Shown: in pieces, positions 1 to 64,000 of the stretch
Position numbering within the stretch: the first letter of the stretch is position 1
How the letters are laid out: every line of letters begins with the position of its first letter
NCBI GenBank assembly: GCA_003389385.1
Contig: QQVM01000022.1
Coordinates: forward strand, 132,490 to 196,489
Reading direction: 5' to 3'
Length of the DNA: 64,000 nt
DNA from: Bacteroidota bacterium
Lineage (GTDB): Bacteria > Bacteroidota > Bacteroidia > AKYH767-A > 2013-40CM-41-45
Made by a program: the position numbers and the translations under genes
Notes under the pieces: generated by a model
Databases searched by the model: none
The model's input: only the letters and a program-made list of their open reading frames with translations
What the model was told of the DNA's origin: nothing

Positions 1-471
1 AGCGCACGCATGGGGGCAGAAAGCGTGGTGCTGGCATACCGAAGGGCACATGATGAAATGGGTGCGTACGAATTCGAGTACGACCTTGCGAAAAGTGTTG
101 GTGTGAAGGGAGTGTTCAATGTTTCTGCGGTAGAAATCATTGGCAACGGAAAAGTGGAAGCCATTAAGTTGATACGTACCGAAAATGTGAACGGTCAACT
201 GCAGGAAGTGAAAGGATCAGAGTTTACAGTTCCGTGCGACTGGGTGATCAAGGCAACCGGCCAGTCAAAGCAAACGGAATTGTTAGGTAAGATCGAAGGA
301 CTTAAACTGGATGCGAAAGGAAGGATCAGTGTAAATGAAAAAACATTCCAGACAGGAAATAAAAAATATTTTGCTGCAGGTGACGCAGTCAGCGGAGGAG
401 AAGAAGTGGTGAACGCAGTCGCCGACGGAAGACGTGCAGCAAAAGGAATCATTGAATTTTTAAAATCATAA
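1..471 (+). CDS. preT: NAD-dependent dihydropyrimidine dehydrogenase PreT subunit, C-terminal part
   Basis: The reading frame is open from base 1, so the true start lies outside the window. The first ATG at base 10 is internal. The visible 150-odd residues match the end of a glutamate-synthase-small-subunit-type flavoprotein. They include a substrate-domain strand, the segment WVIKATGQSK, and the FAD-contacting end YFAAGDAVSGGEEVVNAVAD, where the GD binds the flavin. PreT passes electrons from NADH through FAD and Fe-S clusters to PreA, which reduces uracil and thymine to dihydropyrimidines in the cytoplasm. The gap to preA is 11 bp, so the two genes form an operon. The identification leans on this neighbour; alone the fragment could belong to another GltD-like oxidoreductase. 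Confidence 0.88.
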   Translation, partial: SARMGAESVVLAYRRAHDEMGAYEFEYDLAKSVGVKGVFNVSAVEIIGNGKVEAIKLIRTENVNGQLQEVKGSEFTVPCDWVIKATGQSKQTELLGKIEGLKLDAKGRISVNEKTFQTGNKKYFAAGDAVSGGEEVVNAVADGRRAAKGIIEFLKS

Positions 472-482
472 GGAGCACTTTC

Positions 483-1850
483 ATGGCAAATCTGAATATC
501 AATCTTGCAGGAATAAAATCACCAAACCCATTTTGGCTAGCTTCAGCGCCGCCGACTAACAGCGGCTATCAGATCATGAAGGCCTTTGACGCCGGTTGGG
601 GAGGAGCGGTCTGGAAAACACTTGGCGTTCCGGTGGTGAATGTGAGCAGCCGCTATGGTGCGGTGAATTACCGCGACAACAGAATGATTGGTTTCAATAA
701 CATTGAACTGATCACTGATCGTCCGCTGAAAGACAATCTCAAGGAAATTGAGGAAGTAAAAAAGCGTTTCCCCGAACATGCAGTGATCGCATCCTTGATG
801 GTGGAAACACGCGAGGAGTGGCATCAGATCATGCAGGATGTAACCAATGCGGGAGCAGACGGAGTGGAACTGAACTTTGGATGTCCGCACGGCATGTGTG
901 AGCGTGGAATGGGCTCGGCGGTGGGGCAGGAGCCGAAGGTCTTAAAGACCATCGTATCATGGGTAAAGGAAGTGGCAAAAATTCCTGTGATAGTGAAACT
1001 TACGCCCAACATTACAGACATCACGCGACCGGCGCTGGCAGCTGTTGAAGGCGGAGGTGATGCGATATCACTGATCAATACGATTCAGAGTCTGGTAGGT
1101 GTGGACATAGACAATTTTGTTCCCTATCCTGTGGTTGACGGAAAGAGCACCAATGGCGGCTACTGTGGTCCGGCTGTGAAACCAATTGCCATGAACATGC
1201 TGAAGAACTGCGCACAACATCCCGGAGTGAACATTCCGATTTCCGGAATCGGTGGAGTGGAGAACTGGCGCGACGCTGTGGAGTTTATTTTACTTGGCGC
1301 GACAAGCGTGCAGGTTTGCACCGCGGTGATGCATTACGGATTCGGTATCATACGCGAAATGAAAGCCGGACTTTCACAGTACATGGATGAAAAAGGATTT
1401 AAATCAATTGAAGATTTTCGTGGTAAGGCTTTGCCGAATGTTTTGCACTGGGAAGATCTCAATCTGAAGTATAAAATTGTAGCCAGCATTAACGAAGACA
1501 AATGCATAGGCTGCCAGCTTTGTTACACTGCTTGTGAAGACGGCGCGCACCAGGCAATCGGATTGTCGGATGACCTGCTCAACCGCAAGCCATTCATCAT
1601 TGAGAAGAACTGCGTGGGATGTAATCTGTGTTCACTGGTATGTCCGGTGGAAGGCTGCATCACCATGGAAAGAAGAGACGACGGAAAGCAGCATGTGACT
1701 TGGGCAGAACGTACTAAAGCGGGGAACATTCCAAAAACCTTCAACGACGAGCTTGCCGGCGGACTTCACCACTGGGTTCCTGAGCCTGATGACGCATTTA
1801 ATACCAGGAAGCCTAAGCATTACAAGCTGGGTGACGGGGGGATAGCGTGA
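483..1850 (+). CDS. preA: NAD-dependent dihydropyrimidine dehydrogenase subunit PreA
   Basis: This 455-residue protein has a DHOD-like FMN barrel (about residues 1-310). GVELNFGCPHGMCERGMG carries the active-site Cys loop and VIVKLTPN the FMN-binding lysine strand. A ferredoxin-type tail follows with two 4Fe-4S motifs, CIGCQLCYTAC and CVGCNLCSLVCP. PreA is the catalytic subunit that reduces the 5,6 double bond of uracil or thymine with electrons from PreT. Length and domain order match bacterial PreA. It follows preT by 11 bp with an AGGAG-like element (aaggagcac) just upstream of the ATG. No hydantoinase or beta-ureidopropionase is visible here, so the rest of the pathway must lie upstream of the window or elsewhere. 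Confidence 0.95.
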   Translation: MANLNINLAGIKSPNPFWLASAPPTNSGYQIMKAFDAGWGGAVWKTLGVPVVNVSSRYGAVNYRDNRMIGFNNIELITDRPLKDNLKEIEEVKKRFPEHAVIASLMVETREEWHQIMQDVTNAGADGVELNFGCPHGMCERGMGSAVGQEPKVLKTIVSWVKEVAKIPVIVKLTPNITDITRPALAAVEGGGDAISLINTIQSLVGVDIDNFVPYPVVDGKSTNGGYCGPAVKPIAMNMLKNCAQHPGVNIPISGIGGVENWRDAVEFILLGATSVQVCTAVMHYGFGIIREMKAGLSQYMDEKGFKSIEDFRGKALPNVLHWEDLNLKYKIVASINEDKCIGCQLCYTACEDGAHQAIGLSDDLLNRKPFIIEKNCVGCNLCSLVCPVEGCITMERRDDGKQHVTWAERTKAGNIPKTFNDELAGGLHHWVPEPDDAFNTRKPKHYKLGDGGIA

Positions 1851-1928
1851 GTGTGAGAGAACATTGTTCACTCGCGCTGTTACTTAAACTTACACTTTTT
1901 TACAGTTCGAGGTTGAATGTCTGAACTG

Positions 1929-1964
1929 GGATTTATTGGATTAATGGGATTCTTGGGAATGGTG
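1929..1964. repeat. Four-unit 9-bp tandem repeat (GGATTNNTK)
   Basis: Downstream of preA four consecutive 9-nt units read ggatttatt, ggattaatg, ggattcttg and ggaatggtg, followed by another GG. GG recurs exactly every 9 bases and ATT is conserved in three units. The stretch resembles degenerate GGATT-rich intergenic repeats that I recall from Bacteroidota genomes; that link is from memory and not verified. No gene is evident around it. Confidence 0.5.
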
Positions 1965-2157
1965 GGCCTTGCTGGAATTTTTTATCACCATTGATAGATA
2001 TTTCATTCTTGGCATTTTGCTATTTAATGAGTGAAGGAAAATTTTTTTTACTATCTATGTTTCTTCTATCAGCCTACAGGGGTCGATAGGTTTAAATTGA
2101 CAAACCGATTAATCCCGCAGGGATACTGTGAGTTTCCGTACCGTCCTTTCCTCAAGG

Positions 2158-2325
2158 TCATCCAGCAGGGAACTTGTGGGTTGAGGGTTTCGCAAAACCG
2201 TGAAGTAATCAACTTACAGGAAGAATGAAGCCTGCCCTCTACCATTCCGCACACAAGTTCCCCGCTGGATGACGGACGGCTCTGTAGTAAGGGATACTTC
2301 GTCTATACACAAGTTCCCTTCTGGA
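2158..2325. repeat. Intergenic repeat: 21-bp inverted pair plus a third partial copy
   Basis: The stretch from 1851 to 2448 has no convincing gene. It holds a 21-base arm at 2158-2178 whose reverse complement recurs at 2252-2272 with one mismatch, 73 bases apart. A third partial copy in the orientation of the second arm lies at 2308-2325 (core cacaagttccc). Just upstream is a short imperfect palindrome at 2112-2124 (atccc-gca-gggat). The arrangement suggests a REP-like element or the remains of a small non-autonomous mobile element. Short reading frames here lack any recognisable protein feature. Confidence 0.55.
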
Positions 2326-2448
2326 AGGTTTCGTAGCTGAGGGCCGTGTGTGGCTTCTCACTACTCGCCTGCTCAGATCTTTTTCAGACTTCGAGCTTCG
2401 TCAGGTGAGACGAGTTTGTAATTCCCTGTTCACCCAAATTGATTCATC

Positions 2449-3223
2449 CTACTTTCTATTAATGACCATTGTTGAGCAAATAACTTTGTTCTCAAGAACA
2501 TTGGTTTCTTTTTCCTGTACCTGTATATAGTTTAAGAACAAATTCTTTTTTTCAGGATGTATTGAGATTAGTTCATGACATCTGGTTTTTAATTTTTCAA
2601 AAATAAAATCATCGGCAACTTTTATTTGGTTCCTGTCCATGATGACATCTTCAACAAGCTCCGTTCCTGCCTTTTGGATTTGTTGTAACATAATCTTTTT
2701 GGAAAGCATCAATGAATGTGTGAAATCACTAGCATCTTCAATGTATCCGTCATCAATAATAAAAATTCCTTCTCTTGTGATACATTCAGATAAAGTAGTG
2801 AGAGTTTGATAGTAATCTCCAAACACAGGCCCAATTGCACCCAGAATAGCAATATCATATCCTGACAAATGCTTGATCTTTTCTCTGATATCTCCGGTTT
2901 CGAAGGTGCAAAGTCGATCCGATCCACATTATACTTGGAAGCTTTGAGCTTCGCAAAATCAATAAATTCCGGAATCGCATCGATGCCCTGACATTTGAAG
3001 CCTAATGCTTCTGATAGCTTGACTGACACAGCGCCTTTGCCGCAACCCAGTCAAGCACTTTGATATCAGTATAATTATTGCGATGCTTTTTAATCAGACT
3101 GAGTATTGTTTTTGGGTCAGATCCTATCCCCCAAAGATCCTGCAGTATGTATGGTAAAAATGGAAAAAGTTCTTTGTCAGAACCATCCATCGCCGTCACA
3201 ACGCTTTCCTCAATTGATCTCAT
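2449..3223 (-). pseudogene. SAM-dependent methyltransferase, broken by two frameshifts
   Basis: Three overlapping minus-strand frames join into one class I methyltransferase. The N-terminal piece ends in IKVLDW. Adding one base near 3045 restores LDWGCGKGAVSVKL, the glycine-rich SAM-binding motif I. A second one-base shift near 2915 links RID to CTFETGDIREKIKHLSGYD and on to a conserved-looking tail (GPVFGDYYQTL, then FIIDDGYIED). The first shift sits in a run of G (three where four are needed), so a sequencing or assembly error is possible; two independent shifts favour real decay. The restored protein would have about 257 residues. Its substrate is unknown. Confidence 0.75.
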
Positions 3224-3471
3224 GTTATATAGTATTAAGTAATGAATTTAGTGATCATGCCTGATTCATGACTTATCCTGAACATAAAAATTTACGAAAG
3301 CGTAGCATTACGATACAATTGGAGCATTTTGAGATGATTAGCAACTTTAATGAAATGGATCACCTGTCTAGCGCATTGAAATACCCTACGAAAAACAAAA
3401 AGGTTTTATCATTTAATTTATTGCATTCGTAATTACGAAAAGAATGAAAATTTGGGAGCCAGATTCAAATA

Positions 3472-3771
3472 TTACTTCGAATTCTCCCGGATAATTTCCT
3501 CCAGCTGGTTCGCCTGCATCACTCCGCTTTGTCTCCATTTGATTTCACCTTTGTGAAAAAGCATCAGTGTGGGTACGCTTTGCACATTGTAATGTTGAGC
3601 AGCAGCAGGATTTTTGTCAATGTCCACCTTTAAAATAACCGCATCATCACCCACGCGGGATGCGAGATCTTTGAGTATTGGAGCCATCATTTTGCATGGT
3701 CCGCACCACTCGGCGCTGAAATCCACCAGCACAGGCTTGTTTCCTTCTATGAGTTCTTTAAATCCAGACAT
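3472..3771 (-). CDS. trxA: Thioredoxin
   Basis: This single-domain thioredoxin has 99 residues and no signal peptide, so it should be cytoplasmic. The redox-active WCGPC motif is at about residues 22-26 and the cis-proline loop is SVPTL at about 65-69. [17 protein letters not shown] matches canonical thioredoxins. It reduces disulfides, and in this setting possibly persulfides, on partner proteins. It is the last gene of a minus-strand run that starts with a rhodanese (4904) and includes a rhodanese lipoprotein and a DUF6132 protein. The gap to the DUF6132 gene is 12 bp. This context suggests a specialised role in reactive-sulfur or thiol handling rather than being the only housekeeping thioredoxin. 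Confidence 0.95.
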
Positions 3772-3783
3772 CTTGTATTCCTT

Positions 3784-3969
3784 TTAACGATTTTTTGTTT
3801 TCAGAGTACCTGCCAGCAATCCGCCCATCAAGGCACCGTAAGCGGTACTGTTATACCAAATGGAGGTGATCGGACAAGTACCTCCGCTGCAGCCGACATA
3901 GTTCCAGTACAGATATCCTCCTAATGCTCCCAACATAATACCGATGATAATAATTATGTATTTTTTCAT
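3784..3969 (-). CDS. DUF6132 family small membrane protein
   Basis: A 61-residue protein with one N-terminal hydrophobic helix (KKYIIIIIGIMLGALGGYLYW), a cysteine-bearing loop (GCSGGTCPIT), and a second short hydrophobic stretch (AYGALMGGLLAG). The paired cysteines and CPIT signature are characteristic of the DUF6132 family of Bacteroidota, which has no established function. It lies between a rhodanese lipoprotein gene and thioredoxin in an apparent operon. An inferred role in membrane-level sulfur or thiol transfer is plausible but unproven. Confidence 0.85.
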   Translation of the reverse strand: MKKYIIIIIGIMLGALGGYLYWNYVGCSGGTCPITSIWYNSTAYGALMGGLLAGTLKTKNR

Positions 3970-4073
3970 TCTGATAATTTAAAGAGGAATTCCCGAGTGA
4001 GCTGTTCATTCGCAGCTGAACGGCAAACTCGAAAACGGAATCCCAAATGAACCAACAGATGTGATGATTCAGA

Positions 4074-4484
4074 TTATTTTTTCACTTCGTAACCGGCTTC
4101 CTGCCAGCCAAGTATTCCGCCTTCCAGATTGATGACTTTATTAAATCCGCTTTGTTCCATCATTTCCATAGCCGCAGCGCTTCTTCTTCCTGAACGACAA
4201 TACACATTGTACTGTTTGCTCTTGTCAAGCTTTTCTATCTCACTCTTGAAGTTTTCAGCATTATAGTCAATGTTGATCGCACCAGGGATGTGTCCTTCGG
4301 AAAATTCTTCCGGAGTACGAACATCCAGAAGCACTCCTTTATTATTGTCCAGCATCTCTTTATAGGATTTAACATCCATTGTGGAGGTGACTTCCTCTGT
4401 ATTTTTTTGAGGAGTTTGGCATGAAGCGGAACTGATGGTGAAAACAATCAGTAAGGCGCTTAGAATGGAATACAGGTTTTTCAT
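4074..4484 (-). CDS. Rhodanese-like domain lipoprotein
   Basis: 136 residues. A hydrophobic signal ends in a lipobox (SSASC), so the mature protein should be a lipid-anchored envelope protein. One rhodanese domain follows, with LLDVRTPEEFSEGHIPGAIN and the active-site loop YCRSGRRSA, whose Cys would carry the persulfide. Single-domain rhodaneses pass sulfane sulfur from thiosulfate or persulfides to thiol acceptors. It lies between a cytoplasmic rhodanese (4557-4904) and the DUF6132 and thioredoxin genes on the same strand. Gaps are 72 bp upstream and 104 bp downstream, wider than typical tight operons, but all genes are co-oriented. Confidence 0.92.
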   Translation of the reverse strand: MKNLYSILSALLIVFTISSASCQTPQKNTEEVTSTMDVKSYKEMLDNNKGVLLDVRTPEEFSEGHIPGAINIDYNAENFKSEIEKLDKSKQYNVYCRSGRRSAAAMEMMEQSGFNKVINLEGGILGWQEAGYEVKK

Positions 4485-4556
4485 TTTTTCAGGTTTATTT
4501 TATGTGAAGCTAATTAAAACAAAATATATTTCAGAGACGATCATGAAATAATCTGG

Positions 4557-4904
4557 TTAAATGATATCACCCTTGTACGACATGATTCCGCCGCTAAGAT
4601 TATAAAGTTGTTTGAACCCGGAGGAATGCATTTTCCGGCAGGCTTCGGCGCTTCTCGCACCACTTCTGCAGTATACATAGAAGTTTTTATTTTTATCAAG
4701 TTTTTGTATTTCACTGATAAAATCTCCCCGCATGAAATCAATCAATACAGACTTTGCAATCTTTCCTGATTTATATTCAGCACTTGTTCTTACATCCAGC
4801 ACCACTGCTTTGCTGTCTGAACGAATTCTTTCCGCAAACAGATCTGGCTGAAGATTTGAATATGGGCCTTCACTTTTAAACATTCCGATAATCTTTTTGA
4901 GCAT
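4557..4904 (-). CDS. Rhodanese-like domain protein (cytoplasmic)
   Basis: 115 residues with no signal peptide. One rhodanese domain is visible: VVLDVRTSAEYKSGKI at about residues 34-49 and the catalytic loop YCRSGARSAEACRKM from about residue 77, with the persulfide-forming Cys in CRSGARS. It shares the CRSG(R/A)RS loop with the neighbouring lipoprotein and looks like a local paralogue without the export signal. It is the first gene after the operator at 4933-4952, whose near edge is 28 bp from the ATG. That makes it the likely lead gene of the operon. Expected role: sulfur transfer to low-molecular-weight or protein thiols. Confidence 0.92.
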   Translation of the reverse strand: MLKKIIGMFKSEGPYSNLQPDLFAERIRSDSKAVVLDVRTSAEYKSGKIAKSVLIDFMRGDFISEIQKLDKNKNFYVYCRSGARSAEACRKMHSSGFKQLYNLSGGIMSYKGDII

Positions 4905-4932
4905 TATGACTAGAGGTTGGTATAAAATTAAA

Positions 4933-4952
4933 ATATGAACATATATTCATAT
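4933..4952 (-). promoter_or_regulatory. Putative ArsR-family operator in front of the rhodanese operon
   Basis: The 20-base sequence ATATGAACATATATTCATAT is a palindrome with perfect 7-base arms (ATATGAA / TTCATAT) around a 6-base spacer. Its core TGAACATATATTCA has the TGAA-N6-TTCA form of ArsR/SmtB operators. It lies 28 bp upstream of the rhodanese start, where a repressor would overlap the promoter. A near copy sits upstream of the ArsR gene (5319-5336) and matches this one at 17 of 18 bases when reverse-complemented. Confidence 0.75.
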
Positions 4953-5004
4953 AAATTGTTTTGTGAACAACAATAAAATCTAAATATCATTAAGGTTCAG
5001 AAGA

Positions 5005-5298
5005 TTACATGTTGCACTTGCAGTTTTCAATGACCTTAACCAGTTTGGCAAGATCTTTTTCCTTCAGAGAGTACAGAATACTGGTTCCTTTTCTCTCTGC
5101 TTTAAGCAAACCCTTGACTCGCATGTTGCTCAGGTGGTGCGAGACCAGAGATTGTTCGCAATCCAACAATGAGCAAATTTCGTTCACAGGGAGGGTGCCT
5201 TTTGTGTGCAGGAGTTGAATGACCGCGAGTCGGGTAGGATGCGCAATCGTTTTCATGATATAAGCCGCTTTTTCGAGCTTGTCTTTATTTATCTTCAT
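5005..5298 (-). CDS. ArsR/SmtB-family winged-helix repressor
   Basis: 97 residues with the ArsR fold. AHPTRLAVIQLL is helix 1-2, and VNEICSLLDCEQSLVSHHLSNM is the helix-turn-helix. The wing is KAERKGTSILYSL. Cysteines fall at 42, 47, 93 and 95. A Cys at about 42 plus one near the C-terminus is the pattern of the persulfide sensors BigR and SqrR, which form a di- or polysulfide bridge between helices. The usual CxC metal motif of ArsR is absent at helix 3. The gene is followed by the two rhodaneses and thioredoxin, supporting a reactive-sulfur sensor. Metal sensing through Cys47, Cys93 and Cys95 remains possible. Confidence 0.92.
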   Translation of the reverse strand: MKINKDKLEKAAYIMKTIAHPTRLAVIQLLHTKGTLPVNEICSLLDCEQSLVSHHLSNMRVKGLLKAERKGTSILYSLKEKDLAKLVKVIENCKCNM

Positions 5299-5318
5299 AA
5301 ATCAATTACAATGTGAGT

Positions 5319-5336
5319 ATATGAAAATATGTTCAT
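5319..5336 (-). promoter_or_regulatory. Putative autoregulatory ArsR operator
   Basis: Upstream of the ArsR gene the plus strand reads ATATGAAAATATGTTCAT. Arms ATGAA (5321-5325) and TTCAT (5332-5336) flank a 6-base spacer. The reverse complement matches the operator at 4933-4952 at 17 of 18 positions. It lies about 20 bp before the ArsR start, fitting autorepression. Confidence 0.72.
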
Positions 5337-5388
5337 TTAAATAAATATACATTTAGAAGCGGGTGAAATCAGGGTAGAATCCTTTATT

Positions 5389-6804
5389 TTATCGGAGAAT
5401 TGCGGGACAGTCAATGCCCTTATCGCGCGGACCGCAGAAATTCAGCTTGAAACCAAAGTAGAAGTCATAAGAATAGACATCCGAAATACCGGTCCATTCC
5501 AAAAGTCGGTCAGTTCCGATCACAAAAATACCATATCGAAGCGCAATGCCGGTTCCAACGTCGCTGTATTCAAAGAAATTAATATTGGCGCTGGCTTCCC
5601 ATTTACGCTTTTCATATCTGACAGTTGCGGCAATCTGGTTACCCCGTGCAATCTGATTGGCTGCATAATACACCCTGTTCAGCCAGCTAAGATTCGCGTA
5701 CCACCTGTGATTGATAGCATAATCGAACTGCACACTCAGTGCCGATGGAAGCCATAGAAAGAAACCCTTGTCTTCACTGTTCAATGTTCCGTTTACACGT
5801 TGAGAAACAAGTGTGTCAATTATATTAAGATTGGCAAAATTGAGGGTTTCGCTTCCCGACCAAATCCTATCGCTTGTTGTATTGATGTCCAGGCGATGTG
5901 CATCATTGAAATATCGAATACTTCCAAAGTCCATCGCAGAGATGCCAATTCTGTAATTGTATTTTTTAAAACGGTCGGATGCGCGCCCGCATTCAAATGC
6001 TGAAGGAACTCTTTTGCGAATGTAGGTTGCTCCAAGTGTCGCTCCGATACCTAGTCCCCGTAAACTGAAAGGACTTCCTGATCCTGCTCTGCCCTCTTCA
6101 TTTGTTGCATAAGCCAAACGAGCATCGAGATTGTGAATCGTCAGTTCACCCGGATTAGTAAGAGAATACTCCACGTTCTTCACATCCAGAAATGCACCAT
6201 TGAAAGCAGGAAGTAGAGAACCCTTCGCAGCCCATTTCAGGTAGTGCTTTTCAGTATCCATATACACCTTGCCGTAAGTTCCTCCAAATTCGGCCCAGTT
6301 CGCCCAGGCCATTCCGAAATTGTCTCCCTGGTAGCGGATATTCTGTGCGGGAGGGAAACGGAAGTCATCGTAAATAAATTGTGCAAGATGTGAAGGTACG
6401 CGGTGTGCACTCAAATGATGGCGGTATGCAGTGTGCAAACCCCAGCTCATGCTCTCATTTACTTTTATGTAAGACGGGCCTATCACTAACAAATGAGCAA
6501 AGCCTTTTTGTCTTTCTCCTTCAGGGATGTGAAACAAAATGTTATCTCTGACTCCTTCACCAATCGCCACATCTGTAAGTACATGCTGGTCTGAAGGAAA
6601 ATACACGAATGAGTTGTGGGAGAAAACATCAGCAGCTACAATATTGAATTCAGATTTGTATGGTGCACCGACTATAGTGGAAGGGTTTAGAAAGATGCCC
6701 ATGTTGCCGGAATAATTGCTATTGCTGATGCCCCACATTTCCTGTGCAGAAGTAAGTCCTGGCAACAATGCCGCAATGATTGAAATTTTAACTCGCAGAT
6801 TCAT
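5389..6804 (-). CDS. DUF5723 family outer-membrane protein
   Basis: 471 residues with an N-terminal signal peptide (RVKISIIAALLPGLTSAQ). MWGISNSNYSGNMGIFLNPS is typical of the DUF5723 family of Bacteroidota. Alternating hydrophobic/polar strands through the C-terminal two thirds end in YDFYFGFKLNF, consistent with an outer-membrane beta-barrel. The family has no assigned biochemical role. The gene stands alone between the ArsR gene and a YdeI-like gene, with about 90 bp upstream. I infer an outer-membrane location from the signal and the strand pattern. Confidence 0.85.
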   Translation of the reverse strand: MNLRVKISIIAALLPGLTSAQEMWGISNSNYSGNMGIFLNPSTIVGAPYKSEFNIVAADVFSHNSFVYFPSDQHVLTDVAIGEGVRDNILFHIPEGERQKGFAHLLVIGPSYIKVNESMSWGLHTAYRHHLSAHRVPSHLAQFIYDDFRFPPAQNIRYQGDNFGMAWANWAEFGGTYGKVYMDTEKHYLKWAAKGSLLPAFNGAFLDVKNVEYSLTNPGELTIHNLDARLAYATNEEGRAGSGSPFSLRGLGIGATLGATYIRKRVPSAFECGRASDRFKKYNYRIGISAMDFGSIRYFNDAHRLDINTTSDRIWSGSETLNFANLNIIDTLVSQRVNGTLNSEDKGFFLWLPSALSVQFDYAINHRWYANLSWLNRVYYAANQIARGNQIAATVRYEKRKWEASANINFFEYSDVGTGIALRYGIFVIGTDRLLEWTGISDVYSYDFYFGFKLNFCGPRDKGIDCPAILR

Positions 6805-6852
6805 TAATAAGGGTGTATTAAGCGCTAACGTTAACAGGAATGCAATTATTGC

Positions 6853-7479
6853 TCATCCTGTTTTTTTAGGCTTCATGTATTTCCAGTTTTTGGATTTGCC
6901 TTCTTCCAGCCATTCCATCATTTGAGTCATTCGTTTTTCACGAGTGGCATCGGTTTTGGCATCGGTAATCCATTCAATATATTCCTTTTTATGACTGGGT
7001 GGAAATTCGTTAAAAACTTTAAGCGCTTTTTTACTTTTTTTAATTTCTTTCAACATATAACCGGGTACTTCATTTTTCTTTATTGCTTCAGCCGGTGATG
7101 TTTTCTTAATAGGAACACCTTCTTTATTCAGTCTCACACCTTCTTTGATCCATTTGATCATAGTTGAATCCGAAGGAAGGTCTTTCAGTGATCGTATCCT
7201 TCCAAACTGTCCCATACCCTTCTCTCCGCTTTTATTTGCGGAATTTTTCACATCCGAGATAAGATCTCCTTTCCATAGTACAAAAACACAATGTTCTTTG
7301 AATGATGCCATGCTGCATACAATTCCATCGTGCACAAAATGCGGCATGCCCCATTTGATCGTTTCCTCAATCTCCGGATCAGCTTTATGAACCAGTTTAC
7401 GGATATGATTCAGAACAGGCTGCGCGAACGGCTTCGCCTTTTCAATGTATGCATCAATTCTTTTGTCAGTCTTGATCAT
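6853..7479 (-). CDS. YdeI/OmdA-type DUF1801 protein
   Basis: 208 residues without a signal peptide. The N-terminal half is a DUF1801 domain (DAYIEKAKPFAQPVLNHIR, then ETIKWGMPHF). The C-terminal half is the OmdA/YdeI extension (VPGYMLKEIKKSKKALKVF and FPPSHKKEYIEWITDAK, then TREKRMTQMMEWLEEGK). That order is typical for YdeI family proteins, whose biochemical function is not established. It is one of five DUF1801-type genes in this window. A 17-bp gap separates it from the upstream SnoaL-like lipoprotein gene, so the two may be co-transcribed. Confidence 0.9.
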   Translation of the reverse strand: MIKTDKRIDAYIEKAKPFAQPVLNHIRKLVHKADPEIEETIKWGMPHFVHDGIVCSMASFKEHCVFVLWKGDLISDVKNSANKSGEKGMGQFGRIRSLKDLPSDSTMIKWIKEGVRLNKEGVPIKKTSPAEAIKKNEVPGYMLKEIKKSKKALKVFNEFPPSHKKEYIEWITDAKTDATREKRMTQMMEWLEEGKSKNWKYMKPKKTG

Positions 7480-7496
7480 GTTTATTATTATTAATT

Positions 7497-7937
7497 TCAG
7501 TCCCAGACAAATTTCCAGCTTCCGTCGCTTTGTCTTTTCCAGACAGTATGAAAAATACCTCTGTCAGAGATTTCCTTTCCTTCCGGATCTTTCGCACTGA
7601 AAACATACTTCCCGTATGTGTATGCCATGTCACCGCTTGAGGAGGCATCCGCGAAATCCGCTTTCCAACTCAATTTAATATCAGTAAAATTCTGACTGGT
7701 GAGAAAATGACTGATCGAATCTTTGCCGGCGATGATCCTGTTTCTCCGCAAAAGCACAGCATTATCTGCAGCGTATTTCATGAATGCCTCTGCCACCCCA
7801 TGTGATTCAGCATATGAAGCAAACTCCGCTTCTGTTTTCAGTATTTCCTGAATTGCTTCCTGCGAATGATCTTTTTTTTCTGAACAGGAAAAGCAGATGA
7901 TGGAAATGATAATTATTATAAATGGATTGATGTTCAT
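7497..7937 (-). CDS. NTF2/SnoaL-like (DUF4440-type) lipoprotein
   Basis: 146 residues. A hydrophobic start ends in a lipobox (CFSCSE), so a lipoprotein is expected. The rest matches the NTF2-like cone fold: EAIQEILKTEAEFASYAESHG, the motif NAVLLRRNRIIAGKDSI, SWKADFADASSSGDMAYTYG, and a final strand VWKRQSDGSWKFVWD. Members of this fold bind or act on small ligands, but no catalytic set can be assigned here. It lies 17 bp upstream of the YdeI-like gene and 26 bp downstream of a DinB-family gene on the same strand. Confidence 0.87.
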   Translation of the reverse strand: MNINPFIIIIISIICFSCSEKKDHSQEAIQEILKTEAEFASYAESHGVAEAFMKYAADNAVLLRRNRIIAGKDSISHFLTSQNFTDIKLSWKADFADASSSGDMAYTYGKYVFSAKDPEGKEISDRGIFHTVWKRQSDGSWKFVWD

Positions 7938-7963
7938 TGTTGTGGATCGATTATAATTATGAA

Positions 7964-8476
7964 TTACCAGTTACCCGCATAGCTAAGTTTTTCTCCTGAG
8001 ACATGTTGTAAGTATTCATGTCTTAGCCTCGTCAATTGTCGGAAATGCAGATAATCATGAGCCAGCCAGTTGGCAAGAAACATTTTCGCAGAGAGCGGAC
8101 CGAATTTCGGATGTTGGTAAGCATTATCCCATTTTGGATTTTTTAAACCACGCAGAAATTTCACCGAGTTTTTTCTTTCAGTGAGAAAGGCACTGCATTT
8201 TAACTGAAAATTTTGTGCTGCATAATTTCTTTGAGAAACCCAGCCCGGCGGGTCGATGGGAGGCAGGGGGGCATCCGGATTTTCAAGCACATGTATCAGG
8301 CGGGCGCGGAAATCCTCTCGCTCTTCATCGTACAAATGACAAACAATCTCCAGTGTATTCCATTTTTCATGAGCTGGTTTCCATAAGATCATATCATGAT
8401 TCGAACTTTTGAAAAATGCCTTGAAAATTTCCATGTTATTTTCAAGTTGTTCAATGATGTTTTGATCAAAGTTCAT
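7964..8476 (-). CDS. DinB family protein
   Basis: 170 residues forming a four-helix DinB/YfiT-like fold. WNTLEIVCHLYDEEREDFR contains the first metal-binding His (CHLYDEE), and LANWLAHDYLHFRQLTRLR has the paired histidines HDYLH. This His triad is the usual divalent metal site of the superfamily. Many members are thiol S-transferases or have no known role, so the substrate cannot be named. It is co-oriented with the SnoaL-like lipoprotein (26-bp gap) and a second lipoprotein. A second DinB-like gene lies at 50107-50577. Confidence 0.9.
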   Translation of the reverse strand: MNFDQNIIEQLENNMEIFKAFFKSSNHDMILWKPAHEKWNTLEIVCHLYDEEREDFRARLIHVLENPDAPLPPIDPPGWVSQRNYAAQNFQLKCSAFLTERKNSVKFLRGLKNPKWDNAYQHPKFGPLSAKMFLANWLAHDYLHFRQLTRLRHEYLQHVSGEKLSYAGNW

Positions 8477-8512
8477 AGGATTAAATGTATATAATTTTCA
8501 GTACCGGATGTG

Positions 8513-8965
8513 CTATTTCTTTCCGGAGAATGAACAGGTGTATCCGCCACCGAGACCGCCCGAGTAGGTGGAAAGGAATACGCTGTCGTTCCTGAATGTG
8601 ATGCTGTAATTTCTGTAAGCAGGTGGATTGTTATATCCGTTGTAAGATCCGCTGCTGTCAATACTTATTGTGTCATTGCCAATAATTATCTTATTCTGAT
8701 ACAGAGGATCTTTATTTACGTTCAGCATGAAACTTCCGTAAAAAGTTGTGTCTATCCCGGGCTGACTGAGTGTCCAAAAAGTGCATAACTTAACGCCAGA
8801 ATAACTTCCGGCAAAATTATCACGGTAATCAATTGCAATGACAGGATTATCTGTTTTTATTTCTTCTACATTGTTCTTTGTGCAACCGCTAATAAATATT
8901 AATTGCAGAATCAACGCAAGGCAAAGCAAATCTGAGTTGAGTATTCTATGTAACAAGCGCTTCAT
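8513..8965 (-). CDS. Hypothetical lipoprotein
   Basis: 150 residues. After a basic start a long hydrophobic segment ends in ISGCTKN, a lipobox. The mature part is strand-rich (DYRDNFAGSYSGVKLC, then SGSYNGYNNPPAYRNYSI) and ends in SGGLGGGYTCSFSGKK, recalling lipocalin-like small beta proteins of Bacteroidota. I do not recognise a named family. The gene overlaps the upstream DUF1801 gene by 4 bp (ATGA), indicating translational coupling. Confidence 0.8.
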   Translation of the reverse strand: MKRLLHRILNSDLLCLALILQLIFISGCTKNNVEEIKTDNPVIAIDYRDNFAGSYSGVKLCTFWTLSQPGIDTTFYGSFMLNVNKDPLYQNKIIIGNDTISIDSSGSYNGYNNPPAYRNYSITFRNDSVFLSTYSGGLGGGYTCSFSGKK

Positions 8966-9369
8966 TTTGTAAATTCTTTGTCAAGTTCAGCGGCTTCGAA
9001 AAGCAGATCTTTCACAATGGGAATGTTTATTTCCTCCGGTAAATTAAAATCTTTACAGTACACTTCTTTTCTCTCACCTTTTTCAAGGTAGGAATATACA
9101 TCGCTCAGTAAATAACCTTTCGTAAAACCCAGACGCACAAAGTATGGCTGCACTTTGCCCCAGGGAACTGAACCGGGCCAGATGAAACAAATTCTCTGAT
9201 TCCCATAATAGAATGGCACATTGTAAGAAAGCTTTTCACGGCATCCAGGAATGCATTCCAAGATGAGCTGACGCAAAAGATTGACTGTTTCAAGTTCCTT
9301 TTCATGCAAAGAAGCAAGCAGGTCTTCCACATCCCTGTATTTCACCGGCTGCATTTTTTTTTGTTGCAT
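8962..9369 (-). CDS. DUF1801 domain protein
   Basis: 135 residues, no signal peptide. It shows the DUF1801 core: EDLLASLHEKELETVNLLRQ, ECIPGCREKLSYNVPFYYGN, ICFIWPGSVPWGK, and VRLGFTKGYLLSD. The family is widespread and functionally undefined; one relative is the iron chaperone frataxin-like YdhG. Its stop overlaps the ATG of the following lipoprotein gene by 4 bp (8962-8965). It starts 15 bp after the stop of the upstream T9SS subtilase gene. Confidence 0.88.
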   Translation of the reverse strand: MQQKKMQPVKYRDVEDLLASLHEKELETVNLLRQLILECIPGCREKLSYNVPFYYGNQRICFIWPGSVPWGKVQPYFVRLGFTKGYLLSDVYSYLEKGERKEVYCKDFNLPEEINIPIVKDLLFEAAELDKEFTK

Positions 9370-9383
9370 AGAATAAGCGCGTA

Positions 9384-11009
9384 TTAATGAATCACGATTT
9401 TCCTTGTGTATGAATTCAGCCCGTCATGAAAATTCATGGCATAGATTCCCGGAGAGAAATTTAAATAAATCCGATTCTGCAGATTGAGTGTGGTGCGTTC
9501 ATAAACCTTTATGCCACTCATATTATATATGCAAATGCTTGATTTATTAAATGGCAATTTACTGAAAATAACATTGATCTCTGTTCCGGCCGGATTCGGA
9601 TATGCCATGAATGGAATGTTCCTTTCCTTTTCATCAATTCCGATTGCCATTGTAAGTGCATTGTGCGCGTTGAGTCGCCCATGCCCGTAAAACTGATCCC
9701 AGCCTGGCATGTCTTCTGAAGGATTTCCTACCTGATCTTCGGAGGAAAATTCTATGATGGATTTAATTTGATTCGGGTTAAGTCCGGGGTTCTGAGAAAG
9801 CATGAGAGAGACAACGCCACTCACATGTGGTGCAGCTTGGGAAGTTCCTCCCCAGTAAGAAGTATAATTGGTGTTGCTTTGATAATTCGGACCGAAAATG
9901 TAATTGCCCGGAGCGCACACTGAAATATGTGAACCGTAATTGCTGCCGCTGCTCGCACTCCAAAAGAATGGATTGGATCTTTGATCATTCGGATTTGTGG
10001 AACCGACACCGATCACGCCCGAATAAGCAGCAGGGTAGTAGGGAACTGCATTATTAAAATTCATCATGCTTGCTACTATGCTTACATTATTGCTGATGGC
10101 GTAATTTATAGCTGTCTGAAGACTGGATGAGAAAGAACTTCCACCCACAGACATGTTGATCACTTTTGCTCCATTGTCAACAGCATAATAGATTGCTTCC
10201 TGCCACCATGAATAAAATCCGGAGTTGTTGTTGTCAAGACCTTTTAGGATCATGAGTTTGCAATTCCAGTCGACACCCGCAAAACCTATGGAATTGTTGC
10301 CTGTAGATCCGATAATTCCAGTTACATTGGTTCCATGCCCCTGGTCGTCCGTGGGGTTGTTATTATTGTAAGCGAAATTCCATCCTGTGTAGTCGTCAGT
10401 AAATCCATTGCCATCATCATCCACCAAATTATTCGGGATCTCAGCATGATTGATCCAGATTCTTCCTGCAAAGTCAGGATGATCCAGTTTGAAACCGCTG
10501 TCCATGACTCCTACCACGATATTGCTGTCGCCTTGTGTGATGTTCCAGGCAAGTTCCATGTCTATGTCTGCACCGGTCACAGCAGTGGAAAGAGAAAATG
10601 ATCCATCATTTTTCAATCCCCATTGTCTGTAATAATGAGGATCATTCGGAACAATGCCTGTGTATGATCCTCCTTCACCTTGATAATCGTACTCGACGAA
10701 TTCAACTGAATTCAGTGAGGAGAACAATTTGAGCAGCATCTCTGCTTTTGATGGATCGTTCAGTGTAACAATAATAAAATGATCATTCGATAGTTTGCCT
10801 GTTTTCATTTTTCTAGCCCCACTTATTTCATTCATCAAAATGATCATGTCTATCTCTTCAATTCCGGTAGTAATTTTTTCATTATCCGAATTTCCGGCTT
10901 CAAAGGGAGTTTTGATTTTAATTATCAATCGCTCATAGGCTGGTTCTGCCGTGATAAGCATTGGGAACGCAAGAAAAATTAAAATGAGTTTAATAGGAAT
11001 TTTGTTCAT
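9384..11009 (-). CDS. Secreted S8 (subtilisin-like) peptidase with T9SS sorting domain
   Basis: 541 residues. A signal peptide (KLILIFLAFPMLITAEP) is followed by an inhibitor-like propeptide (about 20-115). The subtilase domain carries Asp in VVGVMDSGFKLDHPDF, His in GHGTNVTGIIG and Ser in GGTSQAAPHVSG. A C-terminal sorting domain begins near FMAYPNPAGTEINVIF and ends GLNSYTRKIVIH, typical of type IX secretion cargo. The enzyme should be exported across the outer membrane and act as an extracellular endopeptidase. Length and triad order are normal. It lies 15 bp upstream of a DUF1801 gene. Confidence 0.94.
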   Translation of the reverse strand: MNKIPIKLILIFLAFPMLITAEPAYERLIIKIKTPFEAGNSDNEKITTGIEEIDMIILMNEISGARKMKTGKLSNDHFIIVTLNDPSKAEMLLKLFSSLNSVEFVEYDYQGEGGSYTGIVPNDPHYYRQWGLKNDGSFSLSTAVTGADIDMELAWNITQGDSNIVVGVMDSGFKLDHPDFAGRIWINHAEIPNNLVDDDGNGFTDDYTGWNFAYNNNNPTDDQGHGTNVTGIIGSTGNNSIGFAGVDWNCKLMILKGLDNNNSGFYSWWQEAIYYAVDNGAKVINMSVGGSSFSSSLQTAINYAISNNVSIVASMMNFNNAVPYYPAAYSGVIGVGSTNPNDQRSNPFFWSASSGSNYGSHISVCAPGNYIFGPNYQSNTNYTSYWGGTSQAAPHVSGVVSLMLSQNPGLNPNQIKSIIEFSSEDQVGNPSEDMPGWDQFYGHGRLNAHNALTMAIGIDEKERNIPFMAYPNPAGTEINVIFSKLPFNKSSICIYNMSGIKVYERTTLNLQNRIYLNFSPGIYAMNFHDGLNSYTRKIVIH

Positions 11010-11152
11010 GAGGATAAAATTACATGATTCGTGTCATATAAATTTATCATAATTTGATAATAAAAGCAAAGGTGATTTGCAGTGAAAATTTTAAACCAGG
11101 GATAGGTTAGGATATGAAAAAATGAAATATTAAATATTTGCTTTCTTTCGAT

Positions 11153-11614
11153 TTATTTTCCCTTCTTCAAATTCTTCTCATAAAGACCTATCCAGTCATC
11201 GACAGACATTTTAGAAGCTAACTCTCCGATTAGCTGAAAAGGAATCTGATCAGGTTTTTTGAAGCGGATACAGCTCTTGCCCATGTCAAGTTTTAACTTG
11301 GAATGTTTGGGGTATTCAGTGACAAACCACTTCATTAATTTCGGGTCCGCATAAACTCCCATGTGGTATACTGCGATGAAATTTTTCTGCGAAGCAATTC
11401 CCATGAAAGGCAAAGGCTGGCTTGGATCGCAATGATAACCGTCAGGATATATTTTGTGCGGAACTACAAATCCCGGCATTCCGTAACCAAGCTCTTCCTT
11501 AAAACCTTTGGGTAGGTTTTTCTTGATCACCTTTCTCAATTCATTCATTGCTTGGATTCTGTCCTCGGGAAGATTTTGAAAGTACTCTTCCACAGTTTTG
11601 GCATCGCTTCTCAT
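11153..11614 (-). CDS. DUF1801 domain protein
   Basis: 153 residues with the DUF1801 signature: KTVEEYFQNLPEDRIQAMNEL, KGFKEELGYGMPGFVVPH, FMGIASQKNFIAVYHMGVY, and CIRFKKPDQIPFQLIGELA. The sequence is close to the frequent soil-Bacteroidota form with the KSCIRFKK motif. No signal peptide, so it should be cytoplasmic. The function is not established. It stands alone with about 140 bp on its 5' side to the dioxygenase gene end. Confidence 0.9.
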   Translation of the reverse strand: MRSDAKTVEEYFQNLPEDRIQAMNELRKVIKKNLPKGFKEELGYGMPGFVVPHKIYPDGYHCDPSQPLPFMGIASQKNFIAVYHMGVYADPKLMKWFVTEYPKHSKLKLDMGKSCIRFKKPDQIPFQLIGELASKMSVDDWIGLYEKNLKKGK

Positions 11615-11725
11615 TTCTTTAAATAATTAAGCCGGATTTATATAACAAGATAAACATGCAATTGTGCATGGACAACCAAATGTACAAATCAGGCATTTCA
11701 GCAGCAAAAAATTAGATGTAAAATT

Positions 11726-12724
11726 TTACCTTCCGGCCGTCATCATCTTGTACTCCCTGAAGATTCCGTTCATGTTTTTCACTTCGACCTGATAGATGTA
11801 GTTACCTTGTGCTAAAGCAAGAGCATGGAAATTGAGAGGAATATGTTGTTCACCCTTACCAAGATTTTCATATACAAGATCTGTTACATTTCTTGCATTA
11901 AGATCGTAAAGTTCAATTCGAAGCTCAGATGGATATTTCAAATTAATGGGAATTGTCGTTTCACCGTAGTACGGATTCGGAAAGTTCTGTCCCAATGTGA
12001 ACTGTTTGGCATTTTCTTTTTCCAGGTGTCCGATTCCTGTTGTTCCGCTGCCCTGGACAGCCACTTGCAGGAATGCGTCGTAACCACCGCTTGTACCATT
12101 AGGGGTAAGGTTAGAAATCTGGTATTGGTATCCGTCTGAAAAAATGTTGTCATTTCCAGGAGATACGGGATCTGTCCCAGCTGTGTAAATGGAAGGATTA
12201 GCAGTATAGATTGCCTGTTTTTCAGCTACATCAAAAGTAAGCTGTGAAATCGCGGCATAGCTTGAGCTCACATAAACCTGGAAATGAATATGGCATACAC
12301 GGCCCGGATACCATCCTGGAAAAATTGTGATAAATTCTACATCACCATTTGCATCCGTAATTTGATAACCCCTTAAGTAAGTCAAACCTGTTTGCGTACC
12401 GTATCCAGAATAATTTCCATCCTTGTCGCAATGCCAGATATTCACTCTTACATTTTGCATAGGCTGGCAATTGCTCAGGCCGATGATGCGCATTCTCAGA
12501 TTAAGCTGAACTCCCACGCGAGTCTCACGGACATCCTGCCGGAAGTAAAAATTATTTGCAGTAAGGTCAAGCGGAAAAGGACCGGCTGTTTCTGATGGAA
12601 TAAGTACGCATCCGCTTTCCGGAGTGGAATTATTGGATTCGTCCGCAAGTACATTTCCAAAAGGAATCATGCTGGCAAGACCCATCATGCCGGTGGTTTT
12701 CAAAAATTCTCTTCTGTCTTTCAT
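11726..12724 (-). CDS. Exported intradiol dioxygenase-like protein with T9SS sorting domain
   Basis: 332 residues. The start DRREFLKTTGMMGLASM has a twin-arginine motif, suggesting Tat export. The intradiol dioxygenase core (about 35-215) shows NIWHCDKDGNYSGYG, then FPGWYPGRVCHIHFQVYV. The Tyr pair and the H-x-H correspond to the Fe(III) ligands of protocatechuate/catechol dioxygenases. The tail from about 245 (FTLGQNFPNPYYGETTI) is a type IX sorting domain. Intradiol enzymes cleave catechols between the hydroxyls; the substrate of secreted members is unknown. A Tat-type signal combined with a T9SS tail is unusual. Confidence 0.9.
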   Translation of the reverse strand: MKDRREFLKTTGMMGLASMIPFGNVLADESNNSTPESGCVLIPSETAGPFPLDLTANNFYFRQDVRETRVGVQLNLRMRIIGLSNCQPMQNVRVNIWHCDKDGNYSGYGTQTGLTYLRGYQITDANGDVEFITIFPGWYPGRVCHIHFQVYVSSSYAAISQLTFDVAEKQAIYTANPSIYTAGTDPVSPGNDNIFSDGYQYQISNLTPNGTSGGYDAFLQVAVQGSGTTGIGHLEKENAKQFTLGQNFPNPYYGETTIPINLKYPSELRIELYDLNARNVTDLVYENLGKGEQHIPLNFHALALAQGNYIYQVEVKNMNGIFREYKMMTAGR

Positions 12725-12915
12725 TTTATTCTTTTGTTTAGTGAGAGATGATCTAAATTATATTGCTATTCGATTTTGAAATATAATCTGTCTTTCCGAA
12801 TGAAGAAATATTTTTATGCCTTCAATTTATCAGGGATAAGCTATTGCATATTTTTGATCATTATGAAATGCTGAGATTAGATCATTCAGTTTATCAATGA
12901 AATCCAATTCAATAA

Positions 12916-13251
12916 TTATTTTTTTAGTTCGATGAAGTACAATGGATTTCAATCCGAATCTGAAAAATGAGCAATGCTAGTCCAGCCATCATTTTCTATA
13001 TTTAAATTGAAGTCTCTTGTTATTCAGGCTTTGAGTCATTTCATTCAAATAAGTGCATGAAAATCTTATAGCACATTGTTTCCGACATTGATTTTCCCTT
13101 CCGCCTGATATAATCCAATGAGAATTCCCGGCCCTTCTATTTCTGTATAATGATCGCCGTACTGTTGTTTTAATTTCAATCCAAGTAATGAAATGTAGAA
13201 TTTGATTGCTATGGAAATGCTTTTCACCATGATTGTCAAGGTGATGCTTGT
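12916..13251 (-). pseudogene. VOC (glyoxalase-fold) protein remnant
   Basis: Joined frames give a complete vicinal-oxygen-chelate domain. The first part is open: TSITLTIMVKSISIAIKFYI, LLGLKLKQQYGDHYTEIEGP, and IGLYQAEGKINVGNNV. It has an ATA where a start codon would be expected (13251). A one-base loss near 13072 shifts to LNEMTQSLNNKRLQFKY. Another shift near 12997 leads to ENDGWTSIAHFSDSD. An in-frame TGA at 12949-12951 falls where the family has Gly (DPDGNPLYF), and NPLYFIELKK ends at a TAA (12916-12918). With at least two frameshifts, a nonsense codon and no ATG, the gene is dead. Confidence 0.8.
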
Positions 13252-13279
13252 TATGAATTGCTTACTGCGAATCGTTCTT

Positions 13280-14329
13280 TTATTTATATGCAATTGCAGC
13301 ACTTGCCGGACCTGCGAGGCGGATGATTTCCGTTTTTTTGAATCCGGTAGCTGTTGCCCAACGGTTAAAGTCTTCGAATGAATAATCAAATCCCTGTCCG
13401 GTTTCGATTAACATATTCAGACTCATCATCATTCCGAAAAGATTTTCTTTTCGGTCATCGTCAATTATGTTTTCGATTGCAATGAATGCACCACCTTCGT
13501 TCAGGCTGTTATATGCTCTCGTCATCAGAAATATTTTTTTCTCTTCATTCCAGTCATGAAGAATGTTTCCCATGGTGATAACATCAGCTTCCGGAATCTC
13601 ATCTTTGAAGAAATCCCCGCTTTGTGTTTTCACTCTGTCTGTAAGATTGAAACGGTGAATCGTTGCTTTTGCCACTGCTTCAACAGCCGGAAGGTCAAAG
13701 CTGATGCATTTCATATGAGGATGATGTTTTGCTATCAGTATGCTAAGCATTCCGCTGGCTCCGCCAATGTCTACCAGTTTGCTGCATTTAGAGAAATCGA
13801 ATTTTTCGGCGAGTGCCATGAAGTTCGCAGTTTGGATTCCACTCATGGCATCCATGAATTCCTGAAGTTTTTCCTGAGATCTGTAAATTGCAGTGAAGGG
13901 ATGATCAGAACCGTCTTTGATTTCGTTTTGTGGCAATCCTGTTTTTAATCCATCCTCCAGGTTACCCCAGAATCCGTATAATCTGTTGTTGAGCATTTCA
14001 AGGAGGCCGCCAATGTAGGATGGCTTTTTTTTATCCAGGAAAAAGTTTGTATCCGGACCATTTGAATATTGCGCATTTTTCATTTTGCCCTCTCTTGATA
14101 AAAAGCCCAGGACAAATAGTGAATCCAGGAAGTCATACAGATGTCTGTCGGAGCAGTTCAACTCTAGTCGAGATTTTATTTCAGCAGCTGAAAGTTTTTT
14201 CTTTTCAGCAAGCAAAGTGAACAGGTTAAAATGGATCGCGGAAAGTAATATTTTGGAAGCCCAGAATCCAGTTCCAATTTGGAGAATTTTCTCTGGATTA
14301 GGTTTGTTGTTATTATTTGTGTCTTTCAT
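13280..14329 (-). CDS. O-methyltransferase family 2 (hydroxyneurosporene/ASMT-like)
   Basis: 349 residues. A dimerisation/winged-helix N-terminal domain (about 10-105: GFWASKILLSAIHFNLF) precedes the SAM-binding domain. Motif I is KLVDIGGASGMLSILIAK, motif II SFDLPAVEAVAKATI, and the catalytic region GNILHDWNEEKKIFLM contains the His-Asp of family-2 O-methyltransferases. Ending with IIRLAGPASAAIAYK is typical. The acceptor is probably a small aromatic or polyketide-like hydroxyl, but nothing here identifies it. It is flanked on both sides by decayed genes (a VOC remnant and an AHSA1 remnant). Confidence 0.9.
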   Translation of the reverse strand: MKDTNNNNKPNPEKILQIGTGFWASKILLSAIHFNLFTLLAEKKKLSAAEIKSRLELNCSDRHLYDFLDSLFVLGFLSREGKMKNAQYSNGPDTNFFLDKKKPSYIGGLLEMLNNRLYGFWGNLEDGLKTGLPQNEIKDGSDHPFTAIYRSQEKLQEFMDAMSGIQTANFMALAEKFDFSKCSKLVDIGGASGMLSILIAKHHPHMKCISFDLPAVEAVAKATIHRFNLTDRVKTQSGDFFKDEIPEADVITMGNILHDWNEEKKIFLMTRAYNSLNEGGAFIAIENIIDDDRKENLFGMMMSLNMLIETGQGFDYSFEDFNRWATATGFKKTEIIRLAGPASAAIAYK

Positions 14330-14381
14330 TGTGTATAAATGTTATTAGTGTACAATTTTAATTATTGGTATTATCTGCAAT

Positions 14382-14799
14382 TTATTTCAAACCATCTAAT
14401 ACAGAATTCCAGGTTGAATCACTGTGCCGAAATCTTTTCGTACCGTTTTCCACATTGTCATAATCACCCTGACTTACATCCAGCATTGTTCCGTCTCCCC
14501 TTCTTTGCAGAATATATTTCGTGATAAGATCATTTTCGGCTATATCCTGATATTCTCCGTTTTGATCGAAGACAGTGAATTCGAGAACTGATGGAGACAC
14601 AAATGTAACTACATTTCCTTTAACATAATCTATTCCGTATTAAGCTCCTCTCCAGACAAGTTGGCTTCCGGGTTTCCAACCTCTCATGGCAATGCAGCCG
14701 AACATGTAAGTTTTCGTTTTGTCAGGATTTACCAATGAGTTCCAGACTTTTTCTGTTGTTGCATTAACTACAATACTATTTTTTAAAATATATGCTCAT
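14382..14799 (-). pseudogene. AHSA1/SRPBCC-type protein, nonsense-interrupted
   Basis: The ATG at 14799 opens MSIYFKK. A one-base shift in the A-run near 14778 leads to SIVVNATTEKVWNSLVNPDK and MFGCIAMRGWKPGSQLVWRG. An in-frame TAA at 14640-14642 interrupts the frame. The C-terminal part resumes in the same frame as YGIDYVKGNVVTFVSPSVLE and runs to NSVLDGLK. The whole matches the START/Bet v1-like AHSA1 fold. Only the part downstream of the stop forms a long open frame. Confidence 0.75.
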
Positions 14800-14934
14800 T
14801 CTTTACTTCTGATTTTCAGATGTGACATGCTACATTCACAATTGGGTCACATTTGACTTTTGTGATATCACCTTGTATGATCTCAATTTTAGTAAGCATG
14901 CTCTTTCACAATAAATAAAATTGTAATAAAAAAA

Positions 14935-15621
14935 TCACTTGTATGCAATTCCGTAAGCGATATACTTCCAATTTTGTGGGATAATCTTATTCAGGAGCCA
15001 ATTATCAATGGCAGATAAAAAATTCCTTTGCTTCTCTGATCTGCCAAAAGCAGCGGAAAATCCGCAGCTCCTGATATCGATTCTGGAAAAAGAAGACATA
15101 AATTCTTTCATTTCATCTATGTTTACATATCTCCAGTACTCGCTCCATTTTATAAATTTCTTTCTCATGAAATTATGCAATGGAGATGCCACAAGGTTTT
15201 CTGCAAAGAGCAGTTGTCCGCCCGGTTTTAGCGCTTTGTATATTTCTGAAAAAACTTTTTGCTGCAATTCTTTTTGACCGTTTCTTCCAATTCCTCCGAT
15301 GATAGACTTAAACGCGATCACATCGAAATGATTTTCATATGGAATATTGCTTGCATCAATGTCCTTGTACCGGATCAGGTTTGAACATTTATATTTGGAA
15401 TGAAGTGGACCTGCACTCTGATCTGAATCTTTTAGATCAGAACAGATTGTATCAATCCCATGGCTTGCCAGAAGTAAAGAAAGTCCACCTTCACGACCGC
15501 CGAGCTCCAGTCCGGTTTTCAGTTTTTCCCATGATGCATTTTTCTCCCAATAGTCAAGGGCATGTCCCCAGCTTTTCACATCCCATTGCAGTATGTCCCG
15601 TTTTAAATTTTTATCCATCAT
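14935..15621 (-). CDS. Class I SAM-dependent methyltransferase
   Basis: 228 residues. Motif I is GLELGGREGGLSLLLAS (about residues 38-54), motif II ends in TICSDLKDS, and motif IV is FDVIAFKSIIGGIGRNG, followed by EIYKALKPGGQLLFAENL. This is a UbiE/Methyltransf_11-like arrangement. The tail (ENLVASPLHNFMRKKFIKWS, WRYVNIDEM) resembles methyltransferases next to glycan or lipid modification genes, but the acceptor cannot be inferred. The gap of about 135 bp between it and the AHSA1 remnant has no feature I can support. Confidence 0.87.
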   Translation of the reverse strand: MMDKNLKRDILQWDVKSWGHALDYWEKNASWEKLKTGLELGGREGGLSLLLASHGIDTICSDLKDSDQSAGPLHSKYKCSNLIRYKDIDASNIPYENHFDVIAFKSIIGGIGRNGQKELQQKVFSEIYKALKPGGQLLFAENLVASPLHNFMRKKFIKWSEYWRYVNIDEMKEFMSSFSRIDIRSCGFSAAFGRSEKQRNFLSAIDNWLLNKIIPQNWKYIAYGIAYK

Positions 15622-15681
15622 GTGTTTCAGTATGCTTGCCTAATAATAAAAACTGTTCAGATTGTGGATTTATCAATTTGG

Positions 15682-16065
15682 TTAAAAGAATTTTTTAGCA
15701 AAGAGTGCAAGTATTCCAATCAGCGTTCCACTTGCGAGTCCGTATATCGGGCCTGAAATGAGTACGAAATAAACCGGCTCCATAAAACTTACTTCATTGA
15801 AGCTGTCCCTGTATTGCGGATTATTATCAAGATACATTTCAAAATTCAGGAATTGTACAAGCGCATTTAGCACTCCCCACATGAGTCCGATGATCAGGGC
15901 ATGAAGAAATATTTTGTATTTTAACTTTTTAACAAGTACAAGCACTGCGATCAGAATGCATCCTAACCAGAGAAAAGGTTCAGCTTTTCCGGTAAAACCA
16001 AAAAGTGAAAGCATGCCGATTAGCAGACCAAGCATTGAAAGTGAGTAAATGAGTTTTATTTTCAT
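15682..16065 (-). CDS. Hypothetical four-helix membrane protein
   Basis: 127 residues, mostly hydrophobic. Predicted membrane segments are LIYSLSMLGLLIGMLSLFGF, FLWLGCILIAVLVLV, FLHALIIGLMWGVLNALVQF, and VYFVLISGPIYGLASGTLIG, ending with FAKKFF. No domain is recognisable. It is likely an inner-membrane protein of unknown role. The neighbours on the same strand are a methyltransferase (60 bp downstream) and a photolyase (about 90 bp upstream). Confidence 0.75.
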   Translation of the reverse strand: MKIKLIYSLSMLGLLIGMLSLFGFTGKAEPFLWLGCILIAVLVLVKKLKYKIFLHALIIGLMWGVLNALVQFLNFEMYLDNNPQYRDSFNEVSFMEPVYFVLISGPIYGLASGTLIGILALFAKKFF

Positions 16066-16156
16066 TTATTATTTACTATCAATTTCTGTAAGGGGCACAA
16101 ATTAATTAAAGTGAATGATATGCATTAAAGATATAAATTTAATGCAGGAAAACTGT

Positions 16157-17440
16157 TCAGCTTTTAATTCCTTCTTTATAGGTTTTGAGTGCCCGGTCCC
16201 TTGCGTGGGCATGATTAACCATAGGTTCAGGGTAATTAATAGACTCAAGTTCAGGGACCCATTTTTTCACATACTTCAGATCAGGGTCAAATTTTTTCAG
16301 TTGTATGGACGGATTGAAAACTCTGAAATAGGGTGCAGCATCACATCCTGTTCCTGCAGCCCATTGCCAGTTCCCATTATTTGAAGAAAGCTCATAGTCC
16401 AAAAGTTTCTTTGCGAAATATGCTTCACCCCATCTCCAGTCAATTAAAAGATGTTTGCATAAAAAACTTGCGGTCACCATTCTAACTCTGTTGTGCATGT
16501 ATCCGGTCTGATTGAGCTGACGCATTCCTGCGTCTACCATCGGATAACCTGTTTTCCCATTACACCATTTTTGAAATTCCTGTTCATTGTTCCTCCATTT
16601 TATATTATCGTATTTCGGATTGAAGGAAAGACTGACCACATGTGGAAAATGATAGAGAATCTGCATGAAGAACTCTCTCCATATCAGTTCACTCAAAAAA
16701 ACTTCGTGTTTCTTTTTTAACTTGGAAATAATTTTCCTGATGCTTACTGTGCCAAACCTCAGATGGGGACTAAGGTGTGAGGTTTGATCAAGAGCGGGAA
16801 TATCCCGTGTGTTTGCATAATTATCGGCTACATCCAGGTTGTAGTCCAAAACTTTGACTTCAGATTCAATGAATCCAATGTTTTCCAGTGTGGGAAATTT
16901 AAAATTCTGTTTGTGAAAGCAGGAGACTGGCAGCTCCTTCTGCATTGCAATGGCATCCGTTTCAATAGAACTTAGCCACTTTTTTTTATATGGTGTGAAA
17001 ACTGTATATGGATTCCCGTCATCTTTCAATACTTCATTCATTTCAAAGATCACCTGGTCTTTGAATAGTTTAAAACCTATTCCTTTTTGATCAAGGATAT
17101 CATTCACCTTTTCATCACGACCGATTGCGTAGGGTTCATAGTCTCTGTTGGCATAAACAGTATCAATGTGGTATTCATTGGAAAGCTGCTTCCACACTTC
17201 GGTCGGTTCGCCCTTTTTAATTAGGAGTGAGGAGCCGGACTTTTTCAATTCTTCATTGATTTTATGAAGTGATTTATAAATGAAACTTACTCTGGCATCA
17301 TCCTTCTCGAGTTCATTCAGAATATTTGTATCAAAAATGAAAACAGGAATTACTTTATGACCGGACTTACAAGCTAAACTAAGGGCAGTATTATCTTCCA
17401 GACGTAAATCTCTTCGAAACCAAAAAAAAGTGTTCTTCAT
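16157..17440 (-). CDS. phrB: Deoxyribodipyrimidine photolyase / cryptochrome
   Basis: I set the start at the ATG giving MKNTFFWFRRDLRLEDNTAL, the usual N-terminus of class I photolyases. The frame extends 34 codons further upstream, but that part is hydrophobic and unrelated. The 427-residue protein has the Rossmann-like antenna domain (1-130) and the FAD domain, with ELIWREFFMQIL, WCNGKTGYPMVDAGMRQLNQ, MHNRVRMVTASFLCKHLL, and WQWAAGTGCDAAPYFRVFNP. The Asn-Trp-Gln-Trp region and the Asp contacting FAD N5 are present, fitting a light-driven cyclobutane dimer repair enzyme. A second, distant photolyase-like gene is at 37239-38720. Confidence 0.93.
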   Translation of the reverse strand: MKNTFFWFRRDLRLEDNTALSLACKSGHKVIPVFIFDTNILNELEKDDARVSFIYKSLHKINEELKKSGSSLLIKKGEPTEVWKQLSNEYHIDTVYANRDYEPYAIGRDEKVNDILDQKGIGFKLFKDQVIFEMNEVLKDDGNPYTVFTPYKKKWLSSIETDAIAMQKELPVSCFHKQNFKFPTLENIGFIESEVKVLDYNLDVADNYANTRDIPALDQTSHLSPHLRFGTVSIRKIISKLKKKHEVFLSELIWREFFMQILYHFPHVVSLSFNPKYDNIKWRNNEQEFQKWCNGKTGYPMVDAGMRQLNQTGYMHNRVRMVTASFLCKHLLIDWRWGEAYFAKKLLDYELSSNNGNWQWAAGTGCDAAPYFRVFNPSIQLKKFDPDLKYVKKWVPELESINYPEPMVNHAHARDRALKTYKEGIKS

Positions 17441-17660
17441 AATATTTGAGGATACTCTAAGCAAGATAATAAGAATCACAAATAAACCATGTTTTGGCTG
17501 TTTTGTTTTGTAAAACACAAGACCAAACATCATGACTGACAAGAAAGTGTAAATATTTAAGAATAATTAATAAATCTTAAACCTGATTTAAAGTCTGTTA
17601 AATTATTCGATGCTGACTTGTATTAATATAATCTTGTGCACTTGTACTAAAAAGCTAAAT

Positions 17661-19091
17661 ATGAATCATGAAATAATTACAATCATACTATCAATACTGA
17701 TTTTATCCTGCAGCAACGAATCAGCTCGGAAAAATCAGTTGTCTCATATTCCTGATATAAAAATGATTGATGAGAGAATTGATTCTCTTGTAGGATCATT
17801 TGTGAAGCTGGATATATTTTCCGGTGTAGTGCTGCTGGCTGAGGCCGGCGAGCCAATTTATCATAAGTCTTACGGATTGGCTGACAGAGACAATAGAATT
17901 CCGGTGACGCTGGATACGAAGTTCAACATCGGCAGCATGAATAAGAGTTTTACCAAGGTGGTTATTATGAAACTGATTGAGCAAGGAAAGCTCAATCCTG
18001 GACAAAAACTCACAGAAATTATTCCTGGATTTACTCAAAAGGACGCTGATAAGATTAGCATTTCCCATCTGCTTGAACATAAATCCGGATTTGGAGATTA
18101 CCATTCTCCTGAGTTTTTCCAAAAACCTGCACAAGAAATCTCAATTGCCGGCATTACTGAGTCATTGAAAAAAAGCGAACTGTTGTTCACACCGGGAGAA
18201 GAAGAGGAATATTCTAACTCAGGTTACATACTCCTTGGATCGGTCATTGAGAAAATCAGCGGAAAGTCTTATGCAGCTAATGTTAATGAATACATACTCG
18301 GGCCACTTCAACTTAATAATACCATTCTTGAAAATGTGGAAGCTGCACGAGATAGAGCAAGAGGATATATGAGGACAATTTCAGGCATTGAGGATCAATC
18401 AAAAATGTTTTCCAACCCTCCTATGTCAGATGGCGGTGCATGGTCGACTACCATTGATATGCTTAAATTCTACAGAAGCTTTTTTTATGATCATGATTTT
18501 ATCAGCGAAGAAATCAGGAATCAGTCGGGATTTTTCCGGAGGATCAATGAAAATTCAGGTAAGAAGGGTGCTGGAATTCCTATTTCTGGCGGATTGCCGG
18601 GATTCAATACTGTTCACATGGAAATGATAAACGATAACATCAGCATTTTGGTGTTTTCCAACATGGATGAACCTGTTGCTGAAAAAATCTGTTTTGGCAT
18701 CCATGCTTTACTCAATGGTAGGAGTCCGGAACCTGCTTCATTGCCCGCTTCAATAAATGTTTATGAATCGTATAAGAAAAATGGACCGGAATTTGTCAGG
18801 AATAATTTTGATTCGCTCAGTGTAAATTTCCCGCCTCAGGATCCCAAAGATTTTATCTTGAACATGATAGGATATGATCTGTTATTTTCAGGCAAGCATG
18901 CAGAAGCACTGGAGATTTTCAGATTGAACATTGATTTATTTCCTGATGTTGCAAACTGTTATGACAGTTATGGTGAAGCTCTTTTGATTTCCGGAAAGAA
19001 AGATGAAGCAAGAAAAGCTTACAGGAAAGCACTTGAATTAAAGCCGGATTTAAAAAGCTCGCAGGATGCCTTGAAAAAAATTGAAGGCTGA
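17661..19091 (+). CDS. Serine hydrolase (class C beta-lactamase fold) lipoprotein with TPR tail
   Basis: The start at 17661 gives MNHEIITIILSILILSCSNES, a signal with a lipobox (LILSC). An earlier ATG at 17610 adds 17 unlikely residues. The class C/DD-peptidase core has the S-x-x-K motif in IGSMNKSFTKV (Ser nucleophile, Lys base), EYSNSGYILLG (Y-S-N motif), and GGLPGFNTVHM in place of KTG/HSG. The C-terminal 80 residues contain two TPR-like helix pairs (GKHAEALEIFRLNIDLFPD, GKKDEARKAYRKALELKPD). These proteins are usually esterases or peptidases rather than true beta-lactamases; the substrate is unknown. Confidence 0.9.
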   Translation: MNHEIITIILSILILSCSNESARKNQLSHIPDIKMIDERIDSLVGSFVKLDIFSGVVLLAEAGEPIYHKSYGLADRDNRIPVTLDTKFNIGSMNKSFTKVVIMKLIEQGKLNPGQKLTEIIPGFTQKDADKISISHLLEHKSGFGDYHSPEFFQKPAQEISIAGITESLKKSELLFTPGEEEEYSNSGYILLGSVIEKISGKSYAANVNEYILGPLQLNNTILENVEAARDRARGYMRTISGIEDQSKMFSNPPMSDGGAWSTTIDMLKFYRSFFYDHDFISEEIRNQSGFFRRINENSGKKGAGIPISGGLPGFNTVHMEMINDNISILVFSNMDEPVAEKICFGIHALLNGRSPEPASLPASINVYESYKKNGPEFVRNNFDSLSVNFPPQDPKDFILNMIGYDLLFSGKHAEALEIFRLNIDLFPDVANCYDSYGEALLISGKKDEARKAYRKALELKPDLKSSQDALKKIEG

Positions 19092-19094
19092 CCA

Positions 19095-20102
19095 TCAAAC
19101 GCCTTTCAGCCTTTCCCATAATTCTCTGATTGCTTCTCCGGCGCCATCAAAAGATTTTGGCGTTTCTGTCGCGATGAAGTTTTTATTTTCATCATAGGAC
19201 AATTCATAGCTGAAGACAAATTCTTTATCGGGGCTCATTATTCCTCTTTGTCCGAAGCGAAGGTCGTTGAAATAGATTTTACCGTCCCGGTTCTGAATAA
19301 TATATTTTCCTTCAGAAATTTTTATCAGTCTTTTTACGATTTCCTCATCAGCCATTTTTCCAAGTAATGCATGATTTTTATCAAACTTCATGAATTGAAT
19401 ATCGTTGTGGCTGTCAAAGAGTGAGTAGTAACCAATCAAGAAAGCATCATCCTGTTCCACGGTGGCATTCCAAAGCACTGAATTGAATGGAGTAGGTCGT
19501 GTTTCAAGTTCCTGATAACTTATACTTTGTTTTTGAAGAGATTCTTTTATATCGAAGAAAGCCCAGCCTTTGAGAATTATCGTTACCAGCATGTATATAC
19601 TGCTAACAATAAGTCCGATTCGGTTGTATTTTGTCCGTTTCGGATTATCTCTCTTTTTGGTGAGAGCAAGAAGCACAAAGAAGAGAAATGGCAATGTGTA
19701 TAATGGATCTATGATAAAAATATTATTGAAAGCCACTCTATACTCCAATGGCCAGAACACCTGTGTGCCCCATGTTGTGTGTGCGTCGAGCCAGACATGA
19801 GTGAAAAGACAAGCAAACATCATCCACATCCATTGTTTTGCTGTCCCGAATTTTTCCGAATGTATCTTTGATATTAGCAAGCCAATAATCACAGCGGCAA
19901 TCACGCAGAAGATTATTGAATGAGAAAAAGCCCTGTGAAGCTCAATGGCTCGAAGCGGTTCGACAAAATTCTGGGAAAGCACGTCCAGATCAGGAATAGT
20001 GCCTCCCAAGGCTCCCCAGGCCATTGCGCGATTGCCGGCTTTCTTGCCAAGTATCGCTTCACCTACTGATGCTCCGAGCAGTGCTTGTGTGAGAGAGTCC
20101 AA
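19095..20102 (-). CDS. Membrane-bound metal-dependent hydrolase (YdjM/DUF457 type)
   Basis: 335 residues. The N-terminus MDSLTQALLGASVGEAILG and the histidine/aspartate pattern (GTIPDLDVLS, ELHRAFSHSI, THVWLDAHTTWGTQVFWPLE) are the signature of the YdjM/LexA-regulated integral membrane hydrolase family. Four to five hydrophobic helices (for example IIFCVIAAVIIGLLI and TLPFLFFVLLAL) precede a soluble C-terminal domain of about 150 residues. It is predicted to be an inner-membrane phospholipase-D-nuclease-like metal enzyme of undefined substrate. It converges with the serine hydrolase gene, the two stops being only 4 bp apart. Confidence 0.88.
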   Translation of the reverse strand: MDSLTQALLGASVGEAILGKKAGNRAMAWGALGGTIPDLDVLSQNFVEPLRAIELHRAFSHSIIFCVIAAVIIGLLISKIHSEKFGTAKQWMWMMFACLFTHVWLDAHTTWGTQVFWPLEYRVAFNNIFIIDPLYTLPFLFFVLLALTKKRDNPKRTKYNRIGLIVSSIYMLVTIILKGWAFFDIKESLQKQSISYQELETRPTPFNSVLWNATVEQDDAFLIGYYSLFDSHNDIQFMKFDKNHALLGKMADEEIVKRLIKISEGKYIIQNRDGKIYFNDLRFGQRGIMSPDKEFVFSYELSYDENKNFIATETPKSFDGAGEAIRELWERLKGV

Positions 20103-20165
20103 TGATTATTTTAAGTTTTGAAATACTGGATATAAAAAATCCGGATGCAATTTAACATTCTGTTC

Positions 20166-21389
20166 TCAATCCTTTTTATCAATTCGCTTAGCTCCATTGA
20201 TGAGTTTGAATCCAAGAATGACAGAGCTTCTATGATATTCGGATTTAAAATTCACATAATTGATAAAGATATCCCTGTTTGAATAATGCCTTCCTTCCAG
20301 GCTGAATTTTCCGTAATCAACTCCGCCTCCTGCTGCAAAGCTGAGGAAACTTCTCACATCAAAAGGACTGAAATCCCCATCAAATGTGATCTGGCTGCCA
20401 AAGTCGAACGACAAGGGCAGTGCAATGGCATTGACAAACAACTTAATATCTCCGGGAAGAAAAAAATAGAAGCGAAGTCCTGCCGGGAAATCCAGTGATT
20501 TGAACTTTAATGTCCCTGTTTTGTGCGGAAGGGCGCCGCTTCCTTCATAATACTGGAAAGAAGGATCTATAAAGAGTGACCATTTGTTATTATTATAAGG
20601 AAGCATGAATTCAAACTCCGCTCCATATCTCGTCACAATCGAGTTCCCAAACTCAAAATTGTTGTTGAAGCTTACCTTATTAATAGTATTGACGGTAGTC
20701 GAAGCTGCGCCTAAAGTAATTTTAAAATTAAAATAACTGTTGCTTTTACCACTATAGTAGTCGTTTCCATCGTTCCCTTTGCAGCTATTATAATTCCTGA
20801 AATATTTTACCAGCTCTTTAACATGATAAGGTATCAGATTCACGTATTCCATCCTGACATTACCGCATTTCACTTCATTCCATAATTGCTGTCTGAACAT
20901 ATTGTTCTCAGCTATTCGGTTTTCGTCGATTAAATATTTTTTGTAAACAAGTTGTCTGACTGCTGAGTCTGGTACCAGAAAAAAATATCGCTGAAGGTTG
21001 TCTTTTTCAAAGTAAAACAATGATGCTTCTCCGTCTATGAGTACCTTCAGAAAGAGAGTGTCCTTTGTCCAGACAGGATTCATATCAATATTCAGGTCTT
21101 CTGTTCTGTATCCTGATCTGTCAATGTGGACCACATGTCGAATGAATTTATGCTTGTTCGAAACAGAGAACTCTTTTACTTCGCTTATCTGAGCCTTTTG
21201 CTCCGCTGCGTTTTCCTGAGTTTTATAGATGAAGCTTTCAGGGTTGTTTTTCCATCCCAAATTCTTGATAAGACATTCGGTTTTTACGCCAGCATTATCA
21301 ATAAAATATCCAGGTTCATAATTGATCTGAGAATAACAAAAGTTAGTGAAAGTAATTGGAAGCAGGTAAAATAGGAATCGTTTTTTCAT
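20166..21389 (-). CDS. Hypothetical outer-membrane beta-barrel protein
   Basis: I use the start that gives MKKRFLFYLLPITFTNFCYS (signal peptide), five codons inside the longest frame. The N-terminal part (NYEPGYFIDNAGVKTECLIK, IYKTQENAAEQKAQISEV) belongs to a domain common in uncharacterised Bacteroidota proteins. The C-terminal 200 residues are amphipathic strands typical of an outer-membrane barrel (FNFKITLGAASTTVNTIN, LFIDPSFQYYEGSG, SSVILGFKLING). The role is unknown. The next gene upstream, also a barrel-type protein, ends about 190 bp away. Confidence 0.8.
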   Translation of the reverse strand: MKKRFLFYLLPITFTNFCYSQINYEPGYFIDNAGVKTECLIKNLGWKNNPESFIYKTQENAAEQKAQISEVKEFSVSNKHKFIRHVVHIDRSGYRTEDLNIDMNPVWTKDTLFLKVLIDGEASLFYFEKDNLQRYFFLVPDSAVRQLVYKKYLIDENRIAENNMFRQQLWNEVKCGNVRMEYVNLIPYHVKELVKYFRNYNSCKGNDGNDYYSGKSNSYFNFKITLGAASTTVNTINKVSFNNNFEFGNSIVTRYGAEFEFMLPYNNNKWSLFIDPSFQYYEGSGALPHKTGTLKFKSLDFPAGLRFYFFLPGDIKLFVNAIALPLSFDFGSQITFDGDFSPFDVRSFLSFAAGGGVDYGKFSLEGRHYSNRDIFINYVNFKSEYHRSSVILGFKLINGAKRIDKKD

Positions 21390-21577
21390 AAACGGTTGAA
21401 TCAATTTTCAGGAGAAATTATTTTTTGAATTGAAAATGTATGAGATCAATTTAGCTTGTTCATGATAAGAATAAAAACCGGAAAATTTTCGGAAACATAT
21501 GACTCTTTCTATGAGAATTCCATTTTTCTTTTCTCTTCCATAGTTATAGATCTTTAACAAGCTGGTGATAAAGTAAA

Positions 21578-22489
21578 TCAGAATCTGTGTTTGTAAGCTG
21601 CCGTTAAAACATATTCCCTTGTCAGTCCATCCGGTCTGGCATCTCTGTTCACAAGGGGAGCGCCGAAACTGAAGCCTAAAGTTCCCGTTTGGCAAATCTG
21701 ATAATCAAGGAAAAGATTGGCATTGAGAGTTAATCCGGCTGAACCTTTAATTGATATTCGTTCAGAGTTTGAAGGATCTCTGTATGTATCATCGCTAAGG
21801 TGATAGATCGGAAGTATGCCTGGTGTGATTGTAAGAGTTTGTGTAAGAGGAATTGAATAGCTGATTCTCAACATCAGGTCCGGACTTCGCTCATATTCAT
21901 TTGTTGTTTGAAAGCTTGCAAGATATGATGATACAGGATGCTCAGAACTTCTGTAAGTATTTTTGTTTGTGCTGAGAGGCACTTGTGCAGCCAATGCAAT
22001 ATTTACCGGCCCTAATTTTCCACTTAAACCTGCAAGGAGATCCAGGCTGCCCATGCTGCTTTGGAAATCCATGGGCAAGGCTAAGCCATTCAGTTTTCTA
22101 TTCGCATCGCTTAAAGGTATTTTTAAGCCGGCACTGGCATGAATTTTTTTATTAGTTGAGTATGTGAAATTCATGAACAGATCAGAAAGACCGTTTGAAC
22201 TGATTCCACCGCCTTCCTGCCGGATTTGAGTAATCTTCAGATCAGCGCTGACCCTCGACGAAAGTTGACTTTTATATTCAAGATAAGAGGATAAAACAGA
22301 AACATCATTGTCTGCTTTTCCGTATGAAATCCCCGCGCCTATTTGGTTATGACGGTTTTGAGCCAAAGTATCAGCTCCGGGCAGGAAAGCCGGAACGGTG
22401 CATATGCCGGCATCACTGCAACCCTGACTGCTCGAACGCAGTGGAATCAATAAAAAGATAACTGCAATCAGCTTCAGTGAAATACTCAT
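21578..22489 (-). CDS. Hypothetical outer-membrane protein (GCSDAGxC type)
   Basis: 303 residues. A signal peptide ends at about SSSQ, followed by GCSDAGICTVPAF, a two-cysteine N-terminal motif of an uncharacterised Bacteroidota family. Repeated short strands (HNQIGAGISYGKADNDVSVL, SSRVSADLKITQIRQ, GPVNIALAAQVPLSTNKN, LFLDYQICQTGTLGFSFG) and a terminal AAYKHRF with final Phe suggest an outer-membrane beta-barrel. I cannot assign a substrate. Confidence 0.78.
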   Translation of the reverse strand: MSISLKLIAVIFLLIPLRSSSQGCSDAGICTVPAFLPGADTLAQNRHNQIGAGISYGKADNDVSVLSSYLEYKSQLSSRVSADLKITQIRQEGGGISSNGLSDLFMNFTYSTNKKIHASAGLKIPLSDANRKLNGLALPMDFQSSMGSLDLLAGLSGKLGPVNIALAAQVPLSTNKNTYRSSEHPVSSYLASFQTTNEYERSPDLMLRISYSIPLTQTLTITPGILPIYHLSDDTYRDPSNSERISIKGSAGLTLNANLFLDYQICQTGTLGFSFGAPLVNRDARPDGLTREYVLTAAYKHRF

Positions 22490-22575
22490 AGGCCTGATTT
22501 TCGACTAAAAATAGGAAAATCAAAGGTTAATCGAAAATTATTTCACAGGTTAAAACCTGCAATCTCATTATTGAA

Positions 22576-22583
22576 TATCTTTG
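22576..22583 (+). promoter_or_regulatory. Bacteroidota -7 promoter box
   Basis: TATCTTTG matches the Bacteroidota housekeeping -7 consensus TAnnTTTG. It lies 20 bp before the ATG of the metal-binding-type lipoprotein at 22604, giving a very short leader. A clear -33 TTG at the right spacing is not visible. Confidence 0.5.
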
Positions 22584-22603
22584 AATAAACCAATCAATCA
22601 TCT

Positions 22604-23158
22604 ATGAAATTCAAGCTTATTGTGCTGGCTTTCTCGCTGGCCTCATTCATCTCCTGCCAGTCAGGCACCGACACTTCCACTGATTCTCCATCAATGCCTG
22701 AGATGACAGAAAGTCCATCTTTGGACACGCCTGCAAATTCTGAAAATTCGTCTCAAGCTACAGAAGTTATGTCAACTCCTGCTCCACAGGGGAATGTACA
22801 GACCGGACAGTTCACTGCTCCATCCAATGCAGGGAAAGTGCATCATTACATCTGTCCGAATAACTGTGCGAACAGCGGAAGTGAATCCGGTGGCAAATGT
22901 AAAGTGTGTGGAACAGAGTTGTCCCACAATCAGGCTTTTCATGATCAGCCGCAAAATCAGGCTACGCCCACAGTTCAGCCCCAGATAAATCCTGCACCGG
23001 CTCAGCCAAATCCGATTCAGATCACTCCGCCTGCTCCTCAGGGAAAGCCTGGAGTGTTTCATTATATCTGTCCTGATAACGATGGCGGTGGAGCTGACGC
23101 GATGGGCAAGTGCTCCAAGTGCGGAAAGGATCTTGTCCACAATGACAAATTCCACTGA
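22604..23158 (+). CDS. Lipoprotein with two HMBD-like Cys/His motifs
   Basis: 184 residues. The signal ends in a lipobox (LASFISC), followed by a Ser/Thr/Pro-rich linker. Two repeats follow. The first has HYICPNNC then GKCKVCGTELSHNQAFH (about 85-120). The second has HYICPDND then GKCSKCGKDLVHNDKFH (about 150-184). The layout resembles the heavy-metal-binding domain (YTCPMHP...GKCPKCGM) with an added C-terminal H-N-x-x-F-H. Repeat 2 has Asp in place of the second Cys. A Pro/Gln-rich spacer separates them. It is likely an envelope metal-binding or zinc-ribbon-like protein; partners are unknown. A terminator follows at 23180. Confidence 0.85.
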   Translation: MKFKLIVLAFSLASFISCQSGTDTSTDSPSMPEMTESPSLDTPANSENSSQATEVMSTPAPQGNVQTGQFTAPSNAGKVHHYICPNNCANSGSESGGKCKVCGTELSHNQAFHDQPQNQATPTVQPQINPAPAQPNPIQITPPAPQGKPGVFHYICPDNDGGGADAMGKCSKCGKDLVHNDKFH

Positions 23159-23179
23159 TGATTACAATGGAAATTTTAG

Positions 23180-23206
23180 GGCAACTCAATCAGAGTTGCC
23201 TTTTTT
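23180..23206 (+). terminator. Rho-independent terminator of the HMBD-like lipoprotein gene
   Basis: Perfect 8-bp stem GGCAACTC / GAGTTGCC with loop AATCA, followed directly by six T. It starts 22 bp after the stop of the lipoprotein gene, which is therefore likely monocistronic. Confidence 0.9.
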
Positions 23207-23266
23207 ATTTTGGGTTTTACTGAAGTAATTCTTGCTTTTGATGGGATGAACCTATCCGCAAATAAT

Positions 23267-23728
23267 TTACTCTACCCGTAATATTTTATTTTCTTTTCCC
23301 TGGAAGTAATATTTTTCTCCTGACTTAAGTCCGGTCATGGCACGAGCCAAAGGAGATGCAGGAGAAATCAGAAAATATGTCTCGTTGAATACGTTCATGG
23401 CGCCCATCCCGACTGAAACATAAAAATTACCTTGAGAGGTAAAGACAAGGCTGCCTGCATTGACTGAGTCAGATTGGGTGACCTTCTCTATTTTTAAAAG
23501 TTCATTCATTAACTCAAGCAGCTTCCTCATCTGATTCTCGTGCAAGTCAATTTCCTGTTGCATCATTGCCCTGCTGGTTTCATATTTATCGCCCGATGAG
23601 CTTTTCGTTTCAGCATTCCTGGATTCCTGGGCACTAGCTATAGAATTTCTTGCATCTTCAATTCCCTGATTGATGAATGCCTTAGCTCTTATGATGAGCT
23701 CCTTTTTAATTTCTTCGGCTTTTATCAT
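23267..23728 (-). CDS. GreA/GreB-like C-terminal domain protein
   Basis: 153 residues. The first half is a long helical region (AEEIKKELIIRAKAFINQGI, IDLHENQMRKLLELMNELLK), like the coiled-coil arm of Gre factors. The second half is a small beta domain (VNAGSLVFTSQGNFYVSVGM, SPLARAMTGLKSGEKYYF) matching the GreA/GreB FKBP-like fold, with SPLARAM as the Gre-type signature. Family members often carry a wrong 3-oxoacyl-ACP-synthase label. Role: possibly an RNA-polymerase secondary-channel factor or a nucleoside-diphosphate-kinase-regulator-like protein; not proven. Confidence 0.82.
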   Translation of the reverse strand: MIKAEEIKKELIIRAKAFINQGIEDARNSIASAQESRNAETKSSSGDKYETSRAMMQQEIDLHENQMRKLLELMNELLKIEKVTQSDSVNAGSLVFTSQGNFYVSVGMGAMNVFNETYFLISPASPLARAMTGLKSGEKYYFQGKENKILRVE

Positions 23729-23802
23729 TTACTTTGGTTCTGTCATTCATTGCTGTTCAGCAAGCATGTAAATTTACTAACTTGGATCTATAAAACTGAA
23801 GA

Positions 23803-24813
23803 ATGAGAACGACATCTTTTCAGGGAATAACCCTTTTTGCAATGATAATTTTATCAGCGATTTATAATTCATCCTGCAAAGAAAGTGTTGAAGAAAAAAA
23901 ATCCCGGAAGATTATAAATGCTAAACATGCAATCGTAATTCACGGAGGCGCGGGTTATTATCCCGCCGGGCAGGATTCGGGTATGGATTTATTGTATCGT
24001 CAGTCATTGCTGCATGTCATTCACATCGGAGACTCACTGCTTGGTTCCGGCGCAAGCGGAGTGGATGTTGTCGAAAAATGCATTAGTATCATGGAAGATG
24101 ATTCACTTTTCAATGCCGGAAGAGGTTCCGTACTCAACGAAGAGGGGATTGTGAGCATGGATGCTTCCATAATGAACGGATTGGATGGAAAAGCCGGTGC
24201 TGTATCCGGCCTCACACAAACAAGGAATCCGATAAAGCTGGCAAGGCTCGTGATGGATAGCACAGCTCATGTTTTTCTTAGCGGAGAAGGAGCAGAAAAA
24301 TTTTCTGAATCCAAAGGTTTGGAAAAGATGCCTCCATATTGGTTCATTAGCCAGAAAGCAATAAAAGCAAGAGAAGATGCACTAAAAAAATTGAAGGAAG
24401 AGAAACATGGTACGGTTGGTTGTGTTGTGCTTGATGTTTATGGAAATATTGTTGCAGGGACTTCAACAGGAGGCATGACGATGAAAAAGTGGGGCAGGAT
24501 TGGAGATTCACCCATAATCGGTGCCGGTACATTTGCCGATAATGCAAGTTGCGGAATTTCTTGTACAGGTCACGGCGAATATTTCATCCGGAATGTAGTG
24601 GCCTACGATGTTTCAGCAAGAATGAAATACCTCAATGAGGATATTACTGAAGCTGCGGATAAAATTATTATGGTTCAGCTGAAAAACATCGATGCAAAAG
24701 GCGGACTCGTCGGTTTGGATAAGAATGGAAAAGTCTGCATGAGCTTCAATACGCCCACTATGTTCCGCGCATATAAAGTCAAAGGTGAAAAAGCAGAGAG
24801 TTTTATAAATTAA
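23803..24813 (+). CDS. iaaA: Isoaspartyl peptidase / L-asparaginase (Ntn hydrolase)
   Basis: 336 residues with a lipoprotein-like start (FAMIILSAIYNSSCKESVEE). The plant-type asparaginase core begins HAIVIHGGAGYYPAGQ. The autocleavage site is EEKHGTVGCVVLD, where the Thr after Gly becomes the N-terminal nucleophile. Substrate-contact segments GNIVAGTSTGGMTMKKWGRI and GTGHG-like SCTGHGEYFI follow. After self-processing into alpha and beta chains the enzyme removes isoaspartyl residues from peptides and can hydrolyse L-asparagine. The signal suggests a periplasmic or lipid-anchored enzyme, as in several Bacteroidota. The small gap to the convergent ClpP-like gene contains nothing notable. Confidence 0.92.
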   Translation: MRTTSFQGITLFAMIILSAIYNSSCKESVEEKKSRKIINAKHAIVIHGGAGYYPAGQDSGMDLLYRQSLLHVIHIGDSLLGSGASGVDVVEKCISIMEDDSLFNAGRGSVLNEEGIVSMDASIMNGLDGKAGAVSGLTQTRNPIKLARLVMDSTAHVFLSGEGAEKFSESKGLEKMPPYWFISQKAIKAREDALKKLKEEKHGTVGCVVLDVYGNIVAGTSTGGMTMKKWGRIGDSPIIGAGTFADNASCGISCTGHGEYFIRNVVAYDVSARMKYLNEDITEAADKIIMVQLKNIDAKGGLVGLDKNGKVCMSFNTPTMFRAYKVKGEKAESFIN

Positions 24814-24822
24814 TTTTGACGA

Positions 24823-25416
24823 TTAACCTGGCAAATTGAATTGTCTTGTCTGATAAGCCTGTCCCTGTATTGGCTCGCCGATTGTGGTAAGATGCATACC
24901 TGAAGGAATCAGATCATCCTGTATCGAATGAACCAGTCCGTAATCTATTGCTTCCTGAGGGCTGAGCGTGGTTCTGTTATGCATGTCAGAATAAATCCGT
25001 TCAATCGTTTTTCCGCATGTGTCAGCAATCACTTTCGCGATGTTTGCCTGGTCAATCTGTAAGCCTTTAAGGTATTCTTCCAGTTGTTTTTCATCAATAG
25101 AAAGTTGTCCGCTGATATTGAATTTCACTCCGTGAATTAAAAATCTTGAATGCGGAACGGAATATCTCTTTTTACCGGCTGAAAAAATAACTACTCCGAT
25201 TGAATCCACACTGCCGAAATTGTAAGTGTCTGTTTCTATCGGAAGTCCTTTGATAAAGTTGTATATGGATAGTCCGTGAAACACAGATCCGCCCGGAGTG
25301 GAAATGAGCAGTCGGAGTTTTTTAGTTCCCTGAGCAAGGAGGTTGTCAACTGCGCTGATCAACAGATCAGCTGTTTGATTGTTTACCGGCGCTAGAAAGC
25401 GAATGGCTCTTTCCAT
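24823..25416 (-). CDS. ClpP-like / SppA-type serine protease
   Basis: 197 residues of the ClpP/crotonase fold. LRLLISTPGGSVFHGLSIYN forms the oxyanion region. FGSVDSIGVVIFSAG places a Ser at the nucleophile position, SRFLIHGVKFNISGQ the His, and TTLSPQEAIDYGLVHSI the C-terminal helix. At the position of the catalytic Asp of ClpP (two residues before the F-(L/M)-S of DRF-type motifs) I see Arg/Asn instead, so the triad may be incomplete or differently built. It is a stand-alone gene without a Clp ATPase neighbour and lacks the ClpP N-terminal extension. Likely cytoplasmic; its ATPase partner is unknown. Confidence 0.85.
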   Translation of the reverse strand: MERAIRFLAPVNNQTADLLISAVDNLLAQGTKKLRLLISTPGGSVFHGLSIYNFIKGLPIETDTYNFGSVDSIGVVIFSAGKKRYSVPHSRFLIHGVKFNISGQLSIDEKQLEEYLKGLQIDQANIAKVIADTCGKTIERIYSDMHNRTTLSPQEAIDYGLVHSIQDDLIPSGMHLTTIGEPIQGQAYQTRQFNLPG

Positions 25417-25632
25417 TTGTTTCGGAATTTAAGATTGAAGAATATAGTTGACAGGTTATATTAATCTTGGGTAAACATGAATAACTTAGCACAGTTCGTA
25501 AATTATCAAATCGGATCTGAATTTTACATTCTAAACTGGCATACGTTATTCATTTAATACTTACGAAAGTTAAAATCAGCTCAACACTTTTTAATGTAAC
25601 CTCTGTATCGAACAACTTGTTAGATATTTCGT

Positions 25633-26367
25633 TCAGAAATAACAGATTTTTTCAATGAAATCTCTTTCCATTGCCGTGAGCCTGACCAGATAAATCCCAG
25701 GCATAGATACATTAAACTCACGAATATGGTTACCTGATGAAACGAAAAACTTTTGTCCTGTGAGTGTATAAACAGCAATAGTTTCTACATTAAGTATTTG
25801 ATCCAAGATTCTACAAATACCATTTGCTGAGCAATGTATGATGGATCTAAAATCGGCCGAATTTGATAAATCGACGGATGTAATACAGTTTTGAATTACT
25901 GAATAACCGGCAGGATCTGTGATTGTTGGAGATTGTGTTCCTCCTGTGGCATAAATCCCGTGACATTGCGCATCGATTGTGTCGCATGGATTTGCAACTG
26001 TTGCGATGTCATATGCAACCCAGAAATAATTGAAGCCTGAAACAAGAGGAAATATTCCACCGTCATACAAAACAGAATTTGAAAAAGAAGTGCTGCTTCC
26101 TGTATAATAAACCTTAACTGTATCGATGTTAAGTGTTGGATTAGTACTGCCTGCTGTTGAGAGGAAAAGCGCATATAATTCTATAGGATTCGGACCAACG
26201 TCGATGCGCACTCGGATAACTGGATTGTCTGAACTGCCCGGAAACATGCCTGAAGCTGATGCTTGTTCAACTGTACTTCCTATATATTGAGGATATGCGG
26301 AATGGCAGCAGAGTAAAAGGATAATAATTAAGGAGTTTCGCATCGCATTAATTACTAATTTCATCAT
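25633..26367 (-). CDS. Secreted protein with BNR-associated N-terminal-type domain and T9SS tail
   Basis: 244 residues. A signal peptide (NSLIIILLLCCHSAYPQ) precedes a domain with the pattern FNYFWVAYDIATVANPCDTIDAQC, typical of the beta-sandwich found at the N-terminus of BNR/sialidase-like Bacteroidota proteins. A short type IX sorting domain closes the protein (NVETIAVYTLTGQKFFVSSG, FNVSMPGIYLVRLTAMERDF). There is no catalytic domain, so it is probably an adhesin or accessory surface protein. Its ATG overlaps the stop of the upstream exported pirin gene by 4 bp (ATGA), so translation is probably coupled. Confidence 0.82.
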   Translation of the reverse strand: MMKLVINAMRNSLIIILLLCCHSAYPQYIGSTVEQASASGMFPGSSDNPVIRVRIDVGPNPIELYALFLSTAGSTNPTLNIDTVKVYYTGSSTSFSNSVLYDGGIFPLVSGFNYFWVAYDIATVANPCDTIDAQCHGIYATGGTQSPTITDPAGYSVIQNCITSVDLSNSADFRSIIHCSANGICRILDQILNVETIAVYTLTGQKFFVSSGNHIREFNVSMPGIYLVRLTAMERDFIEKICYF

Positions 26368-27329
26368 TTAGCATTTACCAAGTCTGGGTTACCCATTTTG
26401 CCTGACTGATAATCCCGGATACAACGAAGAATTTCAGCTTCGGTGTTCATTACAAATGGGCCATATGAATAAACCGGCTCATCCAGCGGCATTCCTCCAA
26501 GTATCAGAATCTCAGACGGATGACGTGAGTATAGGCTGATCAGGCTTTCTCCGCGTTTATAAAGGGCTACTTGTTTTTCAGATACAGACTTTTGTCCTTC
26601 TGTTTCTACAATACCACTAATTACATACATGAATGCATTGTGTGCAGGGTCAGTAGGAATGTCCATCCTGCAATTTTCTTTCATGTGAATATGATAATAG
26701 AATGCCGGCGATAGTAATTCTATGGATGATTTGCTTCCAAATAATTCTCCAAGAATCACCTTTGCAGTAAACAATTTGTTTTCAATATACCCCATGTTAT
26801 CAACTTTATGTACAAAAGTGGAAGGGGCTATCCATTTGTATTTTGAAGGCATGTTCAGCCATATCTGAAACCCATGATACTGTCCGCCATCGTCAAACAG
26901 TTTTTTACCTGTTTCTTCCATGTGTATTGCACCTCGGCCGGAGCTGAACATCATGAAATCACCCTTGCCAATTTGAAAATCATAATTCAAACTGTCTTTA
27001 TGATGACCTGTACCCTCAAGAAAATAGGTAGTGGGAATGATTCCAGCATGGGGATGCGCATCTACCCTGAGTGGAGCACTCCGGGCTTTTACTTCAACAG
27101 GCCCAAATTCATCAAATAGCACATAAGGAGAAACATAATCCAGCTGATCGCCTGCAAATGCTCGCAAAATAGGAAGCGTACCTACATTGGTTCTGTCTGT
27201 GTTCAGGATTTTGTGAATGCTTCTCGTGTTCTTACCTGTTATTATGCCAGATGCCTCACGCACATAAGCAGGAATTACTGCTGCAAATCCGAAGATTGCC
27301 GAGCCTTTTATAAACTGCCTTCTTTTCAT
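26364..27329 (-). CDS. Pirin family protein with twin-arginine-type signal
   Basis: 321 residues. The N-terminus KRRQFIKGSAIFGFAAVIPAY resembles a Tat signal (RRQFIK). The cupin core has the pirin metal set: RVDAHPHAGIIPTTYFLEG (two His), GKGDFMMFSSGRGAIHMEE (His and Glu), and a C-terminal cupin half ending VMNTEAEILRCIRDYQSGKM. Pirins are Fe-binding cupins; several act as quercetinases, others as redox sensors. Most lack export signals, so a periplasmic member is notable. It overlaps the downstream T9SS cargo gene by 4 bp. Confidence 0.9.
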   Translation of the reverse strand: MKRRQFIKGSAIFGFAAVIPAYVREASGIITGKNTRSIHKILNTDRTNVGTLPILRAFAGDQLDYVSPYVLFDEFGPVEVKARSAPLRVDAHPHAGIIPTTYFLEGTGHHKDSLNYDFQIGKGDFMMFSSGRGAIHMEETGKKLFDDGGQYHGFQIWLNMPSKYKWIAPSTFVHKVDNMGYIENKLFTAKVILGELFGSKSSIELLSPAFYYHIHMKENCRMDIPTDPAHNAFMYVISGIVETEGQKSVSEKQVALYKRGESLISLYSRHPSEILILGGMPLDEPVYSYGPFVMNTEAEILRCIRDYQSGKMGNPDLVNAK

Positions 27330-27535
27330 GGATTTAATTTACATAAAAAATCATGGAAACGCCAGTTTGGTCAGATTGTTTTGATGTCAAAGCCTGTTCA
27401 GAACTCACTAAATGCTAAAATTAAGCTCTTTGTGCAAGGCTGGATGAGAGCAGCCAATAAAAGTTTCATACATGGTTTTTTTTATATAGAGATTTCAATA
27501 TATTGTATTTCAGATTGCTATAGTTAAGTGGAGTA

Positions 27536-30500
27536 ATGAATAAAAAGTCGAAGCTGTTTTTCCTCGGTTTTCCGGATAACCTGCAGTTCAGAATCAGAAA
27601 AGTTTTTTACGGAAATAAAAATTTCAAGTTGGAATTTAAAAATGCGACCAACCGGAGCATTTCTGAACTCAGCCGAAGCAATGCTGATATTATCATCGTT
27701 GATTTCAATGGGGCATCTTCTTATTCAAATGAATTGCATGCGCAGACACAAAAGCTCAGCGTTCCGGTATTATTGCTTTTAAGCTCGGTCTCGGAAAAAG
27801 CAATGAACTTTTATTCAATAATTCGAGCAAAGGATTTTTTGCTAAAGAAAAATATCAAAGCACTTCCTGAAAAAGTATCCGAATTAATTTCACAGCAAGA
27901 GATCACTCAGAATAAAAATAAGCCTGATAAGGACATATTGAATAAAGAACTTCTCATTGCGATCACCGACCAGTTTCCCCGTTCATATGTCGGAGTTATC
28001 GACCAGGAAATGAAAATAATCTACAATGGGGGAGAGGAGTTTTCAAAACAAAATATCAATCCGCGCGACTATATTAATCAAACTGTAGAACAGGTTTTTG
28101 ACCGCTATGGCAACGGTATCACGCAATTGGTTTTAAATAGATATAAGAAAACATTTAAAGGAGAGGCTCAATTTTTCGAATTGAAGCTCGACGAAAGAAT
28201 ACTTGTTTTCAAGACCATTCCATTACGATTGTCTGGAAAAAAGATAAGCCATATTCTTGTTGTTACTGAGAACATCACTGACTCACAAGTTTCAGAGTTA
28301 AAATCCAGGGAGCTGGCGGAGCAGTATGCTGAAACATTGGAAAGAGTAACAGATGGCTTTGTGAGTCTCGACCGAAACTGGAATTATATTGTTGTAAATA
28401 AAGCTGCATGCAGGATGCTTGGCAAAACAGAGGAAGAGCTTATTGGGAAAAACATTTGGGATATTTTCCCTGAAAGAGTTGACGGACAGTTTTATGATAA
28501 ATGCCATGAAGCGTTCCAGAATCAGAAATACGTTTACCTGGAAGATTATTACGAGCCGTCCGGTCACTGGTTCGAATACTATATCTATCCTTCAAAAAAC
28601 GGATTGTCTGTTTACTTCAGGAATATAACTACTCAAAAGGAATCTGAAACAATAATCCGGCAGCTTGAAAAGAAAACAGAAGCTGCGGTAAGAATTGGTC
28701 AGATTGGATTCTGGGAATGGGATTTAGTAAATGATGAAATGTTCTGGTCTGACAGAATGTATGAAATATACGGATTGAAAAAAGGGGATAAGCTGACTTA
28801 CTCCAGTGTTATTGCCTGTTTACATCCTGACGACAGAGCCTTTCATGATCTGGTTGTGAAAGATAGAATGGAAACTGGTGACAATAGCCCGTTTGAATAC
28901 AGGATAATCAGACCCGATGGTGAGATTCGCTTTGTTCATGTTCACATTGAATTTGTATCAGACAGCAATGGCAAAGCCATTCAGTTCAGAGGGACAGTTA
29001 TCGACATTACTGAAATAAAACTAGCCGAACAAAAGCTGAAGGAGCTGACCGACAAGCTGGAAGACGCCGAACATCTTGCTAAAATCGGCAGCTGGGTAAT
29101 TGATGTGATTGACAGTAGTGGAAATTTCTGGTCAAAGGAAAATTTCAGAATGTTTGGTTTTGAATCTGCTGATCAACCTCCTCCATTGGACGAATTTTTA
29201 AAGAGAATTCATCCGGATGACAGATTAAATGTGAGATCTGCGTTTGAACAAATGTCTGCAGGTGATATGCCCCACTTGGTAGTGTTCAGATCTAATCCTG
29301 AGATGCTTCCATTAAGATACTATAAACCGACAGTAAGGAGAGAAGTAGAGCCGGGGAATAAAATGCACAAGTTTATCGGAACGGTACAGGATATCACAGA
29401 GCAGATGCTTGCTGAGAGAAAACTCAAGGAAAGCGAAGAGAAGTATCGTACTCTGGTGGAACAGGCTTCTGAAACAATTTTTATCATGAACCAGCAGGGT
29501 CGATTTATAACAATTAATCGCAGCGGAGAGCAACTTACAGGATATAAGCTGGATGAGTTGATGCAGATGTCAATCTATGATTTTGCAGATAAAGATGAAC
29601 TTCGGGAAAGACCATTAAGATTTAAAGAACTGTTTAAGGGGGTCAATACTACCACCGAGCGCAAAATGCATAAGAAGGACGGTTCAAAAATAGATGTGGA
29701 AGTGAATGCCAAATTGCTTGATGACGGTAACATTCTCGTTTTTATTCGGGATATATCAGAACGCAAGAAAGCTGAAGAAGAAATTCTGAATGCAAAAAAA
29801 CAATTCCAATCCCTGGTAGAAAACATATCAGGTGTATACTGGGTAAATGATATCAGCAGCAGAAGAACACTTTATATCAGTCCGTCCTATGAAACAATTT
29901 GGGGCAGAAGTTGCGAGGAACTTTATTCAGATCCTGCTGATTTTATTGAGTCAATCCATCCTGAGGATAAGGCTGCCGTTGTGCAAGCTCACGAGAATCT
30001 TTCTAAAGATCGAAATAGCCAGATAGAATACAGAATTATCAGGCCTGATGGTAGTATCAGATGGATTAAAGCAAGAACCAAAGTCGTTGTGGAATCAAAT
30101 GGTAAGCTCACCGAGTACGGCTACGCAGAAGATATTACCGGACAAAAACTATCTGCCATTGAAAGACAGCAACTGACGCAGAGAAACCAGCAAATCATTA
30201 CAAGTATGCTGGATGGATTCATACTTGCAGACGGAAACGGAAATATACTCGACGTAAATCCTTCATATTGTATGATGACAGGATATTCACGAGAAGAGTT
30301 GCTTCAAATGAACATCAATGAACTGGAGTCGAATCTTAGTCAGGAAGCCATCCTTGAACGTATCAATGAAATGCTTGAAAAGCGTTCCATACAGTTTGAG
30401 ACAGTTCATCGCATGAAGAATGGTAAGCATATCAATCTTGAAGTCAGTATCACCATCATGGATAATGGAGGTTCTCCATTAGTTGCCGCATTTGTAAGAG

Positions 30501-31198
30501 ACATTACTGAAAGAATCAGCAGTAAGAAAAGCATTGAGGAATACGCAGAGCAGCTAAGTTTGTTAAACACTCACCTTCAGAATGTGCGCGAGGAAGAAAG
30601 GACTAACATATCCAGAGAATTACACGATGAGTTGGGGCAACAGCTCACGGCGATTAAGATGGATATGTCGCGACTGGAAAACCTGAAAAGCCAAGGAAAA
30701 GCGGAACAATTTAATGCAGCTGAAACAATCCGCTTGATTGATGAAGCCATTCTTACAACACGCAGAATTCATTCCGAATTAAGGCCGAATCTTCTCGACG
30801 ATTTAGGGCTGTTTGCGGCACTGGAGTATCAAATGGAAAAGTTTGCAAAGCGCACAAATCTTGAATGCAAGCTTAAAATCGACATGACTGAGCCTGATCT
30901 TGACCGTCGCATTGCTATCGGGGTTTTTCGTGTGTTTCAGGAGTCCCTGACCAACATTGCCCGTCACGCGAATGCAGAAACCGTTTTGGCCGAAATACAA
31001 AAAGTGAACGATCACATGGAATTGCTTATTTGAGATGATGGAAAAGGTTTTTCCGAAAAAGAAATTTCAAGCGGAAAGAATTTTGGAGTCATTGGAATGC
31101 GTGAACGCGCCAAAATGATGAATGGCACTTTTAAAATCAATTCCAAGCCTGGCAGCGGAACGCTTCTAAAACTGAGCATTCCGTTAAAACCGGAATAA
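27536..31198 (+). pseudogene. Multi-PAS NarL-type sensor histidine kinase cut by an in-frame TGA
   Basis: The first 1165 codons are open. They encode a receiver-like N-terminal domain without a clear phospho-Asp set (about 1-120), roughly seven PAS domains (repeated PAC ends such as GTVIDITEIKLAEQKL and FIRDISERKKAEEEI) and a HisKA_3 domain with the phospho-acceptor His in ISRELHDELGQQL (about 1024). The HATPase domain begins, then TGA at 31031-31033 stops the frame. The same frame continues as DDGKGFSEKEISSGK, FGVIGMRERAKMMNGTFKI and ends at 31198. The G1 and G2 ATP boxes lie after the stop, so the truncated protein could not bind ATP. No response regulator is adjacent. Confidence 0.85.
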
Positions 31199-31303
31199 TC
31201 CCGCTTAATGTTGATCCTCTGGGAGATCTGCAATACCGGGATATACACCAAGCCACAGACTCTAATTTGACTCTGCCCATTAACAAACAGAGCTTTTCAT
31301 GCG

Positions 31304-31311
31304 TATCTTTG
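31304..31311 (+). promoter_or_regulatory. Bacteroidota -7 promoter box for the DEAH helicase
   Basis: TATCTTTG fits the -7 consensus TAnnTTTG. It lies inside the longest reading frame of the helicase but 18 bp before an in-frame TTG (31330). Transcription would begin just upstream of that TTG, which argues that the frame upstream of 31330 is not translated. Confidence 0.5.
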
Positions 31312-31329
31312 CAATTCCTGAAAAATACG

Positions 31330-32913
31330 TTGAGCCTAACAGATTACATACACAGTCCCGAATACAAGAGGGGAAAGCAGCTTTATGACTACCAACAGGG
31401 AGCCATCAATGAAATATTTCGTCGGCTTGAAGATCATCCTGCCAGATACAATCTGCTTTATCAGCTGCCCACGGGCGGAGGTAAAACAGTAATTTTTTCA
31501 GAGATCGCCAGGAGATACATAGAACTGACCGGCAAAAAGGTAATGATACTTACTCACAGAATCGAATTGTGCCGGCAAACATCAGAAATGCTTGATGAAT
31601 TCGGCGTAAGTAATAAGGTGATTAATTCCGCCGTGAGGGAAATACCGGTTCCAAACGACTATATGTGTTTTGTAGCAATGGTAGAAACACTAAACAACCG
31701 TTTGCGCGATAAAATTCTGAATCTTGACAGCATCGGTCTCATGATTGTGGATGAAGCTCATTACAATTCTTTCGGTAAACTTTTCAAGTTTTATGATAAG
31801 GGTGTTGTTCTGGGTGTAACTGCAACTCCATTAAGTTCCAACATCAATATCCGAATGAAGGATAACTACGATGATCTGATTGTTGGAGAATCTATTTCTT
31901 CTCTCGTCAATTCCGGTTATCTCGCCAGAGCTACGACATATCATTATCATGTTGGTCTTACCTCTCTCAAAGTAGGAAGAAACGGTGATTATACAGTAAG
32001 TTCATCGGAGCGCCTGTATAACAATCACGCCATGCAGGATAAACTCCTAAGTGCCTACCGGGAAAAATGTCAGGGAAAAAAAACACTGATATTCAATAAT
32101 GGTATCGCTACATCCCAGTATGTATATGCCACCTTTCAGGATGCTGGTTATGAAATCAGACACCTTGATCACACTCACAGCACGAAAGAGCGAAAAGAAA
32201 TTCTCGACTGGTTTCATGAAAAGCCGGATGCAATTCTCACCTCGGTGAGTTTGCTCACCACCGGATTTGATGAACCGGGAGTGGAGTGCATCATACTCAA
32301 TCGTGCAACCAAATCGCTTACACTTTATTTTCAGATGATCGGCCGTGGTTCACGGGTGCTTCCTGATAAAAAGGAGTTCATGATCATTGACCTTGGTAAT
32401 AACATGAACCGTTTCGGATTATGGGATTCACCCATTGACTGGGAAGAGATTTTTAAAAATCCGGAACTTTATCTTTCCAGCATTCGCAGCGACGAAGAGA
32501 TTGAAAGGAACTACAAATACAGTATGCCGGATGAATTGCGTGCACGATTTTCCAATTCTGAAAACATTGACTTTGACATAAAAGCCGAACATCAGAAAGC
32601 CCTGAGCACCGGTGAAAGGCCGAAATCTGTAATAGACAATTCACTGGCTCAGCATACCTCAATATGCCTTGAGAACAGCAGCTCCACTGAGGAAGCCCTT
32701 GAGCTTGCAGATTTGCTGAAAGAGGAAGTTGAGTACAGAGTAAGAGTGTATTGCCGTTGCCTGAGCAAAACATCCGAAAGTTATGTGAAATGGCTTCAGG
32801 ATGACTACAAAAGACGACTTAAATTCATGCTGGTAAAAAGATCGCACGAACATCCTGAGTCTGATACAGGAATCGACGAGAATGTGGAGCAGGATCGTGA
32901 AGAATTGGACTGA
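31330..32913 (+). CDS. DEAD/DEAH-box superfamily 2 helicase
   Basis: About 527 residues from the TTG at 31330, chosen because a -7 promoter box lies at 31304-31311. The frame could also begin at a TTG at 31267. The helicase motifs are all present: a Q/N-terminal YDYQQGAINEIFRRL, Walker A LPTGGGKTVIFSE, Ia ILTHRIELCRQT, Walker B IVDEAHYNSFGK, III GVTATPLSS, IV TLIFNNGIATSQ, V TTGFDEPGVECIILNRAT, and VI FQMIGRGSRVLPDKK. It looks like an SSL2/RAD25-like DNA helicase rather than a DEAD RNA helicase. The C-terminal 130 residues contain no recognisable domain. No restriction or defence genes are beside it. Confidence 0.9.
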   Translation: MSLTDYIHSPEYKRGKQLYDYQQGAINEIFRRLEDHPARYNLLYQLPTGGGKTVIFSEIARRYIELTGKKVMILTHRIELCRQTSEMLDEFGVSNKVINSAVREIPVPNDYMCFVAMVETLNNRLRDKILNLDSIGLMIVDEAHYNSFGKLFKFYDKGVVLGVTATPLSSNINIRMKDNYDDLIVGESISSLVNSGYLARATTYHYHVGLTSLKVGRNGDYTVSSSERLYNNHAMQDKLLSAYREKCQGKKTLIFNNGIATSQYVYATFQDAGYEIRHLDHTHSTKERKEILDWFHEKPDAILTSVSLLTTGFDEPGVECIILNRATKSLTLYFQMIGRGSRVLPDKKEFMIIDLGNNMNRFGLWDSPIDWEEIFKNPELYLSSIRSDEEIERNYKYSMPDELRARFSNSENIDFDIKAEHQKALSTGERPKSVIDNSLAQHTSICLENSSSTEEALELADLLKEEVEYRVRVYCRCLSKTSESYVKWLQDDYKRRLKFMLVKRSHEHPESDTGIDENVEQDREELD

Positions 32914-32961
32914 GAATGATCCGGTCAGTTTTAACTGCAGCTTCAATCGGGATATTGGATA

Positions 32962-33384
32962 TCAGCTTTCAGTATACTTTTTAAAATTATTCAGAATCGC
33001 CTGCCAGCCACTTTTTTGCTGGTCAGGAGTGTGATGGTTTTCTGCTTCGAAAGACTCTATAATTTCTGTGTGCCTGCCTTTATTGATGAATTCGATCTTC
33101 ACCATTCGGCCGTCACTGATTTTAAATTCTATCAGTGAATGCTTTTGCACGTTTGTGTAAATTCCCTCAAAATCAAATTGCGCTGACTTATCCTTTGCAG
33201 CCATTGTGGTTTTGAACTTTCCGTTCACCACCAGATCGTTTTCTGCAAATGGCGCATGCCAGTCGTCAGAGGCATTGTACCATCTGGTGATGTGTGTTGG
33301 CTTAGTCCAACATTCCCAAACTTTATCGATAGGCGCGTTCACACTCGTTTCTACCGTGATTATATTTTTCTCACCGTTTGTCAT
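32962..33384 (-). CDS. SRPBCC (AHSA1-type) protein
   Basis: 140 residues with the START-like fold: ITVETSVNAPIDKVWECWTK, HITRWYNASDDWHAPFAEND, GRMVKIEFINKGRHTEIIES, and SGWQAILNNFKKYTES at the end. This subtype, common in soil bacteria, sits in small clusters with VOC proteins. No catalytic site can be assigned; it may bind hydrophobic ligands. Convergent with the helicase gene. The upstream neighbours are a VOC gene (30-bp gap) and a second SRPBCC gene, all on the minus strand. Confidence 0.9.
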   Translation of the reverse strand: MTNGEKNIITVETSVNAPIDKVWECWTKPTHITRWYNASDDWHAPFAENDLVVNGKFKTTMAAKDKSAQFDFEGIYTNVQKHSLIEFKISDGRMVKIEFINKGRHTEIIESFEAENHHTPDQQKSGWQAILNNFKKYTES

Positions 33385-33414
33385 GAATTTGAGTTTTATT
33401 GATTTTGAGACGTT

Positions 33415-33783
33415 TTATTTGGCAGAAGGGTCATTTTGATAAACTCCGTGTATATTTCCGTCGGGGTCTTTGAAGTATGCGAGCCATCCGACAGTAGGTA
33501 TTGGCATTTTCGGAACAATAATAGTCCCACCGGCTTCTTCAATATTTTTAATTGCAGCATCCAGATCCTTCACGTCAATGGAATTGACAATCGGCTGTTG
33601 CGGATCACGCTTTTTCATGATGCCGCCGTTTATTCCTGGAAGTTTCTCATCGCCTGTCATTGCGAGCCAATATTCATCATTTCCAAACTGCTGAAAGTTC
33701 CAGCCAAACGCCTTCCTGAAAAAATCCATAGTTTTTTGAGGATTATCGCAGGGGATTTCAAAATGTACAATTCTGTTGCTCAT
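33415..33783 (-). CDS. VOC family protein (glyoxalase-like)
   Basis: 122 residues forming one vicinal-oxygen-chelate module. The segments are RIVHFEIPCDNPQKTMDFF, KAFGWNFQQFGNDEYWLAM, NGGIMKKRDPQQPIVNSI, and GWLAYFKDPDGNIHGVYQND. The DPDGN turn is typical. It is a resistance/lyase-superfamily protein whose substrate is not deducible. It lies in a three-gene minus-strand run between two SRPBCC genes with gaps of 30 and 6 bp, so co-transcription is likely. Confidence 0.92.
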   Translation of the reverse strand: MSNRIVHFEIPCDNPQKTMDFFRKAFGWNFQQFGNDEYWLAMTGDEKLPGINGGIMKKRDPQQPIVNSIDVKDLDAAIKNIEEAGGTIIVPKMPIPTVGWLAYFKDPDGNIHGVYQNDPSAK

Positions 33784-33789
33784 GATGTT

Positions 33790-34254
33790 TTAACTTAAAT
33801 CAGGTTTATCCATGAAATCAAATCCGCCTTTGCGCAGGTTAATTCCAAATTCAAGATAGGCTTTCAAACAGGCGAGAAAATTTGCCCAGCCTTCGGTATT
33901 GCTTTTCAGCCAGCGAATTCCTGCTTCATCATTTGCCATGCTTCTCTCAGATATGCGAACTACTGTGGATGAGTTTTTAGCTGCTTCAAGTTTTATCTCA
34001 ACCAATGTTTCCTTGTTTTCATTGTCCCAATTGAATGAAATAAATTCGCCTGCTTTTGTTTGCAGCACCTTTACAGGAAATGTAACATCAAATTCAGGAA
34101 ATTTCCAGATTACGGTTTTGCCTGATTCCATCTTGCCGGTGCTTTCTGAAATAAAGTAGTTTGACATCTTGTTCGGATCAACAATAGCCTGAAACACTTC
34201 TTCAGGAGATTTCCCGATCTGGATGGTTGCATTGATTTCAAGATCTTTATTCAT
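33790..34254 (-). CDS. SRPBCC (AHSA1-type) protein
   Basis: 154 residues: INATIQIGKSPEEVFQAIVD, SNYFISESTGKMESGKTVIW, FPVKVLQTKAGEFISFNWDN, and a final helix GWANFLACLKAYLEFGINLR. The pattern fits the AHSA1/START-like group. It is the first gene of the SRPBCC-VOC-SRPBCC run (6 bp before the VOC gene). Function unknown beyond probable small-molecule binding. Confidence 0.9.
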   Translation of the reverse strand: MNKDLEINATIQIGKSPEEVFQAIVDPNKMSNYFISESTGKMESGKTVIWKFPEFDVTFPVKVLQTKAGEFISFNWDNENKETLVEIKLEAAKNSSTVVRISERSMANDEAGIRWLKSNTEGWANFLACLKAYLEFGINLRKGGFDFMDKPDLS

Positions 34255-34333
34255 TATTATTTGCCCGAACTATAAATAGAAGGGGTATAAATTTATAAAA
34301 ATCATCCATACTAAAAAATTGAACTTATTGAGT

Positions 34334-34933
34334 TTATTTAATTGAAGGGTCTTTCATTGGTTTAATTTCAATATAATCACTGATAATATCCTCGTTTGCT
34401 ATCCTTTTAACCGCAACCATTTGAGTTTTGTACGGATGAGCTGAATATTCATCCACGAAAATCTCAAAAAGAATTTTCAGAGGTATATTATGAATGTGCT
34501 CAGTTGAAACACCTTCTTCAAATTTATCCAATATGGATTTTGGAAAGTAATTTTTACAATCTTAATAAAACGATTCAGCGATTTTATTAAGAGTATCCGG
34601 GTGTTCTTCCAGAATTTCTTTCCTCATCCCGACTAGATATATCAGTGCCTCACCATTGAAATGCTTGTCTCCGGGAAATTGAATAAATCTGGTTGAAGGA
34701 TTGGAGTGTTTTATATTTGATGGTTTATTATCTGTTTTATTTTGAACCAGATTTAACTGCGTGTTGCTTGATGTATCAGAATCAACGGTATCTTTTGTAA
34801 TGACCGCCTCAGAATGGATATCAGGACTTGTAAAATTTATCTACTTTTTATTCTTTTCCTGATAACAGGATGAATGCAAAAGGAAACTCAGAATTAAAAT
34901 TGAAAAGATGTGTTTGTTGCAGAAATGATGCAC
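34334..34933 (-). pseudogene. Lipoprotein pseudogene with two in-frame stops
   Basis: One continuous minus-strand frame of 200 codons runs from a GTG at 34933 to the TAA at 34334. It opens with a lipoprotein signal (HIFSILILSFLLHSSCYQEK, lipobox HSSC). It then meets TAG at 34841-34843 and TAA at 34562-34564. Between and after the stops it is well formed: RFIQFPGDKHFNGEALIYLV then GMRKEILEEHPDTLNKIAES, and ILFEIFVDEYSAHPYKTQMV. Both interruptions are substitutions in the same frame, with no indel needed after the start. I do not recognise the family. No ATG lies in this frame upstream; an ATG at 34956-34954 opens a different frame (MKLFISRQ), so an indel near the start is also possible. Confidence 0.65.
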
Positions 34934-35016
34934 TGTCTGGATATAAATAATTTCATGTTCAAATTAGTAAAAAGACTATCTTAAAGCAAACACAATAATC
35001 CATTGGGTGCACTGCC

Positions 35017-36471
35017 TTACTTCGAATAGCGGACTATATTGGATGCCATTCCTTTAAAAATAAAAGTATGAAAGGGAAGCATCAGATACCAGTAAATTCT
35101 GCCTGCCAGTCCTTTTGGTCTGAATGTCGCAGTTTGAATAAGGTATTCCATATTATTCTTTTTTAACAGCTGAAAATCCAGCCATGCTTCACCGGGTAAT
35201 TTCATTTCTGCAAATAACAGCAAGCGTCTTCCGATTTTATTTGCTACCAACACTCTCCAGAAATCGAGAGTGTCTCCTTCATTGATGCTATTTTCATTGG
35301 TGCGACCTCTTCTAAGGCCAACTCCACCGGCCAGTTTGTCAATAAACCCTCGTATTTTCCAAAGAACATTGCCGTAATACCATCCCCTTTGTCCACCGAT
35401 CGACCAGATGTTTTCAAGGACCCGCTCAGAATCTTGCAGGAGTGGAATTTCCACTCGATTGATAAAGCAACCATTTTCCGGAACTTTAATATTCATAAGT
35501 AAATTGGAATTTCCTGCGCTGGAAATTATAGAATCTTTCCAGCTTGAAACTACATTGCGCTGTTCAATTTTCTGAAAAGCCATATTAACCGCTTCTTTGT
35601 ACGTAAGAAGCCGGATGCCCAGATCGATATGTAAATTATTCTGCCGGGCTACCACCTCTACTTTCATGCTGTTCACAAGGTTTACTGCCAGATTGTATGA
35701 TGTGTTGGTGATAAAATACAACCAATAGGATGAGAGCCGGGGTGTCAGTGCCGGTACTGTAAAAATTTTCCTTTTAAGTTTTCGCACTTCAGCGAATTGT
35801 AAAAGCATTTCTTTATAAGATAATACATCTGGCCCTCCTATGTCGTATGACTTTCCAAAAGTATCAGCCTTTAATAGTATGCCGGAAAGAAATTCAATTA
35901 CATTACGAATTGCGATCGGCTGAGTTTTTGTATTTAACCATTTCGGCGCAATCATGACAGGAAGTTTTTCTACCAGATCACGGATTATTTCAAATGAAGA
36001 GCTCCCTGAACCTACAATTATTCCTGCATTCAGACTAGTGAGTGGTACTGTTCCGCCACGCAGTATTTGTTCGACATTTTTACGTGAGGATAAGTGGCGG
36101 GACAGCTTTTCCTGATTTGCAATGCCGCCAAGATAAATAAGTTGTCTTGCTTTTGTTTTATTGAGCAGAGTGAGAAAGCTTTCTGCTGATTTCGCTTCCA
36201 TTTTTTCGAACTCACTGTTTTTATCACTCATTGAGTGAATGAGGTAATAGGCGACGTCAGTGTCCTCGGGGAACTTAATATCCTTGCAGCTTTTAAGGAA
36301 ATCAACTTGAATTAATGATACATTTGGATGTTCACGATAATGAGAGCTGAATCGATTTGTATCTCTGAGGCAGCAAACAACCTGATGCCCTTGATCAATC
36401 AATACAGGCAATAGTCGTTTTCCTATGTAACCATTGGCGCCTGTCAGAAGTATCTTTAATTTTCTTGTCAT
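35017..36471 (-). CDS. NAD(P)-binding SDR-type protein with DUF2867 domain
   Basis: 484 residues. The N-terminal extended Rossmann domain has the motif LLTGANGYIGKRLLPVL (G-x-x-G-x-x-G) and an atypical-SDR core (about 1-300: YLIHSMSDKNSEFEKMEAKS, QLIYLGGIANQEK). The C-terminal domain is DUF2867, with WSIGGQRGWYYGNVLWKIRG and DFWRVLVANKIGRRLLLFAE. The gene starts 3 bp after the stop of the SDR gene at 36475-37179, so it is the last gene of a three-gene operon headed by the photolyase-like gene at 38720. Genes of this kind occur in light-induced operons of other bacteria; a light- or stress-linked role here is inferred. Confidence 0.9.
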   Translation of the reverse strand: MTRKLKILLTGANGYIGKRLLPVLIDQGHQVVCCLRDTNRFSSHYREHPNVSLIQVDFLKSCKDIKFPEDTDVAYYLIHSMSDKNSEFEKMEAKSAESFLTLLNKTKARQLIYLGGIANQEKLSRHLSSRKNVEQILRGGTVPLTSLNAGIIVGSGSSSFEIIRDLVEKLPVMIAPKWLNTKTQPIAIRNVIEFLSGILLKADTFGKSYDIGGPDVLSYKEMLLQFAEVRKLKRKIFTVPALTPRLSSYWLYFITNTSYNLAVNLVNSMKVEVVARQNNLHIDLGIRLLTYKEAVNMAFQKIEQRNVVSSWKDSIISSAGNSNLLMNIKVPENGCFINRVEIPLLQDSERVLENIWSIGGQRGWYYGNVLWKIRGFIDKLAGGVGLRRGRTNENSINEGDTLDFWRVLVANKIGRRLLLFAEMKLPGEAWLDFQLLKKNNMEYLIQTATFRPKGLAGRIYWYLMLPFHTFIFKGMASNIVRYSK

Positions 36472-36474
36472 GAG

Positions 36475-37179
36475 TCAATTCTTTATGCTGCTCAATCCTC
36501 CGTCAACTCCAATAACCTGCCCCGTTATCCATGCACTGTCGTCTGAGAGTAAAAATCTTACAAGGCTTGCAATCTCCCTTGCCTCGCCTGTGCGTTTTAA
36601 AGGGTGTCTCTCAGCGGCCGATTTCCGTCTGGCTTCTGTGTTCAGTATGATACTTCCAAGGGAGGTGTCAGTTATGGAAGGTGCAATCACATTTACCCTG
36701 ATGTTTTTGAAAGCGAATTCAGCAGCAAGACTTCTTCCCAATCCTTCAAGTGCCGCTTTTGCTGCGGCGATTGATGCATGAAGGGACATTCCTGTTCTAG
36801 CAGCTACACTGCTAAATAATACAATGGATGAAGCTTCTGCGGTCTGCATTTTCCCTATTAATGTACGAATGATTCTCACTGCACCATAAACATTTTGTTC
36901 AAAATCGCTGAAATAATCGTCTTTACTCAGACTTTGAAATGGTTTGATTGTAATCGATCCTGGACAATACACTAATCCATGTATCGTTTCAGGAAGTTGA
37001 TCCAGTATTTCAGTGGAGTCTTTCACAGCATCCATTTGAATAAATTCTGTACCAAGCTGATTCAGTTCCGGTGAAAGCTCCCGTGAAATGCTGTACACTT
37101 TATGTTCTTCGCAAATCAGTTTCACTGTTTCTAATCCTATTCCATTTCCTGCTCCAATTATTGCAATATTTTTCTTCAT
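36475..37179 (-). CDS. Short-chain dehydrogenase/reductase, YxxxK-deviant
   Basis: 234 residues. The cofactor motif is IAIIGAGNGIGLETVKLICEE, and the active-site Ser region is SSIVLFSSVAARTGMSLHAS. The usual YxxxK is replaced by I-A-A-A-K (IAAAKAALEGLGRSLAAEFA), so the catalytic Tyr is absent although Ser and Lys remain. The end GQVIGVDGGLSSI is typical of classical SDRs. The Tyr-less form occurs in a subgroup of SDRs, so the enzyme may be a deviant reductase or a non-catalytic binder. It is the second gene of the photolyase-SDR-SDR/DUF2867 operon: 59 bp after the photolyase-like gene and 3 bp before the DUF2867 gene. Confidence 0.9.
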   Translation of the reverse strand: MKKNIAIIGAGNGIGLETVKLICEEHKVYSISRELSPELNQLGTEFIQMDAVKDSTEILDQLPETIHGLVYCPGSITIKPFQSLSKDDYFSDFEQNVYGAVRIIRTLIGKMQTAEASSIVLFSSVAARTGMSLHASIAAAKAALEGLGRSLAAEFAFKNIRVNVIAPSITDTSLGSIILNTEARRKSAAERHPLKRTGEAREIASLVRFLLSDDSAWITGQVIGVDGGLSSIKN

Positions 37180-37238
37180 GATAAAAATGTTATTAGTTCA
37201 ATTTATTTGATTGTTTATGAAAATATTATTTTCATGGA

Positions 37239-38720
37239 TTAAGCAAGACTTCTTAGAAATTTGTTCGCAGTTTTCATGTGCATTTCTTGTTTTTCCTTTT
37301 TCATTCTGTCAAATGTGTTGATGAGCATGCTCATCCTGGGAATGTTTTTAATTTTCTTTCGGTTAACGTTGATGAATCTCCAGAACAGCGCATCCCAAGT
37401 TTCTGCCCACGCTTCATTTCTTTCATAGTTGCTCATCTTGAGAATGTAATTGCTGCCGCTGATATAGGGCTTGCCACACATGAGACCTCCATCGGCGAAT
37501 TGTCCCATTCCATATACATTTGGAACCATTACCCAGTCGTAAGAGTCGATATACATTTCCATAAACCATTGATAGATCAAATCTGGATCGAATTCACATA
37601 GCAGCATAAAATTGCTGAGAATCATGAGTCGTTCTATGTGATGATTATATGCATGGTCCAATGCTTTGTGGATGCAATCGTCGAGTGGCCCTATTCCGGT
37701 ACTTCCTGTGTAAAAGCTGCCCGGAATCTTTCTTTTAAATTTCCAGAAGTTTCTTGTTCTCTGTTTGCTTCCATCCTTTAGATAAACGGCATTAGCAAAT
37801 TCCCGCCATCCCAGGATCTGCCTTACAAATCCTTCCAGACTGTTATACGGGATTTTATTTTTTTGAGCAAATTCAATTGCCTCATCAATTACATATGCGG
37901 GATCAAGTAATCCGCAATTCAGAAGCGGAGAGATGAATGAGTGATTCAAAACGTATGCGTCTTTTACAATGGCATCTTCATATGCTCCGAAATCCTGAAA
38001 CCTGTTTTTCAGGAAATCAAGGTACCAGATTTTAGCACTTTCTCCGGTTACTGGCAAAACAAGACTTTGTGATCTTTTCCCGTAATTTTCTCTGTAATGT
38101 TTCTTCACATACTCGTCGGCCTCGATATGATATGCGCTTTTTTTAATTGCCGGCAATAAGGGTGCCTTTTGGTTATCGGGATACTTTTTTCTGTTATCTG
38201 TGTCGAATGTCCATTTTCCCTTAAGAGCTTTGCCTGCTTTATCGAGCAGAATTTGATAGTGTTTTCTTTGATTGATGTAATACGAGGTCTGATTGTACTT
38301 TTTCTTTGCACCCAGAAGTTTTTTATTCTGCTCCCTGCTATTCAAGAAAAGCGATGATTCGAACTGCGATAGGTTCATTTTATATTTTGATGCGCCCTTT
38401 ACAAGACGTTCCTCAAGCCAGAAATCGGAAACAGAGTGGAAGCTGATAGAATTGAATTTATTCTTTGAAAGCCATGGGATCAGTTTTCTGAGGTCGCTGA
38501 TCTCTTTCACTGATTCAATATATGTGCATTTAAATCCTTTCTCAGAAAGATAATCTGCATAAGCTTTCATTGTGGCTCGGTTAAAGGCGATTTTTTGTTG
38601 ATGGAACTTATACTGCCGGAAGAAAAGATATTCTTCAACAATGAACACTTCTGATTTCCGGTTAATGTTACCTGTATTGCTGAAAAGCTGATGAGGAAAT
38701 ACTATGTGTGCGTTTTTCAT
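37239..38720 (-). CDS. Cryptochrome/photolyase family protein (FeS-BCP/DPRP clade, cluster ligands missing)
   Basis: 493 residues of the deoxyribodipyrimidine photolyase-related family (COG3046). Landmarks are the antenna-domain start MKNAHIVFPHQLFSN, LEGFVRQILGWREFANAVYL, and MILSNFMLLCEFDPDLIYQWF, then YDWVMVPNVYGMGQFADGG and KPYISGSNYILKMSNY. In 4Fe-4S members YCxxC and a CPF motif follow; here the region reads ERNEAWAETWDALFWRFI, without these cysteines, so no Fe-S cluster is expected. The family repairs (6-4) photoproducts or senses light via FAD. It heads an operon with two SDR-type genes. A terminator lies 54 bp upstream (38774-38806) belonging to the previous gene. Confidence 0.9.
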   Translation of the reverse strand: MKNAHIVFPHQLFSNTGNINRKSEVFIVEEYLFFRQYKFHQQKIAFNRATMKAYADYLSEKGFKCTYIESVKEISDLRKLIPWLSKNKFNSISFHSVSDFWLEERLVKGASKYKMNLSQFESSLFLNSREQNKKLLGAKKKYNQTSYYINQRKHYQILLDKAGKALKGKWTFDTDNRKKYPDNQKAPLLPAIKKSAYHIEADEYVKKHYRENYGKRSQSLVLPVTGESAKIWYLDFLKNRFQDFGAYEDAIVKDAYVLNHSFISPLLNCGLLDPAYVIDEAIEFAQKNKIPYNSLEGFVRQILGWREFANAVYLKDGSKQRTRNFWKFKRKIPGSFYTGSTGIGPLDDCIHKALDHAYNHHIERLMILSNFMLLCEFDPDLIYQWFMEMYIDSYDWVMVPNVYGMGQFADGGLMCGKPYISGSNYILKMSNYERNEAWAETWDALFWRFINVNRKKIKNIPRMSMLINTFDRMKKEKQEMHMKTANKFLRSLA

Positions 38721-38773
38721 TGATTGCTATATGACGAAAAGTTTTCCATTGTTGATTTACATACCCTTATAAA

Positions 38774-38806
38774 CAGCAAAAGCCACCCTGATGATGGCTT
38801 TTGCTG
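38774..38806 (-). terminator. Rho-independent terminator of the DUF4397 gene
   Basis: A perfect 12-bp stem CAGCAAAAGCCA / TGGCTTTTGCTG with a 9-base loop lies just past the minus-strand stop of the DUF4397 gene. On that strand it is followed by TTTATAA. Confidence 0.85.
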
Positions 38807-38819
38807 AAATTAAACATAA

Positions 38820-40526
38820 TTACTGTTTGATGAATCTCTGTGTAATTCCTTCAGTGGAACTTCTTACAAGATAGATTCCTGGTTCGAACGTGCTCAGATC
38901 AACCAGTACTTTATCCTGAACTGCTGAAGTATTCACAATTGATTTTTCCTGTCCTGCAGAATTGTAAATTATCAATTCCTCACCGCGCTCAAATCCACGC
39001 TCGTTACTGATAGTGATGAAGTCGCGTGAAGGATTCGGAAAGATAACATAGCCAGTTTCTTTGATGCCTTCCTCTATACCTGTAACATTGCTTAGGTTTA
39101 TTACAGTACCATCAGCGAGGACAGCAATCAAAGTAAATGCCGGACCGTTCTGGTTCATTGATGGATCAAGGAATCCTGACGCAAGAATGTTTACACTCTG
39201 TCCTGCAAGTGTGCTTATGTCTGCAGTAAAGCTTGCCACAATAATCGAGTTATTATTGCCCGGAGTAATGTCTAGAAGATAAACTGAAGGGGGAACACTC
39301 AGATATCCGGTAATTGCGCTATATGCAGCATCATCGACAATGATCGCTGAATTTGCCAGTACGTCCACAGTCGGTGCATCGCTTGAACCATGGACAACTC
39401 TCAAGTCAACTTCACCTGCATTCATTGCAACCTCTCTCATACCCGACTGCAGGAAGAGTGTAAAGTCTGTAGGAATTGCATCAGGGTTCGGAGCGAAAGA
39501 TGCAGGATTGATTACTCCGTTTGCAATCGCTGCATAAGTTTCACCGTTTTGCAGCATTACTTCAAAATTCCGTAATGTATCATTCACTGATGTACTGCTT
39601 GACGGAGCTACTCCTATGTTGAGCATCACATCAGCCGGCATGTCAATGTATGGTGTTGCAGTTCGGAATGCGAAATCATCCAGTTCAAGCGTTCCGTTTA
39701 CATATACGTCTACTGCCGATGCTGCAGGATCCGCTGCGTTGTGAATAATTTGGAGTCTTGCCTGACTTGTTTGAGGCAGTTGTATTGGCGTTCCATCACT
39801 CAAGAACGCCCACAATCCAAATGCAGGACCATTTTGATTCATTGATGGATCAAGAAATCCTGATGCCATTACCACAGCTGTTCCTCCTGCCAGAGCAGAA
39901 AGGTCAGCAGTATAACTCAGTAGAATCTGGTTATTGTTGTTTCCAGGAGTGATATCCAGCAGATATGAAGCAGCAGGTACAGAAATGTAAGGTGTTATAT
40001 CGCCATAGACGGCATTATCCACCAGTGGAGCCACATTTCTTGCCAATACATCCACAGTAGGTGCATCCGTTGCGCCATGGAGAACAATAAAATCAACTTC
40101 TCCAGGCATTACGCTGGCAGCTCTGATGTTATCCTGAATGAATAGGTTGAAGTCAGTCATTCTTCCGTCAGGGTTTGCTGCAAATGATGCAGGATTTAAT
40201 ACCCCGTTAGCTACAGCAACATACCTGTTTCCATCCATCAGAGTGACATTAAAATTCTTGATGGTGTCGCTGACGGAGGTGCTGCTTGATGGTGCAACAC
40301 CAATGTCAATGGGCACTCCCGATGGCAGCGTCAGAAAGCTTGTTGCAGATCTAAACGCGAAATCATCAAGTGTCAGCGTTCCGTTAACATATATGTCAAC
40401 GCTTGATGCAGCAGGATCTGCAGCATTGTGTATTACTTGCAAATCAGCTGTCTGAGCCTTAAGCGTGTTTATTGTAAAAATTGCTACCCCGAGCATTAAC
40501 AATGTAAGTAGTTTGGATTTTTTCAT
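38820..40526 (-). CDS. T9SS-sorted surface protein with two DUF4397 repeats
   Basis: 568 residues from the ATG giving MKKSKLLTLLMLGVAIFTIN (signal peptide). An ATG 16 codons upstream has no signal character. Two repeats of about 230 residues follow (DLQVIHNAADPAASSVDIYV and RLQIIHNAADPAASAVDVYV), each with GVAPSSSTSV, then YLLDITPGNNN and SGFLDPSMNQNGPAF. These are tandem DUF4397 domains, which occur on secreted proteins. A type IX sorting domain ends the protein (VIFPNPSRDFITISNERGFE, ending STEGITQRFIKQ). Expected to be surface-exposed or secreted; ligand unknown. The DNA repeats are close enough to suggest duplication within the gene. Confidence 0.92.
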   Translation of the reverse strand: MKKSKLLTLLMLGVAIFTINTLKAQTADLQVIHNAADPAASSVDIYVNGTLTLDDFAFRSATSFLTLPSGVPIDIGVAPSSSTSVSDTIKNFNVTLMDGNRYVAVANGVLNPASFAANPDGRMTDFNLFIQDNIRAASVMPGEVDFIVLHGATDAPTVDVLARNVAPLVDNAVYGDITPYISVPAASYLLDITPGNNNNQILLSYTADLSALAGGTAVVMASGFLDPSMNQNGPAFGLWAFLSDGTPIQLPQTSQARLQIIHNAADPAASAVDVYVNGTLELDDFAFRTATPYIDMPADVMLNIGVAPSSSTSVNDTLRNFEVMLQNGETYAAIANGVINPASFAPNPDAIPTDFTLFLQSGMREVAMNAGEVDLRVVHGSSDAPTVDVLANSAIIVDDAAYSAITGYLSVPPSVYLLDITPGNNNSIIVASFTADISTLAGQSVNILASGFLDPSMNQNGPAFTLIAVLADGTVINLSNVTGIEEGIKETGYVIFPNPSRDFITISNERGFERGEELIIYNSAGQEKSIVNTSAVQDKVLVDLSTFEPGIYLVRSSTEGITQRFIKQ

Positions 40527-41187
40527 GGTATTACAGATTAAAGAGTTTAATTGATTTGGATGCGTATACAACATTTGTCAGTCTTAAAATGTTTAAATAA
40601 TACTAAAAAAAGTTAAACAAAAATAAGTTATAATGTTATAAATACATGTATATCAAATAATTAAGTACTGAAGAATTTATTTTCAATTGCCTTTTCTATT
40701 ATACTTTTTCTAAGCTTGCACTTAATACCTGCACTGATTATGATGATATATCACCGAGGAATTTCAAGACACTTCTCTATTGATAAAAAGCCTTTGAATA
40801 ATCTTTGTAACTAATCCTATTGCTGGCGGGAATCATCCGAAGCCTCTTATTTGAATGTACTGTGCATTATTACATAAATCAGATTTTTAAAGAAGCATTG
40901 TAATCAGTGCGTAAAAAGTTCATTCATCTAAGCTAATTTGATCATTTTAAAAGCAGATACCCTCTATTGCTTTATAATGTTTCTTTTCACATCTCTTATC
41001 GAGGGATGAAATTTCAGGTATCGAAATATTTACATGATGGTTTCCTGTGCTATGGATAGCAGAGTTTGTGTCAGATCATACTTGAGTTTTCAATTCATTT
41101 ATCGGAAAATTTCAAGCAAAGCCTTTAATGTTCAACTCTTGAACGTAACATTCCCAAAAAGAATCTTCCAGATTGATGCGTACGCTT
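40527..41187. other. Gene-free stretch, 0.66 kb
   Basis: AT-rich and full of stops in all frames. I see no protein remnant, RNA gene or strong hairpin. It holds the 5' region of the DUF4397 gene and the 3' region of the YHYH gene. Confidence 0.6.
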
Positions 41188-42390
41188 TCAGTTTATCACG
41201 GAGAAAGTAAATTGAGAATTTGAGTTTTCACTTTGCAGTTTGAGAACGTAAATTCCCGCATTGAATTTTTCAAGTGAAATATCATACTGAACTCCGGGTT
41301 GAACATTATGCTGACTGATGAATAATTTGCCCAACATGTCCCACACTTCAAGGCGAATATTATTCTGATGTCCTGGTTCGATGAAAAGGCGAATCATATC
41401 CTGAGCGGGATTAGGATAAAGCTTTACTTCAGCAAACCCGGAATGTTCAGTGATGCCGGTTGGATTGTGAATCGTGACAGGTTCTGAAATAGTATTATGG
41501 CCTCCGTTAGGTCCGGTATTGCCTGCTTGCACCGTTCCATAATAACTTCCATAAAATGTATATGGAAACGAAGGTGTCATTGGCGCATCCAAAGTTGCGA
41601 AGTAAGCATATGTTCCCAGTGGATACTCCGGTGTAATACAGAATCTTCCGTTTCTATTATCCAGATCGCCCGAGCCAGGTGTGTATACGTAGTCTTCCAT
41701 GAAACAACCAGCCGGGTAGGTGCTGTTTACCGGAGGGCCGTTGGTTCTTGATGTTGAAGTTGAAAGTACGTAACTGCTCTTAATTCTCTTTATCTGTCCT
41801 GTACCATTCGTGTTTTCAAAAGCGTAAGCGCCATATACAGGAAAGCCGTCAAATGCATAGCCTATGATTGGTGAATGATTCAGACTGTCGTATTCATCGT
41901 AAAGACAGGCAGGACTTACATGATGATGGTATTCTCCGTTCGGTGCGGGATGACCAAGACAGTTATCAAAGCTGGGACCTTCCCAATAATAGGCATTCCT
42001 GTTCCATACTCCCTGATTGTTGTAGGATTGTCCGTCGGAAGCATTGAATATGCTAACACCGTTTATCCAAACACCGATGTGTCCAAGACCGATGTTTACC
42101 GGTGTACCTGTATTTTGAACCGGATTTCGGGTGATCTTATAAACGAAATTCTGATTGACAGGTGTGTTCGGATTTCCCGGCCATGGTCCTATATTGTAAG
42201 ATGGAATGCAAGTCGCACTTACATATACATTGTTGGTTGAATATTGAACAAGCTGAACATTGGATGGTATGTTATTATATCCAGTTGCTCCACTGTTGTT
42301 AATTATCCATGATGTGATTTCAGGTCCAATTTGAGGAAAGGTATTAATGCTCAATAGACAGCATATAAGAAGAGTAAGTGTTTTGTTCAT
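41188..42390 (-). CDS. Secreted YHYH-domain protein with T9SS tail
   Basis: 400 residues. Signal peptide KTLTLLICCLLSINTFPQ. The YHYH domain is clear, with GEYHHHVSPACLYDEYDS and HSPIIGYAFDGFPVYGAYAF, then YTPGSGDLDNRNGRFCITPE. A type IX sorting domain begins at EVKLYPNPAQDMIRLFIEPG and ends NSQFTFSVIN. YHYH proteins have no established activity; the histidine cluster suggests metal binding. The gene is transcribed alone, with more than 230 bp upstream before the bicarbonate transporter gene end. Confidence 0.92.
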   Translation of the reverse strand: MNKTLTLLICCLLSINTFPQIGPEITSWIINNSGATGYNNIPSNVQLVQYSTNNVYVSATCIPSYNIGPWPGNPNTPVNQNFVYKITRNPVQNTGTPVNIGLGHIGVWINGVSIFNASDGQSYNNQGVWNRNAYYWEGPSFDNCLGHPAPNGEYHHHVSPACLYDEYDSLNHSPIIGYAFDGFPVYGAYAFENTNGTGQIKRIKSSYVLSTSTSRTNGPPVNSTYPAGCFMEDYVYTPGSGDLDNRNGRFCITPEYPLGTYAYFATLDAPMTPSFPYTFYGSYYGTVQAGNTGPNGGHNTISEPVTIHNPTGITEHSGFAEVKLYPNPAQDMIRLFIEPGHQNNIRLEVWDMLGKLFISQHNVQPGVQYDISLEKFNAGIYVLKLQSENSNSQFTFSVIN

Positions 42391-42626
42391 GATGAGTTGT
42401 ATTTTTGCGATGGATTAGTTTTGAGCGATAAAAAGCATAAAGGTTTAATTAATATGATAATAAACACAAGTTATAGATAATTGTATGAGGAGATCTGAAA
42501 ACGCCTGAAGAATTGCCTTTGAATATAATCATCCATCTAATCAAAGCGATTTTGTTGAAGTACAGAATTTCAATATTTCAGAATGGTGACGACTGTTCGA
42601 TGAAAATCGAAGCTTTATTTTCTCAT

Positions 42627-43586
42627 TCATGTCATCTCCACAATGAGAAGGTACAGAGGCATGCCGATGGTGATATTAAATGGAAATGTCACACCGATAG
42701 CCATGGGAATATAAAGTCCCGGGTCAGCTTTTGGCGCAGCAAGACGCATTGCGGCCGGTACAGCGATGTATGATGCGCTGGCAGCCAGCACCGCGAAAAT
42801 AAATCTGTTTCCCGGGGAAGTAATAAAATATCCTGTCAGCCAGCCAACAAGACACCCATTGATCATTGGTATCACTATTGCGAAAAGAAAAGCGAACCAC
42901 CCTTGCTTGCGAAAGGCTGCGAATCGTCTTGCTGTGATCATCCCCATCTCAAGAAGGAAAATGGCCAGGAAACCTTTGAATATGTCTGTGGTGAAAGGTG
43001 TAATGCCGGCAGCCTGCTTGGTGTCTGCGATCAATCCGATCACCAGACTGCCCAATATCATTAATACGCTGCTGTTGGTTATGGAATGCTTCAATACTTC
43101 TCCCAGTTTAGCCTGACTGCTGCTTCGTTCGTATTGCATAATGAGAATAACTCCGATGATGATCGCGGGAGATTCCATGAGAGCCATAACAGCCACCATG
43201 TGTCCTCCGAAATTTATCTGCTGCGCTTCAAGGAAAGAAACTGCTGCGACAAAGGTGACAGCACTCACCGATCCATATGCTGCTGCGATCGCACCGGAAT
43301 CACTTACGCTTAGCTTTCTTCTTAGTATATAATAAGTATAAAGTGGAATCAATGCTGATATAACCATCGCGAATATCAGTGAGTATAAAATTTCCATATT
43401 TATTCCACTGTGAGCCAGCTCCTGGCCGCCGCGAAATCCAATTGAGAAAAAGAGGTAAAGCGTGATGAACTTGGAAGTGGTCGAAGGTATTTCAAGGTCG
43501 CTCTTCAGCAGTGTGGCAACAATACCGAGCACAAAGAAAAGAAGAGTAGGGTTTGTAAGATTGGAAATGAGTATCTGGAAGTCCAT
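42627..43586 (-). CDS. sbtA: SbtA-type sodium-dependent bicarbonate transporter
   Basis: 319 residues with about ten membrane helices. The signature segments are NPTLLFFVLGIVATLLKSDL and YLFFSIGFRGGQELAHSG (Na+-binding loop region). ALIPLYTYYILRRKLSVSDS and AIAAAYGSVSAVTFVAAVSF follow, then GFLAIFLLEMGMITARRFAA and AVPAAMRLAAPKADPGLYIP. The two inverted halves of SbtA are visible. It would import bicarbonate with Na+ at the inner membrane. In a heterotroph this may feed carboxylases or pH balance. No SbtB (PII-like) gene is adjacent. The isocitrate dehydrogenase gene lies 170 bp upstream on the same strand with a terminator between. Confidence 0.92.
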   Translation of the reverse strand: MDFQILISNLTNPTLLFFVLGIVATLLKSDLEIPSTTSKFITLYLFFSIGFRGGQELAHSGINMEILYSLIFAMVISALIPLYTYYILRRKLSVSDSGAIAAAYGSVSAVTFVAAVSFLEAQQINFGGHMVAVMALMESPAIIIGVILIMQYERSSSQAKLGEVLKHSITNSSVLMILGSLVIGLIADTKQAAGITPFTTDIFKGFLAIFLLEMGMITARRFAAFRKQGWFAFLFAIVIPMINGCLVGWLTGYFITSPGNRFIFAVLAASASYIAVPAAMRLAAPKADPGLYIPMAIGVTFPFNITIGMPLYLLIVEMT

Positions 43587-43710
43587 TGAAAAGTAACTCT
43601 ATTTGAGCTTAATATTATTAAAAATATTTTATCAAAACGAGAAGATGAAATTCGAGTTTTACATTGTTTATTCAGAGAGATTTAGAACTCCCATCAATAA
43701 AATAAAATGA

Positions 43711-43730
43711 CTTAAGGGTTTTCCCTTAAG
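43711..43730 (-). terminator. Terminator of the isocitrate dehydrogenase gene
   Basis: A perfect 8-bp palindromic stem CTTAAGGG / CCCTTAAG with loop TTTT, 26 bp after the icd stop on the minus strand. That strand continues with T-rich sequence (TCATTTTATTTTATT). It separates icd from sbtA, so these two are probably not one transcript. Confidence 0.8.
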
Positions 43731-43756
43731 CCATTTCCGCGTAATGGTTTTTTATA

Positions 43757-45193
43757 TTACTGCCCTTGTCCGAGTGAAAATGCCGGCTTACCATCGAAAT
43801 GATAGAGGTTTTCAGTCTTGATCACATCGACTCCGGAATTGGAAGCGCTTTTCAGAAGGCTGATGATTTCATCATGAGTGAGAAGTCTGTCGCCCTCGGG
43901 CTTGAAACGACAGCGCCAGTGGTCTGTGCAAAATGTTTCTTCAAATCCTTCAGGCCAAACTTTGATGCCTCTGTTGGTGATCATGCTGAGTTTGACTTTC
44001 TCAATTGACACTTTGCTCAGGATTTTCGCGAGCTCATCTGCGCTGAATCCGTTCCAGTGGACAAATAAATCAACACCCACAAGTTCCTTCTTCGCAGGTG
44101 TCTTGCGTGAGTATTTTTTCAGATCGATTGCCTGTCCTTTTTCATATTTAACAGACTTTAGCTTGGCAGGATTCTTTCCGAGATTGGAAATTACTGCTTC
44201 CGCGAATTCCTTGGTTCCTACTTTTTGCTTGCTTACACCTTCTTTGTATATGTCATATGTGTGAATTCCGTCTTCAATCGTCTTGAGCCAGGCATTCTGA
44301 ACTTTTTCAGCGACTTCAGTCTGGTTGATGTGATTTAGCATCATGATGGCACCCTGCAATAAACCTGATGGATTCGCCATGTTTTGTCCCGCACGCCTTG
44401 GAGCTGAACCGTGAATTGCTTCAAACATTGCACAAGTTTCACCGATGTTGGCAGATCCTGCGAGCCCTACTGATCCTGCGATCTGGGCTGCTACGTCGGA
44501 TAAAACATCTCCGTAAAGATTTGGCATCACAACCACATCAAATGCTTCGGGCGTATCAGCCAGTTTGGCGGCGCCGATGTCAATAATCCAGTGTTCGTTT
44601 TCAATTTCAGGATATTCTTTAGCGATTTCATCAAAGACCTGGTGGAAGAGTCCGTCGGTTTGTTTCATGATGTTGTCCTTGGTGAAGCAAGTCACTTTTT
44701 TTCTTCCGTACTGCTTTGCGTATTCAAAAGCGTAACGTACGATTTTCTCGCAACCGGGTCTGCTGATCAGTTTGAGGCATTGCACCACTTCATCAGTCTG
44801 CTGGTGTTCAATCCCTGCATAAAGATCTTCTTCGTTCTCGCGGACAATCACCACGTCCATCACCGGATGTTTTGTTTGTACAAAAGGATACAGACTGATA
44901 CAGGGACGAATGTTAGCATAGAGTCCGAGAAATTTTCTTGTAGTTACATTCAGACTCTTGTATCCACCACCCTGCGGAGTTGTGATAGGAGCTTTAAGAA
45001 ATACTTTATTGCGGCGGATCACATCCCATGATTCCTTGGCAATTCCGGCGGTATTTCCGGCCAGGTATACCTTTTCACCCACTTCGATCTCATCAATTTC
45101 AATTTTGGCACCTGCCGCCTTTATCACGGCAAGTGTGGCATCCATTATTTCGGGCCCAATCCCGTCTCCTTTTGCAACTGTAATACGTGTCAT
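43757..45193 (-). CDS. icd: Isocitrate dehydrogenase, long form
   Basis: 478 residues. It opens with the isocitrate/isopropylmalate dehydrogenase core: ITVAKGDGIGPEIMDATLAV, VVIVRENEEDLYAGIEHQQT, CFTKDNIMKQTDGLFHQVFD, and VVMPNLYGDVLSDVAAQIAG. The active-site and nucleotide regions are AIHGSAPRRAGQNMANPSGL. A C-terminal extension of about 140 residues (GVDLFVHWNGFSADELAKIL, VWPEGFEETFCTDHWRCRF) occurs in a subfamily also seen in Rickettsia and other Bacteroidota. It converts isocitrate to 2-oxoglutarate in the TCA cycle; NADP use is expected but not provable by eye. A -7 box lies at 45219. Confidence 0.93.
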   Translation of the reverse strand: MTRITVAKGDGIGPEIMDATLAVIKAAGAKIEIDEIEVGEKVYLAGNTAGIAKESWDVIRRNKVFLKAPITTPQGGGYKSLNVTTRKFLGLYANIRPCISLYPFVQTKHPVMDVVIVRENEEDLYAGIEHQQTDEVVQCLKLISRPGCEKIVRYAFEYAKQYGRKKVTCFTKDNIMKQTDGLFHQVFDEIAKEYPEIENEHWIIDIGAAKLADTPEAFDVVVMPNLYGDVLSDVAAQIAGSVGLAGSANIGETCAMFEAIHGSAPRRAGQNMANPSGLLQGAIMMLNHINQTEVAEKVQNAWLKTIEDGIHTYDIYKEGVSKQKVGTKEFAEAVISNLGKNPAKLKSVKYEKGQAIDLKKYSRKTPAKKELVGVDLFVHWNGFSADELAKILSKVSIEKVKLSMITNRGIKVWPEGFEETFCTDHWRCRFKPEGDRLLTHDEIISLLKSASNSGVDVIKTENLYHFDGKPAFSLGQGQ

Positions 45194-45218
45194 GATTTAA
45201 TTTTTTTAAATACGAAAG

Positions 45219-45226
45219 CAAATATA
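45219..45226 (-). promoter_or_regulatory. -7 promoter box of icd
   Basis: On the minus strand TATATTTG fits TAnnTTTG. It lies 26 bp upstream of the icd ATG in the 91-bp divergent region shared with the LysR gene. No clear -33 TTG is visible. Confidence 0.55.
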
Positions 45227-45252
45227 AGTCCGGTTTAATATATATTATTATT

Positions 45253-45260
45253 TAACTTTG
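45253..45260 (+). promoter_or_regulatory. -7 promoter box of the LysR gene
   Basis: TAACTTTG fits TAnnTTTG, 24 bp before the LysR ATG. With the opposing icd box at 45219-45226 this forms a compact divergent promoter region, the usual arrangement for a LysR regulator and its target. Confidence 0.5.
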
Positions 45261-45284
45261 CTATAATTATCATAAAAAATATTT

Positions 45285-46208
45285 ATGAATTACACTCTGA
45301 ATCAACTGCAGGTTTTTTTAAAAGTTACTCAAACGGGCAGTATTACAAAAGCTGCTGAAGAGCTGCATCTTACACAGCCTGCTGTAAGCATTCAGCTTAA
45401 AAATTTCCAGAACCAATTCAACATGCCTCTCACCGAAGTAGTTGGCAGGAAGTTGTTTATTACCGGGTTCGGGAAAGAAATTGCCACCGCAGCTGAAAGA
45501 ATATTGAATGAAGCTCAGAAAATCAACCTTAGAACTACAGAGCAAAAGGGTCAGATTGCCGGAAGGTTGAAAATATCGGTGGTGTCTACAGGTAAATACG
45601 TCATGCCTTTTTTTCTCTCCTCTTTCCTTCAAAAACATGAAGGTGTCGAACTGGCTATGGATGTCACAAACCGTTCCATGGTTCTGGAAAGCCTTGAAAA
45701 GAACGAGGTAGATTTCTCCTTAGTCTCCGTCCTTCCGGGCAATCTCAGACTGGAAAAAATAGATCTCATGGAAAACAAACTGTTTCTTGTCGGAAACACT
45801 CGCAAGCCATTTCGTCAAAAGCAGTATTCTAAATCAGTCTTTGAGGAATTGCCTCTGATTTACCGTGAGAACGGTTCAGGTACAAGACTAACAATGGAGA
45901 AGTACATCAGGGAAAACAAGATCGCAGTGAAAAAGAAATTGGAGTTAAAAGGTAATGAAGCTGTGAAACAAGCTGTGATAGCAGGACTAGGTTATTCCAT
46001 TATGCCACTGATCGGAATCAAAGCAGAACTCATGCAGAGTGAACTTCAGATTATACCCGTAAAAGGTCTTCCGATTAAAACAATGTGGAACCTTGTCTGG
46101 CTGAAAAATAAAAATTTTGGTCCTGCTGCACTCGCTTTTCTGGATTATTTAAAAAGAGAAAAAGAAAAAATTATCCGATCAAGATTTTCGTATCTGGATT
46201 GGAAATGA
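45285..46208 (+). CDS. LysR-type transcriptional regulator
   Basis: 307 residues. N-terminal winged helix-turn-helix (about 1-60): TGSITKAAEELHLTQPAVSI. The substrate-binding domain begins GRLKISVVSTGKYVMPFFL and includes FLVGNTRKPF, YRENGSGTRLTMEKYI and AVKQAVIAGLGYSIMPLIGI, features of the CbbR/CysL-like LysR group. It is divergent from icd with 91 bp between the start codons. The nearby sbtA recalls cyanobacterial CmpR/NdhR control of bicarbonate uptake, so the ligand could be a central carbon metabolite; this is inference. Confidence 0.93.
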   Translation: MNYTLNQLQVFLKVTQTGSITKAAEELHLTQPAVSIQLKNFQNQFNMPLTEVVGRKLFITGFGKEIATAAERILNEAQKINLRTTEQKGQIAGRLKISVVSTGKYVMPFFLSSFLQKHEGVELAMDVTNRSMVLESLEKNEVDFSLVSVLPGNLRLEKIDLMENKLFLVGNTRKPFRQKQYSKSVFEELPLIYRENGSGTRLTMEKYIRENKIAVKKKLELKGNEAVKQAVIAGLGYSIMPLIGIKAELMQSELQIIPVKGLPIKTMWNLVWLKNKNFGPAALAFLDYLKREKEKIIRSRFSYLDWK

Positions 46209-46365
46209 GTTATGCCTGAAACCAGTCAGAACGGCAACATGATTTAATTAAAATACCAGACTTATCAATAAGTAAGCAATTCTTATTCTGCGCCAATGAT
46301 ATCACCGCTTAAATTACATTGTTACATTGATGCAAATTCTTGCGAAGTATTATTCAATACCCTTT

Positions 46366-46638
46366 CTACTCGGCCGTCGTAGGGTCGATAATTGCGGATA
46401 CCTTACTTACAAGATTGGCAGGGAAGCCGCCCTGACTCGCATGCTCACGGACCATCTCTTCGTTTGGAGCATTGTATACACAATATATTTTATCATTTAC
46501 TACATAACTGTGTACCCATTGTATTTGAGGACCCATTTTGTTAAGTACTCCGCAGGAAGTTTGAGAAATTGATTTTAATTGTTCCGCGGTAAGTTTTCCT
46601 GCACCTGGAATTTCTCTTTCAATTACATATTTAGGCAT
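46366..46638 (-). CDS. DUF4242 family protein
   Basis: 90 residues. The start PKYVIEREIPGAGKLTAEQL and the core KMGPQIQWVHSYVVNDKIYC are typical of DUF4242 proteins, small ferredoxin-like-fold proteins. A Streptomyces relative binds nickel. The end EEMVREHASQGGFPANLVSK carries the conserved His. It should be cytoplasmic. It stands alone between the LysR gene and an alpha/beta hydrolase gene. Confidence 0.9.
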   Translation of the reverse strand: MPKYVIEREIPGAGKLTAEQLKSISQTSCGVLNKMGPQIQWVHSYVVNDKIYCVYNAPNEEMVREHASQGGFPANLVSKVSAIIDPTTAE

Positions 46639-46770
46639 GGTATGATAATATTTTATGTTATGCTTACTCTATTCGGTTTTCAGCTTACCCGTAGTATGAA
46701 AGTATCATTTATTTTCAAATTTATTCTACTTACCATTAAATAACTTTTTTCCGGATAATATTGCCTCCAC

Positions 46771-47592
46771 TTATTTTACATTTATTAAGAATGTAATTGA
46801 TTCTTTTAGAAACTGCTCCTGATTCTTTCCCGTGTGCGCCCTGTGCGGACTGTCTGGTAGAACCCAAAGCCTGGTGTCAGACATGTTCTCTTTTGCTTTC
46901 ATTATGCACTCCCATGTGACGCTGTCTTCCTGATCACCGTACACAAGCATAACTGGAATTTCAATTTTTTTTAATTCCTCTTCGCTTACGTATATTTTAT
47001 AATTCTTCAATTGATCAAAGATTGCTTTTATCTGCATTTCATCTCTGTGCTGTTCGCGCATCCATGGAAGATTATCTATGTTTTTATATGACAGCAAATC
47101 CATCCACTTCGGAAAATCATTCGCATTCCAGGAGCCGCAGGCGCCGATTATAATCATCGATGCAAGATCCTGAGGATATCGAACCGCCAATTGAAATAGT
47201 ATATCTCCTCCAAAACTGAATCCAATCGCCTTCACATTTTTCAGTTTTTGGTTTTCCAGACATGCATGGAGTGCATTTGCTATGGAAGGAATTGAAAGTT
47301 CTTCTGTAAAACTGTCTGACATTCCATGCCCGGGCAGATCGATCAGAAATACCTGGAAGTTTTCTGAAAATTCTTTTAAAAAAGGCAACCAGGATTTTAA
47401 ACTTTGTGTGTAACCATGGAGCAGCAGTAGTGGCTCACCTTTACCATGTACTTCATAATAAATCTTCTTTCCCTGATGAGAGAAGTACTCTGATCTTTCC
47501 TGAGAATATATATGCTCATTTATAGCCATCAGAAAAAACAGAAAAAGACAGAAATATTTTACACCCGGTTTGAATTCACATCCTGCAGGCAT
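46771..47592 (-). CDS. Exported alpha/beta hydrolase
   Basis: 273 residues. The N-terminal hydrophobic segment YFCLFLFFLMAINEHIYSQ should be a signal peptide. The core shows EPLLLLHGYTQSLKSWLPFL (oxyanion HGxT), LIDLPGHGMSDSF, the nucleophile elbow AIGFSFGGDILFQLAV (Ser in GFSFGG), the acid strand VMLVYGDQEDSVTWE, and the His in LPDSPHRAHTG. The triad is therefore Ser-Asp-His. Likely a periplasmic esterase or related hydrolase of unknown substrate. A 138-bp gap separates it from the SprB-repeat gene upstream. Confidence 0.9.
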   Translation of the reverse strand: MPAGCEFKPGVKYFCLFLFFLMAINEHIYSQERSEYFSHQGKKIYYEVHGKGEPLLLLHGYTQSLKSWLPFLKEFSENFQVFLIDLPGHGMSDSFTEELSIPSIANALHACLENQKLKNVKAIGFSFGGDILFQLAVRYPQDLASMIIIGACGSWNANDFPKWMDLLSYKNIDNLPWMREQHRDEMQIKAIFDQLKNYKIYVSEEELKKIEIPVMLVYGDQEDSVTWECIMKAKENMSDTRLWVLPDSPHRAHTGKNQEQFLKESITFLINVK

Positions 47593-47675
47593 TCCTAAAA
47601 TTAGCCAGTGAAAGTCAAATTTGCAATAGATTGATATGATCTATGGCCATTTCAATTAGCCTGAATTATAAACAA

Positions 47676-47701
47676 AAAGGGGAGTATTTTTACTCCCCTT
47701 T
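47676..47701 (-). terminator. Terminator of the SprB-repeat gene
   Basis: An 11-bp stem AAAGGGGAGTA / TACTCCCCTTT with loop TTTT, 29 bp past the stop of the minus-strand gene. It is followed on that strand by TTTTTGTTTATAA, a strong intrinsic terminator. Confidence 0.9.
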
Positions 47702-47730
47702 CCGTATAACTATTTTAAAGAAAATAGTCA

Positions 47731-49089
47731 TTAATCCAGGACGATTCTGCCTGATGTCATGATGCCTTCTTTGTTTTTTACGTGATAGAAATACATTCCA
47801 TTGGCGCTGCCTCTCATGTCGATTCTATTTTCATTCAGGTTTAATTCCTGAGAGTGTACCAATGCGCCGCTGACATCGAATATCTCAATAGCGGCTTTAT
47901 CTTCCTTACAGCTTACAGTGAAGATTCCTGAATTCGGATTCGGATAAACTTTCACAGCATCAAGGCTTGCAGCATTTTTCACACTGGTAGTTCCAGCTAT
48001 TCCTACTGTAAAGTAACCCCACTGTATGCAATTCCCGGTGTTGTCGGTAACCATCACAATATATGCACCCACGTCAAGCCCGGTTGCACTCGCTGTAGTT
48101 GCGCCATTGTTCCATTGATAGCTATATGGAGGCGTGCCGCCAGTTACCGAAGCCGTAGCGCTGCCATTGTTTGAAGTGAATGAAGTAGCATGTGTACCGG
48201 TAACCGTAACAGAAAGATTATTGCAATTGCCCATGAGAACAGCATATGTTCCTGTTTTTACGCAACCGTTTGCGTCTGTCACAGTAACAGAATAAAGACC
48301 TGGCGAAAGGCCGCTGATTGACTGCGTAGTGGCGAAGTTGCTCCAGGAGTATGTATACGGTCCTGTTCCTCCGCTGACATTGGCCGTTGCGGTGCCGTCA
48401 GACGCAAGCGGAGAACTTTCATTGGTTCCGCTTACATTTAGCATCAAGCTGGCACAAGAAGGCAGATTGATATTCACAGCATCGAAGAAGAATTCGCTGC
48501 CGGCAACCGGTGTGGGAATTCCCGGAATCGGGAACATGTTATGACCAATGCTGGAAACCGCAGTTATTGAAATAGTGTCAGGAATAGCAGTACTCGAATA
48601 TGAGATTGGCAGAGTAACATTGGTCCAGTTACTAACTTGGACAGATGACATGAACCAGGCTTCGCCAATCACATCAGACTCTTCAGTGATGGGATTCCAT
48701 TTGGTGAGTTCAACAAGTACACCACCGATATCTCCGTTGAGCGGGTTTGACTTATATTTGAAATCCACAGATATCGGTCTTACGGTGAAAGGCACTCCGC
48801 TTCCGTCAGGGCCAAGGGAAACCATGCCTCCGATTGGATCGGACAAAAAGAAACTGTTGCAAACTCCGCAATCAGCAGTTACAAGGCGCACAGAGGAAGA
48901 ACCCTGGCCAGGATTGCTGGTAAGACGGTATGTCGTCTGCGGACCGCCAAACATTGTGAGTTCATTCAATGTTGCCCAGCCATTCGGATCAACTCCTGTC
49001 CAGTTTTCAAAGTTAAGGTTCGTTTGAGCACTCAGGCCTGTGCTGACCAGCATAAGTGCAATCATAAGTTTTGTAATGGATTTGTTCAT
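47731..49089 (-). CDS. T9SS-sorted protein with two SprB-type repeats
   Basis: 452 residues. Signal peptide KLMIALMLVSTGLSAQ. The first 215 residues are a beta-rich carbohydrate-binding-like module (FENWTGVDPNGWATLNEL, EFFFDAVNINLPSCAS). Two SprB repeats follow: GTATANVSGGTGPYTYSWSN with GLYSVTVTDANGC, and GSATASVTGGTPPYSYQWNN with GAYIVMVTDNTGN. The type IX sorting domain starts VKVYPNPNSGIFTVSCKEDK and ends KEGIMTSGRIVLD. SprB repeats build gliding or adhesion surface proteins. It would be secreted and surface attached. A terminator follows; a promoter lies about 115 bp upstream. Confidence 0.92.
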   Translation of the reverse strand: MNKSITKLMIALMLVSTGLSAQTNLNFENWTGVDPNGWATLNELTMFGGPQTTYRLTSNPGQGSSSVRLVTADCGVCNSFFLSDPIGGMVSLGPDGSGVPFTVRPISVDFKYKSNPLNGDIGGVLVELTKWNPITEESDVIGEAWFMSSVQVSNWTNVTLPISYSSTAIPDTISITAVSSIGHNMFPIPGIPTPVAGSEFFFDAVNINLPSCASLMLNVSGTNESSPLASDGTATANVSGGTGPYTYSWSNFATTQSISGLSPGLYSVTVTDANGCVKTGTYAVLMGNCNNLSVTVTGTHATSFTSNNGSATASVTGGTPPYSYQWNNGATTASATGLDVGAYIVMVTDNTGNCIQWGYFTVGIAGTTSVKNAASLDAVKVYPNPNSGIFTVSCKEDKAAIEIFDVSGALVHSQELNLNENRIDMRGSANGMYFYHVKNKEGIMTSGRIVLD

Positions 49090-49203
49090 ATAGATTGTTG
49101 GTGTTTATTAGTTTTCAGAAGATTATTTTGGATTGCAGCTCAAGCATTCTCAGCACGCGTGTAAAGATTTATTCGCAGCCGGAACACAGAATTTATTGCC
49201 GGA

Positions 49204-49236
49204 CAAAACTATAAAATGGTAATATTTACCTGCAAA
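49204..49236 (-). promoter_or_regulatory. Promoter with -33 and -7 boxes for the SprB-repeat gene
   Basis: On the minus strand TTTG (49236-49233) is followed after 21 bases by TAGTTTTG (49211-49204). This fits the Bacteroidota pattern TTTG / TAnnTTTG. The leader to the ATG at 49089 would be about 110 nt, unusually long for this window. Confidence 0.6.
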
Positions 49237-49300
49237 TATTTTAATACATATTAACAGGATTTTTTCAATATTAAAGTAAGTTAATCAACAAGCTTTAATT

Positions 49301-49672
49301 TCAAATGTGTTGATCTATCAGGATTATATTACCGTCGGGATCTTTAAGTACGATGTTGCCCGGGCCCCTGGTATTTTCATCTGTTTCAGAAATCAGAGAA
49401 ACTCCGTCCTTCTTCAGGCTTTTCTGAATATCTCTGACATCATCAAAGTTGGCAACTGTCGCAGCGTTTTCATCCCAACCCGGATTAAAGGTTAGCATGT
49501 TTCCTTCAAACATACCGTGAAACAGGCCAATAAGCGCGTTTCCGTTTTTCATGATCAGGTATTGCTGTTGCATCCCTCCTCCAAAAACACTAAAGCCAAG
49601 TTTTTCATAAAATGCTTTTGACTCGTTGAGATTTTTTACACTGAGACTGATTGAGAATGCGCCAAGTTTCAT
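49301..49672 (-). CDS. VOC family protein
   Basis: 123 residues, one glyoxalase-fold module. Landmarks are FSISLSVKNLNESKAFYEKL, GFSVFGGGMQQQYLIMKNG, MLTFNPGWDENA, and NIVLKDPDGNIILIDQHI. The DPDGN turn and a terminal H are typical of lyase-family members. The substrate is unknown. Not obviously in an operon. Confidence 0.92.
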   Translation of the reverse strand: MKLGAFSISLSVKNLNESKAFYEKLGFSVFGGGMQQQYLIMKNGNALIGLFHGMFEGNMLTFNPGWDENAATVANFDDVRDIQKSLKKDGVSLISETDENTRGPGNIVLKDPDGNIILIDQHI

Positions 49673-50106
49673 TTCGCTTGAATTTTATTTGTGAATGATT
49701 TATTTCGGAAACAAAATACGTCTTTCTTTGGGAATTACTCCCTATGTTATAATATGAAACAATTTTATTTATCTGATTTCCTAAAAAATAATGCCATTCG
49801 CTTATTTCCATACTGAATTATTCTTTCCTGGTCAGATATCTTGCACAACTTTTTACTTCAGAATGCAATTCATGAATTAATTCGAATTTATGGCCGAGAA
49901 AATTATCTTTGTTCGCCTCTACAATATCCACATATACCTTCTTGCCTTAAATCAGGCTATATGGACTTTGATGGAGAAAGTCATCAGCAAATCGTAAATT
50001 CTGAAAGTTGCCTTACTCCCAAATTTTAAACCATAGATTGATTAATGTTTTGCCGCCCATAGTTTTTTTAAATGCAGAATCTTCAATTTGCACTTAATTT
50101 TGATTG
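49673..50106. other. Intergenic stretch, 0.43 kb, with a possible gene remnant
   Basis: Between the VOC gene and the DinB-like gene. No intact gene is visible. The only candidate is the degraded minus-strand frame listed at 49818-50060; the rest shows no motif or hairpin. Confidence 0.5.
49818..50060 (-). pseudogene. Possible gene remnant with two TAA stops
   Basis: From an ATG at 50060 a minus-strand frame reads MGGKTLINLWFKIWE, stop, GNFQNLRFADDFLHQSPYSL, stop, then KKVYVDIVEANKDNFLGH and FELIHELHSEVKSCARYLTR to a TAA at 49818. The last 42 codons look protein-like, but two stops in 80 codons are close to chance for this composition, and no family is recognised. Confidence 0.25.
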
Positions 50107-50577
50107 TTATTTCTGATGTGCAATCAGTTTTTTTATAACCACAATTTGCCCCAGGTGATAATGGCAGTGCTCTATAATTCCTTGTATATTTCTGTAGTAG
50201 CTGCCATACTTTTCTTCAGAAAATGTTTCCCATAACTTACTCTCAGGAAGTTCACTTACCAGTTCGCTGAATTTTTGTGCCTCCTTCATCGTTTTGTCTT
50301 GCAGCAATTGCCAGTCAGACTCTGATCTTATCGGAGCAAGATCGAAACTGTACTTATCGTGCGCGTCAAGTGAAGATCCTTCCAATACTTTCAAGACTGC
50401 ACTTACGAAGTAATTCATATGAAATACCAAAGAAGCAATCGTGTTCAGATCTTGAAACTTTGTAGTGGCGTCTTTCCAGTCGACTCCTTCTAAAGCATCC
50501 TTGAGGTTAGACCAGGTCCAGTTTTTTCCGAAATGTACTTCGTAAAAATGTTTTGCCAGTTGAACTGAAAGTGACAT
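50107..50577 (-). CDS. DinB-like protein
   Basis: 156 residues of a four-helix bundle: HFYEVHFGKNWTWSNLKDAL, DLNTIASLVFHMNYFVSAVL with His in FHMNYF, and a C-terminal helix RNIQGIIEHCHYHLGQIVVI with the paired histidines HCHYH. The His set is the DinB metal site. No function can be named. Its paralogue at 7964-8476 has the same layout but low similarity. Confidence 0.87.
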   Translation of the reverse strand: MSLSVQLAKHFYEVHFGKNWTWSNLKDALEGVDWKDATTKFQDLNTIASLVFHMNYFVSAVLKVLEGSSLDAHDKYSFDLAPIRSESDWQLLQDKTMKEAQKFSELVSELPESKLWETFSEEKYGSYYRNIQGIIEHCHYHLGQIVVIKKLIAHQK

Positions 50578-50684
50578 GTGAAAAGTTTTTGGGCCTTATT
50601 GAATATACTGATTATAGCTGCTGAATTCAGTGTCTGTCCGGCACGTAACAAATGAGTTGAATAGTTCTGTAATAACTCCTTTCA

Positions 50685-51179
50685 TTATTCCAGAATTCTC
50701 TTCAACTGAGTCAGTGCGATTTTATATCCCTCTTCGAAACCAAGTTCCAGGAATTTTTTCATGTCTTCCTGGCTCTTGAAACTTATTTCGCTACTTATTC
50801 TGGATTGCTTTTCATCTCCCGAAAATATATTCTTCCAGTTCATGCTCGGAAAGTCTATGTTGATTTTTTCGTTTTCATCGCAGAAGGCATCTGTTACGAA
50901 ATAAGAAACTCCCGGCACAATTTCACTGAAGTCAGCAATGCACCAGTGCTTTTCTCCTTGAGGAGATAGCATGTAGTAAAGACAACGTCCGCCGTTGCTG
51001 AAGCTCATTTTCTTTATAACAGCCTTGTAGGGCAGTGGGGCCCACCATTTTTCCATCATTTCTGCTGTGGTGAATGCATCCCACAATTCTGATTTGCCAG
51101 TTTTGAATTGCATATCCACAATCACTTTTTTATTGTCGAATTGCTTGTCCAATGTGATGAACTCTTTAATACTTTCCAT
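50685..51179 (-). CDS. SRPBCC (AHSA1-type) protein
   Basis: 164 residues with the START-like pattern: VIVDMQFKTGKSELWDAFTT, EMMEKWWAPLPYKAVIKKM, YYMLSPQGEKHWCIADFSEI, and a last helix FEEGYKIALTQLKRILE. The W-W-A-P segment is the usual AHSA1 signature. Probably cytoplasmic; ligand unknown. It stands alone. Confidence 0.9.
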   Translation of the reverse strand: MESIKEFITLDKQFDNKKVIVDMQFKTGKSELWDAFTTAEMMEKWWAPLPYKAVIKKMSFSNGGRCLYYMLSPQGEKHWCIADFSEIVPGVSYFVTDAFCDENEKINIDFPSMNWKNIFSGDEKQSRISSEISFKSQEDMKKFLELGFEEGYKIALTQLKRILE

Positions 51180-51344
51180 GATTTGTAATATTTAATTTGT
51201 GTTAAAAATCTGTATCTGTGCTATTTGAAAACGGAAGTATTGTCTCTTTGAATTTGAATGAAGAAATAAAAAATCAAGTATTGGAACAATCAAATTATTC
51301 GCTCAAACTCTTTTTGATAAGTTTGAATCTAATCATGAGATCAA

Positions 51345-51785
51345 TTATGCCAACCAACTTTTCTTTTCACCAAATCCTGCAAGCCAGATAGAATAAAATA
51401 CCAGCAGGAAAATCATGACAGGCATTGCAATGGCTGCTGGTCCGTACATGTCCACGCTTCTGCCAATGAATTTGAATGTGTAAAGTAACTGAACACTCAT
51501 TCCGATCAGGGATATGATGAAAGCCTTGCGTGCAATTTTCTTTTTCATAAGAAGAAGAAGGGCTCCTGTAAACCCTCCAAAGACCGCCAAGGCATAACCA
51601 GCTTTTGCCCAAATTGGGTAGTTGGAAAGAAGTTCAGTCTGAAGTTCTCTCTGGTCGCTGGGAAGATTTTGCAGTGCTTCCATATCCAGATTCATCTGTA
51701 TGAAAAAAGCCAGTAGCCCGACCAGATTCCAGATTAACAGAATAGTGCTCACCACCCAAAACCATACAGGTATTTTTGTGTTCAT
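51345..51785 (-). CDS. Hypothetical membrane protein (four helices)
   Basis: 146 residues. Hydrophobic segments: WFWVVSTILLIWNLVGLLAF, YALAVFGGFTGALLLLM, AFIISLIGMSVQLLYTF, and MPVMIFLLVFYSIWLAGF. The layout (WFW start, NLVG, GGxxG) matches a small inner-membrane family of Bacteroidota often labelled sugar transporter without evidence. I would keep it as unknown. Confidence 0.8.
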   Translation of the reverse strand: MNTKIPVWFWVVSTILLIWNLVGLLAFFIQMNLDMEALQNLPSDQRELQTELLSNYPIWAKAGYALAVFGGFTGALLLLMKKKIARKAFIISLIGMSVQLLYTFKFIGRSVDMYGPAAIAMPVMIFLLVFYSIWLAGFGEKKSWLA

Positions 51786-51957
51786 TTTTTAAATTGTATT
51801 AAATACCAATAGTCCTTTTGGACTGCATCTTTATATAAAGATATTAAAATTTGTCAGTAAACATATCGATAAAATTCAATAGATGCCTGACTTTAAATCT
51901 TCAGATGTTTTTCGATTTTATAAGGATGCGGAGAGAAAGTTGTATTAAGGTCGATAT

Positions 51958-53550
51958 TTAGTTGACCACAAAACTATTGTTTTTTCGGCCTTCAATGATG
52001 ATAATATAAATACCGGATGCAAGCTCAAGTTTTATTTCATTGGATACAACGAATCCGTATTTAACCATCTTACCCTGAGTATTGAATATTCTGAATGGTT
52101 TGTTTTGTACTTTACTAATGTCTGTAATCTGAATTGATTTTTTGAAATAATCATAAATGACGGCCGACTCATCTTTCATTTTGAGCGTATTGTTTGTAAG
52201 AAGGAATGATGATTCATAGCATCCCATGTCTACAATTGTTCCCTGTATTCTTTGTCCTTGCATCAAATCAAGCAAATGACCCGGAGTCAGTAAACTGTTA
52301 TCCCCTGAATTAACAGCAGGAGAATTCCACATGACTGTGTAATCAAATGAACTGGCGTCAAAATTTGTATTGCCACCCTGGTTTGGATTAATAAACATCG
52401 GATCCATATCTAAAATGTTTATACCAGCAGCATGGCCGCCCTCAACTATAGAATATGAAACTGTAGCGGAAGTGTTGATTTGTCGACCTGCATATTTTGT
52501 GTTTCCGTAGATGATGCAGTTGCTTATTTTCAAATGGGAATCTTCCAGCCTGATTATTTCATCCTGAATAGTATTGATGTATGTATTATAATTATGTGCA
52601 AAGGTGCAATTGGTCATTTCAAAAATATCATTCACGTTATTTCCGTTTACGTAGAGTACATTTCCGCTGAAATCATTAATCCTGTTTCCGATGATGGAAG
52701 TGCTCATGATTCTAGCTGTATCAAAATGATTAATATCTAAAATACTTATGGTGGATGAATTGTTTGTGATAAGGCAGCGTTCTATTGTCAGCGTTTGAAA
52801 TCTCACAGTATTATACAGGCAGGCACCGACTCTCGCTACATTGTTTTTAAATTTTGTGTCACGCACAATCAGATTTGAATAACCTCCGTTGTTGTTTCCA
52901 TTACAGATTGCTCCTCCATTTCCCGAACCTGACTGGTTATTTATAAATTCACAGTCTTCCAAGATGAGATTTGCCGCTGCAAGATAAATTGCACCTCCGT
53001 AACTGGTTGCGATGTTGTTGAAGAAGTAACAGTTCTTTACAAGCAGGTTGCCACTCAATGTATTCGTGATTTTCAATCCACCTCCGTTATAACTCGATCC
53101 GCTGTTGCCGTTGATGATTCTGAAACCATCCAGCGTGATGTTGGACGCAATATTATTTCCACGTATGATATTATGTGAATTGTCTGCATTGTCACCTGTG
53201 TTTCCGATGTCCCCGGATAGTGTGGTTGGGTTTAGTGCAATGTCTCTCTGAGATAAAGAAGTTTCAGTTCCGTTAAATCCTCCGTATATATTTACTCCGT
53301 CTTTCAGGACAAATGCAACTGTCCTGTCAGTGCTGCCGGTAGGTTTGTACTGACCTGTGGCAACCCATATCTCATCCCCAAACACTGCAATGCTCAGTGC
53401 TGACTGTAAATCCGTAAATGCGTTTGTCCAGTTTGTTCCGCTGCCAGTGCCGCTTGCATTGACATCAACATAATATCTTATAGAATAAGCATGATTGAAA
53501 AACAAAAGAAAAAGCAAGAGCGCAGCAGTCTTTATTTTATCTGGAAACAT
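51958..53550 (-). CDS. Secreted right-handed parallel beta-helix protein with T9SS tail
   Basis: 530 residues. A signal peptide (AALLLFLLFFNHAYS) is followed by YYVDVNASGTGSGTNWTNAF, the choice-of-anchor Q/DUF1565-type start. Repeated short strands follow, as in a pectate-lyase-like beta-helix (NGGGLKITNTLSGNLLVKNC, YGGAIYLAAANLILEDCEFI, GNGGAICNGNNNGGYSNLIV). A type IX tail closes the protein (FRIFNTQGKMVKYGFVVSN, ending GRKNNSFVVN). No lyase catalytic residues are obvious. Probably a surface adhesin or polysaccharide-binding protein. It is transcribed alone; the region upstream to 53803 has no gene. Confidence 0.9.
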   Translation of the reverse strand: MFPDKIKTAALLLFLLFFNHAYSIRYYVDVNASGTGSGTNWTNAFTDLQSALSIAVFGDEIWVATGQYKPTGSTDRTVAFVLKDGVNIYGGFNGTETSLSQRDIALNPTTLSGDIGNTGDNADNSHNIIRGNNIASNITLDGFRIINGNSGSSYNGGGLKITNTLSGNLLVKNCYFFNNIATSYGGAIYLAAANLILEDCEFINNQSGSGNGGAICNGNNNGGYSNLIVRDTKFKNNVARVGACLYNTVRFQTLTIERCLITNNSSTISILDINHFDTARIMSTSIIGNRINDFSGNVLYVNGNNVNDIFEMTNCTFAHNYNTYINTIQDEIIRLEDSHLKISNCIIYGNTKYAGRQINTSATVSYSIVEGGHAAGINILDMDPMFINPNQGGNTNFDASSFDYTVMWNSPAVNSGDNSLLTPGHLLDLMQGQRIQGTIVDMGCYESSFLLTNNTLKMKDESAVIYDYFKKSIQITDISKVQNKPFRIFNTQGKMVKYGFVVSNEIKLELASGIYIIIIEGRKNNSFVVN

Positions 53551-53803
53551 GATATGTGATTGTAAGGCTCAAAGATAATCATTAAGCAGAGAATCTCAGA
53601 GTTAGTCTTTGAACAGGATTTCGTGAACTTGAATGATTTTCACAATGTGTATTCATTTCCTTCTCCGCCTCAATTCAATGAAATCGCAGATAACATTCAA
53701 ATCTATAACAAGTAAGAAAAGTCGACATCGGATTTAACAGAGGATCATTAAAATTATTTATGGGAAATATTCTCTGGTAATTTAGATATTGAACAGTAGA
53801 ATA

Positions 53804-54205
53804 TTATTTCAACCTCAACAGCTTCCCTTTTCGCTTCACGATATTTTTATAATCCCATTGAATGTCTCTTGACTTTTTCAGCCAGCGTTTCAGATCTTTT
53901 CTGTTGATTTCCTCTGCGGAAGTATAGCGGATTTCAGCTGCTTTGAAGCTTCCTTCTTTTTTCAGGCCATCTTCTTCAAAGCTTTGTCCACTCCAAAACA
54001 AAAGTCGTATACAATCTTTCAGTTTGCTGTAACCGGCAACAGGATTCCCGTCAAGAAACCATACAGGATGTCTGTGCCAGATTTTATTTTCCGCTTCGGG
54101 TAAAATTATGCTGATTTCTTCTGATAGGATACTGCAAATTTCCCTGTCACTCTTTGACTGGCTTTTATTGTATGCCAGGATCTCAGTATTCACATGTCCT
54201 TCCAT
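53804..54205 (-). CDS. DUF1801 domain protein
   Basis: I use the ATG at 54205 (MEGHVNTEILAYNKSQSKSD), because family members start close to EVLEYN-like sequence. Longer starts at 54229 and 54265 are possible. The core reads ILPEAENKIWHRHPVWFLDG, SKLKDCIRLLFWSGQSFEED, RKDLKRWLKKSRDIQWDYKN, and KRKGKLLRLK at the end. The family function is unknown. It lies convergent to nothing and upstream of a second DUF1801 gene's terminator. Confidence 0.85.
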   Translation of the reverse strand: MEGHVNTEILAYNKSQSKSDREICSILSEEISIILPEAENKIWHRHPVWFLDGNPVAGYSKLKDCIRLLFWSGQSFEEDGLKKEGSFKAAEIRYTSAEEINRKDLKRWLKKSRDIQWDYKNIVKRKGKLLRLK

Positions 54206-54298
54206 GAAATATTCAGTTATAAATTCCATACAATGTATAATATAATAATGAAGAGCGGACATCAATTAATCATCAATTGTGCTTTTATGTCCAATAAA

Positions 54299-54325
54299 AA
54301 AGGTGATCCAGAACGGATCACCTTT
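54299..54325 (-). terminator. Terminator of the DUF1801 gene at 54330
   Basis: An 11-bp stem AAAGGTGATCC / GGATCACCTTT with loop AGAAC lies 5 bp past the minus-strand stop codon, followed by TTTTTATTGG on that strand. Confidence 0.88.
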
Positions 54326-54329
54326 ACCT

Positions 54330-54785
54330 TTAGGCTTTGGTCTTTCGATGAGAAGCGTGGCAGGCACATTCATAATGTTTATTCAGGTATTCAATTGAAT
54401 CTTTACTGATCCTTTCAAGTGCATCAATATTTATGTCAGAAAGTTTCTTCACATAGATGCATGCTTTACTCATCTTGAATTTTCCAAGGTCGTCCAGAAG
54501 GTGTTTGTTTTCTTCTGTGGGTGAATACACATATAGAGTCAATGCCGTTTTGCGAGGCGAAAATCCGAGAATGGGCATATCTCCTTCATGGCCACTGGCA
54601 TATTTATAATGATAAGAGCCGAAGCCGATGATACTCGGCCCCCACATTTTCGGTTCAAAGCCTGTCCATTCAGACATAAGTTCAATCAGTCGAAAACTGT
54701 CTGCTTTCTTTTGATCATTGTCAACGAAAGCATGTATGAATTCTGTGACGCTTTTATCTGTTTCGGTGGTTTTATTCTTTGCCAT
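54330..54785 (-). CDS. DUF1801 domain protein
   Basis: 151 residues: KSVTEFIHAFVDNDQKKADS, LMSEWTGFEPKMWGPSIIGF, GSYHYKYASGHEGDMPILGF, and LTLYVYSPTEENKHLLDDLG. GFG(S/T)YHYKYxSGxEG is the signature of this DUF1801 subtype. No signal. It lies 30 bp downstream of katG on the same strand and has its own terminator, so it may be co-transcribed with katG. Confidence 0.92.
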   Translation of the reverse strand: MAKNKTTETDKSVTEFIHAFVDNDQKKADSFRLIELMSEWTGFEPKMWGPSIIGFGSYHYKYASGHEGDMPILGFSPRKTALTLYVYSPTEENKHLLDDLGKFKMSKACIYVKKLSDINIDALERISKDSIEYLNKHYECACHASHRKTKA

Positions 54786-54814
54786 GATCTGATAAACTAA
54801 CAGAAATGATTTTG

Positions 54815-57450
<2,636 letters not shown>

Positions 57451-58998
57451 ATGAAAAAACTATTCTTCCTCAGCCTGGTATTCACAGTTTCTTTTCTTTC
57501 CTGTAAAAAGGAGGAATCGGATTTCAACAATAATGAACAATTATCTGAAGTATTAAAGATCAGAAGTAATCCTTTTACTGTGCCTCAGGGAACTCCATTT
57601 TCACCTGCTGAAATTGATAAACTCATTACAAAAAAAATGGATGAGGAAAATACTTTCAGTTGGCAGGATGCGCCATTGCCTTACTTATGGAGTGCGCTTG
57701 TTCATAGCGACAATGTACTTGCAGTTGGATATCGTCCACTGAATTACATTCATGTTGAAAAGAATCTTCATCTTCTCAATATGGAAGAGAAGAAATGGAA
57801 AGACGTCAGAGATGCTATCATTGAGTTGGTCATGGACGGATTAAGAAAGAAGAATGCGAATATTACTCTTGATGAAGTACTGGTGGAGGATGACAGAATA
57901 CTTCCTATTCTCACATTTAAATTCACAGATGCGGAGGTGCTTACATCTTTATACAATCTTGAGAATACACGATATATAGAACCGCTAGGTTATTATCCTT
58001 CCGATCCGCGTTTTCGAGTCATGTCAACATCGGGCTGTAGCGCAAGCACGGAGCCACTCAATTCATCTGACTGGACAAACATATTACCCAATAGCCGCGT
58101 TCCGTGGAATTATAACAATGTCAATATTCCAGAGGCATGGCATATTTCTCAGGGTGAAGGTATAAAAATCGGAGTGATCGATGCAGGAATAAGTTCATCA
58201 CAGGCACTACTGAACGGTATGTTCAATGACGGATACTCCAATGTCGGTCGTACTGTGAGCAGCGGATACACTTTTGGTTCTTCGGCTTTCACTTCATGTA
58301 CTCATGGTACATCCATGTCCGGCCTGGCTGCAGGTCCACGCAATAACCAGGGCGCAATTACCGGAGTCGCATACAAATCCAGCCTGCATTTTATCCGAGG
58401 TTGCGAAGATGTGGTGCTAGATAAGTCTTCGGAAAAAACAGGTGTGAAAAATGCACTAACACAAATGGGAAATATGACAGACCTTCAGATCATCAGTATG
58501 TCTATAGGAAACCCATTTTCAAGTAGTGTGCTTAGAGACGGCTGTGTTTATGCATATAATAAAGGTAAAATGTTGCTTGCTGCCGCCGGAACATCATTCG
58601 GGTGGACTTCATGGTGGGGAGTGGTTTATCCTGCTGCTTATTCACAATGTTATGCGGTGACGGGTGTGAAAGAGAATGGCAGTACATGCGGATCTTGTCA
58701 TAAAGGAAGTGAAGTTGTCTTTACGATTCCGATGGAAAGAAACACGAATAGCAGCAGAAATACCTTATCACTTGCTTTGTCCGGAAATTCACCATCGTAT
58801 GTCGGAGGAAGTTCTTGTGCCACAGCTACAGCAGCAGGCATAGCTGCGCTTGTATGGTCAGTCAAGCCATCTATGACAAGGGAAGATGTATATACTTGCA
58901 TGAGAAACACCGCGCAATTTTATCCTTCACGAAACTCAAGTCTTGGATACGGTAATCTCAACGCGAATGCCGCAGTAATGATGGCACAGACTTACTGA
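57451..58998 (+). CDS. S8 peptidase (subtilase) lipoprotein
   Basis: 515 residues. Lipoprotein signal KKLFFLSLVFTVSFLSCKKE (lipobox SFLSC). A region of about 160 residues precedes the peptidase domain. The triad is Asp in GIKIGVIDAGISSSQ, His in SCTHGTSMSGLAAGPRNNQG, and Ser in GGSSCATATAAGIAALVWSV. Several Cys pairs (TSGCSAS, TSCTHG, IRGCEDV, GSTCGSCHKG, RDGCVY) suggest disulfides. Unlike the peptidase at 9384 it lacks a type IX tail and is anchored by lipid. Probably acts on periplasmic or surface proteins. Confidence 0.92.
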   Translation: MKKLFFLSLVFTVSFLSCKKEESDFNNNEQLSEVLKIRSNPFTVPQGTPFSPAEIDKLITKKMDEENTFSWQDAPLPYLWSALVHSDNVLAVGYRPLNYIHVEKNLHLLNMEEKKWKDVRDAIIELVMDGLRKKNANITLDEVLVEDDRILPILTFKFTDAEVLTSLYNLENTRYIEPLGYYPSDPRFRVMSTSGCSASTEPLNSSDWTNILPNSRVPWNYNNVNIPEAWHISQGEGIKIGVIDAGISSSQALLNGMFNDGYSNVGRTVSSGYTFGSSAFTSCTHGTSMSGLAAGPRNNQGAITGVAYKSSLHFIRGCEDVVLDKSSEKTGVKNALTQMGNMTDLQIISMSIGNPFSSSVLRDGCVYAYNKGKMLLAAAGTSFGWTSWWGVVYPAAYSQCYAVTGVKENGSTCGSCHKGSEVVFTIPMERNTNSSRNTLSLALSGNSPSYVGGSSCATATAAGIAALVWSVKPSMTREDVYTCMRNTAQFYPSRNSSLGYGNLNANAAVMMAQTY

Positions 58999-59030
58999 TT
59001 GCTCACTAATCCACTTAGAAAAATTCTGAC

Positions 59031-59600
59031 TCAAACTCTCAGCATGCCACGAAATCCACGTGCAGCATAATACGATTCAGCACCATTGTGATAAACAAAA
59101 ACATGGCCGAATCTGAAATCGCAAAAAAGCGCACCGCCTTTTTGTCTTATGTCAGCTGGTGTCAGAATCCAGCTTGATGTCTTTGCATCGAATGTGCCTA
59201 GCTTTTGGAGTGCGCGGTATTGTGCTTCGTCCAGAATTTCAATTCCCATTTCAGCGGCCATGCCCAATGCGCTGTGTTTTGGTCTATGCTCTTTTCTTGA
59301 TGCGTGAGCTTCCGGATCATAACAGATGCTCCTTCTTCCTTTCGGGCTTTCTTCAGAGCAGTCAATCAAAATATGTTCACCTGATTTTTTATCGAAGCCA
59401 CAGACATCCGGCTCTCCGCCTGTGATTTCCATTTCATTCAGTGACCAGAGTTTTGCAGGATTTGATACGAGTTTTTTCTCGATGACATGCCATTCCATTC
59501 CCTTGTGCCTGTTCATGTTTTTTTCGAATCTGACTGCCAGAATTGAAAGCAATGAATCTGTTTTTTCATTTGTAAGCAGATTGTTTTTATTCTTTTTCAT
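59031..59600 (-). CDS. DUF4256 family protein
   Basis: Start chosen at the ATG giving MKKNKNNLLTNEKTDSLLSI (59600), the usual position; a longer frame begins ten codons upstream. 189 residues: LAVRFEKNMNRHKGMEWHVI, ITGGEPDVCGFDKKSGEHI, CSEESPKGRRSICYDPEAHA, and GALFCDFRFGHVFVYHNGAE. The pattern fits DUF4256, a compact cytoplasmic protein family of unknown activity. Convergent with the subtilase gene. Confidence 0.9.
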   Translation of the reverse strand: MKKNKNNLLTNEKTDSLLSILAVRFEKNMNRHKGMEWHVIEKKLVSNPAKLWSLNEMEITGGEPDVCGFDKKSGEHILIDCSEESPKGRRSICYDPEAHASRKEHRPKHSALGMAAEMGIEILDEAQYRALQKLGTFDAKTSSWILTPADIRQKGGALFCDFRFGHVFVYHNGAESYYAARGFRGMLRV

Positions 59601-59966
59601 TTGTTTATGTTGAATCGCTGCATCAGGCAAAAAAATTCAGGGAGAAATCACGCATTATTTCATTGATAAAAATAATAATTTGAGATGACTATGCATTATT
59701 ATATTCATTCAATTTTAATCTTGGCATCAGTAAAAACGAATTACATATATACTTTGTCCTGCTCAATCATTGTATGAATATGCTGGAGTGGAGATTCAGA
59801 TTCCGGTTTATACATAATGGAATAATCCTGCCGGAATGTTGAAGCAGTTTATAAATTGCTAAATGATAGTATAGGCTTATTCATGTCACATTTGTGAAAG
59901 AGAATCATTATTGTCTTTCCCTACATGACTTAGCTTATAACTGATCATCTGAAACACTTCTATTTC
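59601..59966. other. Gene-free stretch, 0.37 kb
   Basis: I see no coding remnant, hairpin or RNA gene. It carries the 5' region of the DUF4256 gene and the 3' region of the interrupted T9SS gene. Confidence 0.5.
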
Positions 59967-60908
59967 TTATTCAACAGTTAACTTTCCGTGAAACTGCTTA
60001 TTACTATCGCTTGTAATGCGGAAAAAATAAATTCCTGAAGAAATTCCGTCTCTTTTAATTTTCGTCTTTGTTCCTGAGGTTCCTGAGATGCTTTGGGTAA
60101 GCCGGCCGAAAGAGTCAAATATTTCCCAGCGCCAAAAAGGGTCAGACAAAGTAATTTCCAGATTTGTTGATTCAGAGAAGGGGTTTGGATATAAACTAAT
60201 TTGTTGTTCCTTTTGTACAGAGGATCCGGAGTTTGTAATTATTGAACACTGAACTGAACTGTCAGGATAAATAGTATGTCCATTCTGAGAATGGCAGGTT
60301 AATTCTCCTGAATATTCAAAATGACATGTTGGTTCCAGTATGCCGAATGTGCTGCCAATGCCTTCAATGACTGAATATGGTTGTAGTCCTGAAATATTGA
60401 AGCGCTTTCTGTAATTGCCATCTATGAATACAGAATCGATCGAAGACACTACCACATTGCAGGTTTCACATAAACTGATTGAATCGCCAACACTTGCATT
60501 GAAATCGTAAAGCAAACACTCGGTAGAATGCCAGGGAGAAATAAAATATATTTTTTTAACTGATGTATCCTGTCGGAAAGCTCATGCATATTCATTAATG
60601 ATGATCCAATTATTAATGGAGCTTCCATATAAGCAATGTTCATGCATTGTTCCTGACTTGTGTAGCTTACGATATGTCTGGCTGTTGATCACCGTATCAC
60701 CCGTAATCGAATAGGAGAAGAGATAATCCCGGATAACCGGATTGGGAAGCGGGGGAGAGGAGCAGTTTGACCAGCAGCAGCCCTCCGCTTCCACGTTCCA
60801 ATGGGCATTGCTTTCAGGGAACGGATGATATTGGCCGGTCTGCCCAAGGCATTCCTGAGTTGTAAGAAAGAGGAATAAAATAATTGTTACAAGTCTCTCA
60901 GTTTTCAT
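59967..60908 (-). pseudogene. T9SS-sorted protein gene with one internal TGA
   Basis: The N-terminal part has a signal peptide and reads GQTGQYHPFPESNAHWNVEA, then YLFSYSITGDTVINSQTYRK and ends INEYA, followed by TGA at 60582-60584. The same frame resumes AFRQDTSVKKIYFISPWHST and ECLLYDFNASVGDSISLC, then a type IX sorting domain (ISLYPNPFSESTNLEITLSD, ending KQFHGKLTVE). Without the TGA the protein would have 313 residues. The family (unknown function, common in Bacteroidota) usually has Gly at that spot (GAFRxD-type), so GGA to TGA is likely. It overlaps the DHFR-like gene by 4 bp at its start (ATGA). Confidence 0.82.
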
Positions 60909-61477
60909 AGACTGTCTTGGGAGAAATCAAATTTATAAGACATTTCAACCATTCCATTATTATAAGCTTTCAGTTCGATCAGTTTTATATTTTGTCTTTG
61001 CAATGCGTGCTCAAAGAATAAAAGACCGCCGCCAATAATTACAGGTAGTATTGATACTTTGAGTTCATGAGCAAGTTTCTTGCGTATAAATTCTCCGGTG
61101 ATAATCGCCCCTCCTGCAACCCATACATTTCTAAACCTGGGTTTTAACTGCTTTTCTACAAGGTCATCCAATGAGCCCAGCCAGAATTCTATATTATCCC
61201 TGTCTGCAGGAAGGTTGCGGGAGCTCAACACAATTGTAGGCACAGACCCGTAAGGCCAGCCATAATTTTTTGAAAGTTCGAAAGCATGCTCATAAGTGTG
61301 AGAGCCCATCACAAAACAATCGACTGTATTAAAAAACTCCTCTGGAGATTCCGCTTGCACTCCGCCGTCAAAAATTTCGGAAGTTTCAAACCAGGACACA
61401 CTGTTGTTCTTATCAGCTATATAGCCATCCAGGCTGCAAACCATATGAATACATATTTTCAATTTTTCGGTATTCAT
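60905..61477 (-). CDS. Dihydrofolate reductase-like / RibD C-terminal domain protein
   Basis: 190 residues: CIHMVCSLDGYIADKNNSVS, TVDCFVMGSHTYEHAFELSK, GSVPTIVLSSRNLP, and VWVAGGAIITGEFIRKKLAH, with a terminal VSILPVIIGGGLLFFEHALQ. The NADPH-binding GG and the DGYIA start define the DHFR/RibD_C family. These proteins reduce pterins or related compounds, or remain uncharacterised. It is followed at a 4-bp overlap by the interrupted T9SS gene. Not a true FolA by sequence. Confidence 0.92.
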   Translation of the reverse strand: MNTEKLKICIHMVCSLDGYIADKNNSVSWFETSEIFDGGVQAESPEEFFNTVDCFVMGSHTYEHAFELSKNYGWPYGSVPTIVLSSRNLPADRDNIEFWLGSLDDLVEKQLKPRFRNVWVAGGAIITGEFIRKKLAHELKVSILPVIIGGGLLFFEHALQRQNIKLIELKAYNNGMVEMSYKFDFSQDSL

Positions 61478-61535
61478 TATTCTCAGTTTGAAATGAAAAA
61501 TGACTAAATAAAAATGGAATTCTGTTTGTTTCTAA

Positions 61536-62258
61536 TCAATTCTTATGCTGTTTTAGCAGATTTAAAGTATGGTTTAAACTTTGATTGCTTTTCCAATCGA
61601 AATGACCGGGAATGACGTATTTTGTTTTCGGATATTTTTTGATAATATTTCTTATTGAGACATCCCATTCACTCATATTGGCATCCTTTATATTTCCGAT
61701 CGATTTGTTCTCTGTGCTTTTAACAAGACATCCGCCATATAGAATCTTTTGTTTGCCAAACCAAATAACCAGGTTGTCTCTGGTATGTCCTTCGCCCGGG
61801 TAGAATGTTTCAAAGCCATATTCACCGATGCTGAAGCTTGTATCTTTTGTAAATATATATTCTGCACGCGCTTCATTGAATTCAGTGCACAGTTCATAAG
61901 TGAGTTTTGAACTGTAAGTCATTACTCCTGCGTTCCTAAGAAATTCAAGGCCTGCGGTCCGGTCATCATGATAGTGTGTGACAATTGCCATGACCACTTT
62001 TGACTGATGTCTGGCCGATATACTGTCGAATAATGGCTGACACTGACTTGTATCCCAGGGTGTATCAAACATCACCACTCCTTCTTTAGTAACCAAATAC
62101 ATGCTGTTGGAAGGGAACATATATCCTCCCAAATCCTTGTATGTTGTATAAACGTAAAAATTGTCCTTAAGTTGGCTGATGCGAAGTTTCTGCGGGCTCT
62201 GTCCCCAAATATAATTATAGCTCAGAAGTAAAATAATAATCAAAACGAAGTAGCGCAT
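61536..62258 (-). CDS. Subclass B1 metallo-beta-lactamase
   Basis: 240 residues. Signal peptide FVLIIILLLSYNYIWG. All zinc ligands of class B1 are visible: H-x-H-x-D in AIVTHYHDDRTAGLEFLRN, His in YPGEGHTRDNLVIWFGKQ, Cys in ILYGGCLVKSTENKSIGNI, and His in YVIPGHFDWKSNQSL. DTPWDTSQCQPLFDSI is the usual N-terminal strand. Length and order match BlaB/CcrA-type enzymes of Bacteroidota, which hydrolyse penicillins and carbapenems. Activity cannot be proven from sequence. The gene is single; no mobile element is adjacent, so it looks native. Confidence 0.93.
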   Translation of the reverse strand: MRYFVLIIILLLSYNYIWGQSPQKLRISQLKDNFYVYTTYKDLGGYMFPSNSMYLVTKEGVVMFDTPWDTSQCQPLFDSISARHQSKVVMAIVTHYHDDRTAGLEFLRNAGVMTYSSKLTYELCTEFNEARAEYIFTKDTSFSIGEYGFETFYPGEGHTRDNLVIWFGKQKILYGGCLVKSTENKSIGNIKDANMSEWDVSIRNIIKKYPKTKYVIPGHFDWKSNQSLNHTLNLLKQHKN

Positions 62259-62353
62259 GTTTGGGGATGAAATTTCAAGTATAAAGATGCCTGATAATTC
62301 TTCATGCTCAAAGCAAATCGAATTAATTTTCGACTACCGGAAAAAATAAGTAC

Positions 62354-63082
62354 TTACAACTTAATCTTCAGGAATTCTTCAATATCGCTGAATTTGAACT
62401 TCAGCTCAATGGAAGGAGCCATGTTTTTAATGATGTTTGGAAAGTAACAAGTGTGACTTATTTCCAGATAATCTGCATGTATTGCATAGGTGTTTAATTC
62501 AAATGAATTTTCACAATCATTCAAATGCTCCATAATCAATTCAAAATTATCTTCGTCTATTCCTGAATCCTTATCCTGCAGCAGAGATTGCAATTCGTTC
62601 CGGTAATTTTTAAATTGAATATCCCTGCTCGCATGAATCATATCTCTGAAAGCACCTCCTGTATCTGCAACTTCAGCGAGACTAATATACTTCCCTGTAT
62701 GGAGTGAATAGGTAAAATATTCTGTCCATCCGCTGCAATTTGCTCCGCATCCTTCGGCGCTTATGTTTAATGAGAGAAATCCGTTTTTAGAATATGTTAC
62801 TGAAAAATCAAGATAAACGATTTGGTCTTGTGCCCAAGCGATTATCGTCGAATCAATAGAGGCATCCGGAAATTCAAAATTTGTAAACCTGTTCTTTATG
62901 TCTGAGTTAATTAGTGTGTCAATCTTTTCATTTCCTGTCCTTACAAAAGGAAACTTCAATTTATCATTTTGAATATGTCCAAACCTGTCAGGAATTGGAA
63001 AAGATAAAGTATCGATACGTAGCATTTGTCCATTGGTATAAGAGCTAATTAACAGAAATATGAAAAATGCATATCTAATCAT
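62354..63082 (-). CDS. Hypothetical secreted DUF3298/RsiV-like protein
   Basis: 242 residues. Signal peptide RYAFFIFLLISSYTNGQM. The pattern YLDFSVTYSKNGFLSLNIS, then YFTYSLHTGKYISLAEVADT and ISHTCYFPNIIKNMAPSIEL resembles the DUF3298/PdaC-RsiV-like fold, but the match is weak. A Cys pair (CGANCSG) in the middle may form a disulfide. Role unknown. Confidence 0.78.
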   Translation of the reverse strand: MIRYAFFIFLLISSYTNGQMLRIDTLSFPIPDRFGHIQNDKLKFPFVRTGNEKIDTLINSDIKNRFTNFEFPDASIDSTIIAWAQDQIVYLDFSVTYSKNGFLSLNISAEGCGANCSGWTEYFTYSLHTGKYISLAEVADTGGAFRDMIHASRDIQFKNYRNELQSLLQDKDSGIDEDNFELIMEHLNDCENSFELNTYAIHADYLEISHTCYFPNIIKNMAPSIELKFKFSDIEEFLKIKL

Positions 63083-63300
63083 TTCTATTCTTCTCGGAAT
63101 CTATTGATTGTCCTGAATATCGAGATAATACGATATAATCAAAATCAAATTTAATCAATTTTAACTGTAATTGATTGAGGTTCATCAATAGGAATAAATT
63201 AAACTTACGCTAATTTGTTTCAGTGACAATAGAGTTTGACTTTTACTAACCAATACGTGGTTATATATACTTATGTAAATTTTATGGAAGGAGAGCCGGT

Positions 63301-64000
63301 TTAACTTTCGAAAACATTGATTATCACATTTCCCTTTTTCCTTCCGGTGTCAACGTATTCATGAGCCTCAACAATTCGGTCTAAAGGAAATTTTCTGTCA
63401 ATTATGGCTTTCAGCCTGCCTTTTTCATACAGGTTTTTTATTTTTTCCAATTGCTCATGCGACTCAGAAGCATATTCGAAGCCTCCGACAGTTTTATAAA
63501 TTCCGTTCTCCTTTAATAGTGCCTGACATTGCTTTTTATCAGTCTTCCCAACAGCATCAAAGATAAAATCATACTGTACTGACTGTTTAGTGAAATCTTC
63601 CAGGTCGTAAAAGATGACATTTGAAACTCCTAGTTGCTCCATTAAATCTTTTCCCTTTGTACTGCAAACAGCTGTTACTTCTGCGCCATTGAATTTTGCA
63701 ATTTGAACAGCAGCTGTTCCAACAGATCCGGTTGCACCAATAACTAAGACATTTGGAGATTTCATTTCAGATAATCTCACTTTATCAATAAAATAAATTG
63801 CTGTTTGTCCGCCAAAAATTAATGACACAGCTTCATCAAAAGATGCATTCTCGGGCATTAATGATATGTAACTCTTTTCTTTAACCGCTGTGTATTCAGC
63901 ATGTGTTCCAAAATTAAAAGCGGTCATTCCAAAAACCTTATCACCTTTTTTAAATTTTGATACATTGATGCCAACATCTTCTATAACACCGGCGTATACA
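63301..64000 (-). CDS. Quinone oxidoreductase / zinc-type alcohol dehydrogenase-like protein, N-terminus outside window
   Basis: The minus-strand frame stays open to base 64000. The first visible codons (YAGVIEDVGINVSKFKKGDK) are the end of the GroES-like domain, so the start lies beyond the window. An ATG at 63927 is internal. The visible 230 residues contain FGTHAEYTAVKEKSYISLM, the Rossmann motif VLVIGATGSVGTAAVQIAKF, YDFIFDAVGKTDKKQCQALL, and the end HEYVDTGRKKGNVIINVFE. It is a medium-chain NAD(P)H reductase without catalytic zinc, probably acting on quinones or enals. Confidence 0.9.
   Translation of the reverse strand, partial: VYAGVIEDVGINVSKFKKGDKVFGMTAFNFGTHAEYTAVKEKSYISLMPENASFDEAVSLIFGGQTAIYFIDKVRLSEMKSPNVLVIGATGSVGTAAVQIAKFNGAEVTAVCSTKGKDLMEQLGVSNVIFYDLEDFTKQSVQYDFIFDAVGKTDKKQCQALLKENGIYKTVGGFEYASESHEQLEKIKNLYEKGRLKAIIDRKFPLDRIVEAHEYVDTGRKKGNVIINVFES

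Follow-up and report, generated by a model that had tools for sequence, protein, structure and literature searches.

A Bacteroidota intradiol-type dioxygenase with a Tat-like leader and a type IX sorting tail, probably exported by Tat and then T9SS

The dioxygenase gene, its family and its surroundings

The window, that is, the whole 64,000-nucleotide stretch of Bacteroidota DNA analysed here, carries on its minus strand a gene (11726-12724, ATG to stop, 332 amino acids plus stop) for an intradiol-dioxygenase-like protein with a Tat-type leader and a T9SS type A tail. The N-terminus, MKDRREFLKTTGMMGLASMIPFGNVLA, forms the leader peptide (residues 1-27, 12644-12724, minus strand, with putative cleavage after A27) and holds a twin-arginine motif, D3-R-R-E-F-L-K9 (12698-12718, minus strand), read from the N-terminus and conserved in the family. 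An intradiol dioxygenase domain (residues 39-228, 12041-12610, minus strand) follows, assigned through PF00775, the sequence match to 5vg2 and fold matches, and within it lie four putative Fe(III) ligands, Y105, Y139, H145 and H147 (spanning 12284-12412, minus strand), proposed from conservation and alignment to the Y/Y/H/H set of 5vg2. The protein closes with a T9SS type A C-terminal sorting domain (residues 245-332, 11729-11992, minus strand; TIGR04183, confidently modelled as all-beta), and its C-terminal tail reads NFPNPYYGETT....

The earlier note had identified the protein as an intradiol dioxygenase, and membership of that family is borne out by PF00775 (Dioxygenase_C, 40.6 bits against a cut-off of 27.3, E 2.4e-10), by fold comparison and by the conserved Y/Y/H/H set. 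An AlphaFold2 model built from the family alignment (mean pLDDT 83.6) showed the leader as disordered, followed by the dioxygenase domain and, modelled with confidence, a C-terminal beta domain, with low pLDDT at residues 1-6 and 8-49. The best solved relative was 5vg2 (VIA Z 22.5 over 176 residues, 30% identity), which also matched in sequence over residues 38-223 (E 7e-24), and the next was SACTE_2871, 4ilt (VIA Z 18.8 over 150 residues, 25% identity); Foldseek was also run. The structures 5vg2 and 6bdj represent Tetur07g02040, a spider-mite enzyme that shares C39, C86 and the Y/Y/H/H set with the window protein but is of animal origin and aligns with neither its leader nor its tail. SACTE_2871 (4ilt, 4ilv), from a host that we take to be a Streptomyces, has the same dioxygenase fold and likewise joins an intradiol domain to a second domain. 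According to the PDB entry titles, its host is a cellulolytic organism and this second domain is carbohydrate-binding, whereas that of the window protein is the T9SS tail.

Homologues were found at 59 loci in a scan of our genome collection, under titles that included Saprospiraceae, Chitinophagales, Taibaiella, Edaphocola, Flavobacteriales, Crocinitomicaceae, Kapaibacterium, Ignavibacteria and Chlorobiota. Except for a few ended by a contig, the matches span approximately residue 3 to residue 330, and 56 homologues, with 45-66% identity, retain both the leader and the tail. These 56 and the window protein form a 57-row alignment, which covers the named set only and includes near-copies (L051/L052, L068/L069, L083/L088 and L072/L086); L041 and one ORF of L096 were left out for want of an ATG near the leader, and L085 and the other L096 ORF as partial. 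Three of the loci also encode a second, divergent intradiol dioxygenase, which is tailed in L078 and L090 and lipobox-like in L081.

Y105 is present in all 57 rows, and Y139, H145 and H147 in all 56 rows that reach them; the same four residues, presumably the Fe(III) ligands as in protocatechuate 3,4-dioxygenase, also occur in 17 lipoprotein-like and seven divergent tailed relatives. In the wider set of 91 rows, cysteine occupies positions 39 and 86 without exception, and positions 99 and 144 together in 61. This invariance suggests that C39 and C86 form a disulfide. Disulfide bonds normally form after export, so that this candidate bond is an awkward fit with export in folded form.

Gene neighbourhood was rejected as a guide to function, since within approximately 10 kb only one ORF, at a distance of some 8 kb, had a relative elsewhere, in a single other locus. 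The window also encodes three DUF1801-domain proteins within 5 kb beside the dioxygenase (6853-7479, 8962-9369 and 11153-11614, all minus strand) and, at 26367-27338 (minus strand), a Pirin-family protein whose RR leader reads MKRRQFIKGS; pirins are usually regarded as intracellular. Elsewhere in the same genome (L123, G000:C13, near 31897), a LigB-type extradiol dioxygenase (PF02900) carries an RK leader, MDRKEFLK, and is perhaps a second exported ring-cleaving enzyme. Among the homologues, 12 of the 52 loci with enough upstream DNA (L043, L046, L048, L049, L055, L063, L064, L077, L078, L081, L083 and L088) have a sensor kinase followed by a LytTR-type regulator directly upstream of the dioxygenase, in the same orientation. 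This pair, confirmed by Pfam in L043 and absent from the window, possibly includes a regulator of the exported dioxygenase in those 12 loci.

Conservation of the leader and the sorting tail

By eye, DRREFLK fits the N-terminal [S/T]RRxFLK-type consensus of Tat motifs. The window leader nevertheless scored below the curated Tat cut-offs of PF10518 (12.3 versus 22.7 bits) and TIGR01409 (14.6 versus 16.7 bits), while the tail narrowly passed the curated cut-off of TIGR04183 (24.3 versus 23 bits) and fell under that of Por_Secre_tail PF18962 (21.4 versus 27 bits). With both features sub-threshold or marginal, this one sequence alone could not decide, and the 57-row alignment was used to assess each of them across the family.

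Within the leader, F7 is invariant (57/57). R fills position 4 in 53 rows and K in four; at position 5, K (41 rows) is commoner than R (12), with other residues in four. All rows have L, I or V at position 8, 53 have K or R at position 9, and 33 of the 57 have A at position 27. The basic pair is RK in 41 rows, RR in eight, KR in four and RN, RS, RL or RA in one each, giving a family consensus of RKxFLK in which strict RR is a minority (8/57). Residues 4-9 had a mean column entropy of 0.88 bits, compared with 0.96 for the catalytic domain, 1.90 for the tail and 3.33 for residues 22-38. Leaders normally vary freely, yet this motif matches the catalytic domain in conservation, which argues that it is read by something.

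The family median of hydropathy, measured as the maximum 14-residue mean within the first 40 residues, was 1.46 (n = 57), against 1.49 for TIGR01409-selected leaders from a survey of 41 genomes (n = 103, p 0.77) and 1.45 for the leaders of the DUF1501 hybrids described below (n = 76). Leaders of Sec-type T9SS cargo, a set defined as T9SS-tailed proteins without the motif rather than by prediction, from which six hybrid leaders and one N-masked row were excluded and in which start codons were picked for the highest hydropathy, a bias toward separation, had a median of 2.31 (n = 40; p 1e-16 and AUC 0.003 versus the family) and carried a Tat-type motif in 0 of 40 cases. The two distributions barely overlapped (Sec-type minimum 1.76, family maximum 1.86), and within the family RK members (n = 41) did not differ from RR and KR members (n = 12, p 0.74). 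TIGR01409 matched few leaders at E<=0.01 (1 of 57 family members and 6 of 76 DUF1501 hybrids), so that we base the Tat call on the conserved motif and the hydropathy; used as the sole test, the curated Tat models were rejected as too strict, most DUF1501 hybrids being missed.

On the family tree (catalytic domain only, 91 rows), the RR, RK and KR leader types underwent at least 14 changes. This figure is a minimum on a single tree made by a quick method, with 29 of 82 inner branches weakly supported, RN, RS, RL and RA rows uncounted and some rows repeating one species (L262 = L042, L263 = L059, L264 = L074, L265 = L068, L266 = L084 and L268 = L075). Such interchange is the pattern expected if the pairs are equivalent, and RK seems, from these sequences, to be equivalent to RR as a leader type. 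The twin-arginine claim of the earlier note thus stands in part: DRREFLK is present, its motif is conserved and the leader hydropathy is Tat-like, but the curated cut-offs are missed and 41 of the 57 members carry RK.

The same note had read the C-terminus as a type IX sorting domain, and here the family agrees, with TIGR04183 matching 51 of the 57 members at E<=0.01 (L071 and L099 end at contig ends), even if PF18962 is not reached by the window protein. AlphaFold2 predicted an all-beta C-terminal domain, with ten-residue mean pLDDT of 89-98 from residue 241. A PorU chain, 6za2, matched this domain over 94 residues (Z 10.4), in a tie with other Ig-like chains, so that the fold match is not specific to T9SS tails. 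The window protein resembles type A T9SS cargo (TIGR04183/PF18962) in its C-terminal sorting domain over the TIGR04183 cut-off and in the presence of SprA in its genome; it differs in its Tat-like leader, described type A cargo entering by Sec according to excerpts from PMC10202324.

Untailed relatives and further Tat-T9SS hybrids

Besides the locus in the window, 29 dioxygenase-relative loci were taken from 395 genomes of the phylum, comprising 13 tailed and 16 untailed proteins; they are part of the matches in 66 genomes, many of the remaining rows being tail-only matches. The 16 untailed proteins (L274, L275 and L277-L290; open frames of 240-267 amino acids) share the dioxygenase domain and leader type (RK in 14, KR and RN in one each), but a lipobox-like cysteine, detected by pattern in 15 and by eye in L290, replaces the T9SS tail. 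A tailed RK member, L272, groups among these lipoprotein-like relatives in the tree. As read from these sequences, the leader is kept while the putative final-address signal switches between a lipid anchor and a T9SS tail.

Rieske proteins need Tat in other phyla. Relatives of a Rieske lipoprotein (PF00355) of the window genome were found in 26 of 198 phylum genomes, and the 27 Rieske-type lipoprotein leaders comprised 12 RK, eight RR, one RN, one RQ and five MNREEFIK. These lipoproteins independently support the mixing of RK and RR as apparent Tat leader types, and the MNREEFIK rows indicate a wider tolerance, evidence that cuts in both directions. The five MNREEFIK rows (L251-L254 and L261) have an R-E pair where their relatives have RR or RK.

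The earlier note had also called for a survey of other Tat-T9SS hybrids, and this yielded 76 among 109 DUF1501 proteins as well as two DUF362 proteins. In the window genome, a start-plus-motif pattern gave 20 matches against 10 for the reversed pattern, which makes single pattern matches weak evidence. A second hybrid in that genome is a DUF1501 protein (G000:C5:137733-139319, in L228) that starts with MKRRDFIRASVPATLL, has the leader MKRRDFIRAS and scored 56.7 bits with PF07394, 32.5 versus 27 with PF18962 and 25.9 versus 23 with TIGR04183. Across 148 phylum genomes, 68 had DUF1501 (131 matches). We examined 110 of these loci, of which 109 gave an ORF and L127 gave none with the custom profile; the 21 others comprise 18 high-scoring matches, mostly of approximately 480-510 amino acids like the untailed kind, and three of the lowest or near-lowest scores.

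Of the 109 DUF1501 proteins, 76 were called tailed by a custom profile built from 30 tails of the window genome (scores of at least 13 bits, and at least 20 in 67 of the 76), and all 76 carried the leader motif (69 RR and seven RK). The 33 untailed proteins, L224 being counted here even though ended by its contig, had 32 RR and one RK, so that RK made up eight of the 109 overall. At E<=0.01, curated models recovered the tailed set almost entirely (TIGR04183 and PF18962 74/76 each, PF07394 76/76). In an alignment of the 76, with a mean column identity of 33%, the first R and the F of the motif never vary, and R fills the second position in at least 90%.

The two DUF362 hybrids are neighbouring genes of one genome (L307 and L357), with scores of 22.4 and 17.6 bits for TIGR01409 (cut-off 16.7), 34.6 and 34.6 for TIGR04183 (cut-off 23) and 103.4 and 109.3 for PF04015. 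They came from a Tat survey of 41 genomes that took 110 Tat-leader ORFs in rank order among the matches listed, with G018:C1:2020890-2020952 omitted and three of the 110 running off their locus (L308, L310 and L317). Hybrids made up five of 113 in the Tat-leader sample, namely the two DUF362 proteins and three tailed DUF1501 proteins (L141, L184 and L222). The pairing of a Tat-like leader with a T9SS tail is thus recurrent in three unrelated families (the dioxygenase, DUF1501 and DUF362). For the dioxygenase, the pairing that had been singled out as notable does hold, both signals being present in one protein and kept in its family, but it is not a one-off, given the DUF1501 and DUF362 hybrids.

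Export route of the dioxygenase and its meaning

The window genome (3.36 Mb, 24 contigs) encodes one TatC (PF00902, 224.9 bits), SprA (TIGR04189, 2654.9 bits) and at least 150 type A sorting tails (150 of 252 candidates scored). Co-occurrence with TatC was discarded as a test of the route because TatC is present in 391 of 395 sampled phylum genomes; the four without it (G019, G317, G344 and G396) lie outside the 66 genomes with a match in the search for dioxygenase relatives.

That T9SS cargo normally crosses the inner membrane by Sec, as assumed in the earlier note, agrees with excerpts from PMC10202324 (2023) and PMC12618676 (2025), which give Sec signal peptides to all T9SS effectors, and from PMC9127263, which does likewise for T9SS substrates; a figure legend in PMC5449463 assigns Tat to T2SS only. 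Excerpts from PMC9251779 describe T9SS as moving folded cargo, which makes prefolded Tat cargo compatible with T9SS. In the open-access full-text literature, with subscription journals mostly outside this scope, we found no Tat-entering T9SS cargo among the matches listed, and open-access full text likewise yielded no account that joins DUF1501 with type IX secretion.

We consider it probable that the window protein is an extracellular intradiol-type dioxygenase exported by Tat first and by T9SS second, as a member of a wider class of such cargo. The dioxygenase would fold in the cytoplasm, probably taking up Fe(III) there, and its R-[R/K]-x-F-[L/I]-K leader would direct it to the Tat translocase. 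T9SS would then recognise the folded Ig-like C-terminal domain of the periplasmic protein, and passage via SprA would bring the enzyme to the outside or the cell surface, where it may open catechol-type rings. The class of Tat-entering T9SS cargo would extend through Bacteroidota and neighbouring phyla and include the DUF1501 and DUF362 proteins. A partial precedent is Tat-then-T2SS export in Pseudomonas aeruginosa, in which T2SS carries exoproteins across the outer membrane. As in the route proposed here, folded protein enters the periplasm by Tat (excerpts from PMC4899797); the outer-membrane step would differ, being T9SS with a CTD signal.

An alternative, which we regard as unlikely, is that the leader is a Tat look-alike and the protein passes unfolded through Sec, gaining its iron in the periplasm or outside, with RK a fossil of an ancestral Tat motif. 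The Sec signals that PMC10202324 and PMC12618676, in the excerpts cited, give to all T9SS effectors would fit such a route, as would leaders under the Tat model cut-offs, the invariant C39/C86 pair and RK in 41 of 57 members; with RR replaced by RK, KR, RN, RS, RL or RA in 49 of the 57, part of the family might indeed use Sec. A fossil motif should decay, yet every row keeps F7 and a basic residue, R or K, at position 4, and leader hydropathy scarcely overlaps that of Sec-type T9SS cargo, RK members being not unlike RR and KR members. The interchange of RK and RR on the tree and the predominance of RR in the DUF1501 hybrids (69/76) also speak against Sec export.

It is more improbable still that Tat exports the protein but the Ig-like C-terminal domain is non-functional for sorting, leaving a periplasmic enzyme. 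The tail recurs in 51 of 57 family members, the window genome has SprA and at least 150 such tails, and the lipobox-like cysteine that takes the place of the tail in 16 untailed relatives indicates that family members usually carry some second signal for localisation; a periplasmic enzyme would instead accord with the marginal score of the window tail, the higher entropy of the tail columns (1.90 versus 0.96 bits in the catalytic domain) and the other kinds of Ig-like domain that tie with PorU. That the RRxFLK string and the tail are jointly meaningless, a chance resemblance that the 20 forward against 10 reversed pattern matches might recall, is scarcely credible given their conservation across several orders and phyla (57 sequences) and their reappearance in two other families.

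Beyond the probable Tat-then-T9SS export of this dioxygenase lies the broader proposal that T9SS is a general outlet for Tat-exported folded proteins, with intradiol dioxygenases, DUF1501, DUF362 and probably further families among its cargo, that the Tat system of the phylum reads R-K like R-R, that standard models miss many such leaders and that surface enzymes with cofactors have gone unnoticed; to this we would give about even weight for and against. The pairing of Tat with T9SS would depart from the Sec-only account of T9SS effectors in the excerpts from PMC10202324 and PMC12618676. It may also help to explain proteins that carry a T9SS sorting domain but no detected signal peptide, the route of which is left open in excerpts from PMC11928666. 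If T9SS does take Tat cargo, enzymes with a cofactor inserted in the cytoplasm could reach the outside of Bacteroidota cells, with implications for the handling of prefolded cargo by SprA, for the Tat motif in this phylum and for extracellular attack on aromatic and other substrates.
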